Virus record (IMG/VR): IMGVR_UViG_3300048905_000220 | Location: 1-57,314 of that record | From: a virus | DNA: 57,314 bases | Strand: one strand, 5' to 3' | Shown here: one piece after another, positions 1 to 57,314 of the stretch | Layout of the letters: every line of letters starts with the position of its first letter | Numbering within the stretch: the first letter of the stretch is position 1 | Translations under genes and position numbers: made by a program | Notes under the pieces: model-generated | What the model saw: the letters and a program-made list of their open reading frames with translations, nothing else | Databases searched by the model: none | What the model was told of the DNA's origin: nothing

Positions 1-1251
1 ATGCCGAAGCGTGGAACGAATCTGCTCAGCGATATGCAGGTCCGCCGATGGGTCGCAGCGGGCGAGCCGGTGGCCAAGTCGGATGGGGGTGGGCTGACTT
101 TCACGCTTTCAAAGGCCGGAACGGCATCGTGGGTCTTGCGCTATATGCGTGAAGGCCGTGCTCGTGAGCTAACACTGGGAAACTACCCCGACATCAGCCT
201 CTCCGCTGCGCGCAAGATGGCGAGTGAGCATAGGGTCTCCGTCGACAAAGGCCAGGATCCAGCTGCGCAAAAGCGTGCCGAGCGCCTGAAGGCGCGTGCC
301 TCATGGACTGTCCGCAAACTAGCCGACGACTTGAGGGCGAAGGTGTTAGATGCGGGGAGCTTGGCGTCCGGGACAGTAAAGGCCAAGAAATGGGACTTGG
401 ATAAGGTGATCTTGCCGCGGCTCGGCCCGCAGGAAGTGCATGTCATCACAGCTGAAGAGCTTGTGGATATGCTCGAGCGGTCGGGTCGTAGCTGGGTGAT
501 GCAGAAGCGCATACTCAGCACGGCGGTCCAATTGTTCGATCACGCCATCGGACGGCAGTTGATCAAGGTGAATCCAGCTTCGGGAATCAAGCTGAAGGCG
601 CTCATGGGCCCGCGTCCAGCCATCCGGAAGCGCGTCATGCTGCAGGAAGAGGAGCTGCGCAGCCTGCTATCGACGGCCGCTGATGAGATCGGCGTGGAGA
701 ATGCACTGGCCCTAAAGGTTATGCTGGCCACTTGCGTCCGCAGCGTCGAGTTGGTGAAGGCGCGGTGGGAGCACATTGATTTCGAGCGCGGTACCTGGTT
801 CGTGCCGGATGAATCAGTGAAAACGCGAGTAGGGTTCTTGGTGCCGATTACGGCGACCGTCGAGAAGTGGTTCAGAGAGTTAGAGCTTCTGGCCGATGGG
901 TCACCGTGGGTGCTGCCGGCGCGAGACGATCGGAGGGCAGGCAAACATATTGGGCGCTCGACGCTATCGGCCGCCCTCTACCGCGCATTCGAGCGTGGCG
1001 ACCTCGGTACCCGCAAGTTCACGCCACACGACACTCGCAGCACGGCTAAGGGGCATATGCGGAATCTAGGGGTATCTAGGGAGATTTCCGAAATCGCCCT
1101 AAATCATACTTTGAAGGGCATGGAGGGCGTCTACGATGTCCGGGAGGAGATCCCGGAGCGGCGCCAGGCTCTGGAGTTGTGGGCCGCCTTCCTGGTCGCG
1201 TGCGAGCAAGGCCAGCCGTGGAATGTAATACCACTAAGAGAATCAGCTTAG
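1..1251 (+). CDS. int: Tyrosine integrase, P4-like family
   Basis: A 416-residue site-specific recombinase that would integrate and excise the prophage. Residues 1-95 form the arm-binding domain typical of P4-type integrases (DUF4102-like, with the motif LTLGNYPDISLSAARKMA). Residues 105-200 fit a SAM-like core-binding domain. The catalytic domain shows R247 (CVRSVEL), H343 and R346 (HDTR), H369 and the nucleophile candidate Y378. Length is normal for the family. The ATG is the first base of the window, so the promoter, ribosome site and attachment site are not visible. It faces into the prophage, next to the cargo pair. P4-type integrases often use tRNA genes as targets, but no tRNA gene can be seen here. 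Confidence 0.95.
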   Translation: MPKRGTNLLSDMQVRRWVAAGEPVAKSDGGGLTFTLSKAGTASWVLRYMREGRARELTLGNYPDISLSAARKMASEHRVSVDKGQDPAAQKRAERLKARASWTVRKLADDLRAKVLDAGSLASGTVKAKKWDLDKVILPRLGPQEVHVITAEELVDMLERSGRSWVMQKRILSTAVQLFDHAIGRQLIKVNPASGIKLKALMGPRPAIRKRVMLQEEELRSLLSTAADEIGVENALALKVMLATCVRSVELVKARWEHIDFERGTWFVPDESVKTRVGFLVPITATVEKWFRELELLADGSPWVLPARDDRRAGKHIGRSTLSAALYRAFERGDLGTRKFTPHDTRSTAKGHMRNLGVSREISEIALNHTLKGMEGVYDVREEIPERRQALELWAAFLVACEQGQPWNVIPLRESA

Positions 1252-1555
1252 AAGTCAGACACTCGCTCATGAAATTGCGCTTTTTATTCAACAGATTGCG
1301 AGCGATGGCCTGCGCTATTCATTACGGAGGAGCCCGGTTATAAGTCTCTGATTTCATTGGGGTGGGCCTAGTTGAATAGCGCAGCTTTTGACCCCTTCCC
1401 TACCCATGCAACACATGCCTTCGGACCGTCGCCGAAACCTCTGCGACAGGTGCCGAATCGGTACCGCTTGAGATGGCTACCGCGCTCAGTTGACGCCCGC
1501 CAAGTTGCTGTAAACCCAACAAGGCGACCATGACCTCTCAACGATGGAGGAGAAT
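1252..1555. other. Intergenic region between integrase and cargo pair
   Basis: About 300 bases without a convincing gene. No tRNA fragment or clear attachment core is recognisable. It should contain the promoter of the cargo genes, but I could not pick one with confidence. It ends in a very strong ribosome-binding site, GGAGGAG, at 1548-1554. Confidence 0.5.
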
Positions 1556-1975
1556 ATGGGCGCGACGATTTATGCGGGCAACGTGGACGATTTGGAAGGT
1601 CATGCGCCGTTTCGCGATGGCGAGTGCGTTGCACTGGTCCAGGCGCTAACCTCGGTCGGGCCAACAATGCGATGGTATCCGGGCCCGCGCGTGGTCGACC
1701 TGAGCTATTTGAACCCGGGGACCGTCATAGCCAACTTCGTAAATGGGAAATTCCCGAACCGGCACGGCTATCATGCAGCGCTGTTCATCGACTTCGCGCG
1801 CAGTGTGAGCGGCAAAGTGATGAGCATCAGCGTCATGGACCAATTTCGAGGGCGCCACCCGAAGAACCTCGTGATGGCGCGAGACATCTGGGCGCGAGGC
1901 GACAAAACCCACCGACAGGGCAACCCTTACTCGGACTGCGACAATGCCGACCAGTTCTATGTGGTGATGGCATGA
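1556..1975 (+). CDS. BPSL0067-like papain-fold amidase candidate (cargo)
   Basis: A 139-residue protein resembling the BPSL0067 family, small proteins with a CHAP or NlpC/P60-like layout. C24 in the motif GECVALVQ and H73 in the motif HAALF match the usual Cys and His of papain-like peptidoglycan hydrolases. I start it at 1556 and not at the ATG 12 bases upstream, because GGAGGAG sits directly before 1556. There is no signal peptide, so it would be released by lysis or by another route. The next gene overlaps it (ATGA) and encodes a secreted protein, which suggests an effector and immunity pair. It could instead be an auxiliary lysis enzyme. Family assignment is from motif memory; activity is inferred. 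Confidence 0.65.
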   Translation: MGATIYAGNVDDLEGHAPFRDGECVALVQALTSVGPTMRWYPGPRVVDLSYLNPGTVIANFVNGKFPNRHGYHAALFIDFARSVSGKVMSISVMDQFRGRHPKNLVMARDIWARGDKTHRQGNPYSDCDNADQFYVVMA

Positions 1976-2370
1976 GAGGCGCCCTTCTATTTCTCGCCCT
2001 GTCGCCAGTTGCAGCGGCCCAGGTGATCGAATGCCCGAAGTTCTACCCATGGCAGGACACACGGATTTCCGAGGTTCCGTACCAGCATAAGGGTGCCGGC
2101 TTCATCGCGAAGGCTAAGCTAAGCGGCGCCGGTATGTATGAGGGAGAGTTGAACGGCCGCGGAGAGCTGCAGGGCGACCGGCGCAAGGTGAAGGGGGGGT
2201 GGGAGGTGCTGCACGGCTTCAAGCCTGGCCGGCAGAAGTGGCTGGTGTGCTCGTATGGCGCCGGGGATATCACGTGGTGGGAGGAGTTGGGGCCGAAGAT
2301 CACCGCCTGCACCCTTCAGATGCGCGAAGCTGGGCGAGATCCAGCGGAGGCTAAGGCCATATGCAAGTAG
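1972..2370 (+). CDS. Secreted four-cysteine protein (STY0301-like), possible immunity partner
   Basis: A 132-residue protein with an N-terminal signal peptide (about residues 1-16, cut near AAA-Q) and cysteines at 21, 93, 113 and 131, enough for two disulfide bonds in the periplasm. It resembles the STY0301 family of small exported proteins. Its ATG overlaps the stop of the amidase candidate in an ATGA, so the two are translationally coupled. A periplasmic location is where an inhibitor of a peptidoglycan amidase would be needed. The immunity role is an inference from this arrangement and not seen in the sequence itself. Confidence 0.6.
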   Translation: MRGALLFLALSPVAAAQVIECPKFYPWQDTRISEVPYQHKGAGFIAKAKLSGAGMYEGELNGRGELQGDRRKVKGGWEVLHGFKPGRQKWLVCSYGAGDITWWEELGPKITACTLQMREAGRDPAEAKAICK

Positions 2371-2567
2371 CGCGAGATCGCGAGCACCGAGCCGACCTGA
2401 TCACAGCCAGTCGGGTCGACCTGGCGCTCATCCTGCTGCCGCTGGTCGGATGGCTGCAGACGTCGCTGACCTTAGCGGCCAGCGGCGTCCCGATCGAGGT
2501 GGCAGTGCGCATTATGGTCTTGCCGGGCGCGCGCCGGACTGCGCCGCCAGCAGCATTTCGGGTGTGA
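2361..2567 (+). CDS. Small membrane protein, third gene of the cargo operon (tentative)
   Basis: A 68-residue frame with one hydrophobic segment at about residues 21-44. Its ATG lies inside the last codons of the previous gene (10-base overlap), consistent with coupling. Its last 56 bases overlap the convergent metallophosphoesterase gene. No family recognised. It may be a real third member of the cargo operon or a chance frame. Confidence 0.4.
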   Translation: MQVARDREHRADLITASRVDLALILLPLVGWLQTSLTLAASGVPIEVAVRIMVLPGARRTAPPAAFRV

Positions 2568-3735
2568 CGGTATTTCGGCAGACCTGCCCGAAGTCGGCAT
2601 GGTAGGTGATCGCCGTGCACTGCCGCTCGCTCATCCAGCCGCCGCGCGCGGCGTAAGCATCCCGTGCCGCCAAAGTTGAGTGTTGGACCACCGTCATCCC
2701 CGAGTGCTCCTTTTCCTCGACGTGGTGACGGTGCCCCACGTGCGCATACCGCTTGATCGTGCCGCCCCAGACTTTCGGGAACTGCGATGCGAACAGCAGT
2801 GGCAGCCCGTCGTTTTTCTTCATGTGGCCGTGATGCCAGGCCAGCATCGTGGTGCCGTGCTGGTAGACATAGTACGGCAGCTCTGAATCAATTACCTCGA
2901 CCCGCGGCTCATTCTCGTACAAGGCCTTGAACATGGCGCGCAGCCAAACTGAACTCGCCAGGTCGTGATTCCCCTCCGCCATCAGGACTACCACTCGCTC
3001 GTGTTTCTGTAGGGCGAAGCCCACCACGCGGCGCAGGATCCGGACGGCCGTTTGCACCACCTTCGAGAAGCGGCCGTCCTGGTCCAAAACGTGGCCCGAG
3101 GTGGGCGTTCTGCCCTCGATCAGCCCCATGCCGTCGCTGTGCAGGAAGTCGCCGAGCTGCGCTACGATGCCTATCCGCGCCGGCGGGCTGGCCCTCACCA
3201 TGTGCTCGAAGCAGCCAACCAGGGTGCGCTCGGCGATCGCCAGGTCCCAATCCCCATTCGGATCCAGGTTCTCACGGTGCCAGCACATTGCCCCAACGTG
3301 GGCATCCGTCAAGGTGTACACGCTCGCCAGCTTGGCATCGGTCAGGCCCGGCGCCTTCACGGGCTTAGCGCGGGGTAGATCTTCGGCCATCGCTGCTGCG
3401 GCGGCTCGCATGACCTCGCGTTGCCGCTCTTGGTCCGGACTTTGCCGCTCCCATGTGCGCTCTACTTCGCCGCTTGGCCCGCGCTGCACCGTAACTTTGC
3501 CCATGTTGAAGCCGGCGGCGACTCCGCTTTCGAAGTGCCCAGGCGCATAGCCATGCTCGATCGCAGCTACAACCTTTAGGCGCTTGATCGAATCCTGCAC
3601 AGCATTCTTGTGCACCTTCAGCTCGCGCGCCGCCGCACGCATGCTGCCGAGGCGGTTCGACGCCTCGACATACTCCGCTTGACGCGGCGTGGCGAACTCG
3701 ATCAGCTTCGGGTCGATGATTGGTTGCTTGGTCAT
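2512..3735 (-). CDS. Metallophosphoesterase with N-terminal HTH
   Basis: A 407-residue protein. Residues 10-50 look like a helix-turn-helix of the kind that starts terminase small subunits (RAAARELKVHKNAVQDSI). The rest carries calcineurin-type phosphoesterase motifs in order: a DxH-like TDAH, GDFLHSDG, the metal-binding GNHD (in EGNHD) and GHRHH. Such proteins are recurrent phage genes; the substrate is unknown, with nucleic acid or cyclic nucleotides possible. It is the last gene of the leftward late operon, just after the lysis genes, and ends convergently with the cargo operon. Confidence 0.8.
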   Translation of the reverse strand: MTKQPIIDPKLIEFATPRQAEYVEASNRLGSMRAAARELKVHKNAVQDSIKRLKVVAAIEHGYAPGHFESGVAAGFNMGKVTVQRGPSGEVERTWERQSPDQERQREVMRAAAAAMAEDLPRAKPVKAPGLTDAKLASVYTLTDAHVGAMCWHRENLDPNGDWDLAIAERTLVGCFEHMVRASPPARIGIVAQLGDFLHSDGMGLIEGRTPTSGHVLDQDGRFSKVVQTAVRILRRVVGFALQKHERVVVLMAEGNHDLASSVWLRAMFKALYENEPRVEVIDSELPYYVYQHGTTMLAWHHGHMKKNDGLPLLFASQFPKVWGGTIKRYAHVGHRHHVEEKEHSGMTVVQHSTLAARDAYAARGGWMSERQCTAITYHADFGQVCRNTVTPEMLLAAQSGARPARP

Positions 3736-3742
3736 GTTGTCC

Positions 3743-4258
3743 TTATGGTTGCGGCTTCGAAGCGCCCTGCGGCCATGCGGCGCTCAGGGTTGCGGCATCA
3801 TTAGCGTGTCCTTGAGCTGCTTCTCCCATCGAGCGATATCGTCCGACACAGTCTGCAAATACGGCTTGGTAGGCTGCGGCGTACTTACGGGCGGTTTCGG
3901 CGGAGGCGCCGGCCAGGAGCTGCTGGAGGGACTGGTTTGTGTCGCGCAGCCGGTCAGAAGCAGCGCGAGCAGCGCTGGCATCAGTGCGAAGTGCCTTGGC
4001 ATTTTCGGATCCTAGGTTGATTGCGGCGTCGTACTTCTCGCGCCAGTCCTTTTCCTGCCTGTCGGCGGCGAGCTTGTCGGCAGCCTTCTGCTGGTCCCAT
4101 CGGGACTGCACTTCCTGTCGGCCGATGTCGCGCTCATGCTCGAGGAACTGGTGGATGCCAATCGCGGCGCCGACGGCAAGCGCGCCAAAGATCAAGATCT
4201 CGGCCGCGAGCTTGTATGGCGCCAGGCGCAGGAGCAGCGCCGCCATCATTTGAGCCAC
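3743..4258 (-). CDS. Rz: Rz-like i-spanin
   Basis: A 171-residue inner-membrane spanin candidate: one N-terminal transmembrane segment (about residues 17-36) followed by a long charged helical periplasmic domain rich in Lys, Glu, Ala and Gln. It sits directly after the holin-like and endolysin genes, and a second lipoprotein gene lies wholly inside it in another frame, the standard Rz/Rz1 arrangement. Together the two would fuse inner and outer membranes in the last step of lysis. Confidence 0.85.
   Translation of the reverse strand: MAQMMAALLLRLAPYKLAAEILIFGALAVGAAIGIHQFLEHERDIGRQEVQSRWDQQKAADKLAADRQEKDWREKYDAAINLGSENAKALRTDASAARAASDRLRDTNQSLQQLLAGASAETARKYAAAYQAVFADCVGRYRSMGEAAQGHANDAATLSAAWPQGASKPQP
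3784..4002 (-). CDS. Rz1: Rz1-like o-spanin lipoprotein nested in Rz
   Basis: A 72-residue lipoprotein with a signal peptide ending in the lipobox LTGC (Cys18) and a proline-rich mature part (PAPPPKPP), both hallmarks of Rz1. It is encoded entirely within the Rz gene in a different frame. It would be anchored in the outer membrane and bind the C-terminus of Rz across the periplasm. Confidence 0.87.
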   Translation of the reverse strand: MPRHFALMPALLALLLTGCATQTSPSSSSWPAPPPKPPVSTPQPTKPYLQTVSDDIARWEKQLKDTLMMPQP

Positions 4259-4359
4259 CTGTGTTCAGGCATCAGGGTCGCGACGGCATAGACGATGACG
4301 ACCCCGGCGACGAGCCCACCCAGACCGGCGTCGAAGAAGAATGCATGGGTAGCACTCAT
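4246..4359 (-). CDS. 37-residue membrane protein of the lysis cassette
   Basis: A short protein with a single hydrophobic segment (DAGLGGLVAGVVIVYAVATL). I start it at 4359, where the ATG overlaps the stop of the preceding gene (ATGA), and not at the longer upstream frame, which has no ribosome site. It overlaps the start of Rz by 13 bases. A single-segment protein here could be an antiholin or pinholin-like factor; that role is inferred from position only. Confidence 0.6.
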   Translation of the reverse strand: MSATHAFFFDAGLGGLVAGVVIVYAVATLMPEHRWLK

Positions 4360-4553
4360 TTCACCGGATCCGGGAAAACCATCTTGAGCACAGCCGATAC
4401 GATACCGCCGAGGCCCGCGGCCATACCCCAATCCATACCGGCGCCGAGCTTGGCGCCCGTCAGGCCGATGAGGAAGCCGATGCCCTGCCAGGTGGACTGC
4501 TCGCTGAGCCGCGCCGCGGCGAATTCGAGTGCGATTTGGATGCGTCGTTTCAT
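4356..4553 (-). CDS. Holin-like small membrane protein
   Basis: A 65-residue protein with two weakly hydrophobic glycine-rich segments (about residues 24-37 and 42-60) and a charged N-terminus. It lies between the endolysin and the 37-residue membrane protein, overlapping the endolysin stop by four bases. Size, topology and position fit a holin, which would release the endolysin by permeabilising the inner membrane. No specific holin class is recognised. Confidence 0.65.
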   Translation of the reverse strand: MKRRIQIALEFAAARLSEQSTWQGIGFLIGLTGAKLGAGMDWGMAAGLGGIVSAVLKMVFPDPVK

Positions 4554-5008
4554 GCGAGTTTTCCTCCTGCCTTCAAGTAGGCCTCGCGCAGATCGGCGAG
4601 ACGGTTTTCGTGTTGCCCATAACCGGCGCCCGGGAGTGAGGCCCAGCGGCTGCGGCAGAGCTGAACGGCCTCATCGAAGCGTCCGGCGTCGATGGCATCG
4701 AGCGCGTGGCACTCGCGGATCAACTGGATGCACCACTTGTCTTGGGATGCCGGCCCGAAGTCCGGCAGGGCCAGCTGGACGCGGTAGTGGTCCCAGTAGC
4801 GCCCCATGAACTGGTACCGGCCGGCGGCGTCGCTGTTCGTCGCTGCATCGTGGCGCCGCGGGTGCGAGACGTAATTCGAGAACAGGATCGGATGAGCCGG
4901 CGTCGAGCCGACGCACACGTTATAACCGTTGTCCGAGCGCGTGAGCAGCGCGGGGCCGATCTCACTTACGGCAATCATGTCGAGGAAGGCCTTGAGGTTT
5001 GGCGACAT
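4550..5008 (-). CDS. Endolysin, lambda R-like (GH104-type lysozyme/transglycosylase)
   Basis: A 152-residue muralytic enzyme. The N-terminus FLDMIAVSEIG supplies the expected catalytic Glu (E16), followed by GYNVCVGST and GRYQFMGRYWDHY, all typical of lambda-type endolysins. There is no signal peptide, so it needs a holin. The ATG at 5008 has GAAGGG six bases upstream; an ATG at 5014 overlapping the previous stop is the alternative. It lies between the XhlA-like and holin-like genes. Confidence 0.9.
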   Translation of the reverse strand: MSPNLKAFLDMIAVSEIGPALLTRSDNGYNVCVGSTPAHPILFSNYVSHPRRHDAATNSDAAGRYQFMGRYWDHYRVQLALPDFGPASQDKWCIQLIRECHALDAIDAGRFDEAVQLCRSRWASLPGAGYGQHENRLADLREAYLKAGGKLA

Positions 5009-5010
5009 AG

Positions 5011-5271
5011 TCATCCCTTCGGGAGGTGCTGAACGACCCAGGCAAGCGCCGCGGTCACTGACGACGCGGCACCACCGACAATCATTAGGGTCCGCCACCC
5101 GCCCCGGGCCTCGGAAAGAGCAAGCAGCACTTGGTCGACCTTGGCGGCCAGTTGCTGGTTGCTCTCCTGAAGGCTCACCATGCCTTGGGTGAGGTTGCTA
5201 ACCTGGATTTTCAGTTCGGCGATGTTGATGCGCGCCGTTGCCAGCGCCTCTGCTTGGGATTGATCGCTCAC
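5011..5271 (-). CDS. XhlA-like coiled-coil membrane protein
   Basis: An 86-residue protein: a coiled-coil N-terminal half (ATARINIAELKIQVSNLTQ) and a C-terminal membrane segment (about residues 60-80), the layout of haemolysin XhlA and related phage lysis proteins. The start codon is GTG at 5271, overlapping the stop of the upstream gene (GTGA). It probably assists the holin, giving this cassette three small membrane proteins in total. Confidence 0.75.
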   Translation of the reverse strand: MSDQSQAEALATARINIAELKIQVSNLTQGMVSLQESNQQLAAKVDQVLLALSEARGGWRTLMIVGGAASSVTAALAWVVQHLPKG

Positions 5272-5822
5272 TGCGGTCCTTTTGGTATGGACGTAAAAAA
5301 GCCCACTGGTGTGGGCTGGTCTGGAGGTATTTGCGGCGGCCTTCGCCTGTCTACGATAGGCCCCTTGGGGTAATCGGCCATGTGAAGGTCGATCGGGCGA
5401 ACGCGCTTCATCACGTCAGGGTCGAATAGGCGCACGCCGCCGGCTAGGACGATGGCGAACACGAGGTCCGAGCACCACCACTTGGAATCATCGGCCCAGT
5501 CTTCGCTATAGGTCATCGGGATGCCGATGGCGCCGAGCCAGTCATACTTCTTGCCGGCCTGCGCTTCGGCAAAGGCGATCGCGCCAACGATATCTGGCAC
5601 CCACACGTGCATGTCGCGGTAGACGGCAACCCCCTCCATCAGCTCGATCTCGGTACCGACGCGACAGCCATGCGTTATCGACGCCTCGTATGCCATGTCG
5701 CCGCCCAGGATTACCATGGCGTGGCTGAACTGGCGCGATCCAGCGGCAATCCCGATCGCGAGACTGAGCGGGTTGTACGGCCAACGACTGGTGAGCCGGA
5801 CGGTAACGTAGCCGGCTCGCAT
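5268..5822 (-). CDS. Permuted NlpC/P60 (YiiX/YebB-like) cysteine hydrolase
   Basis: A 184-residue protein with the permuted papain-like layout: a His in SHAMVIL near residue 34, the mid-protein motif GKKYDWLGAIG, and a Cys in WWCSDLV near residue 117. Enzymes of this type cleave peptide or amide bonds in cell wall or lipid substrates. It starts at 5822, one base into the stop of the upstream gene. It lies between tail-tip and lysis genes, so it may act during DNA entry or in lysis. A terminator hairpin lies inside its last codons. Confidence 0.75.
   Translation of the reverse strand: MRAGYVTVRLTSRWPYNPLSLAIGIAAGSRQFSHAMVILGGDMAYEASITHGCRVGTEIELMEGVAVYRDMHVWVPDIVGAIAFAEAQAGKKYDWLGAIGIPMTYSEDWADDSKWWCSDLVFAIVLAGGVRLFDPDVMKRVRPIDLHMADYPKGPIVDRRRPPQIPPDQPTPVGFFTSIPKGPQ
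5295..5316 (-). terminator. Intrinsic terminator inside the 3' end of the hydrolase gene
   Basis: On the minus strand GCCCAC-ACCA-GTGGGC is followed by six T. The perfect six-base stem lies within the last codons of the NlpC/P60-like gene and just ahead of the lysis cassette. It should lower lysis gene expression unless RNA polymerase is antiterminated. Confidence 0.7.
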
Positions 5823-6265
5823 CACAGCCCCGCCGCAGTAATGAACAGCTGGTCGAGGGCGTTTTCGTCCAAGCCGAGCGCCTGGCCCAGCAGGACCACC
5901 AGCGGCCGGCCGCGCTCGACACTGCTCGAGTAGTCCCACTCGATTCGCGCCGTTTCCCGCTCGGGGCTGTCGAGTGAGTCGATTGCGGCATCGACGCTGG
6001 AGAGCTTGCCGTTGGCCAGCAGCGCGAGCCGCGCCTGGCGCATCGTGACCTGCTGCGGAACCTGCAGCACGGGATCGACGGGCGCCACGGGCGGGGCCAG
6101 CTCGATCCCATCGCGCGCCTCGTTGGCGCGGTAGTTGACCCAGTCGGCAGCGAGGTCTTCGTCGATGATGATCATGCAGTCGAGGTGCTCTTGGCGCGGC
6201 ACCTGCAGTAGACATTCGACGAGCTTACCAGTGGGGTCAAAGGTGACGTAGCGGACGTTTTCCAT
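5822..6265 (-). CDS. Tail fibre assembly-like protein
   Basis: A 147-residue protein. The C-terminal two thirds (TMRQARLALLANGKL near residue 74, ERETARIEWDYSS near residue 102, and a final LGLDENALDQLF) has the pattern found at the ends of many phage tail-associated proteins, a helical module after a small beta-rich N-terminus. It overlaps the tail fibre gene by one base (TAATG). It may chaperone or attach to the fibre; function is inferred from position. Confidence 0.5.
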   Translation of the reverse strand: MENVRYVTFDPTGKLVECLLQVPRQEHLDCMIIIDEDLAADWVNYRANEARDGIELAPPVAPVDPVLQVPQQVTMRQARLALLANGKLSSVDAAIDSLDSPERETARIEWDYSSSVERGRPLVVLLGQALGLDENALDQLFITAAGL

Positions 6266-7263
6266 TATGCGATCTTCTTAAAGTGAGCCTCGGTGTAAAT
6301 TTCGTTGACACCTGCTATGCCACTCGGCACGCCCCCGTTCTGGGTAACCGACTGATTTTGTTGAATCGCGAGAGTCTTTTGCGCTGAGATTGTGAACTGT
6401 CCCCGGATAAATGACCGGGCCGAGTTCGCGCTGCCAACGCTGCTTGAGCATTCTGGGGTGCCGTAGTCAATCGCGATGCCATCTGTGACGTTATAAAGCC
6501 GCGCTTTGAACACATTGCATATGTAGCCGGGTGAGCTGATGTCGTATTCGTATGTGCCGGCCGGCAGCGTGACTTGGTTCGACGCGAGCGACGCGCCGGA
6601 GATACTATTGGTCCGAACCGTCGTCAGCGTCCTTGTGATCCAGGCGTTACCCACGATATTCTCGGGCTGCGTGTTGCTTGCTAGCTCGCATCGAACATAT
6701 AGATTCGGGAAGGATGCGGCAACGCCCGTGTCGCCCTTATCGCCAGTGCGCGAATAGGAAAATACGACCGGGTCGCCTTGGGCAAAAGGGCTCGCCGAGC
6801 TGTAGCCAATGCATACGACAGTAAGCTGGCGATACCCGGTCGGCGTTGTCATCGCGGTCAGCGCGAACACCAGGAACTTCGATGCATCCGCCTGCTTCTC
6901 GATTCGGATCTGGCCGAGCACGGCGCTAGTCGAGCCCGTGAACGTGCCGATCAAGCTCGTGTAGTCGACTGAATCGCCACCGACTACGTCGATTGCTATG
7001 GCCGTCGCCGCATTCTGCGTCGCGCTGTTCAGGCGCATCCACCCCGTGACCGGGTCGGCCATTGTCGTGTTGAGGTCGACCCGATATGGGATCTTGTTGG
7101 CGCTGCCGCCAGCGATGATTCCGATACTGGCCTCCAGCGCGTTCAGCTGCTGGAAAGCGACCGGCATCTTTTGCATGACGTTTGCAGTGCTGTTGTCGAA
7201 GGTCTCTTGGTCCTGAGTGCGATTCGGCCACTCATTTGGATCGAGTAATACTGCGATTGGCAT
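6265..7263 (-). CDS. Tail fibre / receptor-binding protein
   Basis: A 332-residue structural protein. The N-terminal part has a helical stretch (DNSTANVMQKMPVAFQQL) typical of tail-attachment regions. In the middle the short collagen-like motif GDKGDTG marks a trimer-forming hinge. The C-terminus (about residues 190-332) is beta-rich with many Thr, Ser and Asn, like C1q/TNF-type receptor-binding heads. It is the most likely host-range determinant in this window. Confidence 0.7.
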   Translation of the reverse strand: MPIAVLLDPNEWPNRTQDQETFDNSTANVMQKMPVAFQQLNALEASIGIIAGGSANKIPYRVDLNTTMADPVTGWMRLNSATQNAATAIAIDVVGGDSVDYTSLIGTFTGSTSAVLGQIRIEKQADASKFLVFALTAMTTPTGYRQLTVVCIGYSSASPFAQGDPVVFSYSRTGDKGDTGVAASFPNLYVRCELASNTQPENIVGNAWITRTLTTVRTNSISGASLASNQVTLPAGTYEYDISSPGYICNVFKARLYNVTDGIAIDYGTPECSSSVGSANSARSFIRGQFTISAQKTLAIQQNQSVTQNGGVPSGIAGVNEIYTEAHFKKIA

Positions 7264-8303
7264 TAAACAGCCCCTCCGATGGTGAGGTTCATAAGGGAAT
7301 ACGTTGCGTACTGAATGACGTTCTTAAAGCTTTCGTAGCGGCCGTAGACTGCAGTGCTGCCATATGGCCCCCCAACCCAAACAATCGGCTTTTGTCGGAT
7401 TTCGAAAAGGCGAGACTGCAGATAATCGATCTGTCCGTTATCGACTATGACGTCACAGGTCATGCGCTTTGCGTAGGGCCTGATCACGGTGCTGCTCGTG
7501 CCGTCGAAGTTGAAAGTTGTACTCGAATAGTCTTTGCCTTCGGTGGAAAGGCCCATGAGCGTCGGCCCGAATTCGTCGGTCGGGCCGATGGCGCACATCC
7601 CGCACTTGGCTACGCCTCCGATCTTGCGCAGGCTAATCGTCACCAGCGCATTGGCGTAGACGGGCAGCTTGAGGGTGAGGAAGTAGTCCTTGCGTTTGAT
7701 GCGCTTGAAGAACCAGTTGTAGAAAGAGCTTCCGGAATTTGACTCGACCAGTGACGGTGCCTCGCTGTACACCAGCCCCTCGACCTGATCGACTACGCTG
7801 ATGCGCACCTCATCGGCGTACATGTTCCCGAGGTACAGCCCTTGGCTAATCGCCCGCGGAGACACCACCATCAGGATCTCATCCGGATTGGTGGTCTGCG
7901 TGTTGTTGTACTGGTCGAGCATGGCCCGGCGGTTCGTTGCACCGCGCGGTGTCCAGGCCGTGGTATCGGTCAGCGCTTTGCCGACATTGCCCGCGGCGAG
8001 CGACTGAAACACGTTGTAGGTGACCGGATCATAGACGAGGGCATCCTTCGCGTAGGTCGTCCCAGCGTTGTACGGCGGCTCCGTGATCGGCACGTTCGAA
8101 TAGACCAGCCCCGCACCAGTACCGATCACCTCGCCAGCATCAAGCAAGACATACGGCGCCTTGCTCAGGTCAGATGGGTCGTAGGTGACCCGCAGCGTAT
8201 TTGGCGGAGCCATCTGCAGCACGCCATTTCGGTCGTAGTACGGTGCCGAACTAGCGCGCGTGCAGCTAACATCCCCCAGGATTACAGGGTCAACAATAAT
8301 CAT
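7263..8303 (-). CDS. Tail-tip / baseplate protein
   Basis: A 346-residue beta-rich protein directly downstream of the tape measure, starting four bases inside that gene. It carries a YNAGTTYAKDALVYDP stretch near residue 78 like those found in carbohydrate-binding or fibre modules, and a C-terminal half that may be the distal tail fold. No precise family is recognised; a distal tail or baseplate hub role is inferred from its place between tape measure and fibre. Confidence 0.55.
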   Translation of the reverse strand: MIIVDPVILGDVSCTRASSAPYYDRNGVLQMAPPNTLRVTYDPSDLSKAPYVLLDAGEVIGTGAGLVYSNVPITEPPYNAGTTYAKDALVYDPVTYNVFQSLAAGNVGKALTDTTAWTPRGATNRRAMLDQYNNTQTTNPDEILMVVSPRAISQGLYLGNMYADEVRISVVDQVEGLVYSEAPSLVESNSGSSFYNWFFKRIKRKDYFLTLKLPVYANALVTISLRKIGGVAKCGMCAIGPTDEFGPTLMGLSTEGKDYSSTTFNFDGTSSTVIRPYAKRMTCDVIVDNGQIDYLQSRLFEIRQKPIVWVGGPYGSTAVYGRYESFKNVIQYATYSLMNLTIGGAV

Positions 8304-11300
8304 GCGAGAACTTTCGTTGCGAGTGGCGTATCGCCGTTGACAGCCGCATCCAGGTGGCCGGCGGTTTCCTGAGTGCCCTTGGCGATTGCGCGGTTCTCTG
8401 CGCTGTTCGCCTCGCGGAGCTGTTTGACTTCTTCCCGCAGACCGCGGACCTCGGTTACAAGTGCCTCGTTTGCATTCGAAGGATTCCGCAGTGCGTTGAT
8501 GATTGCTTGCGTGCTGTGGATCCTCGATGCGCCCGTAGCTTCGATCTCGATGCCCTTCTCGCCAACTGCGCGAATGCCGCCGGCAAAGTCGCCGCCATTA
8601 GCAAACCCAGGGATGTGATGCAGCTTCTTGTACTCGTCCGACTGCATCATCTGGTCGCGGATGGTATCGATCGATGATCCGGTGCCGAGCCAGTAATTCA
8701 GCCCGCCAGCATCAGCCGGACGATCGAACAGGCTCTTATAGAGCTTTTGTACCTGCGCCTCTGCCGAGTTGGAAATCGCGTCGGTGATGGTCGACAGCGG
8801 GGTGCCTCCGGCCGCAATGTTCTGCCAATAGTCCAGCCCGGCAGCATCGGGAGCACGACCAAGTGCAGACTGATACGTCGCCGCAATAGCTGACACACCA
8901 GCAACCGACGAATTTCCTTTAGCCCCGAGAATCGCAGTCCCAAGTCCCTGCAGAGCCTGTTCGATGTTTAGCCCTGTAGTGCTGATTCCCTTGAGTACGT
9001 TGACCTGCTCCTGGGCCTTGGTCAGCATCAGGTCGTACTGCTCGACCTGCTTCTTGTCCAAATCGAGCTGCGCCTGCTGCGTGTCCAACTGATCGCCAGT
9101 GACGGAACCAAGTGCAGCTATGTCGTTCTTGGTCTGATACAAGTCGCGCAAGTAGTCCTGGTATGACCCGAACTGGCTCGACACGTCTTCCGTCACTACG
9201 CTAAGGGCTTTTTTCAGCGACGCCACCTGATCATCCGAAAGCGAACCACCGGCCTTCGTTATGGCCAGGTTGGCGCGAATTTCTGACTGAGCCGCTTGAC
9301 GTCGAGATAGCTCAGTTCCCGGAACTTTGAAGCTATCCAGTGTGCTGGCGATCGAATCGGTGAGTCCCTTCAGCTGGTTGACGGCCTCGGTTTCCTTGTC
9401 GATCCGCTTCTGCAACAGGTCTTTCTCTCGGCCGACCACCCCCTGCAGCACCGAGTAGGCGTTGTCGACGTTGTTCAGCAGCGCCGAACCATCGCTCTTG
9501 ACCTTATCGATTGCATCTGCCGCGGCTTGCAGATCCCAAAGTTTCTGGGTTGCGGCCCTCATTGCCGGGCTCAGGTCAGCCAAGGCCAGAGCATGCTGTC
9601 TCTCCAGCACCGTCGCTTCGCCCACCTTGTCATTCAGAAGCTTGTAGGTCTGCGCTTGGATGTCCAGCAGGTCACCGGTGGCGCCCCGCTGCGCATCGAC
9701 AACCGTCTTAAAGGCCGGGGCGATTGACATCAGCTCCGTGTATGTCTTGGCACCCGCCTCAGTCGTGGTGTCCAGGCAGACGATGAAGTCTTGGAACACC
9801 TTCATCGCGTTCTCGCCTGAGGACGATAGGCCATACTGCGCCAGCGTCGGGTCGATGCGCGACTTCAGCGCTGCGGCTTGCTCTTGCTCGCTGAAGAAGT
9901 TTGTCAGGAAGTATTCACCCTGACTGGTGAACTTGTCCAGCCCGCCGGCTAGTTGCACCAAGCGGTCCCGCGCGCCGGCAGAAGCCACGCCGACCTCGCC
10001 GAACGTCTTGCCGAACGATTGAAACACAACGTCGATCGTCTGATATTCGGCCCCAATGCGCGCCAGGGTCTCAAGGTAGCCCTCGCCGACCTGCTGCAAA
10101 TCCTGCAAGCCGCCCACCGCAAACTGCGCCAAGTCGTCGCCGAGCTTCGAGAAAATCGACTCCACTGCTTTTTGCAGATCGTCCCCCTTCAAGTCCTTCA
10201 GGCTGACCTTGCCGATGTCGATTACGAAGCTGTTCAGCTTGTTGGTGAAGTCGTCACCCGACAGCCCAAGCATCTCGCCAGCAGTCTTGACGCTACCCGC
10301 AAGGGACTTGATGACGGCGGAGAACTGAGTGTTTGCGGCGGCGCCAAGTGATTGCGACTCGGTCCAGTCCTTTCCGCTACTGAACCAACCACCTGACTTG
10401 TGCATGTCGGTGTACTGCATACCGCTCACGCCCTTGGTCAGCGCATCAGCCAGCGAAGTTGGGCTCAGCGTGAAGCCGGTGTCTGCCACCGAAGTCTTCC
10501 CGCCGAAGATGCTGCTCATGACGCTTCCGAGGAAACCGCCGCCGAACGAATTCGTGGTTTCCGCGTGCTTGCCCGTTACATCGGTCGATCGCATTAACTG
10601 GCTCGCGAAGCTGCCAATATTGGTGTCGATGCTGCGCAGTGTGGCCAGCATGTTGTAGTTGATCGAGAGGCCCTGATACGTGTTCTTCTCAACCGCATCG
10701 AGCGCGCGCTGGATCGACTCGGACTTGGCACTGGAATCACCCAACACCGAGCCAGCGCCCTGCGCCTCCTGCCGCTGTTGCGACAGGCTGACGCTGCTGC
10801 GACCGCCGGAGACTGCAAACCCCAGGCCCACCATCATGGCAGCCATAGCCGCCATCCGCGGCCAAGCGGTGTAAGGATCGCCTTGTGCCTGATTGGCAAC
10901 GCCGGTTACCGCTGCAGCCTGGCCTTTTGCCATGGTAGCTGCGACGTCTGGCCCCACGCTGGCGATTGTCGCTTCGGTTTCCGCCTGCTTGCCCGCAATG
11001 ACCGCAGTCGTGTAGGTACCGACCAAGCCCAATTTCTTGGCCATGTTCGTCAGCGCCATCGCCATCTCGAAAGCACGGAAGGTCTTTTCGACGCCTTCCA
11101 TAGCTCGGTACCCGGCCGTGTTCTCTTTGAAGAAGCCCTTGGCGGCCGCGCCCATGTCACCATACGACTTGATCTGAGCCTGAGCCGATGCCTCGGCAGC
11201 CATCTGGTTTGCGCGCTGGATCTTCGTCGGGTCGCCGTGCGCATCCTTGATGGAGCCCGCAAGTTGAGCCGCAATGGCTGCTTGCGTACGCTCATAGCCG

Positions 11301-14300
11301 GTCAGCGCGGTAGTCATACCACCGATCGCTGAGCCGACGCTGCCGAAGGCGCTTGCCATGCCTTGCGCCGCTGACTGTGCCGCTTGGTCGAGGGCGCCCA
11401 GGATATCGACCATCGCGTTCAGGTCTTGCAATGGCTTGTCGTAAATCTCCTGCTTTGCGGCGCCGCGAACCTTGGCGTCAGCAAGATCGCGCATCTGCTG
11501 CGCTTGATCCTGATAAACCTTCGCTAGTGCCTCCCCGCCCGGTAGCGCAGCCTGTGCTGCTGCCGTCTCATCCTTCAAGGCGGCGGCACTATAAAGGCGA
11601 GCGGCTTCGAGCTCCGCTACCTGCCGAGTAGTCAGACCAATGGCTTGGTTCGACTGAAATTGAGCTTCAGTTTGCGCGAGCAGGCTGTTGCGCTCAGCTG
11701 TCGCTCCAGTTACCCCAGCCAGATAAAGCGCCTCACTGCTTTTGCGGCGGCGGTCTTGGGATTCTGCCAAGTCGTCCTGCAGCTGCGCTTCACGGGTGCC
11801 TCGCTGAATTCGAAGTTCAGCGATTTCCCCCTCCTTATCCTTTAGCGCACTGTCTTTCTGCTGGGGCGACCCATAGATCTTCCCCTGAATCTGCGCAAGC
11901 TCAGTCCTTTTTGTAGCTATATTCCTATCGATAACCACCAGTTCCGCGTGTGCGGATTGAGTAATGGCCTGATCTTCGCTAATCGTCCCCAGATTACGTT
12001 GAGACTGAATGCGAGCCAATGCCCGCTGCCCCAAAAGGTCCTCAAGCGCCTCTCGGCGCTTAAGGGCCGCGATGTTCGATTCGATAGACGCGTTGAACAC
12101 GTCGGCGTACTGCTTACGGATCCCGATCAGCCGATCATTGATCAGCTTTTCCCGCGTCACGGGGTCTTGATCTGCGAATGCCTTTGCGCCCTCATTGCGA
12201 GCCTTGGCAAGCTCCTGCTCGGCCTGCGCGGCGCGCTCAAGGTACTTGTTGCCATCGGTCAGCCAATTATTCCGCGCCTCTGTAGCCTCGGCAGCATCTG
12301 CCTCCGCTTTAGAGACTGCCTTCGTGGCATCGCCCTTCGCCCTGAGAGCGGCGATTTCCTTCTCGTTCTGGTCCAGCATTTTTTGATATGCCGCAGCCGA
12401 GCGGGTATCGCGCATTTCGTTAGCGCGAGCCATGTTCGCTTCGAGCGTGTCATGGACATTAAGCAGCGCGTCCATCTTTTGCGAATCTGACGGCCCGCGG
12501 CCGATGTTGAGCATGGCATCGATCGCGCCCGAGGTCGCATTTTTGATGCGGAGCCAGCCACGCTCCCAGTCGGTCAAGCTATCTAGCACTTTGTACCGTT
12601 GCTTGTCGATGCCGTCGGCGTATGCTTGCTGTGCGAGGGCCGCGGCTTCGGATGTTTTCCCTTGGTCCTGCAGCGCCTTCACTTGGGCATACACCGACGA
12701 CGTCAGGAAGTGATACCGGTCGTTCAGTTTATCGAGCGCTGCCAGGGGCGACTTGCCAAGCTCCGAGAACTCCGAAACGGTATCGGCGAGGCTCCGCCCT
12801 AGAACGTTCTGCGCCCCGACTGCAGAGGCAGCAAATTGCTTGATATTATCGGCGCCGACCTTGCCGGTCTCAGTAAGAGCAGCGAGTGCCGCTGCCGCCT
12901 GGCCCTGGGTGCCAACGGTCTTACTGATCTCGCGAGCATAATCTGCAAGCTGCCCCCGGCTTGCGCCCGCGGCATTGCCAGAATTGATGATCGCCCGACT
13001 GAAGGCTGCGGCCTCTTTACTACCCTCGTTATAAGCATAGGCAATGCCTCCAAGGGCCACTGCAGCAACGGTGTAAGGGTTTATCAGACCCATAATCGAG
13101 GACGCGACACCGCGAGCCGCCGCCGGGATACTCCCAAACATATCGCGCAACTGGGAGCCCTGCTGCATAAAGACAGTCAGTGGCGCCTGACCACCCGCGA
13201 GAGACACGACAATATCGTTCAGCTGCGCTGGCACCATGCGCATGGCGTTGGCCATCTGGGCGGCGGACGTGCCAGTGCGGCTCAGCCCGCCCTCTGCAGC
13301 GCGCAGTTGAGTGATGAACGGAGCGGCCTGGCTTGACACGCCCAACTCGGCGGCTCGAAGCTCGAGCAGTTCCGTCCGCGTGCGGCCAATCGCTACAGTC
13401 TGCTGTTGCAGACTTTCGATGAAGGAATCTCGACCTGCCTGTTCGTGCGCTGCTGCGCGCTGAGCGTCTGCTTGGTCGCGCGCCGCCTGAGCCACTTGCT
13501 CTTGGGCCGCTCGCATGTTCTGCAGCTGCAGGATCAATTGAGCAGCCTCTTGCGACGCCCCAGCCTCTGCAGCGCGGTACCGCAGCACCTCTTCAGTGGA
13601 GCGACCGAACAATTGAATCTGTTCGCGTAGACCGGAAATAAAGGCTTCGCGACTGGCCTGCGCCTGGGCCAATTCGCGTTGAGCAGCAGTCTGTGCGCGC
13701 GCAGCTTCCGCACTTTCACGGGCGGCTTGGGTTGCTTGCTCCTGCTCGGCGCGCATTTGGCGCAGCTGGGCGATAAAGGGCTCAGCAGCATCGGTGGCGC
13801 CAATTTGGGCGGCACGATAGCGCAACACTTCTTCGGTCGAGGCGCCGAACAGTGCGACCTGTTCGCGGAGTCCGGCAACGAAGCTATCGCGAGCGGCCTG
13901 TGCCTGCGCAAGTTCTCGCTGAGCGACCGCCTGGGCTCGCGCCGCTTCGGCAGCCCGCGATTGCTCTTCGTTCAGCAGCGCTGCCGTGCGGGCCGCAGCG
14001 ACCTGCGCCTGCTCAACCTCTTTCAGGCGGTTGATGTATGGAGCGAGCACATTGGCATCTACGCCGCGATGACTGCCCCAAGCCTCGAAGTAGGCTGCAG
14101 TTGATTTTCCGCCGGCCTCCATTGCGAGGGTCGTGCGCTGGATTGCTTGGACGATGCTCCGCTGAGCGGCTTCTACTTGACGGGAGGACGCGGTGGCGCC
14201 AGCGCCGACTTCCGACACCGCACGACCAGTGTTGCGCGCTGCGTCAGTAGCCTGGCGAAGCCCTGCCTCGACACCCGATGCATCGGCCACAACCCGAATT

Positions 14301-14326
14301 GTTGCGGTGTTGGTGATATCGCTCAT
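8300..14326 (-). CDS. Tail tape measure protein with DUF4214 domain
   Basis: A 2008-residue protein that sets tail length. Residues 1-350 are Ala/Gln/Arg-rich coiled coil with tandem repeats. Next comes the lambda GpH-like tape-measure signature (MVPAQLNDIVVSLAGGQAPL, then QGSQLRDMFG) and hydrophobic stretches. Long helical segments follow. Residues about 1810-1898 form a DUF4214 region with two copies of a motif like YQSALGRAPDAAGLDYW. A C-terminal Gly/coiled-coil section closes the protein. At about 0.15 nm per residue the tail would be some 300 nm, a rough rule-of-thumb estimate. A terminator hairpin lies just upstream of its start. Confidence 0.95.
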   Translation of the reverse strand: MSDITNTATIRVVADASGVEAGLRQATDAARNTGRAVSEVGAGATASSRQVEAAQRSIVQAIQRTTLAMEAGGKSTAAYFEAWGSHRGVDANVLAPYINRLKEVEQAQVAAARTAALLNEEQSRAAEAARAQAVAQRELAQAQAARDSFVAGLREQVALFGASTEEVLRYRAAQIGATDAAEPFIAQLRQMRAEQEQATQAARESAEAARAQTAAQRELAQAQASREAFISGLREQIQLFGRSTEEVLRYRAAEAGASQEAAQLILQLQNMRAAQEQVAQAARDQADAQRAAAHEQAGRDSFIESLQQQTVAIGRTRTELLELRAAELGVSSQAAPFITQLRAAEGGLSRTGTSAAQMANAMRMVPAQLNDIVVSLAGGQAPLTVFMQQGSQLRDMFGSIPAAARGVASSIMGLINPYTVAAVALGGIAYAYNEGSKEAAAFSRAIINSGNAAGASRGQLADYAREISKTVGTQGQAAAALAALTETGKVGADNIKQFAASAVGAQNVLGRSLADTVSEFSELGKSPLAALDKLNDRYHFLTSSVYAQVKALQDQGKTSEAAALAQQAYADGIDKQRYKVLDSLTDWERGWLRIKNATSGAIDAMLNIGRGPSDSQKMDALLNVHDTLEANMARANEMRDTRSAAAYQKMLDQNEKEIAALRAKGDATKAVSKAEADAAEATEARNNWLTDGNKYLERAAQAEQELAKARNEGAKAFADQDPVTREKLINDRLIGIRKQYADVFNASIESNIAALKRREALEDLLGQRALARIQSQRNLGTISEDQAITQSAHAELVVIDRNIATKRTELAQIQGKIYGSPQQKDSALKDKEGEIAELRIQRGTREAQLQDDLAESQDRRRKSSEALYLAGVTGATAERNSLLAQTEAQFQSNQAIGLTTRQVAELEAARLYSAAALKDETAAAQAALPGGEALAKVYQDQAQQMRDLADAKVRGAAKQEIYDKPLQDLNAMVDILGALDQAAQSAAQGMASAFGSVGSAIGGMTTALTGYERTQAAIAAQLAGSIKDAHGDPTKIQRANQMAAEASAQAQIKSYGDMGAAAKGFFKENTAGYRAMEGVEKTFRAFEMAMALTNMAKKLGLVGTYTTAVIAGKQAETEATIASVGPDVAATMAKGQAAAVTGVANQAQGDPYTAWPRMAAMAAMMVGLGFAVSGGRSSVSLSQQRQEAQGAGSVLGDSSAKSESIQRALDAVEKNTYQGLSINYNMLATLRSIDTNIGSFASQLMRSTDVTGKHAETTNSFGGGFLGSVMSSIFGGKTSVADTGFTLSPTSLADALTKGVSGMQYTDMHKSGGWFSSGKDWTESQSLGAAANTQFSAVIKSLAGSVKTAGEMLGLSGDDFTNKLNSFVIDIGKVSLKDLKGDDLQKAVESIFSKLGDDLAQFAVGGLQDLQQVGEGYLETLARIGAEYQTIDVVFQSFGKTFGEVGVASAGARDRLVQLAGGLDKFTSQGEYFLTNFFSEQEQAAALKSRIDPTLAQYGLSSSGENAMKVFQDFIVCLDTTTEAGAKTYTELMSIAPAFKTVVDAQRGATGDLLDIQAQTYKLLNDKVGEATVLERQHALALADLSPAMRAATQKLWDLQAAADAIDKVKSDGSALLNNVDNAYSVLQGVVGREKDLLQKRIDKETEAVNQLKGLTDSIASTLDSFKVPGTELSRRQAAQSEIRANLAITKAGGSLSDDQVASLKKALSVVTEDVSSQFGSYQDYLRDLYQTKNDIAALGSVTGDQLDTQQAQLDLDKKQVEQYDLMLTKAQEQVNVLKGISTTGLNIEQALQGLGTAILGAKGNSSVAGVSAIAATYQSALGRAPDAAGLDYWQNIAAGGTPLSTITDAISNSAEAQVQKLYKSLFDRPADAGGLNYWLGTGSSIDTIRDQMMQSDEYKKLHHIPGFANGGDFAGGIRAVGEKGIEIEATGASRIHSTQAIINALRNPSNANEALVTEVRGLREEVKQLREANSAENRAIAKGTQETAGHLDAAVNGDTPLATKVLA
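13292..13951 (-). repeat. Tandem ~80-residue repeats in the tape measure N-terminus
   Basis: Residues 126-205 and 206-285 of the tape measure are two near-identical 80-residue units (each with AQRELAQAQA, then GLREQ, then STEEVLRYRAA). A diverged third copy (residues 286-345) has SLQQQ and ELLELRAAELG in the same places. They probably arose by in-frame duplication and would change tail length by a fixed step. Confidence 0.8.
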
Positions 14327-14339
14327 TCATTCGCCCATG

Positions 14340-14363
14340 AAAAAAGCCAGCTCGAAAGCTGGC
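14340..14363 (-). terminator. Terminator hairpin just upstream of the tape measure
   Basis: A perfect seven-base stem, GCCAGCT-TTCG-AGCTGGC on the minus strand, followed by six T. It lies 14 bases before the tape measure start, inside the late operon. It may reduce tape measure transcription relative to the chaperones, or act only on RNA polymerase not modified by Q. Confidence 0.75.
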
Positions 14364-14527
14364 TTTATGGTGGTTTTAAGAATTAGTTACATGATCGCGG
14401 CATACTCTTGAAGCGACGCGGGAGTGCCGCCTCTATCGCATTGGCTGCGAGCCTGCAGGTGGTAGAGGCCTTGTCCAGCTCACTTCTCAGCGCAAATGCG
14501 CGGCCGTCTTTCCTTGCCCCTCCCCAA

Positions 14528-14704
14528 TCAGCGCATCAACGGCAGGAGCAACCCGATTGCCCCGGCCACCTTGTCGAACGCCGCGGCAAGTACGTAGACT
14601 CCAATTGCGAACATAACCCAACGGCTGTGGGGAATATCCATCTTCAGTCCTTTCAACCAATCGATCGCCAGCTTGATGCCGGGCCGTTTAGTGCTATCAT
14701 TCAT
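14528..14704 (-). CDS. 58-residue membrane protein between chaperones and tape measure
   Basis: An uninterrupted small frame starting MNDSTKRPGI and ending LLLPLMR. It has one clear membrane segment (WVMFAIGVYVLAAAF, about residues 29-43) and a second hydrophobic stretch near the C-terminus. It sits between two terminator hairpins. Function unknown. Codon choice and protein character look real. The 140 bases between its stop and the next hairpin hold no convincing gene. Confidence 0.55.
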   Translation of the reverse strand: MNDSTKRPGIKLAIDWLKGLKMDIPHSRWVMFAIGVYVLAAAFDKVAGAIGLLLPLMR

Positions 14705-14737
14705 CTATGTTCTTTCGTAGGTCAGTACGGAGGAAAT

Positions 14738-14773
14738 AAAAAAGCCCTGAACGTTTGCGCGTCAGGGCTTTTT
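14738..14773 (-). terminator. Terminator hairpin after the tail chaperones
   Basis: GCCCTGA and TCAGGGC arms (14744-14750 and 14762-14768) with an 11-base loop, followed on the minus strand by six T. A run of five T on the other strand makes it potentially bidirectional. It separates the chaperone genes from the 58-residue membrane protein and the tape measure. Confidence 0.75.
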
Positions 14774-14806
14774 GCTTATCTATTGTGTCTATGTGAGGCA
14801 GCTGCC

Positions 14807-15100
14807 TCACTCCTTCTCGGCCATCACCCGCAGGGCCTCGTGCTCCATCGTTCGGATGTCCTGCTCGAGCTCTTCCGCCTCTTCGTCCGACAGCTTCATG
14901 CGGTCCAGCTTGGCGAACAGCACCAGGTAATCCAAGCCGGTCGCGCCGCCCATCCCTACTCGCCATTGCGTCTGCAAGTCGACGAAGAGGAAGTAGGCCC
15001 GCTCGTTCTCCGGCCATAGCTCGACCGCCTCGCACTCGAGGTCCTCAGGCAACATGCCGGCCGCCGCGATCTCATGCTCGCTCGGCACCGGCGTGTACAT
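14807..15100 (-). CDS. Tail assembly chaperone, T part (DUF1799-like)
   Basis: A 97-residue acidic helical protein like the DUF1799 family, found between the G-type chaperone and the tape measure. It may be made from its own ATG, but more importantly it is in the -1 frame of the preceding chaperone gene, with a slippery heptamer at that gene's stop. Frameshifting would give a 245-residue GT fusion, as in lambda, where GT carries the tape measure to the tail tube subunits. Confidence 0.8.
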   Translation of the reverse strand: MYTPVPSEHEIAAAGMLPEDLECEAVELWPENERAYFLFVDLQTQWRVGMGGATGLDYLVLFAKLDRMKLSDEEAEELEQDIRTMEHEALRVMAEKE

Positions 15101-15117
15101 GGCCCTGGCGGCGGCGG

Positions 15118-15543
15118 TCAGTTTCCCAGGCGACCTTCGTTGATGGCTTTGCGGTAGGTCTCGATCGCAGTGGAGATCGCGGCTGGCACTTCGTCGGCCA
15201 GCTGCTCGACCGCGGCGCGATCAAACTTCTCGTCAAGGTTCCAGCCTTCGACGACCTGCATCAGATAGTCCACCTGCAGGGAGACGTCGCGGTCCAGCAT
15301 GTCGACCTGCTTCAGTGGCTCGATCGACTCGCCCTTGTCGGCCTTCGACTTGATCGACGCGATATCAGCGTCGTGCTGCGCCTGGGCGGCGGCCTGCACC
15401 TCGTCAGTCAGCTTGGCCAGCTCCTTGCGGCTGCGGTATTTGAAGGTCAGCTCCATGCTGCCCTCACCACCCTCCACCATTGCGAAGGTGATGACGCGTG
15501 CGAACGATTTCGGGCGTGCGCCCAGCTTGATTTTCTGTGCCAT
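15118..15543 (-). CDS. Tail assembly chaperone, G part
   Basis: A 141-residue protein beginning MAQKIKLGARPK, with a short beta part followed by helices, as in phage tail assembly chaperones. I start it at 15543; the longer upstream frame runs through a terminator hairpin. It ends RLGN-stop, where the codons overlap a GGGAAAC heptamer. It should be the major chaperone form, present in large excess over the frameshifted fusion. Confidence 0.85.
   Translation of the reverse strand: MAQKIKLGARPKSFARVITFAMVEGGEGSMELTFKYRSRKELAKLTDEVQAAAQAQHDADIASIKSKADKGESIEPLKQVDMLDRDVSLQVDYLMQVVEGWNLDEKFDRAAVEQLADEVPAAISTAIETYRKAINEGRLGN
15121..15127 (-). promoter_or_regulatory. -1 programmed frameshift site GGGAAAC
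   Basis: The heptamer G-GGA-AAC has the X-XXY-YYZ form in the reading frame of the G chaperone and is followed directly by its TGA stop. Slipping back one base gives CTG-ACC-GCC and reads through seven codons into the ATG of the T gene in frame (15121 minus 15100 is 21). The fusion would span 15543 to 14807. Lambda uses the closely related GGGAAAG in its G/T genes. Z = C is less favoured in Escherichia coli, so efficiency is uncertain. Confidence 0.8.
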
Positions 15544-15570
15544 GGTTATTCTCTTTCGGAATCGGGATAA

Positions 15571-15596
15571 AAAGACCGCAGGGGGCGACCCTGCGG
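15571..15596 (-). terminator. Terminator hairpin upstream of the G chaperone
   Basis: A perfect eight-base stem CCGCAGGG/CCCTGCGG with a five-base loop, followed on the minus strand by TCTTTTT. It lies between the tail tube gene and the chaperone gene and may lower chaperone transcripts relative to the abundant tube protein. Confidence 0.75.
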
Positions 15597-15644
15597 CAGA
15601 AAAGGCCGGCACCGCGCTTGTTAGGCGCCGACCTGGCAACCCAC

Positions 15645-16292
15645 TTACGAGGCGTAACGGACCGGGCGGCCCTGCAGCGCCATGCCGCACTTCACGACCA
15701 TGGCGTTACCCTTGCCCATGGACGGGGTCGGATTGAAGCCCATCAGCCCCGAGTAAAGCAGCGTCGCGCCAGTTGGTAGAACCGCGCGGACGGCGGTTTG
15801 GGTCTGGTTGTCGGTGGCCGACTGCAGCACAGCGTGGTGCGGCAGGGTCTGGTCATCGGCGATGGTCATCGTGACCGACGTCGCCGAGAAGCCGTTCGGC
15901 ACCTGAATCTCGTCCGGGTAGTCGAGGAATTCCTCGGTGTTGTACTTCGGGTCACCGCCGGAGACTTCGAATGCCTTCATGAACGGGATCGGCACCCAGG
16001 TCGAGATCTTGCGCACCGAGCCAGTGCCGGCGCCAGCCGGGAAGATCTTGGTGGACGTGGTGTCGAATCCCTCCAGGGTGACAGTCGTGCCGGTGGCGGT
16101 CTTCACGCGGAAGACGCGGCCATTGGCGCGCGGCCAGGTGCTGGTGAACTCCAGGAAGTCGCCGACTGCGTAGGTATTGACAGCAGTGGTCAGCACGCAC
16201 TCCGAGGCGTTGGTCGCAGCCGAAACCGAGATCGCCGCAGCGTAAGCCGAGGCAACCGCGAAGGCGGCGCCGTTAGGGACAGAAATAGCCAT
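15645..16292 (-). CDS. Major tail tube protein
   Basis: A 215-residue protein of gpV/tail-tube type: beta-rich, starting MAISVPNG, with a middle segment running from VRKISTWVPIPFMKAFEVSG to EEFLDYPDE and a well-structured C-terminus. I place the start at 16292, preceded by GAAAGG, because the longer frame would read through terminator hairpins. Its place before the chaperones and tape measure is the standard siphophage order. The copies polymerise into the tail tube. Confidence 0.8.
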   Translation of the reverse strand: MAISVPNGAAFAVASAYAAAISVSAATNASECVLTTAVNTYAVGDFLEFTSTWPRANGRVFRVKTATGTTVTLEGFDTTSTKIFPAGAGTGSVRKISTWVPIPFMKAFEVSGGDPKYNTEEFLDYPDEIQVPNGFSATSVTMTIADDQTLPHHAVLQSATDNQTQTAVRAVLPTGATLLYSGLMGFNPTPSMGKGNAMVVKCGMALQGRPVRYAS

Positions 16293-16311
16293 TGATATGG
16301 GCCTTTCAAGT

Positions 16312-16332
16312 AAAAAAGCCCGGAACCCGGGC
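16312..16332 (-). terminator. Terminator hairpin upstream of the tail tube gene (proximal)
   Basis: GCCCGG-GTT-CCGGGC on the minus strand, followed by six T. It lies 20 bases before the tail tube start and directly after another hairpin, so the tube gene is preceded by a double terminator. Confidence 0.8.
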
Positions 16333-16335
16333 ATG

Positions 16336-16365
16336 AAAAAAGCCGCCCGGATTGCTCGGGGCGGC
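16336..16365 (-). terminator. Terminator hairpin upstream of the tail tube gene (distal)
   Basis: GCCGCCC and GGGCGGC arms (16342-16348 and 16359-16365) with a ten-base loop, followed on the minus strand by TTTTTT. Together with the next hairpin it divides head-tail joining genes from tail genes within the late operon. Confidence 0.8.
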
Positions 16366-16387
16366 TCGGTTTAGGTTGTGCGCGGCG

Positions 16388-16738
16388 CTACAGCCAGAGG
16401 CCGAAGTCCTGCATCGTCCCGCGGTACTGCGTTGTTTCGTCGTAAGTGGCAACGCGGCCGGCAAGGACGTCGGGCTGGAGGTCGATCGCAGCACGGACCG
16501 CATCTTCGACTTGGGCGCCGATCTCCGACGCCTCAAGGCGGGTCGCAGCCCATACGTTGACCTGCATGCGCGTGTTAGTCTTGCCCGGCGCCTCCCCGCT
16601 CAAGAAGTTGATCGGCTCGCCGCCGACTGCCTGGTAGGTGATGTATGGCACCGGCGTGTTCTCGGGCGCCACATCAGGGAAGACGCGCCCGCCGGCCAGG
16701 CTTAGCAGGGCCTGATAGAGTTCAGCTTCGATGGTCAT
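16388..16738 (-). CDS. Tail terminator/completion protein (DUF3168)
   Basis: A 116-residue protein with the DUF3168 pattern (VFPDVAPENTPVPYITYQAV, then a strand-rich C-terminus). Members cap the tail tube and join it to the head, like lambda gpU or SPP1 gp17. It overlaps the next upstream gene by four bases. Confidence 0.8.
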   Translation of the reverse strand: MTIEAELYQALLSLAGGRVFPDVAPENTPVPYITYQAVGGEPINFLSGEAPGKTNTRMQVNVWAATRLEASEIGAQVEDAVRAAIDLQPDVLAGRVATYDETTQYRGTMQDFGLWL

Positions 16739-17250
16739 TGGGTTGCATTCGCCAGGAGGAGCTGGATTAACCTTTGTGTCATCACGTCTACCGCCTCCTG
16801 TTTTTTGCTTTCATAGGCTGGGCGCATGAACGGGTAGGCTGGCACTCGGGCGTCGCCATACTCTAGAAGAGCAGCGGCGCGATGGGCTTTCCACCCGACC
16901 TTCCGGCCTCTTTTTCCGATGTTGGTGTTTTCGGGCACGAACTTGTGTCCTTTCTCTACCCATCTCCAATAAAAGGCGTCATCGCTGCCGTACCCGCCTG
17001 CCCGAACCGTCACAAGGTAGACCTGTCGAACCTTTCCGTCCGACTGCTCCTCCAAGCGCTTGACGATGATGTTGTCGTGGATCGTCCAGGTCTTAGCGTG
17101 CCTGGCGGCGTTTCGCTTTGCCTCCTCTCGGAAGATCTCAGCGCCCGCGAAGCCGGTAACGCGGAGAACGTCCTCGCTAACGCCGTCTTCAAGCCTGGAG
17201 AGCGCGGTTGCGAACTCGGTTTCGAAGCGGGATAGATCGAACTCGATCAT
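16735..17250 (-). CDS. HK97 gp10-like head-tail joining protein
   Basis: A 171-residue protein of the HK97 gp10 family: an N-terminal helix, a GAEIFREEAKRNA stretch and a C-terminal PFMRPAYE, typical of this minor tail component. The ATG at 17250 overlaps the upstream stop (ATGA), so I prefer it to the start five codons earlier. It acts at the head-tail junction. Confidence 0.8.
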   Translation of the reverse strand: MIEFDLSRFETEFATALSRLEDGVSEDVLRVTGFAGAEIFREEAKRNAARHAKTWTIHDNIIVKRLEEQSDGKVRQVYLVTVRAGGYGSDDAFYWRWVEKGHKFVPENTNIGKRGRKVGWKAHRAAALLEYGDARVPAYPFMRPAYESKKQEAVDVMTQRLIQLLLANATQ

Positions 17251-17555
17251 TTCGCGCTCTCGCAAACAAGGAACATGAACTGTCGATCGTTGGAGTCCGG
17301 CAGCGGCGGCCCCTTGATCTCGTACTCTTCGCCCAGGTAGCGCACGCGCATCGCACTGTCGACGTCGGGCCGCGCGCGGATTCGGACCGAAGCGCGCCGA
17401 ACGTTGGCCTGCAGGTTCGCGCGCAGCACTTGGGCGCCAGTTTCGAATAGGACGTCAGCCCAGACGGTGGCGACCTCTGGCCAGCTTTCTGTAGGCTGGC
17501 CCGCAGCGTCCTTGCTTGACTCGCGGCGCAGCAAAGTGACTCGATGATTCATCAT
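17247..17555 (-). CDS. Head closure protein (SPP1 gp16-like)
   Basis: A 102-residue beta-barrel type protein starting MNHRVTLLRRE, with a WADV core and a VRYLGEEYEI strand, as in phage head-tail adaptors. It would close the portal channel after packaging. Either of two adjacent ATG codons could be used; both overlap the upstream stop. Confidence 0.8.
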   Translation of the reverse strand: MMNHRVTLLRRESSKDAAGQPTESWPEVATVWADVLFETGAQVLRANLQANVRRASVRIRARPDVDSAMRVRYLGEEYEIKGPPLPDSNDRQFMFLVCESAK

Positions 17556-18112
17556 AGGTACACCATGAGCCCGTCCAGCAGGCGCTCAAAGTCCGCCTCT
17601 TTAGCATTCGCGACCGGCGCGAAGTACTGGTTCACACGCGCCAGAATGTAGCTCTTAGCCTCATCCGGCACATCTGCATCGGTAGACCCGTAACCGCAGG
17701 TGAACTGCACCTCGACGGCATTGATGCGCACCGCGGTCGCTGGCCAGGCCTTTCCCGGTGCCGGTACGATGTACCCGGGCTCGCTCTTGTCGTCCACAAG
17801 GTAGTCTTGCGGATCAAGCGTTTGCAGAACCCCGCTCGTGTCGTAGAACTTGACGTGCTCGACGCCTATGACAGGCGACTTAGGCATCTGAATCGCGCCG
17901 GGGAACGCATCGAGCGCGACCTCCCAGGTCTGCTCGATGAACGCCCGCGCCGTCTTGTGCTCCGCGTCGCGGGTGTATGCCCGGACCTCACGTGCGATGT
18001 CGTCGTCCAGGGCCGATACACCGCTTTCGTCGACATCGACCCGGGCCGATCGCCGCGCAGCTTCCATCGACACCGCCAGTGCTGCTGGCGGCACGATCAG
18101 TCGTGTGCTCAT
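17552..18112 (-). CDS. Head-tail connector (HK97 gp6-like)
   Basis: A 186-residue mostly helical protein with the pattern of gp6-like connectors, including an N-terminal helical pair, FIEQTWEVALDAFP in the middle and VQFTCGYG before a final helix. It would form the ring below the portal. It overlaps the genes on both sides by four bases. Confidence 0.8.
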   Translation of the reverse strand: MSTRLIVPPAALAVSMEAARRSARVDVDESGVSALDDDIAREVRAYTRDAEHKTARAFIEQTWEVALDAFPGAIQMPKSPVIGVEHVKFYDTSGVLQTLDPQDYLVDDKSEPGYIVPAPGKAWPATAVRINAVEVQFTCGYGSTDADVPDEAKSYILARVNQYFAPVANAKEADFERLLDGLMVYL

Positions 18113-18372
18113 CTGGAGTTCCTTTGCGTTGCCGGTGGCCGGCCATTCGCAGCCTGGTAACCCGGCCCATCAGGCGCCCGGGCGAATTCGATGGCGGGCT
18201 CCGGCGCGCGCGAAAGCTGCGCCTTCACGGCTGGCAGATCGGCCACGCTGTACGCGCCCGGCGCACCGGCGCTAACCGCATCAGCAGGCGGTGCAACGCG
18301 CTGCTCTTGCGGAGCCGCTGCCGCCCGCTCCAGCTGATCACGCACGACTGGGAGATCGGCGATGTTGATCAT
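18109..18372 (-). CDS. Small linker protein with duplicated ADLPxV motif
   Basis: An 87-residue protein rich in Ala and Pro. The motif IADLPVVRDQL near the start recurs as VADLPAVKAQL at about residue 43, so the protein contains two copies of a short helix-like unit on flexible linkers. It starts at 18372, sharing one base with the stop of the propeller gene. Function unknown; the position suggests a minor head component. Confidence 0.55.
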   Translation of the reverse strand: MINIADLPVVRDQLERAAAAPQEQRVAPPADAVSAGAPGAYSVADLPAVKAQLSRAPEPAIEFARAPDGPGYQAANGRPPATQRNSR

Positions 18373-20297
18373 CAGGGGTCTACCTTGTTGAACCAGGTGG
18401 TTTTGTCGAACCGCTCGCCGTTGGCGCAGGTGACGCGCGCTACCCACTTCCAGCCTTCGGGCGGCTCGGCATCCGTACCGCCCAGGAACGCCACGACGAA
18501 GGTGCGAGGGACGCCCGCCAGAGTCGCCGTCTGGATTTGGGGTGGCTCGATCTGCACCACGCCGACCAGAACCAACTCCACGGATAATGCGGTGGTAGCG
18601 CGATCCGCGAGCTCGTCCGTGATGTCGGCCGCGTAGTGACTCTTCTCATCTGGATCGCGGGGGACCGTCCACTTGTCACCGACTTTAGTTGGCTGTATTG
18701 CGCTCATCTGATCGAACCTCACTCTCGGGCCGCTGCCCTCAAACACGACAACCCGGCTGCCGCTGCCTTCGAAAACAACGACGCGACTTGGGGATATTTT
18801 TGATACATCGATGGGGCCCACGGCGCTGGCGACGTCGAACGTTCCGATAAGGTTGCGCTGAACACCGGCAAGCACGCTAAAGGAGCCGGCGAAATCCTTC
18901 ATTACCGCCGACACGATGCTGAAGGTGCCGACAATGTCTGCCGATACAGCAGTAGGACCAGACGCCAAGATGTCGAACGACCCGACGAAGTTCTGCGACA
19001 CGCTTCCCAGCATGCTGAAGCTGCCGGCAAAATTCTGCTGTACGCCCGCCAGTGCGCTGAACGAGCCTGCAAAGTCCTGTTGGACCGTTGCCAACACGCT
19101 GAACGATCCGGCGAGGTCCTGCTGGACGCTGCCCAGGATGCTGAAGGTGCCGGGGAAGTCTGCTGAGACGGCGGTCGGCGCAGCCACGCCCTGGTCGATC
19201 GTGAAGACGTCGACGCTGTCGGTGCCAAGTGCGGTCGCGTACAGGAACTTGTTGTTCGGCGTGACAGCGACGTCGTATGGCCCCTTACTACCGCCACCTT
19301 GCGGGCTTGCCAGGCCGACGTTCGACGTCGTGACCGATCCGGGAGTCTTGAACTTGAGCCCGCCGGTCGATAAGTCGGTTGAGCTCCGGTCGTACTGCGT
19401 GATCTTCTGCACGTCGCTCAGGGCGATGTACAGAGAAGTGTTGCCGCTATCTCGCGACAGCGCCGAGCCCCACGGCCCGCCATTGTTATCCGAGGTCTGC
19501 GCAGGGTGGCCGATGTCGGTCAGTACGTTCGTCGACGGATTGCGCGAGTAGCAGCCGGTGAACTGACTGCCGCTGTCGCATGCCACGTAGACGAAAAGGC
19601 CGTCGTCCGTGATCTCGATCGTTGCGGCCGACCCCGACGGCGTGGCCGTGGTGACGGGACTGGACAGCTGACCATACGTTCCCGACGCGGGATTATTGTC
19701 CCGCACATAGCCAGATATCGTGCTCGCAGTAGCCGACGTCACATAGAAGGCGTTGCCGTCCGGGGTTACCGCGACATGGAACGCTCCCACGAGCGGGACG
19801 CTCTGTATCTCGGTAAGAGCGCCAGTGCTGGTATTGCGCGAATAGACCCGGATGTTACCTGCAGCGCTTCCGCCGGTGTACATCGCCACGTAGACGTGCG
19901 CGTTGTCCGGCGATACGGTGATGCCGACCGGGTAGCTGACGTTTGCGTTCGTATAGGTGAACGGTACCGTCAGCGAGCCGTCGGCGGCGTCGCGAGCGAG
20001 CGTGTGGATCCTCGAGTTGCCAGACGCGGTCGCATAGACGTTCTTGCCGTCTGGGCTGACCGCGGCATAGCGCATCGCCGACGACACGTTGATGAACGTC
20101 GACTTTCCGGCGATGGTGGACAGCGCGCCTGTTGTCTGGTCGATAGCCAGCTGCGCGACGCCGGCGAGCGTCGTCGTGCTGCCGTTAAGGACAACATACA
20201 GGTTCTTCCCGTCCGGAGACGGGGCGAGTCCATATGGAATCGTGCCGGCAGGCAGGGCGAACGTCGACGCGAGGGTTAATGCGCCCTTGTTGGCCAT
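18372..20297 (-). CDS. Virion beta-propeller protein with 14-residue repeats
   Basis: A 641-residue protein in the head module. Residues 1-368 read as a YVTN/lactonase-type beta-propeller, with repeated blades carrying SPDGKNLYV, SPDGKNVYA, SPDNAHVYV and TPNNKFLYA. Residues 377-494 are about eight copies of a 14-residue unit (for example DFAGSFSVLATVQQ). Then SRVVVFEGSG is duplicated at 504-523. Residues 531-641 form a separate domain (DKWTVPRDPDEKSHYAADIT, then WKWVARVTCANGERFD) of the sort found alone in head clusters of other phages, probably the capsid anchor. It may display the propeller on the capsid to bind host or surface polymers. The fold is inferred from pattern; binding is a guess. 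Confidence 0.7.
   Translation of the reverse strand: MANKGALTLASTFALPAGTIPYGLAPSPDGKNLYVVLNGSTTTLAGVAQLAIDQTTGALSTIAGKSTFINVSSAMRYAAVSPDGKNVYATASGNSRIHTLARDAADGSLTVPFTYTNANVSYPVGITVSPDNAHVYVAMYTGGSAAGNIRVYSRNTSTGALTEIQSVPLVGAFHVAVTPDGNAFYVTSATASTISGYVRDNNPASGTYGQLSSPVTTATPSGSAATIEITDDGLFVYVACDSGSQFTGCYSRNPSTNVLTDIGHPAQTSDNNGGPWGSALSRDSGNTSLYIALSDVQKITQYDRSSTDLSTGGLKFKTPGSVTTSNVGLASPQGGGSKGPYDVAVTPNNKFLYATALGTDSVDVFTIDQGVAAPTAVSADFPGTFSILGSVQQDLAGSFSVLATVQQDFAGSFSALAGVQQNFAGSFSMLGSVSQNFVGSFDILASGPTAVSADIVGTFSIVSAVMKDFAGSFSVLAGVQRNLIGTFDVASAVGPIDVSKISPSRVVVFEGSGSRVVVFEGSGPRVRFDQMSAIQPTKVGDKWTVPRDPDEKSHYAADITDELADRATTALSVELVLVGVVQIEPPQIQTATLAGVPRTFVVAFLGGTDAEPPEGWKWVARVTCANGERFDKTTWFNKVDP
18816..19169 (-). 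repeat. Tandem 42-bp repeats encoding GSFSxL units
   Basis: About eight head-to-tail copies of a 42-base unit encode variants of DxAGSFSxLAxVQQ. The fifth copy is followed by an irregular ASGPTA, after which VSAD restarts the series. Such repeats probably form a fibrous or beta-solenoid stalk and can expand or shrink by slippage. Confidence 0.8.
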
Positions 20298-20306
20298 ATC
20301 GACCCT

Positions 20307-20789
20307 TTACGCGTTAGTGCTGCCGGCGACCCGGATGGTGTAGGCGTCACCCGTGATGGCCGGAGCGCCGGCGCTGATGGTGCGGCGCAGCCACAGGGCG
20401 CGGGATTGACCAGCCGGGATGTCGCCCAGGGACACCGGGCCGGCGCCGAAGGTCACGCTGGCCGGAGCGGTGGTCTCGTTGGCGACGGCAGTTTCCGTGC
20501 CGTTGACGGCGCTGGTTCCCAGCCCAATATCGATGATGCTGGTGCTGTCGGGGGTATCGGACTGCACCACGGCGGTGGGACTGAGCAGCGTCAGGCTAGC
20601 GTGTGCGTTGTGGATGTAGACGCAGCGGTATTCAACAGAGCCTGCTACCGCCTCGGCGGCGCTGACGGTGTCGAAAAGGCCCGACGGCGCCGCATTCGAC
20701 GACTTAACGCCGCCGATGGACGTATTTGCGTTGCTATTGGAAGCGCCGCCGGAGAGGCGCTGCACGATGTCGGTAGATGCGATTGCCAT
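20307..20789 (-). CDS. Predicted virion structural protein
   Basis: A 160-residue protein, beta-rich and low in charge, with an N-terminal Ser/Asn-rich arm (RLSGGASNSNANTSIGG) and a core like an Ig-type or capsid-decoration fold. It has a good ribosome site (GAAAGG). Position between the capsid and propeller genes supports a role as head decoration or minor structural protein. No family recognised with confidence. Confidence 0.55.
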   Translation of the reverse strand: MAIASTDIVQRLSGGASNSNANTSIGGVKSSNAAPSGLFDTVSAAEAVAGSVEYRCVYIHNAHASLTLLSPTAVVQSDTPDSTSIIDIGLGTSAVNGTETAVANETTAPASVTFGAGPVSLGDIPAGQSRALWLRRTISAGAPAITGDAYTIRVAGSTNA

Positions 20790-20884
20790 GGCGGCCTTTC
20801 ATTGTTCAGAGAGCCGGCCGGCGATAAACGCCAGCAGCTCATCGTCGGACTTGCCGACTATGTCGTTTGGGGAGGCAGGCTGAT

Positions 20885-21190
20885 CTACAGCTCGATAGTC
20901 TTCATGCGGCCATGCCGCTCTAGCATCACCTTGGTGATGCCGCGCTCGCGCAAAAGGTCAAGCGTCTTGGCCCATGTCTCGCGATCCACTTGACCGACGG
21001 CGCCGTGCAGATAAACGATGCGGTCGGTAAGGTGCGTTACCGTTACGATGGCCAGATACGGAGCGCGCTTTTCGTAGCCGCCCGGTTGGTCGTAGGCACG
21101 GATGCTCGACACTTCAGGAGTCATCGTCAGGTGGATCAATTCACCCTCCGGGGTTCGGTGGTTGAGTACCCGGAGCCGCCAGGTCGGCAC
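20885..21190 (-). CDS. Hypothetical head-cluster protein
   Basis: A 101-residue alpha/beta protein (MPTWRLRVLNHRTPEG, ending RHGRMKTIEL) with a GTG start at 21190 and a weak ribosome site. The end resembles a strand-helix-strand element (LDLLRERGITKVMLERHG). Function unknown. The 95 bases after it are open in another frame without a start codon. Confidence 0.5.
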   Translation of the reverse strand: MPTWRLRVLNHRTPEGELIHLTMTPEVSSIRAYDQPGGYEKRAPYLAIVTVTHLTDRIVYLHGAVGQVDRETWAKTLDLLRERGITKVMLERHGRMKTIEL

Positions 21191-21231
21191 GCACAGTGGC
21201 GAGTCAGGCGGCGGCTTCGGGGCTCATGGGA

Positions 21232-21507
21232 TTACTGCGCTTTAGGCTTGCGGCCCGGCTTGGCCGGCGCGGGAGCATCGGCTGCGTCGACAGTCGATGC
21301 CTCAACGGGATCGGTGGCTTCCGGCTCTGCACTCGCTGGCACCGTCTTCGCGCCCGCCTCCTCGGCCAGACCCGAGCCGACGAAGGCCTCCGCTAGTTCC
21401 CGTGCGCCAGCGGTCGTGGTCAAGTCGTATTCCTGGCCTTCCTCGTATGAGGAAACCCGAATACCGTCGACCGAGCCGGGCGCAGTGCTCAACATGCGGA
21501 TCTTCAT
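21232..21507 (-). CDS. Conserved head-cluster small protein
   Basis: A 91-residue protein. Its first 50 residues (IRMLSTAPGSVDGI, EEGQEYDLT, then ELAEAFVGSGLAE) follow a pattern often seen in proteins next to capsid genes in siphophages. The last 40 are a disordered Ala/Pro/Glu tail ending in KPGRKPKAQ. The role is unknown. Confidence 0.6.
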   Translation of the reverse strand: MKIRMLSTAPGSVDGIRVSSYEEGQEYDLTTTAGARELAEAFVGSGLAEEAGAKTVPASAEPEATDPVEASTVDAADAPAPAKPGRKPKAQ

Positions 21508-21509
21508 GC

Positions 21510-21902
21510 TTAAGCGGTCGGCGCGCTGGCCGGGCTGCCGAGGATGACGTACGCGGCGCAGTCCAAGGTGGGGCTCGTTCCGGCGACGATTTTCAGGATG
21601 GCGCGGATGTAGCGCTTGTAGCCGATGTACGACACCTGCGACACTTGGTTGGCTGCGGCAATCACTGGCTCGACGCCACGCAGGTCTTTGTCCGCGACAG
21701 CGGTGAAGGTGGCGTTGTCATCGCTTTCCTGCACTTCGAAAGTGAAGGTTGGCGAAGCTGTGCCACCGATTGCGCCGTTCGCAAACACGACGGAGGCCGC
21801 GCTAAAGCCGGACAGATCGACGCCCGAGCCGTTCGCCGCTGCGGTGCGGGTTGCCGGGATCAGGGACTGGACCGGCTTGATGTTGGATTTCAAGTCGCGC
21901 AT
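21510..21902 (-). CDS. Predicted head/decoration structural protein
   Basis: A 130-residue beta-rich protein (FTFEVQESDDNATFTAVAD, then YKRYIRAILKIVAGT) of a type often found right after the major capsid gene. It may bind the capsid surface or form part of the head-tail joint. It is two bases from the next gene. Confidence 0.6.
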   Translation of the reverse strand: MRDLKSNIKPVQSLIPATRTAAANGSGVDLSGFSAASVVFANGAIGGTASPTFTFEVQESDDNATFTAVADKDLRGVEPVIAAANQVSQVSYIGYKRYIRAILKIVAGTSPTLDCAAYVILGSPASAPTA

Positions 21903-21964
21903 AGTCGACTCCTACAGTATGGGTTGCGGGAATCCCCGGCGCGGGGCCGGGGAAGTGCTGTCGA

Positions 21965-23197
21965 TTAGGCGGCGATCTTCAGCTTGCGGCCGGCTTCGGC
22001 CTGGCGCACGCCACCGCCAACGCGACGGCGAGCACGGAACACGACCAGGCCATCGTCCGCGCCGGTGGTGTAGTCGGCCTGCAGCGAGACGTTCACGCGG
22101 TCCGCGATCACATACAGCTTTTTCCAGTCAGCGAAGACAACCGGGTACGCGTTCGCCGCGACGTTCGGCAGGTCAGCCATTTCGGCGTACGCAGCCCCGA
22201 GGATGGTGTTCGGCATGCCGTTGGCGATGCCAGGAGCCCACAGATACTGATTGGTGGAGTCCTTGAGCTTGCGCACCTGGCCGAGCGTGTTGCGGTTCAG
22301 GCCGAAGATCGCGCTGCGGGCGTAGGCGGTTTTCAGATCGCTGTACAGGGTCAGCATGCCGTCAGCGGTCAGCAGATTGGCGTCGCCGCTCTTGCTGAAG
22401 CCGATATCTGGATTGACCAAGATGCCTTCCATCTGGGCCGAGCCACCGGTGCCGCTGATCGACTCGACGCCTTCGCGCACCGAGAACTGGTCGGCGGCAT
22501 CTTCGCGCAGTTCGGCGAACAGGTCATAGTCGGAGTCTTCTAGCATCTGCTGCGACACCTCGATACGCGCGAACATCTCCGGCGCGAAGAACTGCAGCAC
22601 GCCGTAGGCCGGGTCGCCGGTGTTGGTACGCTTCTGCGTCTCTCCGATGCGCGACGCGGCGCCGTTGCCGATCTTGCGCGGCATTTTTAGGCTGTCGGAG
22701 CCGATCGTGCGAACGGTTGCCAGCGCACGAATCGGGGTCATCTCGATGATGTTCTTGATGATCTCTTTCTGCATTTCCGGCGGTGCCAGCAGGTAGCCAG
22801 CGCTTGCGTCGTCACCCTTGACCAGTGCTGCCGAGCGCTCGCGGACCATCTGCATGTCCGCCGGATCGCGGTCGCCGGCCGATTTGCGCATCACGCGATT
22901 GAACGCGTCCATGTATTCTTGCGCAGCCTTTGCTTGCGGGTCGGAGGCGCCGCCCAGGCCGGCACGGTTGGCGATCTTCTCGATCGAATCCAGTTGCTCC
23001 TGCATGGCCTTGTTTTGCTGCTCGATCAGCACCAACTTCTGGTTGCCTTCTTCGTGCTTGTCGAAGACCTTGTTGATCTTGTCGAGCTTTTCGTCCAGTG
23101 CTGCGCTTTGTTTCTTCAGGTTCGCGTCGTTCGTTTTCTTGAACTCGGTGAACGCTTCCATTACTTCGGTAACGGCGTCTTTGTCTGCCATGGTCAT
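21965..23197 (-). CDS. HK97-family major capsid protein
   Basis: A 410-residue capsid subunit. Residues 1-90 are a charged coiled coil (EEGNQKLVLIEQQNKAMQEQ), the delta domain that acts as built-in scaffold and is removed by the protease. The HK97 core follows, with GYLLAPPEMQKEIIKNI near residue 134, LKMPRKIG and ARIEVSQQMLEDSDYD, and late-domain features such as VFADWKKLYVIADR. It follows the protease gene with a four-base overlap. Confidence 0.95.
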   Translation of the reverse strand: MTMADKDAVTEVMEAFTEFKKTNDANLKKQSAALDEKLDKINKVFDKHEEGNQKLVLIEQQNKAMQEQLDSIEKIANRAGLGGASDPQAKAAQEYMDAFNRVMRKSAGDRDPADMQMVRERSAALVKGDDASAGYLLAPPEMQKEIIKNIIEMTPIRALATVRTIGSDSLKMPRKIGNGAASRIGETQKRTNTGDPAYGVLQFFAPEMFARIEVSQQMLEDSDYDLFAELREDAADQFSVREGVESISGTGGSAQMEGILVNPDIGFSKSGDANLLTADGMLTLYSDLKTAYARSAIFGLNRNTLGQVRKLKDSTNQYLWAPGIANGMPNTILGAAYAEMADLPNVAANAYPVVFADWKKLYVIADRVNVSLQADYTTGADDGLVVFRARRRVGGGVRQAEAGRKLKIAA

Positions 23198-24207
23198 TCC
23201 TTGATGGTGGAGGTAAGTTGTTTGATGCCTTGCGCGAGCCGGCGGGCGGCTGCGTTCTGCTCATCCGCAGAGTCCCCACCATCACGGAGGGGCTTTACTG
23301 GCGGTTCGGACGAATCGTCGCGATTCACCCGCGACATCGCGGCTGCGATGCGCTTTGCTTGCGCGTTCGAGAGCCCTTCTCCGTCGCGGAGGAAGGTTTC
23401 GAACTCGCGAATTTCTGGGCCGCCGGCGGAGGCCAGCAGGTTGCTCGGGGTATTCCGGAAGTAGTTCAGCATCGCCGAGGCGGCGGCTTTCTTCTTCTTG
23501 GCCGGGACGATCGTATCGGCGAAGCCTGCGTCGACCGCGGCTTGACCGAGGAACCAGGTTTCGGCGTTGACCCACGCCTCCAAGTCAGCGCGCTTGGCTC
23601 CAGTCCTGGCTTCGTAGATGTTGATCAGGCCTGCCTGCAGCTGGTCAAGAACGTCGGCCTCCTTGCGGAAAGCATCGGCGTCACCCCACATGCCGGACCA
23701 TGGCTTGTGGATCATCAGGTTGGCGCCTTCACTGATCCGGATCTCGTCGCCCGCCATCACGATCACACTGGCGATCGAGGCTGCAATACTATCGACGTGC
23801 ATGACGATCTTTGCGTCGTGCCGCGCGAGCGCCTGGTAGATCGCCAGGCCCTCGAACACTAGGCCCCCACCGCTGTTTACGCGGACATTAATCGTGTCGA
23901 CGTCGAGATCGGCGATCTGGCTCGTGATCGACTCGCCGGTAATACCTTCGTCATACCAGCCGTAGCCGATGTCGCCGTAGATCAGGATCTCTGCCTCGGT
24001 CTCGCCGGCGTCGGCGTTAATGCGCACATGCCCGGGCTTGAGGGCCATCCGATTGGCGTGCCGGAACGAGCCTGCATCCTGCGGATCCTCCTGGGCCAGT
24101 TGCGACAGGACGGCATCGAGGTTGTCGCGCGCCTCGCGCAGCAGGCGTTCGTTTTCAGCGGACAGTACTCGTCCTGCAGCCTTTCGCTGCATATTCGGTG
24201 GGGGCAT
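23194..24207 (-). CDS. ClpP-like prohead protease
   Basis: A 337-residue serine protease. The ClpP core spans about residues 70-240, with the nucleophile Ser144 in SIAASIASV and His167 in LMIHKPW. It would mature the capsid by removing delta domains. A C-terminal extension of about 100 residues, rich in charge, may be a scaffold tail. It lies between portal and capsid, the canonical order. Confidence 0.92.
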   Translation of the reverse strand: MPPPNMQRKAAGRVLSAENERLLREARDNLDAVLSQLAQEDPQDAGSFRHANRMALKPGHVRINADAGETEAEILIYGDIGYGWYDEGITGESITSQIADLDVDTINVRVNSGGGLVFEGLAIYQALARHDAKIVMHVDSIAASIASVIVMAGDEIRISEGANLMIHKPWSGMWGDADAFRKEADVLDQLQAGLINIYEARTGAKRADLEAWVNAETWFLGQAAVDAGFADTIVPAKKKKAAASAMLNYFRNTPSNLLASAGGPEIREFETFLRDGEGLSNAQAKRIAAAMSRVNRDDSSEPPVKPLRDGGDSADEQNAAARRLAQGIKQLTSTIKE

Positions 24208-24219
24208 TCGGGATTACTC

Positions 24220-25449
24220 CTAGGGAGCTGCTATTGCAGGTTCGGCGGGCTTGGGCTCGCCAACGATATTTGCGGGGATGCGCAGGCGGTTGCTCGATGG
24301 GTCGGGGTCAGGATTGAGATCCAATTTTGCTCTTGCCTCATTCGGCCACATGAGGCCGCCATTGACATAGCCAAGAAGGATGTCTTTCGTATCCTTGGCG
24401 GAGCCGCGCATCATGCCCTCTTCGACATGATTCACGTAGTAGCCCTGAGCCTGCTCTTCGTCGCTCAAAAGGTTGATGACCGCTGACTGCTCAAATGACT
24501 CCCATCGCGGCGCCAAGCAGTCTTCGCGGTGCGCACGATTCATCTCCTCAGCGCTCGCGAACGTCGCAGTTTTGTCTGAATAACCTACTTTGATCGGCAG
24601 GACGCCGAAGAACGCGCAAATCTGCTCGATCTGCGTCTTCCGGGTTTCGTTGGTCTGGGCGTCGATTCCACTCATGGACGTATTCAGGAACTTCGCGCCG
24701 CGGTCAAGGACCATAGCCTTGCCAACGTTTTGGAGCCCGCCGAACTGGGTATTGACCCAGTCGCTCAGCTTTTTATGCTGCTCCTTGTCGAGGTTCCCCT
24801 CCACGGAGTACACGCCAGAATTCCTGACCCCGTTCTTGTGCAGCTGAGCGACCGCCTCCTCAGTTGCCAGCGCAAGGCCTATTGCCTCGCGAGCCAGCTT
24901 TACGACATCGAGGCCCTCGAAGCCATCGATCGACGGACCGCGCAGGTGCCAGATTTGGTCTGGACCGAACGTGCGCAGGCTGCCGTCGTAGCCGACGACA
25001 TCATAGAAGATGTTCAGATTCTGATCGCGGCGAGGCGACACCATGCCTGGCGAGAAAGGGATCAACTCAAGCAGCCGCCCGGTCACACTGCGACTTTTGA
25101 AGACAAAAGCCTGCCCGCAAAGCTCGACGTGCCACGCCAACATTTGGCGAAATTCAAAGCTGGTCTGCCATCCATTCGGCTTTAGTGCGAGTAGGCGATA
25201 CAGAGGATGATTCTTGGCCGGCAGCCTGCTCTTTCCATCCGCCTCCTCTTTCATCAGCTTGAGTGGCACTTGAGCCATGCCGTTGCCAATTACGCGGCAG
25301 CAGGCGAATACGGTTGCCACCTGGATTGCTGTCCGCACCGTCACCGCTTTGCCTGTGACGGACGACAGCCATCCTGCCATTTCCTGCCAAAATGGCTCAG
25401 TGAAGGCTTGGTTGCGCCGAGATCCGGTCGCCGGGACAAACAGAGCCAT
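24220..25449 (-). CDS. HK97-family portal protein
   Basis: A 409-residue portal subunit: N-terminal part SVTGKAVTVRTAIQVATVFA, the GMAQVPLKLMKE element, a FEFRQMLAWHVELCGQAFVF strand region and a helical stem. Twelve copies form the DNA channel at the head vertex. Its ATG overlaps the stop of the upstream 58-residue membrane gene (TGATG). Confidence 0.93.
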   Translation of the reverse strand: MALFVPATGSRRNQAFTEPFWQEMAGWLSSVTGKAVTVRTAIQVATVFACCRVIGNGMAQVPLKLMKEEADGKSRLPAKNHPLYRLLALKPNGWQTSFEFRQMLAWHVELCGQAFVFKSRSVTGRLLELIPFSPGMVSPRRDQNLNIFYDVVGYDGSLRTFGPDQIWHLRGPSIDGFEGLDVVKLAREAIGLALATEEAVAQLHKNGVRNSGVYSVEGNLDKEQHKKLSDWVNTQFGGLQNVGKAMVLDRGAKFLNTSMSGIDAQTNETRKTQIEQICAFFGVLPIKVGYSDKTATFASAEEMNRAHREDCLAPRWESFEQSAVINLLSDEEQAQGYYVNHVEEGMMRGSAKDTKDILLGYVNGGLMWPNEARAKLDLNPDPDPSSNRLRIPANIVGEPKPAEPAIAAP

Positions 25450-25625
25450 CAGTCAGCGTCCTCTTGCTTCTTTGGCTTCCCAGCCGCGATTACGCCTCCG
25501 GCGATCATGAGCGTCCCAGCAACGAGAAAACCCGCCGCCGGGTGGAGTATTCCCGCGCCAAAAGATAGCGTTATGGCGCCACAGACGATAAGCACGTCGG
25601 GAACCGCATTGATCAGTTTCTTCAT
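25449..25625 (-). CDS. 58-residue membrane protein between terminase and portal
   Basis: A small frame starting MKKLINAVPD and ending KKQEDAD, with two hydrophobic segments (about 11-26 and 31-49). It is tightly packed: its ATG overlaps the TerL stop and its stop overlaps the portal ATG, strong support for being translated. Small membrane proteins at this place recur in HK97-type phages; the function is unknown. Confidence 0.65.
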   Translation of the reverse strand: MKKLINAVPDVLIVCGAITLSFGAGILHPAAGFLVAGTLMIAGGVIAAGKPKKQEDAD

Positions 25626-27307
25626 CGGGTATCCCAGAATGATGTTGTCGCTTCCTCGCCGCTGATCGCGCGAGCGACGCCCATGATTGCGGCCACTGGA
25701 CCGTCGATCTTCTGCTCGGGCTTTTCCTTGCGAGGATAGATATTGTCCTTGGCGTCGAGCTTGGCCACGACGTTGGACATCATCCAGGTGAGCATCGGAT
25801 TGCCATCGTGATGCACGCGCCCGGCCTTGATCGCGCTCTCAAGCTCTTTCATCGGAAGCGATAGGTTCTTTACCTGCGCCCCCAGCTCGACAGCAGTGAT
25901 GCCGTTTTTCGTAAGCCGCTGTTCCAGCTGCGCGGCGCGCCACGGGTCGAAGACAACTTCCTCCGGCCCGTACTCGGCCACCAGCGCCAGCATGTCTTCC
26001 TCGATCAGGTCGAAGTCGATTTCGGCGCCGTCATGCTGCTGCAAGAAGCCTTCGATCACCCACTTTCGGTAGGCGTTGGCGTTCTTTTCGGCGCCCTCGA
26101 TGGCGGCTTCCGGAAGGTAGTAGTCGCCGAACAGGTAGAAGTGCTGCTTGCCGTCAATCACGCGCACGAACACCAGCATGAGCACGCAGATGTCCGATCG
26201 GCTGGCCAGGTCGAGCGTCAGGTAGCAGCGATCGCCCTTGAACTGCTCTCGGCGCAGGGTGTAGTCCGCGCATTTCATCCACTCGAGCATGTTCAGCCAG
26301 GCGGACTTCGCTGAGCACCAGATGTTCAAGTGCTTCGTCTTGAAGCGAGTCTGCTTCGACGCACTCTGCGTTGCCTGTCGTTGCTGCGACAGCAAGAAGT
26401 CTTCATCAACAGAGATGCCGAAATTCGGATTTGCCTTGCGCAGCACCGCGGGGCTCGTCCAGTCATCGCCGTCGTCGATCGTATAGATCAGCGCGAACAG
26501 CTCAGGATCGTCCAACGTCCCTTCCAGCACCTTCTTGGCCTCAACCTCCTGGTCATAGCACGGGCCGGCGATATTGAAGCCTGCCGTAGTGATCATCAGG
26601 AGCAGCGGCTGTTCACGCGCGCCCATGCCGGTTTCCATGGTGTCGACCAGGTCCGACGAATCGTGCTCGTGGTACTCGTCTACAATCGCGCAAGATGGTG
26701 ACGCACCGTCGCCAGGCTTGCCGATTACAGGCTCGAAGCGCGAGCCATCTGCCGGCACGATCAGAGACTTTGCCCAGACCTCAGCGCCCAACGCTTCCTG
26801 CAGTTCCGGTGTGCGCTCGAGCATCTGCTTAGCCGGCCGGAACACCTCCCAAGCCTGCGCCTCGGTGGTCGCGCCAGAGTAGACCTCAGCACCAAACTCG
26901 CCATCGACGGAGAACATGTACAGGCCGATGCCCGAGCCGATGATCGACTTCCCGTTCTTTCGCGGCACGGCGAAGTACGCGCGGCGATAGCGCCGGCGAT
27001 CGTTCTTCTTGATCTTCCAACCGAACAGCGTCGTGAAGGCGAAGCACTGCCAAGGCTGCAGCTCGATGAGCTCGCGCTTGCGAGCCCACTTGCCCTTTGT
27101 ATGAGGCATCAGCGACAGGAACGTGCAGACCTTGTTGGCCGCATCCTCGTCGAAGTAATACGGGAACGCCTTGCGGCGGCTAGCCTTCAGGTCGTCCAGG
27201 TGCTTCTTACACGCCAGCTTGACCCACTTGCAAGCGACGATTTTTCCTTTGACGACTGCCTGCGCGTACTCCTGTGCCTTGCCGACGAAATCGGCCGGCA
27301 TAGTCAA
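25622..27307 (-). CDS. terL: Terminase large subunit
   Basis: A 561-residue packaging motor of the HK97-type family. ATPase motifs: Walker A-like VPRKNGKS (114-121) and Walker B CAIVDEYHEH with D210/E211. The C-terminal nuclease has acidic motifs such as YLTLDLASRSD and VVFDPWRA. It cuts concatemeric DNA and drives it into the prohead. Overlaps on both sides are four bases. Two near ATG codons (27307, 27301) are possible. Confidence 0.95.
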   Translation of the reverse strand: MTMPADFVGKAQEYAQAVVKGKIVACKWVKLACKKHLDDLKASRRKAFPYYFDEDAANKVCTFLSLMPHTKGKWARKRELIELQPWQCFAFTTLFGWKIKKNDRRRYRRAYFAVPRKNGKSIIGSGIGLYMFSVDGEFGAEVYSGATTEAQAWEVFRPAKQMLERTPELQEALGAEVWAKSLIVPADGSRFEPVIGKPGDGASPSCAIVDEYHEHDSSDLVDTMETGMGAREQPLLLMITTAGFNIAGPCYDQEVEAKKVLEGTLDDPELFALIYTIDDGDDWTSPAVLRKANPNFGISVDEDFLLSQQRQATQSASKQTRFKTKHLNIWCSAKSAWLNMLEWMKCADYTLRREQFKGDRCYLTLDLASRSDICVLMLVFVRVIDGKQHFYLFGDYYLPEAAIEGAEKNANAYRKWVIEGFLQQHDGAEIDFDLIEEDMLALVAEYGPEEVVFDPWRAAQLEQRLTKNGITAVELGAQVKNLSLPMKELESAIKAGRVHHDGNPMLTWMMSNVVAKLDAKDNIYPRKEKPEQKIDGPVAAIMGVARAISGEEATTSFWDTR

Positions 27308-27708
27308 TGTGCCTTTTTAGATCCGCCCATCATTTCGTGGAACGGGTTCGAGGGAGCTTGCTTTTTGATCGAGACGCGAGAGCGATCCGCCGGCGTCATG
27401 CCGAGGACCGCGAGCGCCGTGCGAATTTGCGCGACCTGGGCGGATGTGACCTCGGCGTCATCCGCCTTTCGGAACTGCGCAATTAACCGCGCCGCCAACT
27501 CGACCGCCATTCGGTCGGTCGCTTGCAAGACTGAGGCTGGTAGGACGCTGACGATTTCATTCCAGACCGCTTTTTGATGCGCCTTGAAATACGTCGGCGG
27601 CTTGACGTCGAACTCGCCGGCCTCAAAGTCTTCGCGGCGCCGGCCGGGATCCTTGTCGAACGCACCCCGAGCCTCCAGCACCGCCGAAGGGGTTCGGGGT
27701 TTGGCCAT
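27304..27708 (-). CDS. terS: Terminase small subunit (P27-type)
   Basis: A 134-residue DNA-recognition subunit starting MAKPRTPSAVLEARGAFDKDP, a P27-family hallmark, with helices including AVWNEIVSVLP and MAVELAARLIAQFRKA. GGAGG lies eight bases before the ATG at 27708, so I prefer it to the longer frame. It would bind the packaging site just upstream and recruit TerL. Confidence 0.88.
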   Translation of the reverse strand: MAKPRTPSAVLEARGAFDKDPGRRREDFEAGEFDVKPPTYFKAHQKAVWNEIVSVLPASVLQATDRMAVELAARLIAQFRKADDAEVTSAQVAQIRTALAVLGMTPADRSRVSIKKQAPSNPFHEMMGGSKKAH

Positions 27709-27762
27709 ACTTGCGACCTCCTCGGCCCAAATTCTCAATTGCGGAAATATGAAAAAGACGGA

Positions 27763-27788
27763 CTAGACGGTCTAGGGCGCAAAAGCCC
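27763..27788. other. Palindromic element, cos/packaging site candidate
   Basis: CTAGAC-G-GTCTAG is a perfect six-base inverted repeat at 27763-27775, followed by GGGC-GCAAAA-GCCC. They lie in the non-coding gap between the HNH gene and the small terminase gene, where cos sites of phages with this gene order are usually found. The exact nick positions cannot be told from sequence. Confidence 0.35.
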
Positions 27789-27795
27789 CCAAGAT

Positions 27796-28176
27796 TTACC
27801 CCGCCCGGGTACGTTCCGTCGCCGTCTTTGCTTTGTGGCAAGTAGCGCAAGCCGCCTGCAGGTTCGAGTCCGCCTCGATCTGCCCTGTGGTCCAGCCTTG
27901 GGCACGTGCCTGCGCCTTGCTCACCTTATGGTCGACCTCGCTCGCGATGAAGCGGCAGGTCGGGCCTTTGATCTGGCAGAGGCCACAATCGCGGCTCAGG
28001 ATGCGCTCGCGCGTCTGCTGCCATGCGTAGCCGTAGCCGCGCTGCGCGCTTGTCTTATCCGCGTTACTGCGAACCCAGCCCGATTCCTGCTTGGCGTGCT
28101 TCTCGCAGTAGCCCGGCGCGTCAATCAGAGCCCCGCACGCCACCTTGCGGCATATAGCTTTCGGACGAGCCGGCAT
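27796..28176 (-). CDS. HNH endonuclease next to terminase
   Basis: A 126-residue zinc-binding nuclease. Cysteine pairs (for example CGLCQIKG and CATCHKAK) frame an HNH core with SEVDHKVSKA and SNLQAACATCH. HNH proteins next to terminase take part in DNA cleavage at cos in HK97-like phages. It overlaps the upstream gene by one base. Confidence 0.88.
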   Translation of the reverse strand: MPARPKAICRKVACGALIDAPGYCEKHAKQESGWVRSNADKTSAQRGYGYAWQQTRERILSRDCGLCQIKGPTCRFIASEVDHKVSKAQARAQGWTTGQIEADSNLQAACATCHKAKTATERTRAG

Positions 28177-28535
28177 CAGTCGAGCGGCGCGCCCATGTAG
28201 CGCGCGATGTCTTCAGTCGACCAGTCGCACGGCAGGCGCCTCGATATGCGCTCCATGAACTCGCGGTGCGCGCGCTCGGCACGCTCTCGCATCCAAGCGT
28301 CGAAGTCGAATAGCGGTTCCTCGCGTGGCACAGGCTCCGGCTCGGCGTGGACAACATGCGACAAGCGGATCGAGGAGTCCAACACCATCACCCTGAAGTG
28401 CGGGGGCAGCGCACGGCGCATCCATTCCTGGATCCGGGTATGCTGTTCGGCCGTCAGCCGTTGGTCGACCGACGCGACGATCACGTCACCAGGCGCAGCG
28501 CGCAATACCTCGATCCGTGCTTGCAACTCAGTCAT
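28176..28535 (-). CDS. Hypothetical protein
   Basis: A 119-residue protein. The first half looks alpha/beta (PGDVIVASVDQRLTAEQHTR), possibly a small nucleotide- or metal-independent fold; the second half is acidic and helical (EPLFDFDAWMRERAERAHRE). Tightly packed with its neighbours. No family recognised. Confidence 0.6.
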   Translation of the reverse strand: MTELQARIEVLRAAPGDVIVASVDQRLTAEQHTRIQEWMRRALPPHFRVMVLDSSIRLSHVVHAEPEPVPREEPLFDFDAWMRERAERAHREFMERISRRLPCDWSTEDIARYMGAPLD

Positions 28536-28840
28536 CGCATACTCCAGTTGTCATCCACCTCACCGAGGTCCGCGTATGGAATGGGGCTTGCATTTGGGGC
28601 GAACAAATGCTTGAGGCGGCCGAGGCCGTTGGTCGGCACCTCGCACACCACCTCAACAAAGAGCATGCCGGTGCGGCCGTATCCTTTCGCCCGCAGCGCC
28701 TCTTGCGCCTGCTCGCACTGCGCCAGGTGTTCGCACAGCTGATTCAGGCGATGTAGGTCACTGACCTTGCCTTCGTTAGCATAGGAGCCGAAGACGGCGC
28801 GCAGGATCTCGGCGCGGTATCTGATTGCGATGGAGTTCAT
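28532..28840 (-). CDS. Hypothetical protein
   Basis: A 102-residue protein starting MNSIAIRYRAEILRAVF, with a helical N-terminus and a strand-rich middle (GMLFVEVVCEVPTNG). The start at 28840 overlaps the next small frame (ATGA). No function recognised. Confidence 0.55.
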   Translation of the reverse strand: MNSIAIRYRAEILRAVFGSYANEGKVSDLHRLNQLCEHLAQCEQAQEALRAKGYGRTGMLFVEVVCEVPTNGLGRLKHLFAPNASPIPYADLGEVDDNWSMR

Positions 28841-28929
28841 GCCGCCGCCCGCGCGACGTCGATCACCGCACTCTCGCGCAGCATCTGCATCACGAACTTC
28901 AGCCAGGCGAGTTCTGCTTCGACGCTCAT
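28837..28929 (-). CDS. 30-residue microprotein
   Basis: A 30-codon frame (MSVEAELAWLKFVMQ...) with a good ribosome site (GAGGAAG) and ATGA overlaps with both neighbours. It could form one amphipathic helix. The packing supports translation; function unknown. Confidence 0.45.
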   Translation of the reverse strand: MSVEAELAWLKFVMQMLRESAVIDVARAAA

Positions 28930-29144
28930 AACTTCCTCTCCCCAAAGCCGGGCACATCCTTCTCTTCGGTAGTAAAGAGGCCATAGATCCAGGCGAAGGC
29001 AGCAAGGCCAACCAGCGTCCACATGACGCCATAGGCCCACGCCGGCGCACCGAGTCGATCAAGCAGAAGCCAATATAAGGCGGCACCCGGGAGCGGTGAG
29101 CGCGTCGGCAACGAGGACGATTTGATTGCCACCTTGCGTTTCAT
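28926..29144 (-). CDS. Small membrane protein
   Basis: A 72-residue protein: basic N-terminus (MKRKVAIKSSS) and two hydrophobic segments covering about residues 20-55 (ALYWLLLDRLG, then VMWTLVGLAAFAWIYGLF). I choose the ATG at 29144, with GAGG five bases upstream, over an earlier GTG at 29150. First gene after the structured non-coding block. Function unknown. Confidence 0.55.
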   Translation of the reverse strand: MKRKVAIKSSSLPTRSPLPGAALYWLLLDRLGAPAWAYGVMWTLVGLAAFAWIYGLFTTEEKDVPGFGERKL

Positions 29145-29159
29145 GCGCACCTCACAAAT

Positions 29160-29194
29160 AAAAAAGCCACCAGCGCATTACTGCGACAGGCGGC
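29160..29194 (-). terminator. Strong terminator at the end of the structured block
   Basis: On the minus strand GCCGCC-TGT-CGCA-GTAA-TGCG-CT-GGTGGC forms a two-part hairpin with a GNRA-type loop, followed by six T. It lies just before the small membrane gene and defines a likely 3' end for the structured RNA upstream. Confidence 0.8.
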
Positions 29195-29253
29195 GAAGGC
29201 TCTCCAACCTAGCGCGGAAATGGAGAGCTGGAGACGGGTTGCGGCGGCCGGTG

Positions 29254-29573
29254 CTAATGATCCGGCAATGACATCGTGCTGAGCGCGCACTCCATCGCAC
29301 GATCGACATCGACTAGGCGCATCAGCTAATGCGCATTCACCACACTGCCGCTGGCTACTCCCGTCGGTGGCATTCCTACCATGGAGGGTCTTGTGCGAGT
29401 AATCAGCGGTAGTGTGGTCACCGGATTACGCCGGTGAGGCGGCTGCTTACAGCGTGCAGCGGCGTTGCGCGCCCGGGTAGACGCTCGCCTGTTCTGGCCG
29501 ATGCCAGGTCAAATTCTCGTGTGCGTGTGGCGCCGTCTCTTGAGTGTCGCCGGGCGGGCGCTCCGGCACTCAT
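29254..29573 (-). other. Chain of three coupled tiny ORFs (tentative)
   Basis: Three short frames follow one another: 29418-29573 (51 residues, MSAGAPARRH...), 29326-29421 (31 residues, GTG start, overlapping the previous stop as GTGA) and 29254-29322 (22 residues, MRLVDVDRAM..., starting three bases after the previous stop). Start-stop coupling resembles that of real genes here, but ribosome sites are weak and the same DNA is packed with hairpins. The peptides recall Icd/Ash-type frames annotated over regulatory RNA in other prophages; that resemblance is from memory and unverified. Confidence 0.25.
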
Positions 29574-29637
29574 CGGGCAACTATGATCCCGTGCGCGTTT
29601 CGTCGCGCTTCTACGTGATGACCAGGTTCAGGTCGGG

Positions 29638-29664
29638 TTAAGCGATGCCGATGCCTTCTTTCAT
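29638..29664 (-). CDS. Eight-codon leader peptide candidate
   Basis: ATG followed by KEGIGIA and a TAA stop. AAGGAG sits six bases upstream, one of the best ribosome sites in this region. It lies just after the late leader terminator and before the structured block, so ribosomes here could influence RNA folding downstream. Confidence 0.3.
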   Translation of the reverse strand: MKEGIGIA

Positions 29665-29720
29665 ACCCGTCTCCTTGCGAGGTTGGCGACCTTTAGGCGG
29701 ATCGCTTACGCCGGAAATAG

Positions 29721-29748
29721 AAAAGCCCGCTGACCTTTCGGGGCGGGC
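29721..29748 (-). terminator. tR'-like terminator in the late leader
   Basis: GCCCGC/GCGGGC six-base stem (29725-29730 with 29743-29748), followed on the minus strand by TTTT. It lies about 230-260 bases after the putative late promoter and before all late genes, the same geometry as lambda pR'-tR', where Q protein is needed for read-through. Confidence 0.65.
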
Positions 29749-29985
29749 TTGGTGTGCTCCAGGGCTATCTGCCAAGTGAGCGATGTAGGTTGGTCTGCAG
29801 GCCTTTCACCCGCTACGTTTTCGGCGCCTGAGTTGCCCCAGGGATTACGCGCTTCTCGACCCATCGACAGTTCTTTCAGGCGAACGCCGGCTGTAACGCG
29901 GGCGGGGTGTTTCGACTGCCTCGGGTGATGGTGGCGCCGGGTGGCGCGCATTACATGGTGCCGAGGGAACTGTGTTGAGGACTAA

Positions 29986-30014
29986 AGTTTACGCCTGTTT
30001 TTTAGTAGATGCAA
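29986..30014 (-). promoter_or_regulatory. Putative late promoter (pR'-like)
   Basis: Minus-strand -35 TTGCAT (30014-30009) and -10 TAAACT (29991-29986), 17 bases apart, each matching four of six consensus bases. Predicted start near 29979. The stretch 29749-29979 downstream holds no convincing gene and has its own hairpins, for example GCGCC-GGGT-GGCGC in plus-strand reading. Placement between the early genes and the late operon supports it as the late promoter. Confidence 0.5.
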
Positions 30015-30041
30015 TACTGTTGTGCTGATCATTCGCTGCTT

Positions 30042-30419
30042 TTAATCGGGCGCCTCATCGCCGATTCGCGATTTCACGAACGCACGCATGGCTGCAATAA
30101 GAGCCGTCGATCCCTGAGCTTGGCACTTCCCATAGCCGACTTCCACGCCAGTGTCGAGTTCCGCTCCTTCGATTTCCGCGAACCACTCTCGATCATTCTT
30201 GCCGATTGCCGCGATCGTTATGCGAGACCGCTCAATTATCGGACCCGCCAAGCTCCAACTTGTCGAGGGGCTATAGCGCGTTTTGTCCGGTCCGACAACA
30301 CAATAACGCTGTGGAAAGCTAGGCATCATGTGGTCGTTCATGATCCCCGTTTCCATACGATGCGCTAGCGCGACTTGCGCATCGAGATCAGCTCCTTCTA
30401 GGTTATCCACCTTTCTCAC
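30042..30419 (-). CDS. NinX-like protein (DUF2591)
   Basis: A 125-residue protein with the DUF2591/NinX pattern: LEGADLDAQVALAHRM, then YSPSTSWSLAGPIIERSRI and a C-terminal STALIAAMRAFV. Function is unknown but these genes are common in the nin-type region of lambdoid phages just before Q or late genes, as here. Confidence 0.7.
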   Translation of the reverse strand: MRKVDNLEGADLDAQVALAHRMETGIMNDHMMPSFPQRYCVVGPDKTRYSPSTSWSLAGPIIERSRITIAAIGKNDREWFAEIEGAELDTGVEVGYGKCQAQGSTALIAAMRAFVKSRIGDEAPD

Positions 30420-30452
30420 GCTATCCCTTTCTTGCGCCTGAGGTATGGGCGC

Positions 30453-30839
30453 CTATTCGCTATTGTCGCACGTTGGCATTTGCCCTTGGGCAGCGCGCAT
30501 CGACTCGACCTCAGCCGGGTTCTCGTCGCGCCATTGCTGCCAGCTGCCGTCGGTCAGCTTCCACTCGATCCATTCGGGGCTATCGGCCGATGGCTGCAAC
30601 TTACGGCGCCGACGGTCAGCGCAGTGCTGACAAAGCTGGATGCACCTATCGTTTGCGCGCTGGTGTTCGCCGCAGATGAATAGGCCGCAGCCATATTCCC
30701 CGCCATACGGTTCGCCGCCGCACACGTAGCCCAGTCCGCGATCGATCTCAGCGCCACAACCCGGATGATCGCACCTCGCGGGCACGCCGTAGCCGACGTC
30801 ACGGTTCCAATTACTGTCGTATCCGATAGACCAGCCCAT
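30453..30839 (-). CDS. Cysteine-rich phage protein
   Basis: A 128-residue protein starting MGWSIGYDSNWNRDVGYG. Cysteines occur in pairs: CDHPGC, CGG, CGLFICGEH and CIQLCQHC, which should bind two zinc ions in its first 75 residues. The C-terminal part has a WIEWKLTDGSW strand and an acidic tail. Such proteins recur next to phage antiterminators; role unknown. Confidence 0.6.
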   Translation of the reverse strand: MGWSIGYDSNWNRDVGYGVPARCDHPGCGAEIDRGLGYVCGGEPYGGEYGCGLFICGEHQRANDRCIQLCQHCADRRRRKLQPSADSPEWIEWKLTDGSWQQWRDENPAEVESMRAAQGQMPTCDNSE

Positions 30840-31396
30840 TACGCCGCCTGCCGCATCTTAGCGCCGGCCCGCGCGCCGTGCGACTGGCACAGGCTCTCGA
30901 GGTCGCTCACCATGTCCTTGATGTAGCGGACTTCCAAGGCGCCGCCCTTGACCGGCTCACGGCCTGGCGTATCGGCGCAATGCGTGCAGGCTCGGCCGGA
31001 GCTCGTGCTGATCTTGGTGCCGTTGCACTGCTCACACTCGCCGCCTAACCAGTGGGCCAGCGAGTGCAGCGCGATCTTCTTATAGATGCCGATCGCCGCG
31101 GCGAGGTCCCATTCGGCCTTGATCTTGATCCACTGGCGCGCGCGGCCCTTCTCGATCACAGCATCCGTCCAGACCTTCAGCAGCACAGCCAGGTTGTGGT
31201 TACCCGATTCGAACGTCTTGTGGCTGATGCCGTCGGCGTACTTCACGCGCGAGAGCATCGAACCGAAGATGCTCCCCGAGCCGCCCGACAGGTCCGCTAG
31301 CGCCGCCGCCGCGAGGATTTCGGTCTGTTTGTGTAGTTCATCGTCCTGCAGGTTGGATGAGTTCAGGGCGTTGAGGTAGCGTTCGGCGAAGGGCAT
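30839..31396 (-). CDS. Q-type late antiterminator (zinc finger)
   Basis: A 185-residue protein. A helical N-terminal domain is followed by a zinc finger C121-x2-C124 and C137-x2-C140 (CEQCNG ... ACTHC), then a helix (DMVSDLESL). This is the layout of lambdoid Q antiterminators that load onto RNA polymerase at the late promoter. It is the last of the early genes, followed by two small genes and the late promoter-terminator. The start has AGGAGC upstream. Assignment rests on the finger, size and position. Confidence 0.7.
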   Translation of the reverse strand: MPFAERYLNALNSSNLQDDELHKQTEILAAAALADLSGGSGSIFGSMLSRVKYADGISHKTFESGNHNLAVLLKVWTDAVIEKGRARQWIKIKAEWDLAAAIGIYKKIALHSLAHWLGGECEQCNGTKISTSSGRACTHCADTPGREPVKGGALEVRYIKDMVSDLESLCQSHGARAGAKMRQAA

Positions 31397-31488
31397 GGCT
31401 TGCTCCTAGTAAATATGGAACAAGCTTAGCAGTTCGCGATTTATTTTCTTGCCTGTCCGAACTTTTCCAAATGGAAAGGCGTTGCGAA

Positions 31489-31905
31489 TTAGCCGCGCCA
31501 GCGCATCATCTCTTGGGCCTGCAGCTTCGTCTCGGCGTGCGCTGAGCTAGCACCGGACGATTCGCGCTGAAGGTGATCGATGTCGCGGGCCGCTTGCTCG
31601 ATCGCTTCCCGATAGTATTGCTCGACCCATGAGTGATCGAACAGCGTGCGGCCCGTCGACGTCCCGCGCTGGAAGATGGTGCCGGCGTTTTTCGGTTCGA
31701 GCACGATGACTTCGACCTGCAGCCCTCGCTCTCGGGTGCGCCGGCGCAGCTCGTCAGCACTTCGCGAGTCTAAGCAGCCGATCCGATCACCGTCTTTTAG
31801 GCTCTCGACAAATGCGGTCGTTCGGCCGGTACGCCGACCCGAGCGGAAGTAGACTTCAGTAGCGCCCTTTACTGCTACGCCAATGCCAAAATGGTCCATC
31901 CTCAT
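31489..31905 (-). CDS. Hypothetical phage protein with TGRT motifs
   Basis: A 138-residue protein. SGRRTGRTTAF near residue 22 looks like a Walker A loop with Lys replaced by Arg; GTSTGRTLFDHSW occurs again near residue 80. A helical tail follows. It could be a degenerate P-loop protein. No known role; found among recombination and replication genes. Confidence 0.55.
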   Translation of the reverse strand: MRMDHFGIGVAVKGATEVYFRSGRRTGRTTAFVESLKDGDRIGCLDSRSADELRRRTRERGLQVEVIVLEPKNAGTIFQRGTSTGRTLFDHSWVEQYYREAIEQAARDIDHLQRESSGASSAHAETKLQAQEMMRWRG

Positions 31906-31951
31906 CCCCTTGTTATGTGCCGCGCAAATCGGTGCGCTGCTTGCCGCCGGC

Positions 31952-32356
31952 TTAGTCCGCTTTCTTGTTCCGGTCGACCTCGCCGATCTCGATGCGTACG
32001 CCGCCAGGCTTTGCCCCGTACTCCCGCCGGATCGTCACCGGGTCGAATTGACTATCGTTAACCTCCAGCGCGTCCGCCACCCCGTCCAGCGCTGGCTTGC
32101 AGGCAGCTAGCAGGTTATCCCGGTCGCGGTGGCGCCGATCTGGCTGGATGAATGTGATCACTAGGGGCACCGTATCAGCCTTGCGGCGCTCGACGCCGAA
32201 CCAGGGAGTGCCCAGCGCCGCGACTCGGGCCAAAGCGTAGGCGCTGGTGCGTGCGGCCTTGCGTAGGGCCGATGTCGCGGCCCAGTGGACGCCCTTGGAG
32301 CGGTTCGGGTTCAGCTTGCTGTTGGGGAACGGTAGCTCGACGACGATCATCGGCAA
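31952..32356 (-). CDS. rusA: RusA-like Holliday junction resolvase
   Basis: A 134-residue endonuclease. It has the family motif DRDNLLAACKPALDGVADAL, with the acidic residues that bind metal, followed by VNDSQF. It would resolve branched DNA made during phage replication before packaging. It overlaps the gene upstream. Confidence 0.9.
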   Translation of the reverse strand: MPMIVVELPFPNSKLNPNRSKGVHWAATSALRKAARTSAYALARVAALGTPWFGVERRKADTVPLVITFIQPDRRHRDRDNLLAACKPALDGVADALEVNDSQFDPVTIRREYGAKPGGVRIEIGEVDRNKKAD

Positions 32357-32685
32357 GCCTCCAGCTCCGCAATCGCAGCGTCGACGATCAGGCGCCGGAC
32401 GTTGGCGCCAGGACCTTCACCGGGCTGCGGATCTCGTACGAGGTCGCAACCGAGCTTCGGCGTGCCGACCACCGCGCGGTGGCGCCAAAACCTAGCCCGG
32501 CTAATAAACTGGATCATCAAAGGCCCGCAGGCATTCCAGTCGTTGACCCAGTCCGGCACCTTCGCCTGATCGCGCGAAGCTGGATTCCCTCCCGGCGGCA
32601 TCCCAAGCAACGCGCCCCCGACGTCGAATATGTCCGTCCAGCCCAGTAGCTCAGCCAAGCGGCGGTTTGCGTCCATTCCAGTCAT
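32347..32685 (-). CDS. Hypothetical phage protein
   Basis: A 112-residue protein starting MTGMDANRRLAELLGW, with WTDIFDVGGALLGMPPGG near the start and a C-terminal helix (VRRLIVDAAIAELE). The NDWNACGPLMIQ motif is like those in small phage early proteins that vary in length. ATG at 32685 overlaps the upstream stop. Function unknown. Confidence 0.6.
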   Translation of the reverse strand: MTGMDANRRLAELLGWTDIFDVGGALLGMPPGGNPASRDQAKVPDWVNDWNACGPLMIQFISRARFWRHRAVVGTPKLGCDLVRDPQPGEGPGANVRRLIVDAAIAELEACR

Positions 32686-32930
32686 CCTTTTTGCTCCTGT
32701 TGTGTTTTTGCTGCCTGTGCTTCGAACCACTGCACGCGCACCGCCTGATTCGGCGATCGGGTGTACAGCACGCATGCCCGGTTATCCCAGGCTACGAACG
32801 GTTCGCGCAGCGGCGTAAAGCTTCCGTCGTAGCCCGTGCAGCGCCCCTTCCCTGCCTTTGCCTGATCGGGGTATTCCTTCATGGCGAAGTTGTGGCACTG
32901 GGCGCAAATGTCGGTGCTTACGCGGCTCAT
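32682..32930 (-). CDS. Small cysteine-rich phage protein
   Basis: An 82-residue protein with CAQCHNF near the N-terminus, GRCTGYDG and a later ACVLY. The four cysteines probably bind one zinc ion or iron-sulfur centre. This pattern recurs in phage early regions. Function unknown. Confidence 0.6.
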   Translation of the reverse strand: MSRVSTDICAQCHNFAMKEYPDQAKAGKGRCTGYDGSFTPLREPFVAWDNRACVLYTRSPNQAVRVQWFEAQAAKTQQEQKG

Positions 32931-34087
32931 GCGGCCTGCCTGTCGTTCGATGCAGCCACGCCAGCGCGAGCATTCCCCGCCTTCTCGCTCATGGCCTTCA
33001 TGGCCTCACGCAGCTCATCGCGGCGCGCCTGGCGCTGCTCCTCGGTCAGTTGGACGCCCTCAGGGACGGTAGGCGGCATGTACGGGCGCTCGATCCTCTC
33101 GGGAGGCGTCACCACGGTGTAGACCTGCGGCGCGGGATCGTCGTTGCCAAGCGCTTGGTTGATGCGACGCTTAAAGTCCGCGGGCATTTCGCCAGTGCGC
33201 GGCTCGAGCGGCGGCAGCAGCAGCTTTCCGGCCGCGATCATGCCTTCGCGCGTCTCCCACCAGCCGGCAGGAAGCTTCGGTGGCGGCGCCACGTAAGGGC
33301 GGACCTCGTCGAGCCAGCGCCCTGCACGCAACCAGGTCGCCGGGTGTGGGATGAACTGTCCATCTTCCTTGCGCCAGTCGGCGCCCTGCTTCTGGTTCTC
33401 GATCGCTTTCAGGATCAGTGCCTGCACCACGGCATCGGGCTTGATCTTCGCCCAAGCTTTCTGTGCGTCCTGCTTGCCGACGCGACGCGGGTACGCCGCC
33501 CAAAACTGGTCGAAGGGCTTTATCCTTTCGGCCTCCGGCTCGTCGGGATCGTCGCCGTCAGCGACAGCTAGCGAAGAGGGTTTAGGGTCTTGTTCATTCT
33601 CCTGCTCCTGTTCCTGCTCTTGGCTTGCAAGGGGCTTCGAAGCCCCTTCGAAGAGGCTTCCCTGCCCGCGGTTGGACGACATGCAAAAAGCCCTCGCATA
33701 CATGGCGTAGAAGCCGCCGAGGTAAGGGTTATCAGGGAGAGAGTCGTATTCGTTCTGCACGCCCTTGATGCGCAGGTCCTTGCCTGTCAGGTGGTCGGCG
33801 ATCTGATAGCGCGCCATCTCCATCACCCAAACCATCTCGCTGTCGTCATCGTATTGGCAGAACCCGGCCTCGATACATCCTTGAAGACCCTTTGAAGCCC
33901 CTTCGAAGCCCAAGCCAGTTTCGTGAGCCATGAAGGCTCTCGGCAGGTAGTAGAGGCCGAGCATATTGGCGTGTGGGCAGGTCAGCAGGTACAGGGCGAC
34001 AAGCTGCGCTTCCAAGCCATGCTTACGCAGCGCCTTGCCGGTCGGGCCGATCCAGAACTTCGGCGAGACCTTGCCGTAGTCACGCAT
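32927..34087 (-). CDS. Replication initiation / helicase-loader-like protein (O-like)
   Basis: A 386-residue protein. Residues 1-110 read as a winged-helix domain (SPKFWIGPTGKALRKHG, then QLVALYLLTCPHANMLGLYY). A Gln/Glu-rich low-complexity linker follows. The C-terminal domain has FDQFWAAYPRRVGKQDAQKA and HPATWLRAGRWLDE, a pattern shared by phage O-like and DnaD-like replisome organisers. It would open the origin and load host helicase. No origin repeats are obvious inside the gene. Confidence 0.75.
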   Translation of the reverse strand: MRDYGKVSPKFWIGPTGKALRKHGLEAQLVALYLLTCPHANMLGLYYLPRAFMAHETGLGFEGASKGLQGCIEAGFCQYDDDSEMVWVMEMARYQIADHLTGKDLRIKGVQNEYDSLPDNPYLGGFYAMYARAFCMSSNRGQGSLFEGASKPLASQEQEQEQENEQDPKPSSLAVADGDDPDEPEAERIKPFDQFWAAYPRRVGKQDAQKAWAKIKPDAVVQALILKAIENQKQGADWRKEDGQFIPHPATWLRAGRWLDEVRPYVAPPPKLPAGWWETREGMIAAGKLLLPPLEPRTGEMPADFKRRINQALGNDDPAPQVYTVVTPPERIERPYMPPTVPEGVQLTEEQRQARRDELREAMKAMSEKAGNARAGVAASNDRQAA

Positions 34088-34865
34088 GGGCGCCCTCCCC
34101 GCGTTGCTTCAGCTGCCACTTTGCCCACTCGCCAGCGATCCAGGTCACGCCTTTCGGGGTAAAGCGGGCGGCGCTGTACGCATGCCCATTCGCCTGCGCA
34201 GTGCCGGTCTTGACGCAAAATCTCCCGGCGTCGATGTGCTGGCCGTACGGCGTCAGGGCGCCAGCGAGCCGGTACATGATCCTTTCCTCGATGAGGAATT
34301 CACGGAATTGGCTCTCGTTGGCATGCAGGATCTTTGCCACTTCACGAAAGCCTTTGGTGCCGGTCGAGTCGACATACCGGTCCACGAACTCGACGGCCGG
34401 CTTTGCCGCCTCCAGTTCCGCCGCCTGGGCCTCGATGGTCTCCTGCTGCTCTGCCGCAAGGCGAAGCGCCGCAGAGAAGCTTTTTGGAATCGAGAAGCCG
34501 GTGGAGGCCATTGAATACGATCCCGTTTTGCGAATCGCCGGGATTACTTCGCTGGTGATCCACTTCTTAAAGGCTCGCGCCGTCGGCTTGCGGCTACCCA
34601 GAACCAGGCTGTACAAGCCGGACTCGTTCACAGCAACCATCTGCTGCGCGCCGCTGGGGGTCTGTATTAAACGCAAACCCCTCTCGTCATCGTCCAGGCG
34701 GCGGGTCTGGTCGGTGCCGATCCCCAGCACCGCGCAGACGTCGGCGGCCACAAACCAGGGCGCGCCTTCGTCATCCGTCACTATCCTGACCTGCGTCCCG
34801 TCGAACTGGAACGGCATGAGGCCGGCGCCCGACGAGGTATTTTGCACACTCAGAATGCTTCCCAT
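34080..34865 (-). CDS. Bro-N / KilAC phage antirepressor
   Basis: A 261-residue DNA-binding protein. The Bro-N domain covers residues 18-115 (FVAADVCAVLGIGTDQTRRL, then NESGLYSLVLGSRKPTARAF). A coiled-coil linker leads to a KilAC domain (residues 150-255) with VAKILHANESQFREFL. Such proteins act as antirepressors or early regulators. It lies just before the replication gene. Whether it acts on this phage's repressor is not known. Confidence 0.85.
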   Translation of the reverse strand: MGSILSVQNTSSGAGLMPFQFDGTQVRIVTDDEGAPWFVAADVCAVLGIGTDQTRRLDDDERGLRLIQTPSGAQQMVAVNESGLYSLVLGSRKPTARAFKKWITSEVIPAIRKTGSYSMASTGFSIPKSFSAALRLAAEQQETIEAQAAELEAAKPAVEFVDRYVDSTGTKGFREVAKILHANESQFREFLIEERIMYRLAGALTPYGQHIDAGRFCVKTGTAQANGHAYSAARFTPKGVTWIAGEWAKWQLKQRGEGAHA

Positions 34866-34888
34866 ATCAATCTCCTAAAAGCGCCGCT

Positions 34889-35116
34889 TCAAGCGGCATC
34901 CTTAGATCTGTGCACGCAGCCGGAGCATCCCGGATCGCTGGCGTGCGTCTTGGTGTACTGACAGTCCGTCGACATCACATGCGGCACCCTGACCCAGAAT
35001 GCTTCACGTGCCACAGCCGCGTGTTCCGGGCTCCAGCCGTTGCGGTAGCCGCTTTGGGCAAGGTGAAAGGTCTTGGCGCCAGGCCGTGGCTTGTTATGAC
35101 ATCCGTAATTGCTCAT
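34889..35116 (-). CDS. Small cysteine-containing protein
   Basis: A 75-residue protein with CSGCVHR near the C-terminus, plus CQY and CHN further upstream. Similar tails (CxxCxxR) occur in small phage proteins of unknown function. Its stop lies 24 bases from the antirepressor start. Confidence 0.5.
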   Translation of the reverse strand: MSNYGCHNKPRPGAKTFHLAQSGYRNGWSPEHAAVAREAFWVRVPHVMSTDCQYTKTHASDPGCSGCVHRSKDAA

Positions 35117-35124
35117 GTCCGCTC

Positions 35125-35727
35125 CTATAGTCCGAGTGCCGAGAACGGGTTCTGCGGCTCTGCGCGAGTTCTGGCCACGAGCTCGTCAACCTGGCGCCGC
35201 GCGACGTGCCGCACGTAGCGGTCTGATGCATTCCCGCCGGCCAGAGCCTTCTCAATCGCCTTCTTGACCCGCTTGCGGTACCGCCGATTGTTTTCTGCTA
35301 CCGTCCGGCGCTTCAGGTCGCACGGCGCGTCTTCGCCAGGGCCGGCGAACATCACCGGCTGGCACGCACCACTTCCCGGTGAGCGCCTCCACTTGCCGAT
35401 GTGGCAAAGGCCAGGTCTCATGACAGACAGGCGATACTTGACCTGCTCCAGCGTCATCCCTGCGCGTTCCACGATCTCATTGGCCGTCGCCGGCAGCACT
35501 GCTAGAACCCGCTCGGCCTCGAGATCGGTGTAGGATGGATTGCAGTCGGGGCAGCGTGCCCAGCCCTTTTTGATCCTTGGCGCCTCGGACTGCACAGTCC
35601 TGCCGCATGTACAGGTCAGAACCCAAATTGCGCTACCGTGCTTTGTAGTGCCGGTTCGCTCGGTTGCGGTCAGGTTCGAATGCGGCGACATCGGTGGCTT
35701 GCCGGTGCGCTGGCCTGGCTGCGTCAT
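35125..35727 (-). CDS. Zinc-ribbon and HTH protein
   Basis: A 200-residue protein. A zinc ribbon (CTCGR ... CPDCNPS) at about residues 38-64 is followed by a winged-helix-like region (ANEIVERAGMTLEQVKYRLS) and a basic tail (RRYRKRVKKAIEKA). It probably binds nucleic acid. Family not recognised. Confidence 0.55.
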   Translation of the reverse strand: MTQPGQRTGKPPMSPHSNLTATERTGTTKHGSAIWVLTCTCGRTVQSEAPRIKKGWARCPDCNPSYTDLEAERVLAVLPATANEIVERAGMTLEQVKYRLSVMRPGLCHIGKWRRSPGSGACQPVMFAGPGEDAPCDLKRRTVAENNRRYRKRVKKAIEKALAGGNASDRYVRHVARRQVDELVARTRAEPQNPFSALGL

Positions 35728-36266
35728 GCCGCCTCCATCGATTTTTCGTGATCGTCACGACTTTCAACCGGCGTCGCATCGATAAATCCGATCAGGTGTC
35801 CGCACTCGTCCAGCAACTCCATCTGCGGGCCATAGCGCTCTTCGAATCGCGCCTTGTTCGGGTGCACTGCGATGAGCGATGGATTTGGGCCAGTTCCTTG
35901 CTGGTGGTGGCCCGCGCAGATTGGAAGAACGAGGAAGTGCGCACCGGGCTTCGTCCGTCCGTCGATGTGGTGCAGGCTGATCTCGGGGTTAGTCCAGCCG
36001 TCCTTCAGGCAGGCGATGCACGGCAGCTGCCCCACCTTGTCCATGAAGCGAGCTTCCTCCGCGGTCGGCGGGCGGCCTTTCATCCCGCGCGACTTCATCG
36101 GCTTGGCCAGCCTCGGCGTCTTCGCTTCTTTCGCCGTCTTGTATCGGACAGCAGCTACGCGGAGCAGTCCGGCGCCGGCGGCTGGGGTCTTGAACCCGCT
36201 GCCGCGAGATATTGGCGTCTTGCGTGCGAGGGGCTTACCCTGCTTGAGGGTCGAATTACGCAGCAT
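35724..36266 (-). CDS. Ref-like RecA-dependent nuclease
   Basis: A 180-residue protein. A basic N-terminus precedes LPCIACLKDG, LHHIDGRTKPGAH, CAGHHQQG and SLIAVHPNKARFEERYG, the HNH-type core seen in P1 Ref and related recombination-enhancement nucleases. P1 Ref cuts DNA at RecA-made displacement loops. Here it sits among RusA, HNH and replication genes, so a recombination role is likely. Confidence 0.8.
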   Translation of the reverse strand: MLRNSTLKQGKPLARKTPISRGSGFKTPAAGAGLLRVAAVRYKTAKEAKTPRLAKPMKSRGMKGRPPTAEEARFMDKVGQLPCIACLKDGWTNPEISLHHIDGRTKPGAHFLVLPICAGHHQQGTGPNPSLIAVHPNKARFEERYGPQMELLDECGHLIGFIDATPVESRDDHEKSMEAA

Positions 36267-36678
36267 GGTCGAGCCTTTCTCGCCCTTTCGCTATCGCGAG
36301 GCGTTCGAAATAGAACACGATCGGCTTCGGCGTTTCGAGCAGCAGCCCAAAGCGCCGCGCATGCCTATAGGTCGGCTGGTTGTTATTCAGGACATCAAGG
36401 GAGCGCGATAGCTTCGTGCGCCAGCCTTCGAGCGACATCGCATGCTTGTCGATGTTGCATGGGGCGCACGAGGGCATCATGTTCTCGATGCGGTCATTTT
36501 CTGGCCGGTACAGTTCACCAGTCGCCACGAAGCCTTTGCCGCGCACATGCTGCAGCTTCCGCTCGACCGGCTCGAAGTGGTCAGCGTGCCAGCGGTCACC
36601 GAGCGGCTCCCCGCAGTACGCGCACCGGGCGCCGAACATCTCGCGCAAGGTCGCGCGCTGTGCTTTCGTCAGTCTCAT
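36256..36678 (-). CDS. HNH endonuclease
   Basis: A 140-residue protein starting MRLTKAQRATLREMFGARC. Zinc pair CAYCG, then WHADHFEPVER and MMPSCAPCNIDKHAMS give a typical HNH core. A basic C-terminal arm follows. ATG at 36678 overlaps the stop of the upstream gene. The target is unknown; it may act in recombination or as a homing-like nuclease. Confidence 0.8.
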   Translation of the reverse strand: MRLTKAQRATLREMFGARCAYCGEPLGDRWHADHFEPVERKLQHVRGKGFVATGELYRPENDRIENMMPSCAPCNIDKHAMSLEGWRTKLSRSLDVLNNNQPTYRHARRFGLLLETPKPIVFYFERLAIAKGRERLDHAA

Positions 36679-37412
36679 GGCGCCACCCGCTTGAACTCGA
36701 TCACCCAAACCCAGGGGTTGGCGTCCCAGCTGCCGGTGCCGTTGATCTGCTCCCACAGCGCCTGGAAGCTCACACTCGGCACCGGCCCCAGTGGCGGCTT
36801 CTCACCGCGCGCGCACGCGTCGTCGAACGCCTGTCGCCAGTCGGGGAAGTGCGCGATGTCCCATTCGCGCGTGCGGACGCTGCTGATTCCCTCGGTCAGC
36901 GCATCGACGTTGCTGATGTGATTCAGCCGCTCGACGTGCACCGACACGATCTCCAGCAGGGTGCGGCTGGCGGCGCGTGGCATGTGAATAGACGGGTGCC
37001 AGGCCGAGCGAGGTTCGCCGCCGCCATCGTCGTCGCCGGCCCACTCGTAGGAGCCATCCGCCGCATAGATCACATGGCCCGAGTAGTAGCCTTTGCCGAA
37101 TGGCATGTCGACGATAGCAGTCGCGGGCCGGTCAGGAACCCAGTCCGCCAAGTTGTTGTCTTCGTCCCATGCATTGCTGACAACGCCCCACGTCTCGCGC
37201 ACCCACAGGCGGTCGCCGGGCTGGCCATAGGGGCACGCATGCCAGTGGTCAGCGGCGGTGTCCGGATGCTCAGACCATGGCCAGCGACTGCCGTCGTCAC
37301 GCTCGCCGATCTCCTGGCAGCGGACCTTCAATGCTCGCCGCGTCTGCGTCTTGCTGCCGTCGAGCAGCGCGCGCACCATCGGGCCGTTGAACAGGATTGG
37401 GCGCTCGTTCAT
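36675..37412 (-). CDS. Phage morphogenetic-type protein (ASCH-like)
   Basis: A 245-residue protein with the pattern MNERPILFNGPMVRALLDG, SKTQTRRALK, YGQPGDRLWVRETW and a final NPWVWVIEFKRV. Proteins with this signature are common in lambdoid early regions, often called morphogenetic protein, and the fold recalls ASCH/PUA-type RNA-binding domains. Its exact work is unknown. I start at 37412, where the ATG overlaps the next gene. Confidence 0.65.
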   Translation of the reverse strand: MNERPILFNGPMVRALLDGSKTQTRRALKVRCQEIGERDDGSRWPWSEHPDTAADHWHACPYGQPGDRLWVRETWGVVSNAWDEDNNLADWVPDRPATAIVDMPFGKGYYSGHVIYAADGSYEWAGDDDGGGEPRSAWHPSIHMPRAASRTLLEIVSVHVERLNHISNVDALTEGISSVRTREWDIAHFPDWRQAFDDACARGEKPPLGPVPSVSFQALWEQINGTGSWDANPWVWVIEFKRVAP

Positions 37413-37996
37413 ACGGCACCGCCTTTCCGCCCGCCGGCAACTTTGATGCCACCCAGCGCATCTACGACGTACGAAAAAAGCTCGTTGGGCGACAGCTGAA
37501 AGCGATCGAAGTCGTTGTGAAAATCGACGTCGCGAGCACACACGCTGTTGGCGTGGATTCCCATTTCTTCGTGCTTGGTGATGATGGTGACCACGATGCC
37601 TTCGCATGGGGTATGGTGGTACTCCATCGCCGGCATGAAATACTCCTGCCCCGCTTCGTATCGCTCGACTGGGCGGTGATGCACGTTCACATCAGCGACG
37701 GGATAGCTCAGGCGCCCGCCCTTGTCGCTGCGCGGCCCGTTGTGGCTAATCAGCACATGCGAGCCGGTACCAGGCGCTACGATTTCGATGTCGCAACGCT
37801 GGTTCACCTGCGTTCCCTTCAGCACGCGGGAAGTGAAGGCGAAGCGGTGATTGTGGATCGCGGAATGTTCGTAGCAATCACGGCGCGGCAAATCCGGATG
37901 CCACACGTGCATGCGCTGCCCACCTTCCAGAATGAGCTGGATAAAACCCAGCCCATGGAGGCTGATCGTTTCCTTCGTTGGGGTGAAATCTTTCAT
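37409..37996 (-). CDS. Cupin-like protein
   Basis: A 195-residue protein. HSAIHNHRFAFTSRVLKG and later AMEYHHTPCEG look like the two metal-binding motifs of a cupin barrel. No catalytic family can be given. It could act on nucleotides or a small metabolite. Sits between the ASCH-like gene and two short genes. Confidence 0.55.
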   Translation of the reverse strand: MKDFTPTKETISLHGLGFIQLILEGGQRMHVWHPDLPRRDCYEHSAIHNHRFAFTSRVLKGTQVNQRCDIEIVAPGTGSHVLISHNGPRSDKGGRLSYPVADVNVHHRPVERYEAGQEYFMPAMEYHHTPCEGIVVTIITKHEEMGIHANSVCARDVDFHNDFDRFQLSPNELFSYVVDALGGIKVAGGRKGGAV

Positions 37997-38199
37997 GCCC
38001 CACCTCCCGCCGACAGGTCATATTCGATAACTAGCCAATTTTTGCTCCACGCCTTTACCGGCCGCTTTGCTGGCATGCCAGGAGCGTCAACGTATGTGGT
38101 TTCTTCCGCCTGGCTAGCCCACTGGCGAAGTGCAAATTGCTCGAGGGTGTTCTCGGCGCGGAGCGTAATGACGCCTTCCGCATTCATATATGCCCTCAT
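37993..38199 (-). CDS. Hypothetical small protein
   Basis: A 68-residue protein (MRAYMNAEGVITLRAE...) with a beta-helix-beta feel and a KNWLVIEYDL strand near the end. Start at 38199 overlaps the upstream stop (ATGA); a second ATG four codons on is possible. Function unknown. Confidence 0.5.
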   Translation of the reverse strand: MRAYMNAEGVITLRAENTLEQFALRQWASQAEETTYVDAPGMPAKRPVKAWSKNWLVIEYDLSAGGGA

Positions 38200-38618
38200 G
38201 CCTCGCTCCCCGAAACTGTCTTGATCGTCACAGCCTCGCGCACCGACCAGGCAGGCGCCATATCGGCAGCCGGGCGCAGGCCGCGGCGGTTCGGGATGTT
38301 CGTCTTGCTCAGGCCCGGGCTGGCGAACACGCTCGGGCGGTACTGCGCCGGCGTGATCCGGCCGATCGGCTTGCTGCTCCGCTCCTGCTCTGCGAAGTGC
38401 TGGCGCGTCTTTTCCGTGACGTCGATCGTGCCGGCCGGCGTCTCGCACAACCAACCGATGCTGATAGCGTGTTCAAGCTTGCCGCGACGGGCGTGCTTCG
38501 GCCCAAAGTCGATTTCAGCCTGGAGCACTTCCATCGAGCGCGGGCCGGCGCCGATGATCAGGTCTGCAGCCTTGTAGATCGCGCTGCTCTTGATGGGGAC
38601 TGCTTTATTGGTGGTCAT
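38196..38618 (-). CDS. Hypothetical protein, HTH-like N-terminus
   Basis: A 140-residue protein. Residues 12-70 look like a helical DNA-binding region with AADLIIGAGPRSMEVLQAEI and LEHAISIGWLCETPAG, resembling the first helices of small phage regulators. The C-terminal part is basic and possibly disordered. Function unknown. Confidence 0.5.
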   Translation of the reverse strand: MTTNKAVPIKSSAIYKAADLIIGAGPRSMEVLQAEIDFGPKHARRGKLEHAISIGWLCETPAGTIDVTEKTRQHFAEQERSSKPIGRITPAQYRPSVFASPGLSKTNIPNRRGLRPAADMAPAWSVREAVTIKTVSGSEA

Positions 38619-38728
38619 GCGACCCTCCGAATAGTGAATTGAGCTACCCAGCAGTCAGGAGCGTGAGCGCGGCCTTGTGGGCGACCGCATGCAACGCAGC
38701 GCGGGGCGGAGTGGCGGATGTAGGTCAT
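38615..38728 (-). CDS. 37-residue zinc-finger microprotein
   Basis: A short frame starting MTYIRHSAPRCVACGRPQ, with CVACG and a later Cys (PDCWV). It fits exactly between its neighbours: its ATG overlaps the methyltransferase stop (ATGA) and its TGA overlaps the next ATG. This double coupling supports translation. It could bind one zinc ion. Function unknown. Confidence 0.5.
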   Translation of the reverse strand: MTYIRHSAPRCVACGRPQGRAHAPDCWVAQFTIRRVA

Positions 38729-39639
38729 GCGGCCTCCAACATTGCAGTGATCACGTCGCGCGCGGCCGGCGGGCACACGGCGTTGCCTAGCATATGCACA
38801 GCATCTTCGTGTCGCGCCGGCAGGATGTAGCTATCCGGGAAGCCCATCGCGGCGCGACATTCCTCTTTCGAGAACATGCGCATGCGGTTGCCGTCAATGA
38901 TCGCGTGCCGATCCCTGGTGGTTATCGTGCCGACGGGCCGCTGAATTGACCGACCGCCCTTTGTGCCGCCGTAGTAGCTGCTGATGAAGCGGTCGCCGTG
39001 AGCGGCGCGCCCGGCAGCAATGCGCGCCAGCGTGTTCGCGGCCCGGCCCGGCTTCTCGATCGGCTGCCAGTTCCCCGCGTCGAAGTTGATGAAGCTGCTG
39101 GCCGGGATGTGGTCGCGCTTCGGCAGATCGATCATCAGCGGGTGCTTCGCGTGCACCGCCACGATGAACAGGCGCTCGCGGTGCTGCGGGGCGCCGTGGT
39201 CCGCCGCGTCGACGATCATCGGCGTCAGCGCATAGCCCAGGGCATCCATCGCCGCGCACCAGGCCGGGTACAGCGCCCAGTCCTTGAACTCGACCACATT
39301 CTCGATCACGGCTAAGGTCGGACGGTGGTATTCGGCCGCCGAAACCACTGCCCAGGCCGTCGAGCGGCTCGCGTCGTGCTGCGGATTGCCGTTGGCCTTG
39401 CCGCGTGCCTTGCTGTGGCCCTGGCAGCACGGTGACGCCATCAACAGATCGTGGCGCGGCACCTCCATCCAGTTCGCCTGCTGCAGGTCCTGGCATGCGT
39501 GTCGCGCTTCCGGGTGGTTCTGCGCATGAATTTCGACGGCCGCTGGCCAATGGTTCGCAGCCCATACGACGTCGATGCCGGTCATGCGGGCGCCAGTGCT
39601 AAAGCCGCCAGCACCTGCGAAAAGATCGATCGCCTTCAT
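38725..39639 (-). CDS. DNA (cytosine-5) methyltransferase
   Basis: A 304-residue enzyme with C5-methyltransferase motifs: I FAGAGGFSTG (7-16), IV SPCCQGH with the nucleophile Cys71, VI ENV (113-115), VIII QHRERLF (152-158), and X GNAVCPP near the end. The target recognition region between VIII and IX is short. There is no partner restriction gene, so it probably protects phage DNA from host restriction. The site is unknown. Confidence 0.92.
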   Translation of the reverse strand: MKAIDLFAGAGGFSTGARMTGIDVVWAANHWPAAVEIHAQNHPEARHACQDLQQANWMEVPRHDLLMASPCCQGHSKARGKANGNPQHDASRSTAWAVVSAAEYHRPTLAVIENVVEFKDWALYPAWCAAMDALGYALTPMIVDAADHGAPQHRERLFIVAVHAKHPLMIDLPKRDHIPASSFINFDAGNWQPIEKPGRAANTLARIAAGRAAHGDRFISSYYGGTKGGRSIQRPVGTITTRDRHAIIDGNRMRMFSKEECRAAMGFPDSYILPARHEDAVHMLGNAVCPPAARDVITAMLEAA

Positions 39640-40079
39640 GCCCTAGCCTCCATGAGGCCGGCGCCGAACAGTGCGGCAACCATCGGATCGCGAGCGACCG
39701 GCGAGCGGTTCAGGCGGATGGCGAAGTGCTCGTCATCGGCCATGATGTGGAAGCGGCGGGACGGGTCGAGCGTGGCGATGCTCATGTCCGACTTGCGCGC
39801 GCGGCGTGGCGATGCCTGGACGGCAAGCGCGCTGAGGTATGCGAGCACTTCAACCTGGGATGCGCTGAGGCGGATGCGGATCCCGCCACCCTCCGCGCTT
39901 TGCGCAATCAGCGCGCCCAGGTCGGCGAGGTACTTGCGAACGCCGGACGGGCCCAGCTCAAGCAGCGCACCAATCTCGTCTCGCGACATCGAGCGAAGCT
40001 GCAGGGCGACGACCAGCTTGCGGATCTTCTCCTGGCGCTCCGCGGTGTAGCTGTTGGTTACGTGGTGGGCGCGGGTCAT
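39636..40079 (-). CDS. HTH DNA-binding protein
   Basis: A 147-residue protein. A helix-turn-helix at about residues 22-52 (VALQLRSMSRDEIGALLELG, then SGVRKYLADL) and an unknown C-terminal half with FHIMADDEHFAIRLNR. It could regulate early transcription. It overlaps genes on both sides by four bases. Confidence 0.6.
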   Translation of the reverse strand: MTRAHHVTNSYTAERQEKIRKLVVALQLRSMSRDEIGALLELGPSGVRKYLADLGALIAQSAEGGGIRIRLSASQVEVLAYLSALAVQASPRRARKSDMSIATLDPSRRFHIMADDEHFAIRLNRSPVARDPMVAALFGAGLMEARA

Positions 40080-40768
40080 GCCGAGCCTCCTGCGGCCATA
40101 CTGGCGAGGTCGTCAACCACGGGCAGACTTGCGACCCACTCAGGAGTAGCCGACATTGGATCATCACCGCGCATAGGCATCAGCACGCCGACAAAGTCAG
40201 GCGCCCCCATCACGCGCACGACCGCACTGGAATTCGGGTCGCCGTTCACAGTAAAGAACTGCAGACCGCTGTAGCCGCGCAGCTTGATTGCACGAGTCTT
40301 CGCAGCAGCGGCAGCAGCTTTTTCACACAGAGCGATTAGCGGGCTGCCATACAGACCAACGAGGCCCGGCTGCAGCGTGTCTTGCTTCGGGATCACGCTC
40401 TCATAGCGGGGATACGTTGCCTCGACATCGGGCCGGCCTGCCTGGATATAGACTTCGGCAGTTCCGTTCTCGACCACCGCCAGGCGATCGCCGATCATGA
40501 CGACAGCGCGGTCATTCCCCAGACCGCTCGCGCAGGCCTGTTGCATCCGGACGTCGAAGCGTAAGATCACTTCGTGCTCACAGATGGCGTCGCGGTCATG
40601 GATGGCGCCGAGCGCGTGACCGTTGGTAGCGCAGATTACGGCGCCACCATCCTTATGCGGTCGGACGTTGATGGCATTCAGGTAGTAGCGAATGTCGTTC
40701 TTGGCCATGAACGGCGCGACGATCGTCAGCAGCTTCGCAGTCAGGCGCAGGTTTGCGTGCTTGTTCAT
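40076..40768 (-). CDS. Beta sliding clamp-like phage protein
   Basis: A 230-residue protein. The N-terminal part RYYLNAINVRPHKDGGAVIC-ATNGHALG has the pattern of a clamp domain (hydrophobic strand, then VATDGHRL in DnaN), and a similar strand-loop region recurs near residue 165. It is about two thirds the length of DnaN. It could modify host DNA replication or load phage factors. The link is by motif resemblance and could be wrong. Confidence 0.5.
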   Translation of the reverse strand: MNKHANLRLTAKLLTIVAPFMAKNDIRYYLNAINVRPHKDGGAVICATNGHALGAIHDRDAICEHEVILRFDVRMQQACASGLGNDRAVVMIGDRLAVVENGTAEVYIQAGRPDVEATYPRYESVIPKQDTLQPGLVGLYGSPLIALCEKAAAAAAKTRAIKLRGYSGLQFFTVNGDPNSSAVVRVMGAPDFVGVLMPMRGDDPMSATPEWVASLPVVDDLASMAAGGSA

Positions 40769-41274
40769 GCTGCATCTCCTGCTTCGAACATGTCTAGGAC
40801 GCGCGGATCGCAGGCCGGCGCATTCTCGGTGGCGGCTACCGCGAAGTCCTCAGTGGTCAGCGCGTGGCGGCGCACGACCGTCGACTGATAGACGACGTCG
40901 CCCGGGCGCAGCCAGTCGTTTTCGCGAATCAGGTCCGACAGCGAGCAGGCGGTGAATTTGTCGTTGATGACGGACCAGAATTCGACCGGCGCCGCGAGGC
41001 TGAGCGTTTGCAGATCCGCGCACGCATCGGCCAGGCCGGCGCGGTCGGCGCTCTTGATAGCTTCGAACAGATTGCGGATCGCCTGGTGATGTTTGACGTC
41101 GACGCAAGCGCGGATGTCGTCACGCTCTTCCTGCAGGTAGCCGTCAGCCAGAGCATGAGCGGCGATCAGCAGTCCTGCCGCGACCGTTACCCAATGAGTG
41201 GACCGGGCGGCAAAGACTTCGGGCGCGGTCGCAAAACCGGCGTGCGCCGCCGGCCAAGTTTGTTGTGATACCAT
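40765..41274 (-). CDS. Hypothetical early protein
   Basis: A 169-residue helical protein starting MVSQQTWPAAHAGFA. I prefer the ATG at 41274 with AGAGGA upstream to a TTG at 41316, which lies inside a hairpin. No domain recognised. The C-terminal 60 residues (LIRENDWLRPGDVVYQS) may form a small beta unit. Confidence 0.5.
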   Translation of the reverse strand: MVSQQTWPAAHAGFATAPEVFAARSTHWVTVAAGLLIAAHALADGYLQEERDDIRACVDVKHHQAIRNLFEAIKSADRAGLADACADLQTLSLAAPVEFWSVINDKFTACSLSDLIRENDWLRPGDVVYQSTVVRRHALTTEDFAVAATENAPACDPRVLDMFEAGDAA

Positions 41275-41303
41275 GTTGTCCTCTGTTGTTTTTGTTTCAT
41301 GGG

Positions 41304-41327
41304 AGGCCGGCTGCAACCGGCCTTTTT
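41304..41327 (+). terminator. Terminator-like hairpin opposite the operon direction
   Basis: GGCCGG-CTGCAA-CCGGCC followed by TTTTT on the plus strand, against the direction of the genes around it. It would stop antisense transcription into the leftward operon, for example from the repressor side. On the minus strand it has no T run. Confidence 0.45.
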
Positions 41328-41428
41328 CATTTCTGCTGCTCTGCTACCCACTTCTCGTACTGCTCGCGGCTCATTACGTGGCCGGGCTCTATCGGAAGCG
41401 GCTGTTGCGGTTGCTCCTGCTGGCTCAC
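41327..41428 (-). CDS. 33-residue microprotein with GTG start
   Basis: Gln- and Glu-rich short protein (VSQQEQPQQP..., ending KWVAEQQK). GTG at 41428 overlaps the stop of the upstream gene (GTGA), with GGAGG seven bases before. Function unknown; the strong ribosome site makes translation likely. Confidence 0.5.
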   Translation of the reverse strand: MSQQEQPQQPLPIEPGHVMSREQYEKWVAEQQK

Positions 41429-41754
41429 TCCGCATCCTCCGGCTGCTTCATGCCTTTAAGGTTCCCGACTGTGCCGCTTGCGCGCTGAAGCTGAAGTCGA
41501 AGGCCTTGGACTTGGGCCTCTGCCCTCTCAACGAGGTAAGCATGTGCATCCACCCAGGTATCGTGGTACTGAGCCCATTCGCTGCGCTTTGCCTCGCGGC
41601 GCTCCACCTTCCCTTTCAACGTGCGTCCATTGATTGGCAAAATCACGCACTCTGCCGTTTCGCGAATTGCCTCAATACGTTCGATCCTGGTTGCGTCGTA
41701 GCCGGTTTTGAACTTGACCAGCATCGGCGTCGCCGGCTTCTCCTTTTGATTCAT
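41425..41754 (-). CDS. Hypothetical basic helical protein
   Basis: A 109-residue protein starting MNQKEKPATPMLVKFKTGYD, with a strand-rich beginning (ECVILPINGRTLKGKVE) and a long C-terminal helix. ATG at 41754. No family recognised. Confidence 0.5.
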   Translation of the reverse strand: MNQKEKPATPMLVKFKTGYDATRIERIEAIRETAECVILPINGRTLKGKVERREAKRSEWAQYHDTWVDAHAYLVERAEAQVQGLRLQLQRASGTVGNLKGMKQPEDAE

Positions 41755-41764
41755 CTGCTTTCCT

Positions 41765-42028
41765 TTATTGACTGGCCTCAGTCGCGCTGACTTGGGCCGG
41801 GTTATCGTGGTATTGGTGGGGAGCCGGCTGGGCCAACTCCGCACGGATTTCTTTCGCCGCCCAGATCGTTCGCTCGTGAATCCTTAGGATCATTCGGTCA
41901 CTGATCGCGTTCTCCCTTCGGGCCTGGCTGATGACGCACTGGCTCACTTCCAGCTCGCGCGCCAAAGCGGCGTCGCTAGTAACTCCCATTTCTTGACGCA
42001 ACTTGTCGAACAGGGTTGACGCGCTCAT
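41765..42028 (-). CDS. HTH regulator (Cro/C1-like), copy 1
   Basis: An 87-residue protein. Residues 8-58 (FDKLRQEMGVTSDAALAREL, then EVSQCVISQARRE) form a lambda-repressor-type helix-turn-helix. The next gene upstream encodes a protein with the same arrangement, so they look like a duplicated regulator pair. Targets unknown. Confidence 0.65.
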   Translation of the reverse strand: MSASTLFDKLRQEMGVTSDAALARELEVSQCVISQARRENAISDRMILRIHERTIWAAKEIRAELAQPAPHQYHDNPAQVSATEASQ

Positions 42029-42034
42029 GGCTCG

Positions 42035-42328
42035 TTACTCGCCCGTCACTTCGGCGCCAAACGAGCCACGGAATTTCACGCGGCGATCGCCCATCAACGA
42101 GCGCAGCTTGGCGACCGTCATGCCGGTCACTTCGTGCATCGTGATGAGGATCGTTGCGCCCACCGGCAGACGGCCGTTGCGCGACTTGCTGATCACCGGC
42201 GGCGCCACCTCGAGCGCCTTCGCCAATGCAGCATCGTTCTTCAGGTTCAGGCGCCTGATCAGTTCATCTAGCAGCGCGCCGGGGTTCAGCGCATCAGTCG
42301 CGTCCATTTCTTGCGTTGCTTCGCTCAT
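42035..42328 (-). CDS. HTH regulator (Cro/C1-like), copy 2
   Basis: A 97-residue protein starting MSEATQEMDATDALNPG. Its core DELIRRLNLKNDAALAKALE, then VAPPVISKSRNG aligns with the copy downstream, including the shared DAALA and VIS positions. It ends KFRGSFGAEVTGE. The longer upstream frame has no ribosome site. Confidence 0.6.
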   Translation of the reverse strand: MSEATQEMDATDALNPGALLDELIRRLNLKNDAALAKALEVAPPVISKSRNGRLPVGATILITMHEVTGMTVAKLRSLMGDRRVKFRGSFGAEVTGE

Positions 42329-42347
42329 CGTGACTCCGTGTTTTTGG

Positions 42348-42590
42348 TTATTGATGCGCTGCCGGCTTCTTCGCCCCCACCGGGCAATACGTCTGTTCAG
42401 CGACAACGACCACCGGAACAAAGATGGTTTCTAAGAATATCGTTGCGACGACCAAATTCATCGTGCTCATCTTGTATTCCAGCTCCGGCTTCTTTTCGTC
42501 GAAGGCGCCAATGCATTCGCCATAAGCTGTTCGTCCGGTGCAGCCCGTGAGAGCGGTCATCATCAGAAGCATCGCGAGTGTTTTTTTCAT
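42348..42590 (-). CDS. Small lipoprotein
   Basis: An 80-residue protein with a signal peptide and lipobox (LTGC, Cys17), then GECIGAFDEKKP and a hydrophobic stretch (NLVVATIFLETIFVPVVVV) before a final Cys. It would be attached to a membrane facing the periplasm. Exported proteins in early phage operons may affect superinfection; that role is a guess. Confidence 0.6.
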   Translation of the reverse strand: MKKTLAMLLMMTALTGCTGRTAYGECIGAFDEKKPELEYKMSTMNLVVATIFLETIFVPVVVVAEQTYCPVGAKKPAAHQ

Positions 42591-42640
42591 TCCATCCCTT
42601 TCGTTATTGGTGACGGCATGCCCCGCCGCCTGGGCGCTGC

Positions 42641-43222
42641 TTACTTCGAAACCTCGGAGCACTCGACCTGCAGAAGCGCCGCCTCGAGCGAGCGCTTTGC
42701 GTCGACGTCCACCTGAATCGATTCCGATACTTCCTTGATGGCTGCCTTGATGGCCTCCGGCGTCTGGACGCTCGCAGCCATCACGACCGCGGATTGCGCC
42801 TCGGCGTTCTCTTTAATCATTGCCTGTACGTGAGCGAGGCCATTGAACGGCGCCGGCTTCACCGCTTCCAGGCTGCGCGCCTCGATACCCAGTGGGCGGA
42901 GGAACTGGTTCAGGCAGTGCAGACGAACGTCCAGCGGAAGCGCCGCCAAGATGCTCGGCACGATCCCGGCCGGCAGCGTGCCGTCGGCGTCCAGCCAGCG
43001 GTACAACTTCTGAGCCGCCTTCTTGGCCTGGGTGTAGGTGTCGCCGACGAAGCTGAAGTCCACGCCCGTTGCCGCCTCACCGCCCTGCTTCGCGTGCTCT
43101 TCCATCACCATCGCAGCGAAGGCCTCGCGACTTACGCAGGCGATGCTGTTCGCGCGGCGATAGCCTTCGATCTCGTTGCGGAGGATGCTGGCGATGCCCT
43201 GGGCATGAGGATGCATATTCAT
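42641..43222 (-). CDS. Hypothetical regulator-position protein
   Basis: A 193-residue helical protein starting MNMHPHAQGIASILRNEIEG. It follows the Cro-like gene, where CII would lie in lambda. Residues 10-90 may bind DNA, but no helix-turn-helix stands out. The C-terminal half has repeated Ala-rich helices. No function recognised. Confidence 0.55.
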   Translation of the reverse strand: MNMHPHAQGIASILRNEIEGYRRANSIACVSREAFAAMVMEEHAKQGGEAATGVDFSFVGDTYTQAKKAAQKLYRWLDADGTLPAGIVPSILAALPLDVRLHCLNQFLRPLGIEARSLEAVKPAPFNGLAHVQAMIKENAEAQSAVVMAASVQTPEAIKAAIKEVSESIQVDVDAKRSLEAALLQVECSEVSK

Positions 43223-43282
43223 GACTTTTTCTATTTAGAAAGTTAATCTGACAACACTGAAGAACAACAACCGGAGCCCAAC

Positions 43283-43516
43283 ATGTCTAGCGCTACCTTC
43301 GTACTGATGAACTGCGATCTGGTCGCTGTTCCGCTGCAGATCGGCGGTGCCGAGGTGACGCTCTACTGCGGAGCTCGGCGGGCTGGTCAGCTGCTTGGGT
43401 CGGAGTCGGATGGCTTTAGATCGGTGGCGCGCCGGCCTGGAGTTCCATCAGGCGCACAGATCCTTCCATGCAGCTCAACGATCGCGCGGAGCGTCGCTCC
43501 CTTGCAGTCGGGCTGA
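43283..43516 (+). CDS. Antisense small ORF near the Cro-like gene (tentative)
   Basis: A 77-residue frame starting MSSATFVLMNCDLV, with CGGAG seven bases upstream. Its first half fills the gap between the Cro-like gene and the next gene; its second half lies antisense to the Cro-like gene. The start of the protein looks real (strand-like, two Cys), the rest less so. Confidence 0.25.
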   Translation: MSSATFVLMNCDLVAVPLQIGGAEVTLYCGARRAGQLLGSESDGFRSVARRPGVPSGAQILPCSSTIARSVAPLQSG

Positions 43517-43635
43517 CCGTTGAGGATGCGGTTCACAGTCGGCTGAGAGGTGCCGAGCTCGACGGCAATGCGCGGCTCGCTCCAATCGGTCGCACTCTTG
43601 ATTTCCCTGAGCAGGGTGGCGATGTCTTTGTCCAT
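43387..43635 (-). CDS. Cro-like HTH regulator
   Basis: An 82-residue DNA-binding protein, transcribed away from the repressor gene. Helix-turn-helix at about residues 16-38 (WSEPRIAVELGTSQPTVNRI). The turn SQPTVNRILNG is almost that of the repressor (PQPTINRILNG), so both should bind the same operators. It is the first gene of the leftward early operon. The ATG at 43635 has no good ribosome site; with a -10 near 43651-43646 the mRNA would be almost leaderless. Confidence 0.8.
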   Translation of the reverse strand: MDKDIATLLREIKSATDWSEPRIAVELGTSQPTVNRILNGQPDCKGATLRAIVELHGRICAPDGTPGRRATDLKPSDSDPSS

Positions 43636-43646
43636 GTTCACAAGCA

Positions 43647-43717
43647 TATACGCGAATGGATAGATGCGCAATACTCAAACGGATAGAAATTTGTGTCAGC
43701 CTATACGCGGACGGATA
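43647..43717. promoter_or_regulatory. Operator cluster O1-O3 (repressor/Cro intergenic region)
   Basis: Three related 16-bp sites: O1 TATACGCGAATGGATA (43647-43662), O2 AATACTCAAACGGATA (43670-43685), O3 TATACGCGGACGGATA (43702-43717). Ends form inverted half-sites TATMCG. Start-to-start spacing is 23 and 32 bases. O1 covers the probable Cro-side promoter and O3 covers the -10 of the repressor promoter. The same sequence recurs at 48166-48205. Confidence 0.8.
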
Positions 43718-43727
43718 ATGCGGCGCA
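43691..43727 (+). promoter_or_regulatory. Repressor promoter giving a leaderless mRNA (PRM-like)
   Basis: -10 GATAAT (43714-43719, five of six matches) with a weak -35 TTGTGT (43691-43696) 17 bases upstream. The predicted start, seven bases after the -10, is the A of the ATG at 43727. No ribosome site exists there, so the transcript would be leaderless, as lambda cI is from PRM. O3 overlaps the -10. Confidence 0.55.
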
Positions 43728-44179
43728 TGGATACGAACACGATTGGCTGGCGCCTGGATAAGGCGATGCAGGATGCGAGGATCAAATCGCAGGCTGAGCT
43801 TGCGCGCCAGAGCGGCGTGCCTCAACCGACGATCAATCGGATCCTGAATGGCGAAGGCAAAAAAGGGCCGGAAACGGCAACGCTTGTCGCCCTTGCGACT
43901 GCGACGGGAGTCGAATTTCTATGGCTACAGCAGGGGCGCGGGCCGCAATACGCCGGCGGCGTCGCGAGTCCGGGAGATGGATCTCAAAGTGAAGAACAGC
44001 TTCGTCTACGCGTTGTGGGGCGGGCTGCCGCCCCAACGTTGCAGTGGGTCACTGATCAAGAGGCTGAACTGTTGAGCGAGTTTCGGGCGACCAAAGACTC
44101 CGATAAGAAAATCATACTAGATGCGGCGAAGGGTGCCCCGAAGGTTAAGGCTATCGCCGTGGCTCGCGACAAGGCGTAG
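43727..44179 (+). CDS. CI-like repressor without peptidase domain
   Basis: A 150-residue repressor. The helix-turn-helix lies at about residues 20-45 (SQAELARQSGVPQPTINRIL) and a Cro/C1 domain ends near residue 70. The C-terminal 75 residues (WVTDQEAELLSEFRATKDSD then KAIAVARDKA) are helical and lack the S24 Ser/Lys of self-cleaving repressors. It should therefore not respond to RecA directly. The start at 43727 fits the leaderless transcript; ATG codons at 43718 and 43664 are alternatives. Convergent overlap of 63 bases with the LexA-box gene. Confidence 0.8.
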   Translation: MDTNTIGWRLDKAMQDARIKSQAELARQSGVPQPTINRILNGEGKKGPETATLVALATATGVEFLWLQQGRGPQYAGGVASPGDGSQSEEQLRLRVVGRAAAPTLQWVTDQEAELLSEFRATKDSDKKIILDAAKGAPKVKAIAVARDKA

Positions 44180-44323
44180 CCCCGTTACAGGGCGTCGCGG
44201 GGAGCCCCGAGCAATCGACTGAAGCATTGCAAGTGCAGTGCTTTGTGCCTCATCCGTCATGCTATCAAATGCCTCGAGCAATGCCGCTCGGCGGTCTGAC
44301 TGATGTATCTCTTGTTGTCCCAC
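44117..44323 (-). CDS. LexA-controlled small gene next to the repressor (antirepressor candidate)
   Basis: A 68-residue frame with a GTG start at 44323 and GGAGGA just upstream. The middle (DRRAALLEAFDSMTDEAQST, then ALAMLQSIARG) is an acidic amphipathic helical unit of the kind found in protein-binding regions. A LexA box lies 100 bases upstream. Its 3' end runs into the repressor gene on the opposite strand. By analogy with Tum of phage 186 it may counteract the repressor after DNA damage. No homologue recognised, so the function is inferred from context. Confidence 0.5.
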   Translation of the reverse strand: MGQQEIHQSDRRAALLEAFDSMTDEAQSTALAMLQSIARGSPRRPVTGLRLVASHGDSLNLRGTLRRI

Positions 44324-44423
44324 TGTTCCTCCGCCGGGATATTCCTGCTGTTCTGTTGTGCCGCCAGTGGTGCCCTTAGGTACTGTAGGGCTTCAAGCTC
44401 GGCTGTCTCTGTTTTTCCTATAG

Positions 44424-44443
44424 TACTGTATATCCATACAGTA
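44424..44443. promoter_or_regulatory. LexA (SOS) box
   Basis: TACTGTATATCCATACAGTA. Only the two central bases differ from the alternating consensus TACTG(TA)5CAGTA, and the outer eight bases of each side are perfectly complementary. It lies between the small minus-strand gene at 44323 and the plus-strand lipoprotein gene at 44604, so it could control either or both. Confidence 0.9.
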
Positions 44444-44603
44444 TGGATCAAAGTTTAGCGTACTTTACTGACAAAGTGGCATGTCTGAATAAATATTTCT
44501 CGCCGGCCGCTTTGCGTGATAATTGGTGACAATCTAGCAAGTCGCCAGGGCTATACTCGCATGAGCGATACGGCACGCCTAGATGCCATTTTTACAAATT
44601 CAG

Positions 44604-45149
44604 ATGACCACACTTCGCATTGCTCTAGCACTCTCGCTCGCAGCCCCTCTGTTCACTGCTTGCCTTACTCCCGTCCAACTCTACCAAGTACCGCAACCTC
44701 CAAAACTGCTGTCCAGCGCAACCGATGTTGCTGCTGCGACCAAAGTGGAACACGATGAGTACAAGAAGACAACAAGTTTCACTGGAGCAAATGCCTCGCA
44801 GTACAACACGTTACTTATTCGAGGCTGGCGCGACGACAAAACAAAGACCGCACGGTTCCAAATTTATGCGGACTCATTCTATGCGGGGCAGTGGCGTTTT
44901 TATAACGATGCCTATGACTCTGATGGCAACCGCCTGGAATTTACCTCCATTGATCGAAAGGTCGTTAGCTGCAGAGGTGGCTGTACCTATACCGAGACGG
45001 TTGGGCTTACAGTGTCTCGAAAATATCTGGAGGAACATCAAGAGACGGGAATTCGCTTTAAGGTGAGCGGCAAAGCGGGTGAATTCACGGCGGAGCTGCC
45101 TGCAGCATATGTAAAAGGGTTCATCTCCAGCGTTGACGTTGCAAGCTAA
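44604..45149 (+). CDS. Exported lipoprotein (cargo)
   Basis: A 181-residue protein with a signal peptide and a lipobox ending LFTAC (Cys20). The mature part is beta-rich, with paired cysteines (CRGGC) near the middle. I start at 44604 (MTTLRIALAL). This part of the window is visibly less GC-rich than the phage core, a sign of cargo. The role may be lysogenic conversion or surface change. Function unknown. Confidence 0.6.
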   Translation: MTTLRIALALSLAAPLFTACLTPVQLYQVPQPPKLLSSATDVAAATKVEHDEYKKTTSFTGANASQYNTLLIRGWRDDKTKTARFQIYADSFYAGQWRFYNDAYDSDGNRLEFTSIDRKVVSCRGGCTYTETVGLTVSRKYLEEHQETGIRFKVSGKAGEFTAELPAAYVKGFISSVDVAS

Positions 45150-45153
45150 TCGC

Positions 45154-45492
45154 ATGCTGATCGTTGCGCGTGGCACCGCCCTGCTAGCGCTCGCATTGGG
45201 TGCCTGTATCGCCCAGGCCCAGCGCGCACCAGATCCAGCTCCGCTGCCGCGCCATCAGCTGGCGGTGCCGGCCGACTCGACCAAGCCAACAGCGGCCCCG
45301 AACGAAGCCGAGCTGCTCAGTCATCGCCACTACAAAGCTAAGGACGGACACGAAGTTCACTCGCCAGCGAAGTCGACGCACGACCAAGTGCCGGCCGGCG
45401 CCAGTGCGAAGTGCCGGGATGGGTCGTACTCGTTCAGCCAGCATCGGCGGGGTACGTGTTCGCATCATGGCGGTGTTGACAACTGGATGTAA
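45154..45492 (+). CDS. Secreted DUF3761-like protein (cargo)
   Basis: A 112-residue protein: signal peptide (MLIVARGTALLALALGACIA), a Pro-rich linker and a C-terminal domain with YKAKDGHEVHSPA, ASAKCRDGSYSFS and GTCSHHGGVDNW, which match the DUF3761 pattern. Two cysteines may pair. Follows the lipoprotein gene closely. Function unknown; such domains are widespread in exported bacterial proteins. Confidence 0.65.
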   Translation: MLIVARGTALLALALGACIAQAQRAPDPAPLPRHQLAVPADSTKPTAAPNEAELLSHRHYKAKDGHEVHSPAKSTHDQVPAGASAKCRDGSYSFSQHRRGTCSHHGGVDNWM

Positions 45493-45636
45493 TTGCACTG
45501 CTCACCATCACTACGACTGCGTTCAGATGCTACTCCCGAACTATGCAAATATGCCTCAGTGGCGACCTGAGAGCGAGGCAAAATACGAATTTTTCTTCAA
45601 AAATGAAAATTGTTAGCGATTTAGTGGAGAGTGTAG

Positions 45637-47079
45637 ATGGCCAATAGTAACGAAATGAGGCGCCTGATGAAAAAGTGGACTGCAGGTTCCTCGTGGCCGA
45701 AGCGCTTAGAATGGCTCGAGATAGTTGGCCTCCGGGGCTGGGCTGGGCAGCGCATTAGTCTTTCTTACCCTATTATCGCGATCGTTGGAGAAAATGGATC
45801 GGGAAAAAGCACTGTTTTGCAGGCTGCAGCGAGCGTTTACCGATCTAAAGAAAAGTCTAAAACTCGCTTCCCATCAGAGTTCTTTCCAAGCACAACGTGG
45901 GACAGTGTGCATGACGTAGTGATCAGGTTCGGATATCAACAAGGTAAGGATAATCACGAGGCTAGCTCAATTCGCAAGCCCACAACTCGCTGGCTAGGGA
46001 ATACTGAGCGCCCTGAGCGTGAAGTTGAGTACATCGATCTAAATCGATTGCAACCAGTCGCGACGAGACTTGGGTATGCCAGAATTCCAAAATCCAAGCA
46101 TAAAGAGGCCAGCGCCATTTCCTTTACAGCGCCTCAGGTCGCCCGCTTTTCCACGGTAATGGGCAAATCATATGACTCAGCGAGGATGGCATTCACAGAC
46201 ATTGACGAGACGCGCGAAGTGCCCGTATTAAGCAAAAACGGCCAAGGCTATTCTGGGTTTCACCAAGGATCGGGCGAAACTACCGTTGCTGAATTATTGC
46301 GCGCGGAACTGCCGAAATATGGACTTGTACTAATCGACGAGATTGAGTCTTCATTGCATCCCCGTGCCCAACGTCGCCTTATGCGCGATCTCGCGGAGCG
46401 ATGCAGGGAAAGCGAACTTCAAATAATAATTACGACACACTCACCTTATATCTTGGAGGAGCTACCCCTCGAAGCGCGAATGCAAATATTGGACACCGCG
46501 AATGGAAAGGTAATTGTTCCAGGCGTGAGCCCGCAATTTGCAATGACAAAAATGGATGATGAACACCATCCAGAATGCGACCTATTTGTTGAAGACAATG
46601 CTGCAAAGGTTCTCATGAACGAAATCTTAGCAGCAAGAGCCCCAAATCTTTTTCTGCGCTGCAGTGTCGTCCCATTCGGAGCCGCTAGCGTAGGCCAAGC
46701 TTTAGGCATAATGGTAACGCAGAGCCGGTTTCCCCGCCCGACGCTGGTTTATCTTGACGGCGACAGTGCTGAAAGTGACGGGTGCCACCTACTGCCAGGC
46801 GAAGACGCGCCTGAGCAGGTGGTCTTCAATGACCTTAAAGCAGGGAATTGGCAGAATGTTTGGTCGCGAATTGGTCGAAGTTCAGCCTCGGTCGACGATG
46901 CGTGCAGTCGAGCTATGACGCGCAGTGATCACCATGATTGGGTCGAGGCTGCTGCAAGCGAACTGAAGTGTGGCGGAGATACTCTATGGCAAGCCATGTG
47001 CGCCGAATGGGTAATTCATTCTCTTACTGAGGAAGCTGCAAAGTCAGTTCTTTACCCAATCGAGAACCTATTAACCTAG
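45637..47079 (+). CDS. OLD-like ATPase with TOPRIM nuclease domain
   Basis: A 480-residue protein. ABC-type ATPase: Walker A GENGSGKS (51-58), a signature-like HQGSGETTV (209-217), Walker B VLIDEIE (231-237) and THSPY (267-271). The C-terminal part has a TOPRIM-type acidic pattern: E319 in FVEDNAAK and D374/D376 in VYLDGDS. This is the layout of OLD-family nucleases, such as P2 Old, that exclude other phages. No UvrD-like partner follows, so a single-protein system is likely. Low-GC cargo in the immunity region; a superinfection exclusion role is inferred. Confidence 0.75.
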   Translation: MANSNEMRRLMKKWTAGSSWPKRLEWLEIVGLRGWAGQRISLSYPIIAIVGENGSGKSTVLQAAASVYRSKEKSKTRFPSEFFPSTTWDSVHDVVIRFGYQQGKDNHEASSIRKPTTRWLGNTERPEREVEYIDLNRLQPVATRLGYARIPKSKHKEASAISFTAPQVARFSTVMGKSYDSARMAFTDIDETREVPVLSKNGQGYSGFHQGSGETTVAELLRAELPKYGLVLIDEIESSLHPRAQRRLMRDLAERCRESELQIIITTHSPYILEELPLEARMQILDTANGKVIVPGVSPQFAMTKMDDEHHPECDLFVEDNAAKVLMNEILAARAPNLFLRCSVVPFGAASVGQALGIMVTQSRFPRPTLVYLDGDSAESDGCHLLPGEDAPEQVVFNDLKAGNWQNVWSRIGRSSASVDDACSRAMTRSDHHDWVEAAASELKCGGDTLWQAMCAEWVIHSLTEEAAKSVLYPIENLLT

Positions 47080-47170
47080 TCGTTCGCGATACGTCTGCAG
47101 AGCGCGGCCGCTGCCTTAGATTTCACGCCCAGGGTGCTGAGCGGCGCAATCAGTGGCGCTGCGCGTTCCC

Positions 47171-47407
47171 TCAATTGAGTCCGCGGTACTGGCCAACCAC
47201 CTCGCGAGCAAGAGCGACTTGGTGACAGTCAATCTGATCATGGCCTCCGTCGACGCGGCCATTACGCCAACCATGCCAAAATGAGCGGCTGTGATCACTG
47301 CCAGGCTCATCCGTGCCGGTTCGGCCTGCGTAGTAGCCCTCCACTACTTCCGCCTCATCCAGCAGCTCAAGTTCTGCCTTCGTACGCACTGGCGCGTATT
47401 CGCTCAT
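47171..47407 (-). CDS. Conserved phage protein
   Basis: A 78-residue protein starting MSEYAPVRTKAEL, with VVEGYYAGRTGTDEPG and HSRSFWHGWRNGRVDGGH. This histidine- and tryptophan-rich pattern recurs in phage small proteins. AGGAG lies six bases before the ATG. Function unknown. Confidence 0.6.
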   Translation of the reverse strand: MSEYAPVRTKAELELLDEAEVVEGYYAGRTGTDEPGSDHSRSFWHGWRNGRVDGGHDQIDCHQVALAREVVGQYRGLN

Positions 47408-47427
47408 CAAAATCTCCTGAATCTCGT

Positions 47428-47781
47428 TTATGCCCGTGGAGCAGCCTTGTTCGGCCGGTGACGTTTTGATCGGCGCAGTGCAAAGCCGGGGAACAGCGGC
47501 GCCGTCAAAACAGCCGCGCCGACCGACTGCGTTACAGCCCCCATCTCGCCCGCAGCAGGCCGACAGTGCGCCTTGTTCCGAGCCTCTACCTTTGCCTTGT
47601 GGATCCGCGCCTTTGCATCCTCGATCATCGCCGGCGTGATTTCCATCGCCCCGTATCGCCATGGCCATCCCGTCTGCAGCGGGTACGGAATTCCGAACGC
47701 CTCGGCCTCGCCTTTTTTCAGCGCCTTCGCTTTTTTACCTCGCTGATCGAGGTAGGCCGACAAGGTCAATTTTTCGGGCAT
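47428..47781 (-). CDS. Hypothetical protein
   Basis: A 117-residue protein starting MPEKLTLSAYLDQRGKKAKA, with AFGIPYPLQTGWPWRYG and a PAMIEDAKARIHKA helix. The last 40 residues are basic. It is the probable first clear gene of the short leftward operon. Function unknown. Confidence 0.5.
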   Translation of the reverse strand: MPEKLTLSAYLDQRGKKAKALKKGEAEAFGIPYPLQTGWPWRYGAMEITPAMIEDAKARIHKAKVEARNKAHCRPAAGEMGAVTQSVGAAVLTAPLFPGFALRRSKRHRPNKAAPRA

Positions 47782-47805
47782 TTCGCGACCCTTTTTATCC
47801 TGCAC

Positions 47806-48165
47806 CCTCTATAGGTACTGTTTAGGTTCTAGTTCTTAGCTGATCTAAGAGAAAAACTAAGAGCTAAAGGTATCTTTAAATACCCCAGCAGAGCTTCTGG
47901 TTCCGGATGGCACCCTCCCAAAAGGCCAGTCAAAAAGACTCGCTTTCGTGGAGAGCGCCGTACCCCGTGCTTTCGCTTTCGGACGCGCTTGGCGACAGAC
48001 TTTCCAGGTGTTTCCACCTGCCCCCCGGCGCGCTCTATCCCTACCACCCACGCGTTGCCCTTCCGGCTTCCTTGGCATCTTGAGTCTGGACGTCGGCGGT
48101 TTCCCCTCCCTGCTCCAGGCTTGCAATCAGCCGAACTCGGCCGATGTGGCAATTTTATCTGAAAC
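47806..48165 (-). other. Leader region with basic ORFs, possible N-like position
   Basis: About 360 bases between the leftward operon and the O4/O5 operators. Two overlapping minus-strand frames (47829-48152 and 47857-48126) would give Arg/Lys-rich proteins (for example KRVRKRKHGVRRSPRKR), like arginine-rich N-type antiterminators, which lie first after pL in lambda. Neither has a clear ribosome site, so this is only a possibility. Repeated CTTAG/CTAAG elements at 47830-47860 may fold. Confidence 0.25.
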
Positions 48166-48207
48166 TATCCATTCGCGTATTGTTTTTTCTATCCGTTCGT
48201 GTATAGT
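48166..48207 (+). promoter_or_regulatory. Operator pair O4-O5 and rightward early promoter
   Basis: Two 16-bp operators in opposite orientation to O1-O3: TATCCATTCGCGTATT (48166-48181) and TATCCGTTCGTGTATA (48190-48205), 24 bases apart. The promoter -35 TTGTTT (48180-48185) and -10 TATAGT (48202-48207), 16 bases apart, overlaps O5. The repressor should silence the rightward early operon here and perhaps the leftward one too. Confidence 0.75.
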
Positions 48208-48242
48208 TGATTTCAACGCAGCGAACTCAACCAAGGATCGCC

Positions 48243-48401
48243 ATGACGCAGACCAGCAAGCCGAGCAATCAGCAAGTGCGTAGTTGGATGCAGCAGCGCC
48301 AGGCGGAAAGAACACCGCCACCGGCACCGGAAGAGATCCGGCGAATGCTGGGATGGGGATTGGTTGAGGCAGAGCGCGAGATGACGAACAGGAGCAAATG
48401 A
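48243..48401 (+). CDS. Small hypothetical protein, first gene of the rightward operon
   Basis: A 52-residue protein starting MTQTSKPSNQQVRSWMQQRQ, with a helical C-terminus (PEEIRRMLGWGLVEAERE). AAGGA is seven bases before the ATG. Directly downstream of the O4/O5 promoter. Function unknown. Confidence 0.6.
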   Translation: MTQTSKPSNQQVRSWMQQRQAERTPPPAPEEIRRMLGWGLVEAEREMTNRSK

Positions 48402-48697
48402 TGAGCACTACGAACTACACCCCACCCACCTGCTACGCGGCCTGCTGGACTTGCCATGCTCCGACGACCGTTCTTGTTGATGACAAGTCGACCCTAACCG
48501 GCAAGCGCGTAATCGCTGAGTGTGAGCGCGAAGAAGATGCGGCCTTTATCGTCGGCGCCTGGAATTCGCATGCATCCCTGGTGAATGCGCTAACTCTGCT
48601 GGCAGAGAAGGTCGATGCAGCCGGCGGCAGCATATTTGGCTTCGCGGACGAGCTGCAGCATGCGCGCGCCGCCCTGGCTGCAGCAGGTGCCGCATGA
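48401..48697 (+). CDS. Hypothetical early protein
   Basis: A 98-residue protein (MSTTNYTPPTC...). Cys-x2-Cys (CWTC) near residue 17 and a following strand look like a small zinc-bearing unit; the rest is helical (LVNALTLLAEKVDAA). The ATG at 48398 is an alternative. Function unknown. Confidence 0.55.
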   Translation: MSTTNYTPPTCYAACWTCHAPTTVLVDDKSTLTGKRVIAECEREEDAAFIVGAWNSHASLVNALTLLAEKVDAAGGSIFGFADELQHARAALAAAGAA

Positions 48698-48816
48698 AGA
48701 CCGTCGAAACTCGAAAGCACAACCGCTACACCCGCCAGGACAAGCTTGTCGACGCCGTTATGGTCGTGTGCGTGTTCGCTGGCATTTACGGCCTGCTGCA
48801 GGCCGTGGGGTTCTGA
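48694..48816 (+). CDS. 40-residue membrane microprotein
   Basis: Starts MKTVETRKHNRYTRQDKLVD and has one C-terminal membrane segment (AVMVVCVFAGIYGLLQAV). ATG overlaps the previous stop (ATGA). One of four such microproteins in this operon. Confidence 0.55.
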   Translation: MKTVETRKHNRYTRQDKLVDAVMVVCVFAGIYGLLQAVGF

Positions 48817-48818
48817 CC

Positions 48819-49250
48819 ATGATTCCACTTCCAAAGCAGTGGGATGAGGCCTACCTGAAGCAATGCGCCGAAGACGAAATCGCGCTGGCCCAGCTGATGC
48901 GCCTCGGACGCTTCGCGGCGCCGGCCGGCCTGACGCGGGAAACCGTGCTCGTTCCAGTCCAGGCAAGGGGTGTCCACCACCTGCGCGGCGCCGACACTGC
49001 GCGCACTCGTCTCGGCTCGATCGGCGAGCTGCCGCGGTGGCGCCGCGACTGGATCGCCGCCGGCGAACTAAGCACTCAGCTTGGCCTGAGCACCTACCAC
49101 GACGCCGATGAGGGCGCGGTTTCCGTCAGCGCTGGCGGTCGACGTCGCAACATCACCGAGCGCTACGAGGATCACCCGAGCAAAGACGCGGCCACCTGGG
49201 CTGCGATCGTCGGCGCCGCAATCCAGAAGCTCGAAGCAGGCAACACCTAA
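48819..49250 (+). CDS. Hypothetical early protein
   Basis: A 143-residue protein starting MIPLPKQWDEAYLKQCAEDE. The middle is probably helical (ALAQLMRLGRFAAPAGLTRE) and the C-terminus ends with helices (DAATWAAIVGAAIQKLEAG). It starts two bases after the microprotein stop. No family recognised. Confidence 0.55.
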   Translation: MIPLPKQWDEAYLKQCAEDEIALAQLMRLGRFAAPAGLTRETVLVPVQARGVHHLRGADTARTRLGSIGELPRWRRDWIAAGELSTQLGLSTYHDADEGAVSVSAGGRRRNITERYEDHPSKDAATWAAIVGAAIQKLEAGNT

Positions 49251-49317
49251 TTCGCTCGATACCGAGCCGCCGGCACGGCGCCAGTGCATACGACAGCCAC
49301 ATGAAAGACAAGACAGC

Positions 49318-49776
49318 ATGACTATTCACGCATACACCGAGCCGCACGGCCCGAATCCGGGCTACATCAACATCAGCGAACGCGTCGCCAACCCGGGCGA
49401 TGTGATCGTCACCGTTCGCAGCGCCGGCGAGAACAACGCCAGCACGATCATCCTGAGCCGCGACCAACTGCGCGACTTGGTGGCCGACGCAAGCAAGCAC
49501 CTGGGTGACGACAACGTGACCGCCTTCGCCGCCAACTTGGAGACAGTCACCTTCGAGCAGTTCGTGCAGTACGGCCGTGACAACGGCGCCAACATCATTG
49601 ACGGAATGCCGTGGTCGTTCAAGTTCCGCGGCCATCCGGTGACGCATGAGAACGACCGCTGCTATCTGATTATGGGCGCGAACGGCAAAGACATACGTCT
49701 CACGCCGGATGAACTCCTGGTGGTCAACCCGGACCATTCCCTCGCGACAATCAAAGCCGATCCAGTCCGGCTGTAA
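49318..49776 (+). CDS. Hypothetical protein, paralogue of 55271-55681
   Basis: A 152-residue protein. Its first 70 residues (IHAYTEPHGPNPGYINISE, then IVTVRSAGENNAST and LSRDQLRDLVADA) match the plan of the protein at 55271-55681: start with AYT, strands, then a helix with REQL. A second strand-rich domain (YGRDNGANIIDGMPWSF) is absent from the other copy. Function unknown. Confidence 0.55.
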   Translation: MTIHAYTEPHGPNPGYINISERVANPGDVIVTVRSAGENNASTIILSRDQLRDLVADASKHLGDDNVTAFAANLETVTFEQFVQYGRDNGANIIDGMPWSFKFRGHPVTHENDRCYLIMGANGKDIRLTPDELLVVNPDHSLATIKADPVRL

Positions 49777-49865
49777 CGCTGCGCCTCAACCGGCATGCCC
49801 ACTGCCCTGCACGACGGGGCTTTGGCACTGAAGCAGCACCCAAGACAACCTATTCGGAGATCACG

Positions 49866-49988
49866 ATGATCCGCTTCCTCCTGCTGCACCGCATCGAATG
49901 GACTGACAAGCACCCGGGCCTGATGGCGATCGGCGCACTGCTTTTCGCGTGCCTCGCGCTGTCGATCGATCCTTCGGTGCCGCAATGA
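49866..49988 (+). CDS. 40-residue membrane microprotein
   Basis: Starts MIRFLLLHRIEWTDKHPG and has one membrane segment (LMAIGALLFACLALSI). GGAGA lies upstream at 49856-49860. First of three coupled membrane microproteins. Function unknown. Confidence 0.55.
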   Translation: MIRFLLLHRIEWTDKHPGLMAIGALLFACLALSIDPSVPQ

Positions 49989-50107
49989 AAGCCGCTTACA
50001 TGAGCCGCCGCCAGATCTCGTCGCGGGTATTCGTCTACGTGCTCGAGTGCGTGGCCGGCGCCGCGCTCACGGCCGTGATCCTCGCGAACCAGTCGGGGCA
50101 CGCATGA
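49985..50107 (+). CDS. 40-residue membrane microprotein
   Basis: Starts MKAAYMSRRQISSRVFVYVL and continues with a membrane segment (about residues 17-33). ATG overlaps the previous stop (ATGA). Function unknown. Confidence 0.5.
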   Translation: MKAAYMSRRQISSRVFVYVLECVAGAALTAVILANQSGHA

Positions 50108-50244
50108 TCCGCCGCTTTGCAATCGCCTTCGTCGCCGGCTTGGCCTTCCTGATCCTCCTGGCTGAAGTGCAGCGCCTGGACGACATGGCTAACGACCAAA
50201 TCGAGCAGCTGCATCTGGAGCGCGTTGCCCGCTCCGCCCAATAA
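50104..50244 (+). CDS. 46-residue membrane microprotein
   Basis: Starts [19 protein letters not shown], a membrane anchor, followed by an acidic helix ([17 protein letters not shown]). ATG overlaps the previous stop. Type I-like topology with the helix in the periplasm or cytoplasm. Function unknown. Confidence 0.5.
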
Positions 50245-50270
50245 CGACAACACAACAAGGAATCCAAGAG

Positions 50271-51158
50271 ATGTTCAAGAATTTGCAGCTGTATCGCTTG
50301 CCCGCCCCGTGGAGCATGACCGCTGACGCACTGGCAACCGCCCTGCTTCCTCAGGTGTTCTCGCCGGCGTCGAGCAATGAGATGCTTCGCCAAGGCTGGG
50401 AGCCTATCCGCGGGCAGCTCGTCTACACGGTGCATGGGCAGTTCCTGCTGAAGCTCGTCACGGAAAAGAAGATTTTGCCGGCGAAGGCTGTCAACCAGGT
50501 CGCAAAGGCGCGCGCCGCGGAGATCGAAGAACAGCAGGGCTTCCCGCCCGGGAAAAAGGCAATGAAGGAACTGCGCGAGCGCGTTGCCGACGAATTGCTG
50601 CCGCGCGCCCTCTCCGTCCGCTCGGACCTGAACGTGTGGATCGACCCGATCAACGGCTGGCTGGCAATCGATACGGGATCGCCGACCAAGGCCGACGACG
50701 TGATCAAGCTGCTACTCAAGGCCGTCGACAAGATGCCTTTGGAGTCGCTTCGCGTCCAGCGCTCGCCGTCCGCCGTGATGACGGCGTGGCTTGAGTCGGA
50801 TGAGGCGCCGGCCGGCTTCACGGTCGACCAGGACGCGACCCTGCGCGCTACCGGCGAGAGCAAGGCACAAGTCGGCTACAAGCGTCACACCCTGGATCCG
50901 GAAGAAATGCGCCGACACATCGCGGCTGGCAAGCAGTGCGCCCGCCTTGCGATGACCTGGAACAGCCGGATTTCGTTCGTCCTGACCGACAACCTGTCTA
51001 TCAAGTCGATCAAGCCACTCGACGTCATGAAAGAGAGCCAGGCGCCCACCTACGACGCCGCGGAACGCTTCGACAGCGACTTTGCCCTGATGACTGGCGA
51101 GATGGCAAAGCTGTTGGCCGACCTGGTCGAAGCCCTTGGCGGCGAGGCAAAAGGATGA
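50271..51158 (+). CDS. rdgC: RdgC recombination-associated protein
   Basis: A 295-residue protein near the usual length of about 300. Family features: [10 protein letters not shown] at the start, [29 protein letters not shown] in two parts around residues 42-70, and [20 protein letters not shown] near residue 205. RdgC forms a ring on double-stranded DNA and limits RecA action. Phage copies may modulate RecA during induction or recombination. The next gene overlaps its stop. Confidence 0.93.
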
Positions 51159-51343
51159 TCCGCATCCGGTCGCGGCGAGTGCCGGCCGATGAGACGCCGG
51201 CACAGCGCCAGGCGCGCGAGGACCGTGAGGCCAGCCGCGCCTACGGGATGAACCGCCGCTCGAGCAAGTACTACAGCGACCTGGATGCGATCGGCGACCG
51301 CGGCGCAAAGCCCGAAACCCCTAACACCAACAAAACAAAATAA
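51155..51343 (+). CDS. Small basic protein downstream of RdgC
   Basis: A 62-residue protein starting [20 protein letters not shown]. It is highly charged and likely disordered. ATG overlaps the rdgC stop (ATGA). Could bind nucleic acid. Function unknown. Confidence 0.5.
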
Positions 51344-51355
51344 CTGGAGAGCACC

Positions 51356-52621
51356 ATGGCAACCAACAGCGAGAACAAGCCGCAGCGCCGTATCGAAGAT
51401 CATCACCCGGACGCGAAGATCGACTGGAACAAGCCTGGGGCGCCGGCCGTACCGCTGTCGAGCACCGCGGGTGCCGCGAAGGGCGGCATTACGAACGAAG
51501 AATCCTGCGCCATCCCGCCACTCACCGCGCCAGCACCGCTAACCGACGAACGTGCGCTGTTTGAAGCGTGGGCAGGCCCGAACAGTTTCTACCTGAAGGA
51601 GATGCCAGAGAAAAACAAGCGTGGCCCAGCAAGTGTGTACTACAACGAACGCACGCAGCACGCATGGGAGGGATGGCAAGCATGTGCATCTATGAAGGCT
51701 GCACCAGCACCGCAGCAGAGCGAGCTGACCGACGCTGTGAAGACTTGGCCCGAGCGCATCTGGCTGCAATACGGCGAAAGCGAGCCAGAAACCTATCCCG
51801 GCGCTGGCTCTGAAATCACATGGTGCGAAGACAACATCAACGGTGCCGGGGATGTCGAGTACGTGCGCGCCGACCTCGCCAAGGCTGCGCCAGCCGCCCC
51901 GGTGCAGACCAAGCCTACCGATCTGTCGAAGCGCCTGCGCGAAGCGGCGACCGCCAAGGTCAGCTATGCAGATGCCCGCCTTCTGATTGGCGCGGCTGAA
52001 GAAATCGAGCGCTACTACGGCGGCATGCTGGCATGGAAAGCGACGGCAAACGAAAAGGATGCCGACATCATCGCTCTGCGCCATGACTTGGCTGAGGCCG
52101 AAGCGTGTCTGGCCGCTCCTGTGCAAGCAGAGCAGGCACAGCCATATCTGCGTGCGTGGCTGACATCCATTCTGCGCACCGGAACGCATGACGAGCGAGT
52201 AGCAGCGCGCCAGTTGCGTAATGCGCTGGATGCTGGCCGCCACACCGCTGCTCCCGCACTCCCCGCCCAGGCAGAGCAGGTAGAAGCAGTGCGAGCGGCC
52301 ACTGATCAGCAGGCGAACGTAATGCCGCCCTTCGCGGCACCCGCAGGCCAACACGATGCGGGCAATGAGGTGCTGTCGTACCCCGAGGTGGTGCAAATCC
52401 TTGTGTCGTACGGAGCGTTCGAGGAAAGCCAGTGGGGGCCGGAAAACCCGCTCCAGTACCACACTGGCAAACCCGGCGCCATCGCACTTGTCCGCACCGT
52501 TGAAGCAGAGGTAGCCCGCCGGTTCCGCGCGCAGGGCGGAAATACGAGCGCCGAAAGCTCCGAGTTCGCTACTAAGGAAGCAGCAGCCCAGGTGCCGGCA
52601 GAGAAAGGCGGTGCAGCATGA
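51356..52621 (+). CDS. Mosaic early protein (Ea-type)
   Basis: A 421-residue protein built of short modules on Ala/Pro/Gln linkers: a unit ending RTQHAWEGWQACA (about residues 65-115), a unit with ERIWLQYGESEPETYPGAG and DVEYVRADLA (about 125-180), a coiled-coil unit (LSKRLREAATAKVSYADARL, about 187-260) and a C-terminal unit with YPEVVQILVSYG. The same kinds of modules occur in phage Ea-like accessory proteins. Probably not an enzyme. Function unknown. Confidence 0.55.
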   Translation: MATNSENKPQRRIEDHHPDAKIDWNKPGAPAVPLSSTAGAAKGGITNEESCAIPPLTAPAPLTDERALFEAWAGPNSFYLKEMPEKNKRGPASVYYNERTQHAWEGWQACASMKAAPAPQQSELTDAVKTWPERIWLQYGESEPETYPGAGSEITWCEDNINGAGDVEYVRADLAKAAPAAPVQTKPTDLSKRLREAATAKVSYADARLLIGAAEEIERYYGGMLAWKATANEKDADIIALRHDLAEAEACLAAPVQAEQAQPYLRAWLTSILRTGTHDERVAARQLRNALDAGRHTAAPALPAQAEQVEAVRAATDQQANVMPPFAAPAGQHDAGNEVLSYPEVVQILVSYGAFEESQWGPENPLQYHTGKPGAIALVRTVEAEVARRFRAQGGNTSAESSEFATKEAAAQVPAEKGGAA

Positions 52622-52953
52622 ATGCCGTTTTCGTGGTTGTTGCCGGGGTCGATTACGAGGGGTCTACTCCAATCCGAGCATTTGATGAAAAGTATCCTGC
52701 TGCCCAGTTTGCTGTCGAGTGCCGCGAATATGAGGGCACACGCCCGCCATTCCCTAAAGGCGTGCACATCGACAGAGCGGAAATAGACACGTGGAGTGTC
52801 GCGGACAAAGCCTGGCGGGCCGCGCACCCCGGGGGAGAGAACGGCGAGGGTTCCGACTACTTCACCGTGATCGAAGTGCCATTTGGAGAGCAACCGAGCA
52901 CTGCACCCAGCAATGACACCGCAATCCAAAACAATAAAGGGGAACAAGCATGA
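52618..52953 (+). CDS. Hypothetical early protein
   Basis: A 111-residue protein starting MNAVFVVVAGVDYEGSTPI, a compact alpha/beta beginning, with a disordered C-terminus. ATG overlaps the previous stop. Function unknown. Confidence 0.5.
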   Translation: MNAVFVVVAGVDYEGSTPIRAFDEKYPAAQFAVECREYEGTRPPFPKGVHIDRAEIDTWSVADKAWRAAHPGGENGEGSDYFTVIEVPFGEQPSTAPSNDTAIQNNKGEQA

Positions 52954-53255
52954 ACTGCGGATGCATCAAGCGCCTGGAAGGCGAAATCGCTCAAGCACCG
53001 TTCGTGAAGGCCAAGGCTGGCGAAAACATCACGGTTACCTGTGCTGCGACTGGCTTTCAGATGACTGACGATATGGACCTGAAACTGGTCATCAACATCC
53101 CTTTCCGCATTCGCGGCACCGGCAAAGGATTTACCAGCGAGAAGGGCAAGGAGATGCCGGTTGTCGCCAGCTACTGCCCGTTCTGCGGCAAGCCTGCAAA
53201 TGGCTCGCCCAGCAATGACACTAGCGCCCTTGGCGATACCGGAGGCGCGAAATGA
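52950..53255 (+). CDS. Zinc-binding hypothetical protein
   Basis: A 101-residue protein. CGC near the N-terminus and YCPFCGKPA near residue 74 frame a beta-rich core (KLVINIPFRIRGTG). The two Cys pairs could bind zinc as in Lar-like ribbons. Function unknown. Confidence 0.5.
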   Translation: MNCGCIKRLEGEIAQAPFVKAKAGENITVTCAATGFQMTDDMDLKLVINIPFRIRGTGKGFTSEKGKEMPVVASYCPFCGKPANGSPSNDTSALGDTGGAK

Positions 53256-53524
53256 ACAGAATCCGTGTGCAACCATCCCCTCTCAGCAACACTATCTACG
53301 CAGGCCGCATCAATAAAGATGGCTCAGCGTGGCAGGGCGAAAAGCACGATGTAACGAGCGACGTGATTGGCTCGATCATCCAATACGTCGGTGCCGGCAA
53401 CATCATCAGCGTGAACGAGGACGGCAAGCCTGCGTATGAAATCGAGGTGCGTGCCATCAAGGCCGAGGTCAACGGCAATCAGTCCGGTGATGGCGCCCTT
53501 GGCGGGAAAGGGGTGGAAGCGTGA
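53252..53524 (+). CDS. Hypothetical small protein
   Basis: A 90-residue beta-rich protein (NTIYAGRINKDGSAWQGEKH, then DVTSDVIGSIIQYVG). ATG overlaps the previous stop. The beginning resembles short phage proteins that modify unknown targets. Function unknown. Confidence 0.5.
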   Translation: MNRIRVQPSPLSNTIYAGRINKDGSAWQGEKHDVTSDVIGSIIQYVGAGNIISVNEDGKPAYEIEVRAIKAEVNGNQSGDGALGGKGVEA

Positions 53525-53685
53525 TCCACAAGACCTACACCAATTACCGCCGCGTGGTGAAGTCCTATCGCAAATCACGCCTGAGCCGCGATGACATCCA
53601 TACCGAGCAGGTGCTCCGCGAAACCTGGTGGCTGCTGTTTGTGCCGATCTGGTCGCGCATCACCATCGAGAAAACGACGCTGTAA
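53521..53685 (+). CDS. 54-residue protein with GTG start
   Basis: A short basic protein (MIHKTYTNYRRVVKSYRKSR...) with a hydrophobic stretch (WWLLFVPIWSRITI). GTG at 53521 overlaps the previous stop (GTGA). Function unknown. Confidence 0.5.
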   Translation: MIHKTYTNYRRVVKSYRKSRLSRDDIHTEQVLRETWWLLFVPIWSRITIEKTTL

Positions 53686-53704
53686 CAGCGCTAAAGGAAA
53701 AGAG

Positions 53705-55258
53705 ATGAATACCAACACCACCGCAGCACAGCCGCTCGACCTGGACAGCCTATCGACCTACGACCCGGACTTCGATGACGGCTACATGCGCTGCCGCGAT
53801 CAGTACAAAGACGGCGACTACTTCAAGGTAGAGGACGTACGAGCCCTGATCGCTAAGGCACGCGCCGCCAAGCCAGCTGGCGCAGCGGATACCACGGCAA
53901 GCGCGAGCGGGAATGCGCACGACGTGCTTATCGAACTGTGCGACCAACTGGATGGATTGCGCCGTCGCCTACGGCATACACCGGGCACCGGCCAGAACCA
54001 TTCCTACCTGTTGTACGAAGACGTGGCGGAATGCATCGCGGAAGCCCGCGCAGCAGTCGCAGGCGCTCCGGAAGACGACGCAGCCCATCCGGTACAGGCT
54101 GGAGAAGCGGTAGACGAGCAGGAATTGCACGCGCGGATCGTGAAAGTGTTGAGCGAGCATCGCATGGTGCTCATGTTCGAGGTCGAGGACGGCGGCGCGC
54201 TGGGCAATTCCTATCCGCTGATCGACCGCCTGAGCCTCGAAAACGTGGATGAGGAACAATATGTCGCGAGCGGCAAGGAAGAAATCGACGCCATTGCATG
54301 GGCAATCGTCGGTGCGTTGCCGGAAACTGTCGCCGACAACGCAAAGATGCGCATTGTAGCGAACCGGGTTCACAAGCGCGACTGCACATGCGAGAAGTGC
54401 CTCGCGGAGATGGACGAAAAGTTCTCAGGCCGCGCCAGTCTTGCCCCGGTATCCGCCCAACAGCCCGATATGTCGGATGCGTATGTAGGTGCGCGCGAAG
54501 ATGTGGCGATCTGGAAGAAACGCGCGCTGGAAGCAGAGGAATCGTGCCGCCGCCTGACTGCTGCGCTGAATGCCGAGAATGGCCCGACGTTTATGGGTGA
54601 GCCGGTATCCGCCCAGCAGGGCGCAGCCGTAGCGCCAACCCCTGTTCACGTCGAATGCCGCGAGTGTCGGTCATGCCAACACGTAGGCATCAACGACGCC
54701 ACCGACACAAAGGCGGCCTGCCACAACTGCGATTGGAGCGGCCCGACGCCGAGCGAGGATCACTGCCCTGGCTGCGCCGCCACCAACTGCATGGGGGCAT
54801 CCTGTCCGAAGTGCGGCGCGCTGTACAGCCTACTCGCGGAAACCGGCATGGCGCTCGATCTGATCAATCCGGACGGCTTGGATGACCGCGACCAGCTTGA
54901 CGACGAACTGACCTTCGGCATCGTCCAGCACAAGGACGACGACGGCAAAGTTTCGACCGGCATGTGCTGCTGGAATGACGATACGGAAGGCGTGCTGCCG
55001 CTCGATGGCGAGTATGGGGTCGAGGCGGTGCATGCACAGCAACCAGCAGCGCCGGCCGCTTGGATTCAATATGTCGACGGTGTGAAAACGCAGAACGTCG
55101 CCCGCGACGAGGCTGAGAAGGCCGAAATCGAGCGCATCGCCGCAATAATGAATCCTCGCTTAAAAACTACCTGGGAAACGCTCTTCGCCGCTCCTACTGC
55201 TGGAGCAGCGCCGAGCCAAGGGCATATTGGACTGCGCTCTGACTACGATGTCGACTGA
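53705..55258 (+). CDS. Mosaic early protein with zinc-ribbon module
   Basis: A 517-residue protein starting MNTNTTAAQPLDLDSLSTYD. Modules: an acidic helical unit (FDDGYMRCRDQYKDGDYFKV), a Lys/Ala helix, a unit with LIELCDQLDGLRRRL and YEDVAECIAEA, a hypothetical domain at 150-240 and a cysteine-rich stretch with CRECRSCQHVG, CHNCDWSG, CPGC and CPKCGALY (about 318-375). Ends with WIQYVDGVKTQNVARDEAEK. Ribosome site AAGGAAAAGAG. Function unknown. Confidence 0.55.
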   Translation: MNTNTTAAQPLDLDSLSTYDPDFDDGYMRCRDQYKDGDYFKVEDVRALIAKARAAKPAGAADTTASASGNAHDVLIELCDQLDGLRRRLRHTPGTGQNHSYLLYEDVAECIAEARAAVAGAPEDDAAHPVQAGEAVDEQELHARIVKVLSEHRMVLMFEVEDGGALGNSYPLIDRLSLENVDEEQYVASGKEEIDAIAWAIVGALPETVADNAKMRIVANRVHKRDCTCEKCLAEMDEKFSGRASLAPVSAQQPDMSDAYVGAREDVAIWKKRALEAEESCRRLTAALNAENGPTFMGEPVSAQQGAAVAPTPVHVECRECRSCQHVGINDATDTKAACHNCDWSGPTPSEDHCPGCAATNCMGASCPKCGALYSLLAETGMALDLINPDGLDDRDQLDDELTFGIVQHKDDDGKVSTGMCCWNDDTEGVLPLDGEYGVEAVHAQQPAAPAAWIQYVDGVKTQNVARDEAEKAEIERIAAIMNPRLKTTWETLFAAPTAGAAPSQGHIGLRSDYDVD

Positions 55259-55270
55259 GAGAATTGGAAA

Positions 55271-55681
55271 ATGAAAAATATCTACGCATACACCGACGCC
55301 ATCGGCGTTCAGTACCCAGCATACATTTCTATCAACGAAAGCGATTATGTAAGCGCGAGCAACAAACCTTTCAGCGTTTCGGTCCGCGATGAAGGCGGCG
55401 GAGGAACCAACCCATCGACCACACAAATCTGGATGCCGCGCGAGCAGCTGCAGAAGATGGCCGACGACATTAACGCGTATCTCAAACCTGCTGGCGCAGC
55501 GCCCGAGCAGAAAAGGCGCGTGCTGCTAGACGAGGCGGCCAAGTTCGAAAAGGTCTTCGCGCTGGGCGACATGCTTGATGTAGCCTACATTGCAGACAGC
55601 CTGCGCGTATCTGCCGGCGAACAACCCAAGCACGAAGCACTGTACATAGCCATGCGCGCCACCCCGCAGGAGGGCGAGTAA
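55271..55681 (+). CDS. Hypothetical protein, paralogue of 49318-49776
   Basis: A 136-residue protein starting MKNIYAYTDAIGVQYPAYIS. First half (SINESDYVSASN, then SVRDEGGGGTN and REQLQKMADD) parallels the other copy; second half is a helical unit (LLDEAAKFEKVFALGDML). Function unknown. Confidence 0.55.
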   Translation: MKNIYAYTDAIGVQYPAYISINESDYVSASNKPFSVSVRDEGGGGTNPSTTQIWMPREQLQKMADDINAYLKPAGAAPEQKRRVLLDEAAKFEKVFALGDMLDVAYIADSLRVSAGEQPKHEALYIAMRATPQEGE

Positions 55682-55909
55682 ATGAGCTACGAAATCGACA
55701 ACTACGACGAACACTGCCCGCAGCTTCGCATTCATTTCGGCGACCGCCAAATGAGCTTCACCGTCAAGGATGTGGCGCCCGAGGCGCGCGAATGGCTCGG
55801 CGGCGTGATCGAGCGCCAAGTAAACGAGTTGATCGCCCTGCGCGTGAACCAAGCTCTCGACAACCACCGCGCTGACCTGCGCAAACTATTGGGAGCCGCC
55901 CATGGCTGA
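55682..55909 (+). CDS. Hypothetical small protein
   Basis: A 75-residue protein, strand-rich at first (LRIHFGDRQMSFTVKDVAP), then helical (IERQVNELIALRVNQA). Directly after the previous stop. Function unknown. Confidence 0.5.
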   Translation: MSYEIDNYDEHCPQLRIHFGDRQMSFTVKDVAPEAREWLGGVIERQVNELIALRVNQALDNHRADLRKLLGAAHG

Positions 55910-57314
55910 CCTGAACCAAGGCGCGAGCATTGAAGCCGCACCGTGCCCATTTTGCGGCGGCAAAGCCAGCAGGGACGCCTATGACCGAGGCATCGACATT
56001 GGATGCAAGGCATGCGGCTACACGCGCCACTTTCCCGGCCTGCTGCAATCCGTGCCAAACGATAAGCCAATCGCTCAATACCGGAATGGCTTAGGCGGAA
56101 TCACGGAAATCCCGCCGTCCGAAGCCACCGAGTTCTATCACGCTGACGCAAACGAGCGCGCAATCGAAGCTTGGAACCGCCGCACCCCTGCTGCCGCTGC
56201 CGGTGCAGGAGAGCTGCCGCCGCTGCCTAAAGCTGCACGGCAATCCGCCGCGCCTGACTTCGTCGTTACGCGGGACTACTACACCGCCGCGCAGATGTTC
56301 GACTACGCCCGCGCCGCTATCGCAGCTGATCGCGCCCAGCGCGACCTGGATGAAGGCCTGCTGCGCCTGACCATCGAGCAGTTGAAAGCGCGCCTTGCAT
56401 CGGCTGATGCGCACATTGAGGAATTGGATCGCGCCCAGCGCAAGCAAGCCGCCCTGCAAGAGATCACCGACATCGGGCAGGAGATTGAGGCAGGCGCGTG
56501 CGTGAAGACATGGCAGGAGCGCATGCCCGAGCATGTCCGCTTCCTTGGCACAGCTGCGAGCGAAGCGCCCTATAAGGATGCCGAGATCGCCGACCTGCGT
56601 GCCCAGCTTGCGGCCAAGGGTCAGGGCGAGCCGGTAGCGCGCATGGAGCGATTCCCTGAGGATCAGGCCGCCTCTCGCGCACTGTCGCCCCTGCGCCCCG
56701 CCTGGCTGCGCAGCATGCCACCTGAGGGAACTTACCTCTATCTCGCCGCGCCAGCCAGCGCACAGCCCGCCGATCTGAAAGAGGCGCTGGTCGAGTTGGC
56801 GGCCACGCAGCGCAAGCTGATTGATGCCAATGCAGAGATTGCAGCCTTGCTTCTGCTTGGCGCACAGCCCGACCAGCGGGAGAGCGCAGCCGTGCCCGGA
56901 ATAACGATCAGAAGCAAGGATGATGCGAATCAGGCAATTCGCGTATGCAACCTATTGACTGATATCGTTGGCGATAACGCGAAGCACTCACTTTTTCCAA
57001 CGATGAGTGCACTTATGGATGCCATCGGCATATGGGAAGAATCCGATCCTGAATTGCGTGAATTCTTCGGTGCCGCAGTCCCATCCACGGCAGCACAGCC
57101 AGTAGCGAAGGATGAGGAAGTCTCGCATCTTAAAAAAATCGATGGTGAGATACGCCGCATGAAGCGCGAGCTTATTGCCACCCCATTGATCTATTCAACC
57201 ACTCGATTCGATCTTGCCGTCGACATAGATATGCTCCAAATAGAGCGAGACAAAATTGTTGAGCAGCAGGGCCAGGACAGCGCCAATAATAGCGCAGAAG
57301 GAGAGAGGGCATGA
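55902..57314 (+). CDS. Lar-like restriction-alleviation domain fused to a long mosaic tail
   Basis: A 470-residue protein. Residues 10-95 are a Lar-type zinc ribbon: CPFCGGKA, CKACGYTRHF and DANERAIEAWNRRT, matching the pattern of Rac-prophage Lar proteins, which reduce type I restriction of incoming DNA. A normal Lar is about 65-100 residues; here 370 more follow, with coiled coils (LLRLTIEQLKARLASADAHI) and Ala/Pro linkers. The stop (TGA) is the last three bases of the window. GGAGAGAGG before a final ATGA hints that another gene begins there. Confidence 0.65.
   Translation: MADLNQGASIEAAPCPFCGGKASRDAYDRGIDIGCKACGYTRHFPGLLQSVPNDKPIAQYRNGLGGITEIPPSEATEFYHADANERAIEAWNRRTPAAAAGAGELPPLPKAARQSAAPDFVVTRDYYTAAQMFDYARAAIAADRAQRDLDEGLLRLTIEQLKARLASADAHIEELDRAQRKQAALQEITDIGQEIEAGACVKTWQERMPEHVRFLGTAASEAPYKDAEIADLRAQLAAKGQGEPVARMERFPEDQAASRALSPLRPAWLRSMPPEGTYLYLAAPASAQPADLKEALVELAATQRKLIDANAEIAALLLLGAQPDQRESAAVPGITIRSKDDANQAIRVCNLLTDIVGDNAKHSLFPTMSALMDAIGIWEESDPELREFFGAAVPSTAAQPVAKDEEVSHLKKIDGEIRRMKRELIATPLIYSTTRFDLAVDIDMLQIERDKIVEQQGQDSANNSAEGERA

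Follow-up and report, generated by a model that had tools for sequence, protein, structure and literature searches.

A conserved, folded non-coding RNA block of interchangeable hairpin modules at the start of phage late genes

Gene order and non-coding character of the block

The analysed window was the whole 57,314-nt viral record IMGVR_UViG_3300048905_000220. On its minus strand, the genes follow the order Q-like gene, small gene, NinX-like gene, gene-free block, small membrane gene, two small genes, HNH endonuclease, TerS, and TerL. The NinX-like gene (30042..30419, minus strand; PF10765, Pfam 63.1 bits; phrog_4389) is the last early gene before the block. The small membrane gene (28926..29144, minus strand; ATG at 29144), identified as an ORF with homologues at the same place in several relatives, is the first late gene. 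The gene-free block comprises 836 nt of the minus strand at the late-gene start and was folded as 29155-29990.

Relatives of the terminase were found in metagenomic phages and in genomes of Herbaspirillum, Massilia, Duganella, and other bacteria. The block is syntenic in about 40 relatives, mostly Oxalobacteraceae phages, where it lies 5' of the small late genes, HNH, TerS, and TerL. In a BLAST comparison with related loci, conservation was patchy; the conserved parts were a segment at the 5' end, one with a terminator, a domain in the middle, and the last terminator. Among annotated phage and plasmid records, DNA similarity gave no match.

The Q-like gene (30839..31396, minus strand) encodes 185 aa with a CxxC...CxxC zinc motif. 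Its PHROG Q-like matches were weak, and its alignment to the Cys4 region of HK022 gpQ had an hhalign probability of 20%. Pfam and NCBIfam gave no name, and a PDB fold search from a low-confidence AF2 model returned chance matches only. Together with its genomic context, these matches hint that the Cys4 gene may encode a Q-like antiterminator, whose probable target would be the late leader.

The minus strand of the block folded at -340.9 kcal/mol, compared with -304.7 +/- 7.4 kcal/mol for 20 dinucleotide shuffles (z -4.93), whereas the plus strand gave a z of only -1.66. The position and strand proposed in the first-pass annotation were borne out. In 112 alignments to relatives, substitutions in the block were near-even by position mod 3 (738/586/641), and 261 of the 273 indels were not multiples of three. 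The flanking genes, unlike the block, showed substitutions biased to third positions. The longest ORF within the block (29706-29951, 81 aa) had no family match. A coding explanation is ruled out by the substitution and indel pattern, in agreement with the earlier statement that the block holds no normal gene. Furthermore, G-U wobbles far exceeded A-C mismatches on the minus strand (20:4 and 15:0, and 57:7 in host copies), and therefore the minus-strand RNA is under selection.

The block is a genuine RNA, both folded and conserved, and is made up of several hairpin modules that can be interchanged. Folded by module, z was -2.8 for E1, -4.0 for E2 with its terminator T1, -3.4 for the inverted-repeat region, and -3.6 for the last terminator. 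E3c by itself gave only -0.4 in single-sequence folding; its structure is visible from the alignment only.

RNA modules of the leader

The promoter TTGCAT-17-TAAACT (30014-29986, minus strand) is conserved in relatives as ACAACAGTATTGC...GGCGTAAACT in a 17-sequence alignment. Its -35 element is weak, and TAAACT is near-invariant. A strict consensus scan called neither promoter nor terminator, yet the promoter marked in the first-pass annotation is conserved. It lies downstream of the Q-like gene and upstream of the terminase genes on the same strand, as in a lambda-type late leader. Transcription would start at about 29979.

E1 comprises the promoter and about 110 nt of RNA with a near-invariant core. 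The conserved 5' RNA (29979-29871, minus strand) forms two hairpins, as indicated by the alignment, compensatory pairs, and its fold score. Its apical loop alternates among UUCG, UACG, and GAAA in relatives. Two pairs showed compensatory changes (UA11/CG7 and GC11/AU6/GU1), and the remaining pairs were mostly invariant.

E2 is a 32-nt hairpin (29784-29753, minus strand) of the form stem - CACUU - NNC - AGAUA - GNN - CUGG - stem, with the loop AGAUA and the internal loop ACUU/CUG. Its covariance model matched the window with 44.5 bits (E ~1e-12). E2 covariation was 0.69, compared with 0.185 when shuffled. The inner second pair was GC25/CG11/UA4 and was broken in 0 of 40 distinct sequences; this pair was unconstrained in the search pattern, and therefore its covariation is not a product of selection by the search. 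For the outer stem, selection was partial because a minimum of three flanking pairs had been imposed, and the pattern fixed the loop positions. The invariance of the E2 and E3c loops is in part a consequence of the search patterns. Related sequences are included in the covariation counts, and the strongest evidence comes from pairs with several types across unrelated leaders.

The intrinsic terminator T1 (29715..29748, minus strand), a stem with a U tract, lies directly 3' of E2 and is kept in several relatives. E2 is coupled to terminators: one was found at a fixed distance from E2 in 77 of 94 phage copies, compared with 16 of 600 random windows. In 44 of the 94 copies it lay within 75 nt 3' of the E2 core, usually starting 8-14 nt away, and in 37 it ended about 16-17 nt 5' of the core. 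In the latter copies, E2 cannot act in cis on that terminator because the terminator precedes it.

Three further domains lie between T1 and the last terminator. E3n (29516..29636, minus strand) contains GCGCG-ACGAAA-CGCGC and further hairpins, as defined by an 8-sequence alignment and its consensus fold. E3c (29507-29437, minus strand) is an RNA domain of about 71 nt with strong covariation in two stems across 30 sequences. Its pair 20-50 was AU11 GC9 UA5 GU4 UG1, and pairs 54-68, 55-67, and 56-66 had changed on both sides. A loop pseudoknot CAG/CUG, whose bases are invariant, is possible.

E6 (29339..29418, minus strand) corresponds to the 22-nt inverted repeat noted earlier, whose arms (29339-29360 and 29397-29418) do match, at 19 of 22 positions. 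It consists of a CCACAC...GUGUGG helix and a covarying inner helix, and is preceded by the hairpin CACCGG...CCGGTG. In a set of 8 homologues selected for sequence similarity, both sides had changed in 10 of 18 pairs, 92% of cells still paired, and covariation was 0.492 compared with 0.184. A general E6 scan gave 78 matches versus 36 in controls; therefore, only E6 copies adjoining E2 or found by sequence similarity were relied on.

The last module, E4 (29157..29194, minus strand), is a terminator with a nested CGCA...UGCG, fused to the first late gene's ribosome-binding site, GAGGT. Of 32 aligned sequences, most had the terminator followed immediately by GAGGT and ATG. A single late region elsewhere (L013:4345-5054) carries two E4 terminator-RBS copies, each before an ATG. 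T1 and E4 are both intrinsic terminators between the promoter and the late genes, and the two minus-strand terminators predicted earlier were recovered at 29748-29725 and 29194-29166.

Free variation of the stems had been named in the first-pass annotation as an observation that would count against a structured RNA. Compensatory changes were found in E2, E3c, E6, and two E1 pairs; the stems do not vary freely, and so the proposal passed its own test. The idea of a structured late-leader RNA unlike those in Rfam was upheld. The block resembles a modular leader, with parts shuffled, lost, or duplicated from phage to phage, more than it does one large ornate RNA.

Module copies in other phages and in host chromosomes

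The usual order in relatives is E1, terminator, E2, whereas in the window the terminator comes after E2. E3n and E3c lie 5' or 3' of E2 depending on the phage and are absent in some, and E2 is doubled in some. Because some relatives have no E2 or no E3, these modules are not essential to late expression. Downstream of the Q-like gene in homologous loci, E2 was present in 50 of 66 and strict E1 in 38 of 66. The same E2 is also found in unrelated leader types, told apart by their upstream sequence. The 97 E2 pattern matches include chance ones, and those without flanking pairs were set aside; a GTAATG pattern scan of viral contigs was likewise mixed with chance matches and was filtered using a longer pattern.

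Copies of the modules were also found away from late leaders, next to phage tRNA genes and in host chromosomes, which was beyond the reach of the first-pass annotation. E2 was found in phages of about 90 kb and in records with adjoining tRNA genes; each of the ten records searched had a single copy. In L195 the E3c terminal hairpin directly precedes E2, and several of these phage and tRNA-associated records have E6-like helices nearby. Four records (L195, L214, and L276, phages of about 90-96 kb, and L226, a 39-kb fragment) contain E2 and several CCACACGCATGGCGATT...AGTCGCCAGCCGTGTGG helices in long non-coding tracts that include tRNA genes or tRNA-like ends. These tracts look like composite structured RNAs related to the block modules. 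Klebsiella phage VLCpiP4a (Schitoviridae) has about 1.3 kb without annotated genes right after a five-tRNA cluster (L391:4077-5413); the E2 model had no match in this tract.

E2 was present in at least 79 of the 246 genomes from the family to which a Herbaspirillum strain belongs, compared with at least 5 of 398 sampled genomes of the phylum; both counts are lower bounds because only part of the candidates was scored. Some host copies are prophage leaders (e.g., L436 and L438). Others form Burkholderiales chromosomal arrays of 2-5 tandem units at intervals of 110-136 nt, with E2 at the tip of a longer hairpin, GAUAC..GAG.AGAUUC / GAAUC..CUC..GUAUC. The gene thrS lies downstream of one array, and tRNA genes precede others. 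The chromosomal loci with E2-tipped hairpins are L428-L435, L437, L441, L443, and L447, among which L437, L443, and L447 are single copies and L441 is a double E2. These chromosomal hairpins suggest that E2 may be read by a host protein or RNA, and that the phage has borrowed or imitates an unstudied host RNA signal.

The host E2 loci that were scanned gave no Rfam match besides tRNAs and two RF02278 sRNAs flanking one locus. At this locus (L444:361-803), the two sRNA copies enclose one E2 hairpin, and each has a terminator of its own. RF02278, a toxic sRNA family, scored 15.8 bits in the window against a cut-off of 50, and the E2 hairpins do not match it. GOLLD, ROOL, and HEARO had no match in the whole window at the gathering threshold, and the block at E<5 gave only chance-level matches. 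The C4 antisense RNA of P1/P4/P22 (RF01695) had no match in the window or the block. The earlier impression that the block resembles no named RNA, C4 and GOLLD included, is consistent with these scans.

Probable function of the leader and comparison with known systems

The block is probably an untranslated, terminator-gated late-operon leader that works like lambda pR'-tR' and carries extra RNA domains. In the proposed mechanism, the conserved promoter would fire at about 29979, and without an antiterminator most transcripts would end at T1 as a short RNA, about 260 nt long, that contains E1 and E2. Read-through RNAs would reach E4, which adjoins the ribosome-binding site of the first late gene. 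The protein from the Q-like gene just upstream would let polymerase pass, so that the late genes are turned on with the long leader attached. E1, E2, E3n, E3c, and E6 would be RNA domains maintained by selection. The most likely partner of E2 is a host factor, or a host RNA that pairs with it, which also recognizes the host E2-tipped RNAs. E2 may influence termination, processing, or stability at the terminator next to it, or it may act in trans as part of the short RNA in lysogens. The Stx phage pR'-tR' transcript yields the trans-acting sRNA StxS, and so a short leader that ends at a terminator can serve a function of its own.

Antitermination might instead reside in the nascent RNA, as with HK022 put, where E1 or E2 would bind the elongation complex and polymerase would ignore the downstream terminators, the Q-like protein being secondary or unrelated. 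The roughly 70-nt, two-hairpin putRNA acts in this way (PMC9378689), E1 lies at the extreme 5' end of the transcript, and E2 stands just upstream of a terminator in 44 of 94 copies and near promoter-like sequence in several unrelated leader types. However, E2 comes after a terminator in 37 of 94 copies and is found in host chromosomes and beside tRNA genes, two settings with no obvious long antiterminated operon. By inspection, moreover, putL, located in HK022, does not resemble the block, and this route seems unlikely.

It is rather improbable that the whole leader accumulates during lysis as a stable, multi-domain, trans-acting RNA like GOLLD or ROOL. The length of about 820 nt, the many domains, and the late-operon position would suit such an RNA, as would the fact that non-coding, tRNA-rich stretches of other phages also contain E2, E6, and the terminal hairpin of E3c. 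However, module order and content vary widely among close relatives, unlike one fixed architecture, the block is split by two terminators, one fused to a ribosome-binding site, and no Rfam family matches it. Nor do we give much credit to the view that E2 and E6 are mobile or REP-like hairpins whose structure matters as DNA and which insert beside terminators and tRNAs. Host genomes do contain dispersed and tandem copies, and the association with hairpins and tRNA genes also recalls such elements, but the excess of G-U over A-C reflects selection on one transcribed strand, most phage genomes have one copy at a syntenic site, and the E2 inner stem covaries while its loop is kept.

Alongside the preferred reading of a terminator-gated leader, a broader proposal may be advanced with some reserve. 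E2 could be an undescribed RNA signal common to several kinds of phage and to Burkholderiales chromosomes, where it tips tandem hairpins. In phages it may be positioned at set spacings from terminators in late leaders, and next to tRNA genes, so as to recruit, mimic, or titrate its host reader, and E3c and E6 may belong to this system as further exchangeable domains.

Phage late leaders are usually treated as short terminator-bearing spacers. The late leader described here has several conserved domains absent from Rfam, one of which is also found in host tandem hairpins. Two questions thereby become testable, namely which host factor or RNA reads E2, and whether phages enter the host RNA network via late-leader RNAs. 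The E2 model is specific enough for searching further genomes.

GOLLD and ROOL occur in tRNA-rich non-coding phage tracts (PMC12286853). The block resembles them as a long structured phage RNA with related modules in tRNA-rich tracts of other phages, but it is modular, variable in order, and interrupted by terminators. The Betaproteobacteria toxic sRNA RF02278 / S17 (PMC5688073, PMC11722255) shares the host class with E2 but differs in sequence and structure. HK022 putRNA, two hairpins that bind the elongation complex directly so that terminators are ignored, has in common with the block hairpins near the 5' end of a phage transcript with terminators after them. E2, in contrast, is a single 32-nt hairpin with the loop AGAUA, a Q-like gene is present, and the E2 model had no match in the HK022 stretches searched.

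The lambda late leader, pR'-tR', gives lambda 6S RNA. In Stx phages, the pR'-tR' region is constitutively transcribed in lysogens, terminated, and processed to StxS (PMC7873438). The block shares with both a late promoter 3' of a Q-like gene, an untranslated leader, and an intrinsic terminator before the late genes, and a short terminated RNA is predicted in lysogens here as well. It differs from the lambda type in its length (about 820 nt versus about 200 nt), its several conserved RNA domains, its two terminators, the latter of which is fused to the ribosome-binding site of the first late gene, and late genes that open with small genes, HNH, and terminase. It would work as a known kind of late leader does, but has RNA domains outside Rfam, one of them common to host chromosomes.
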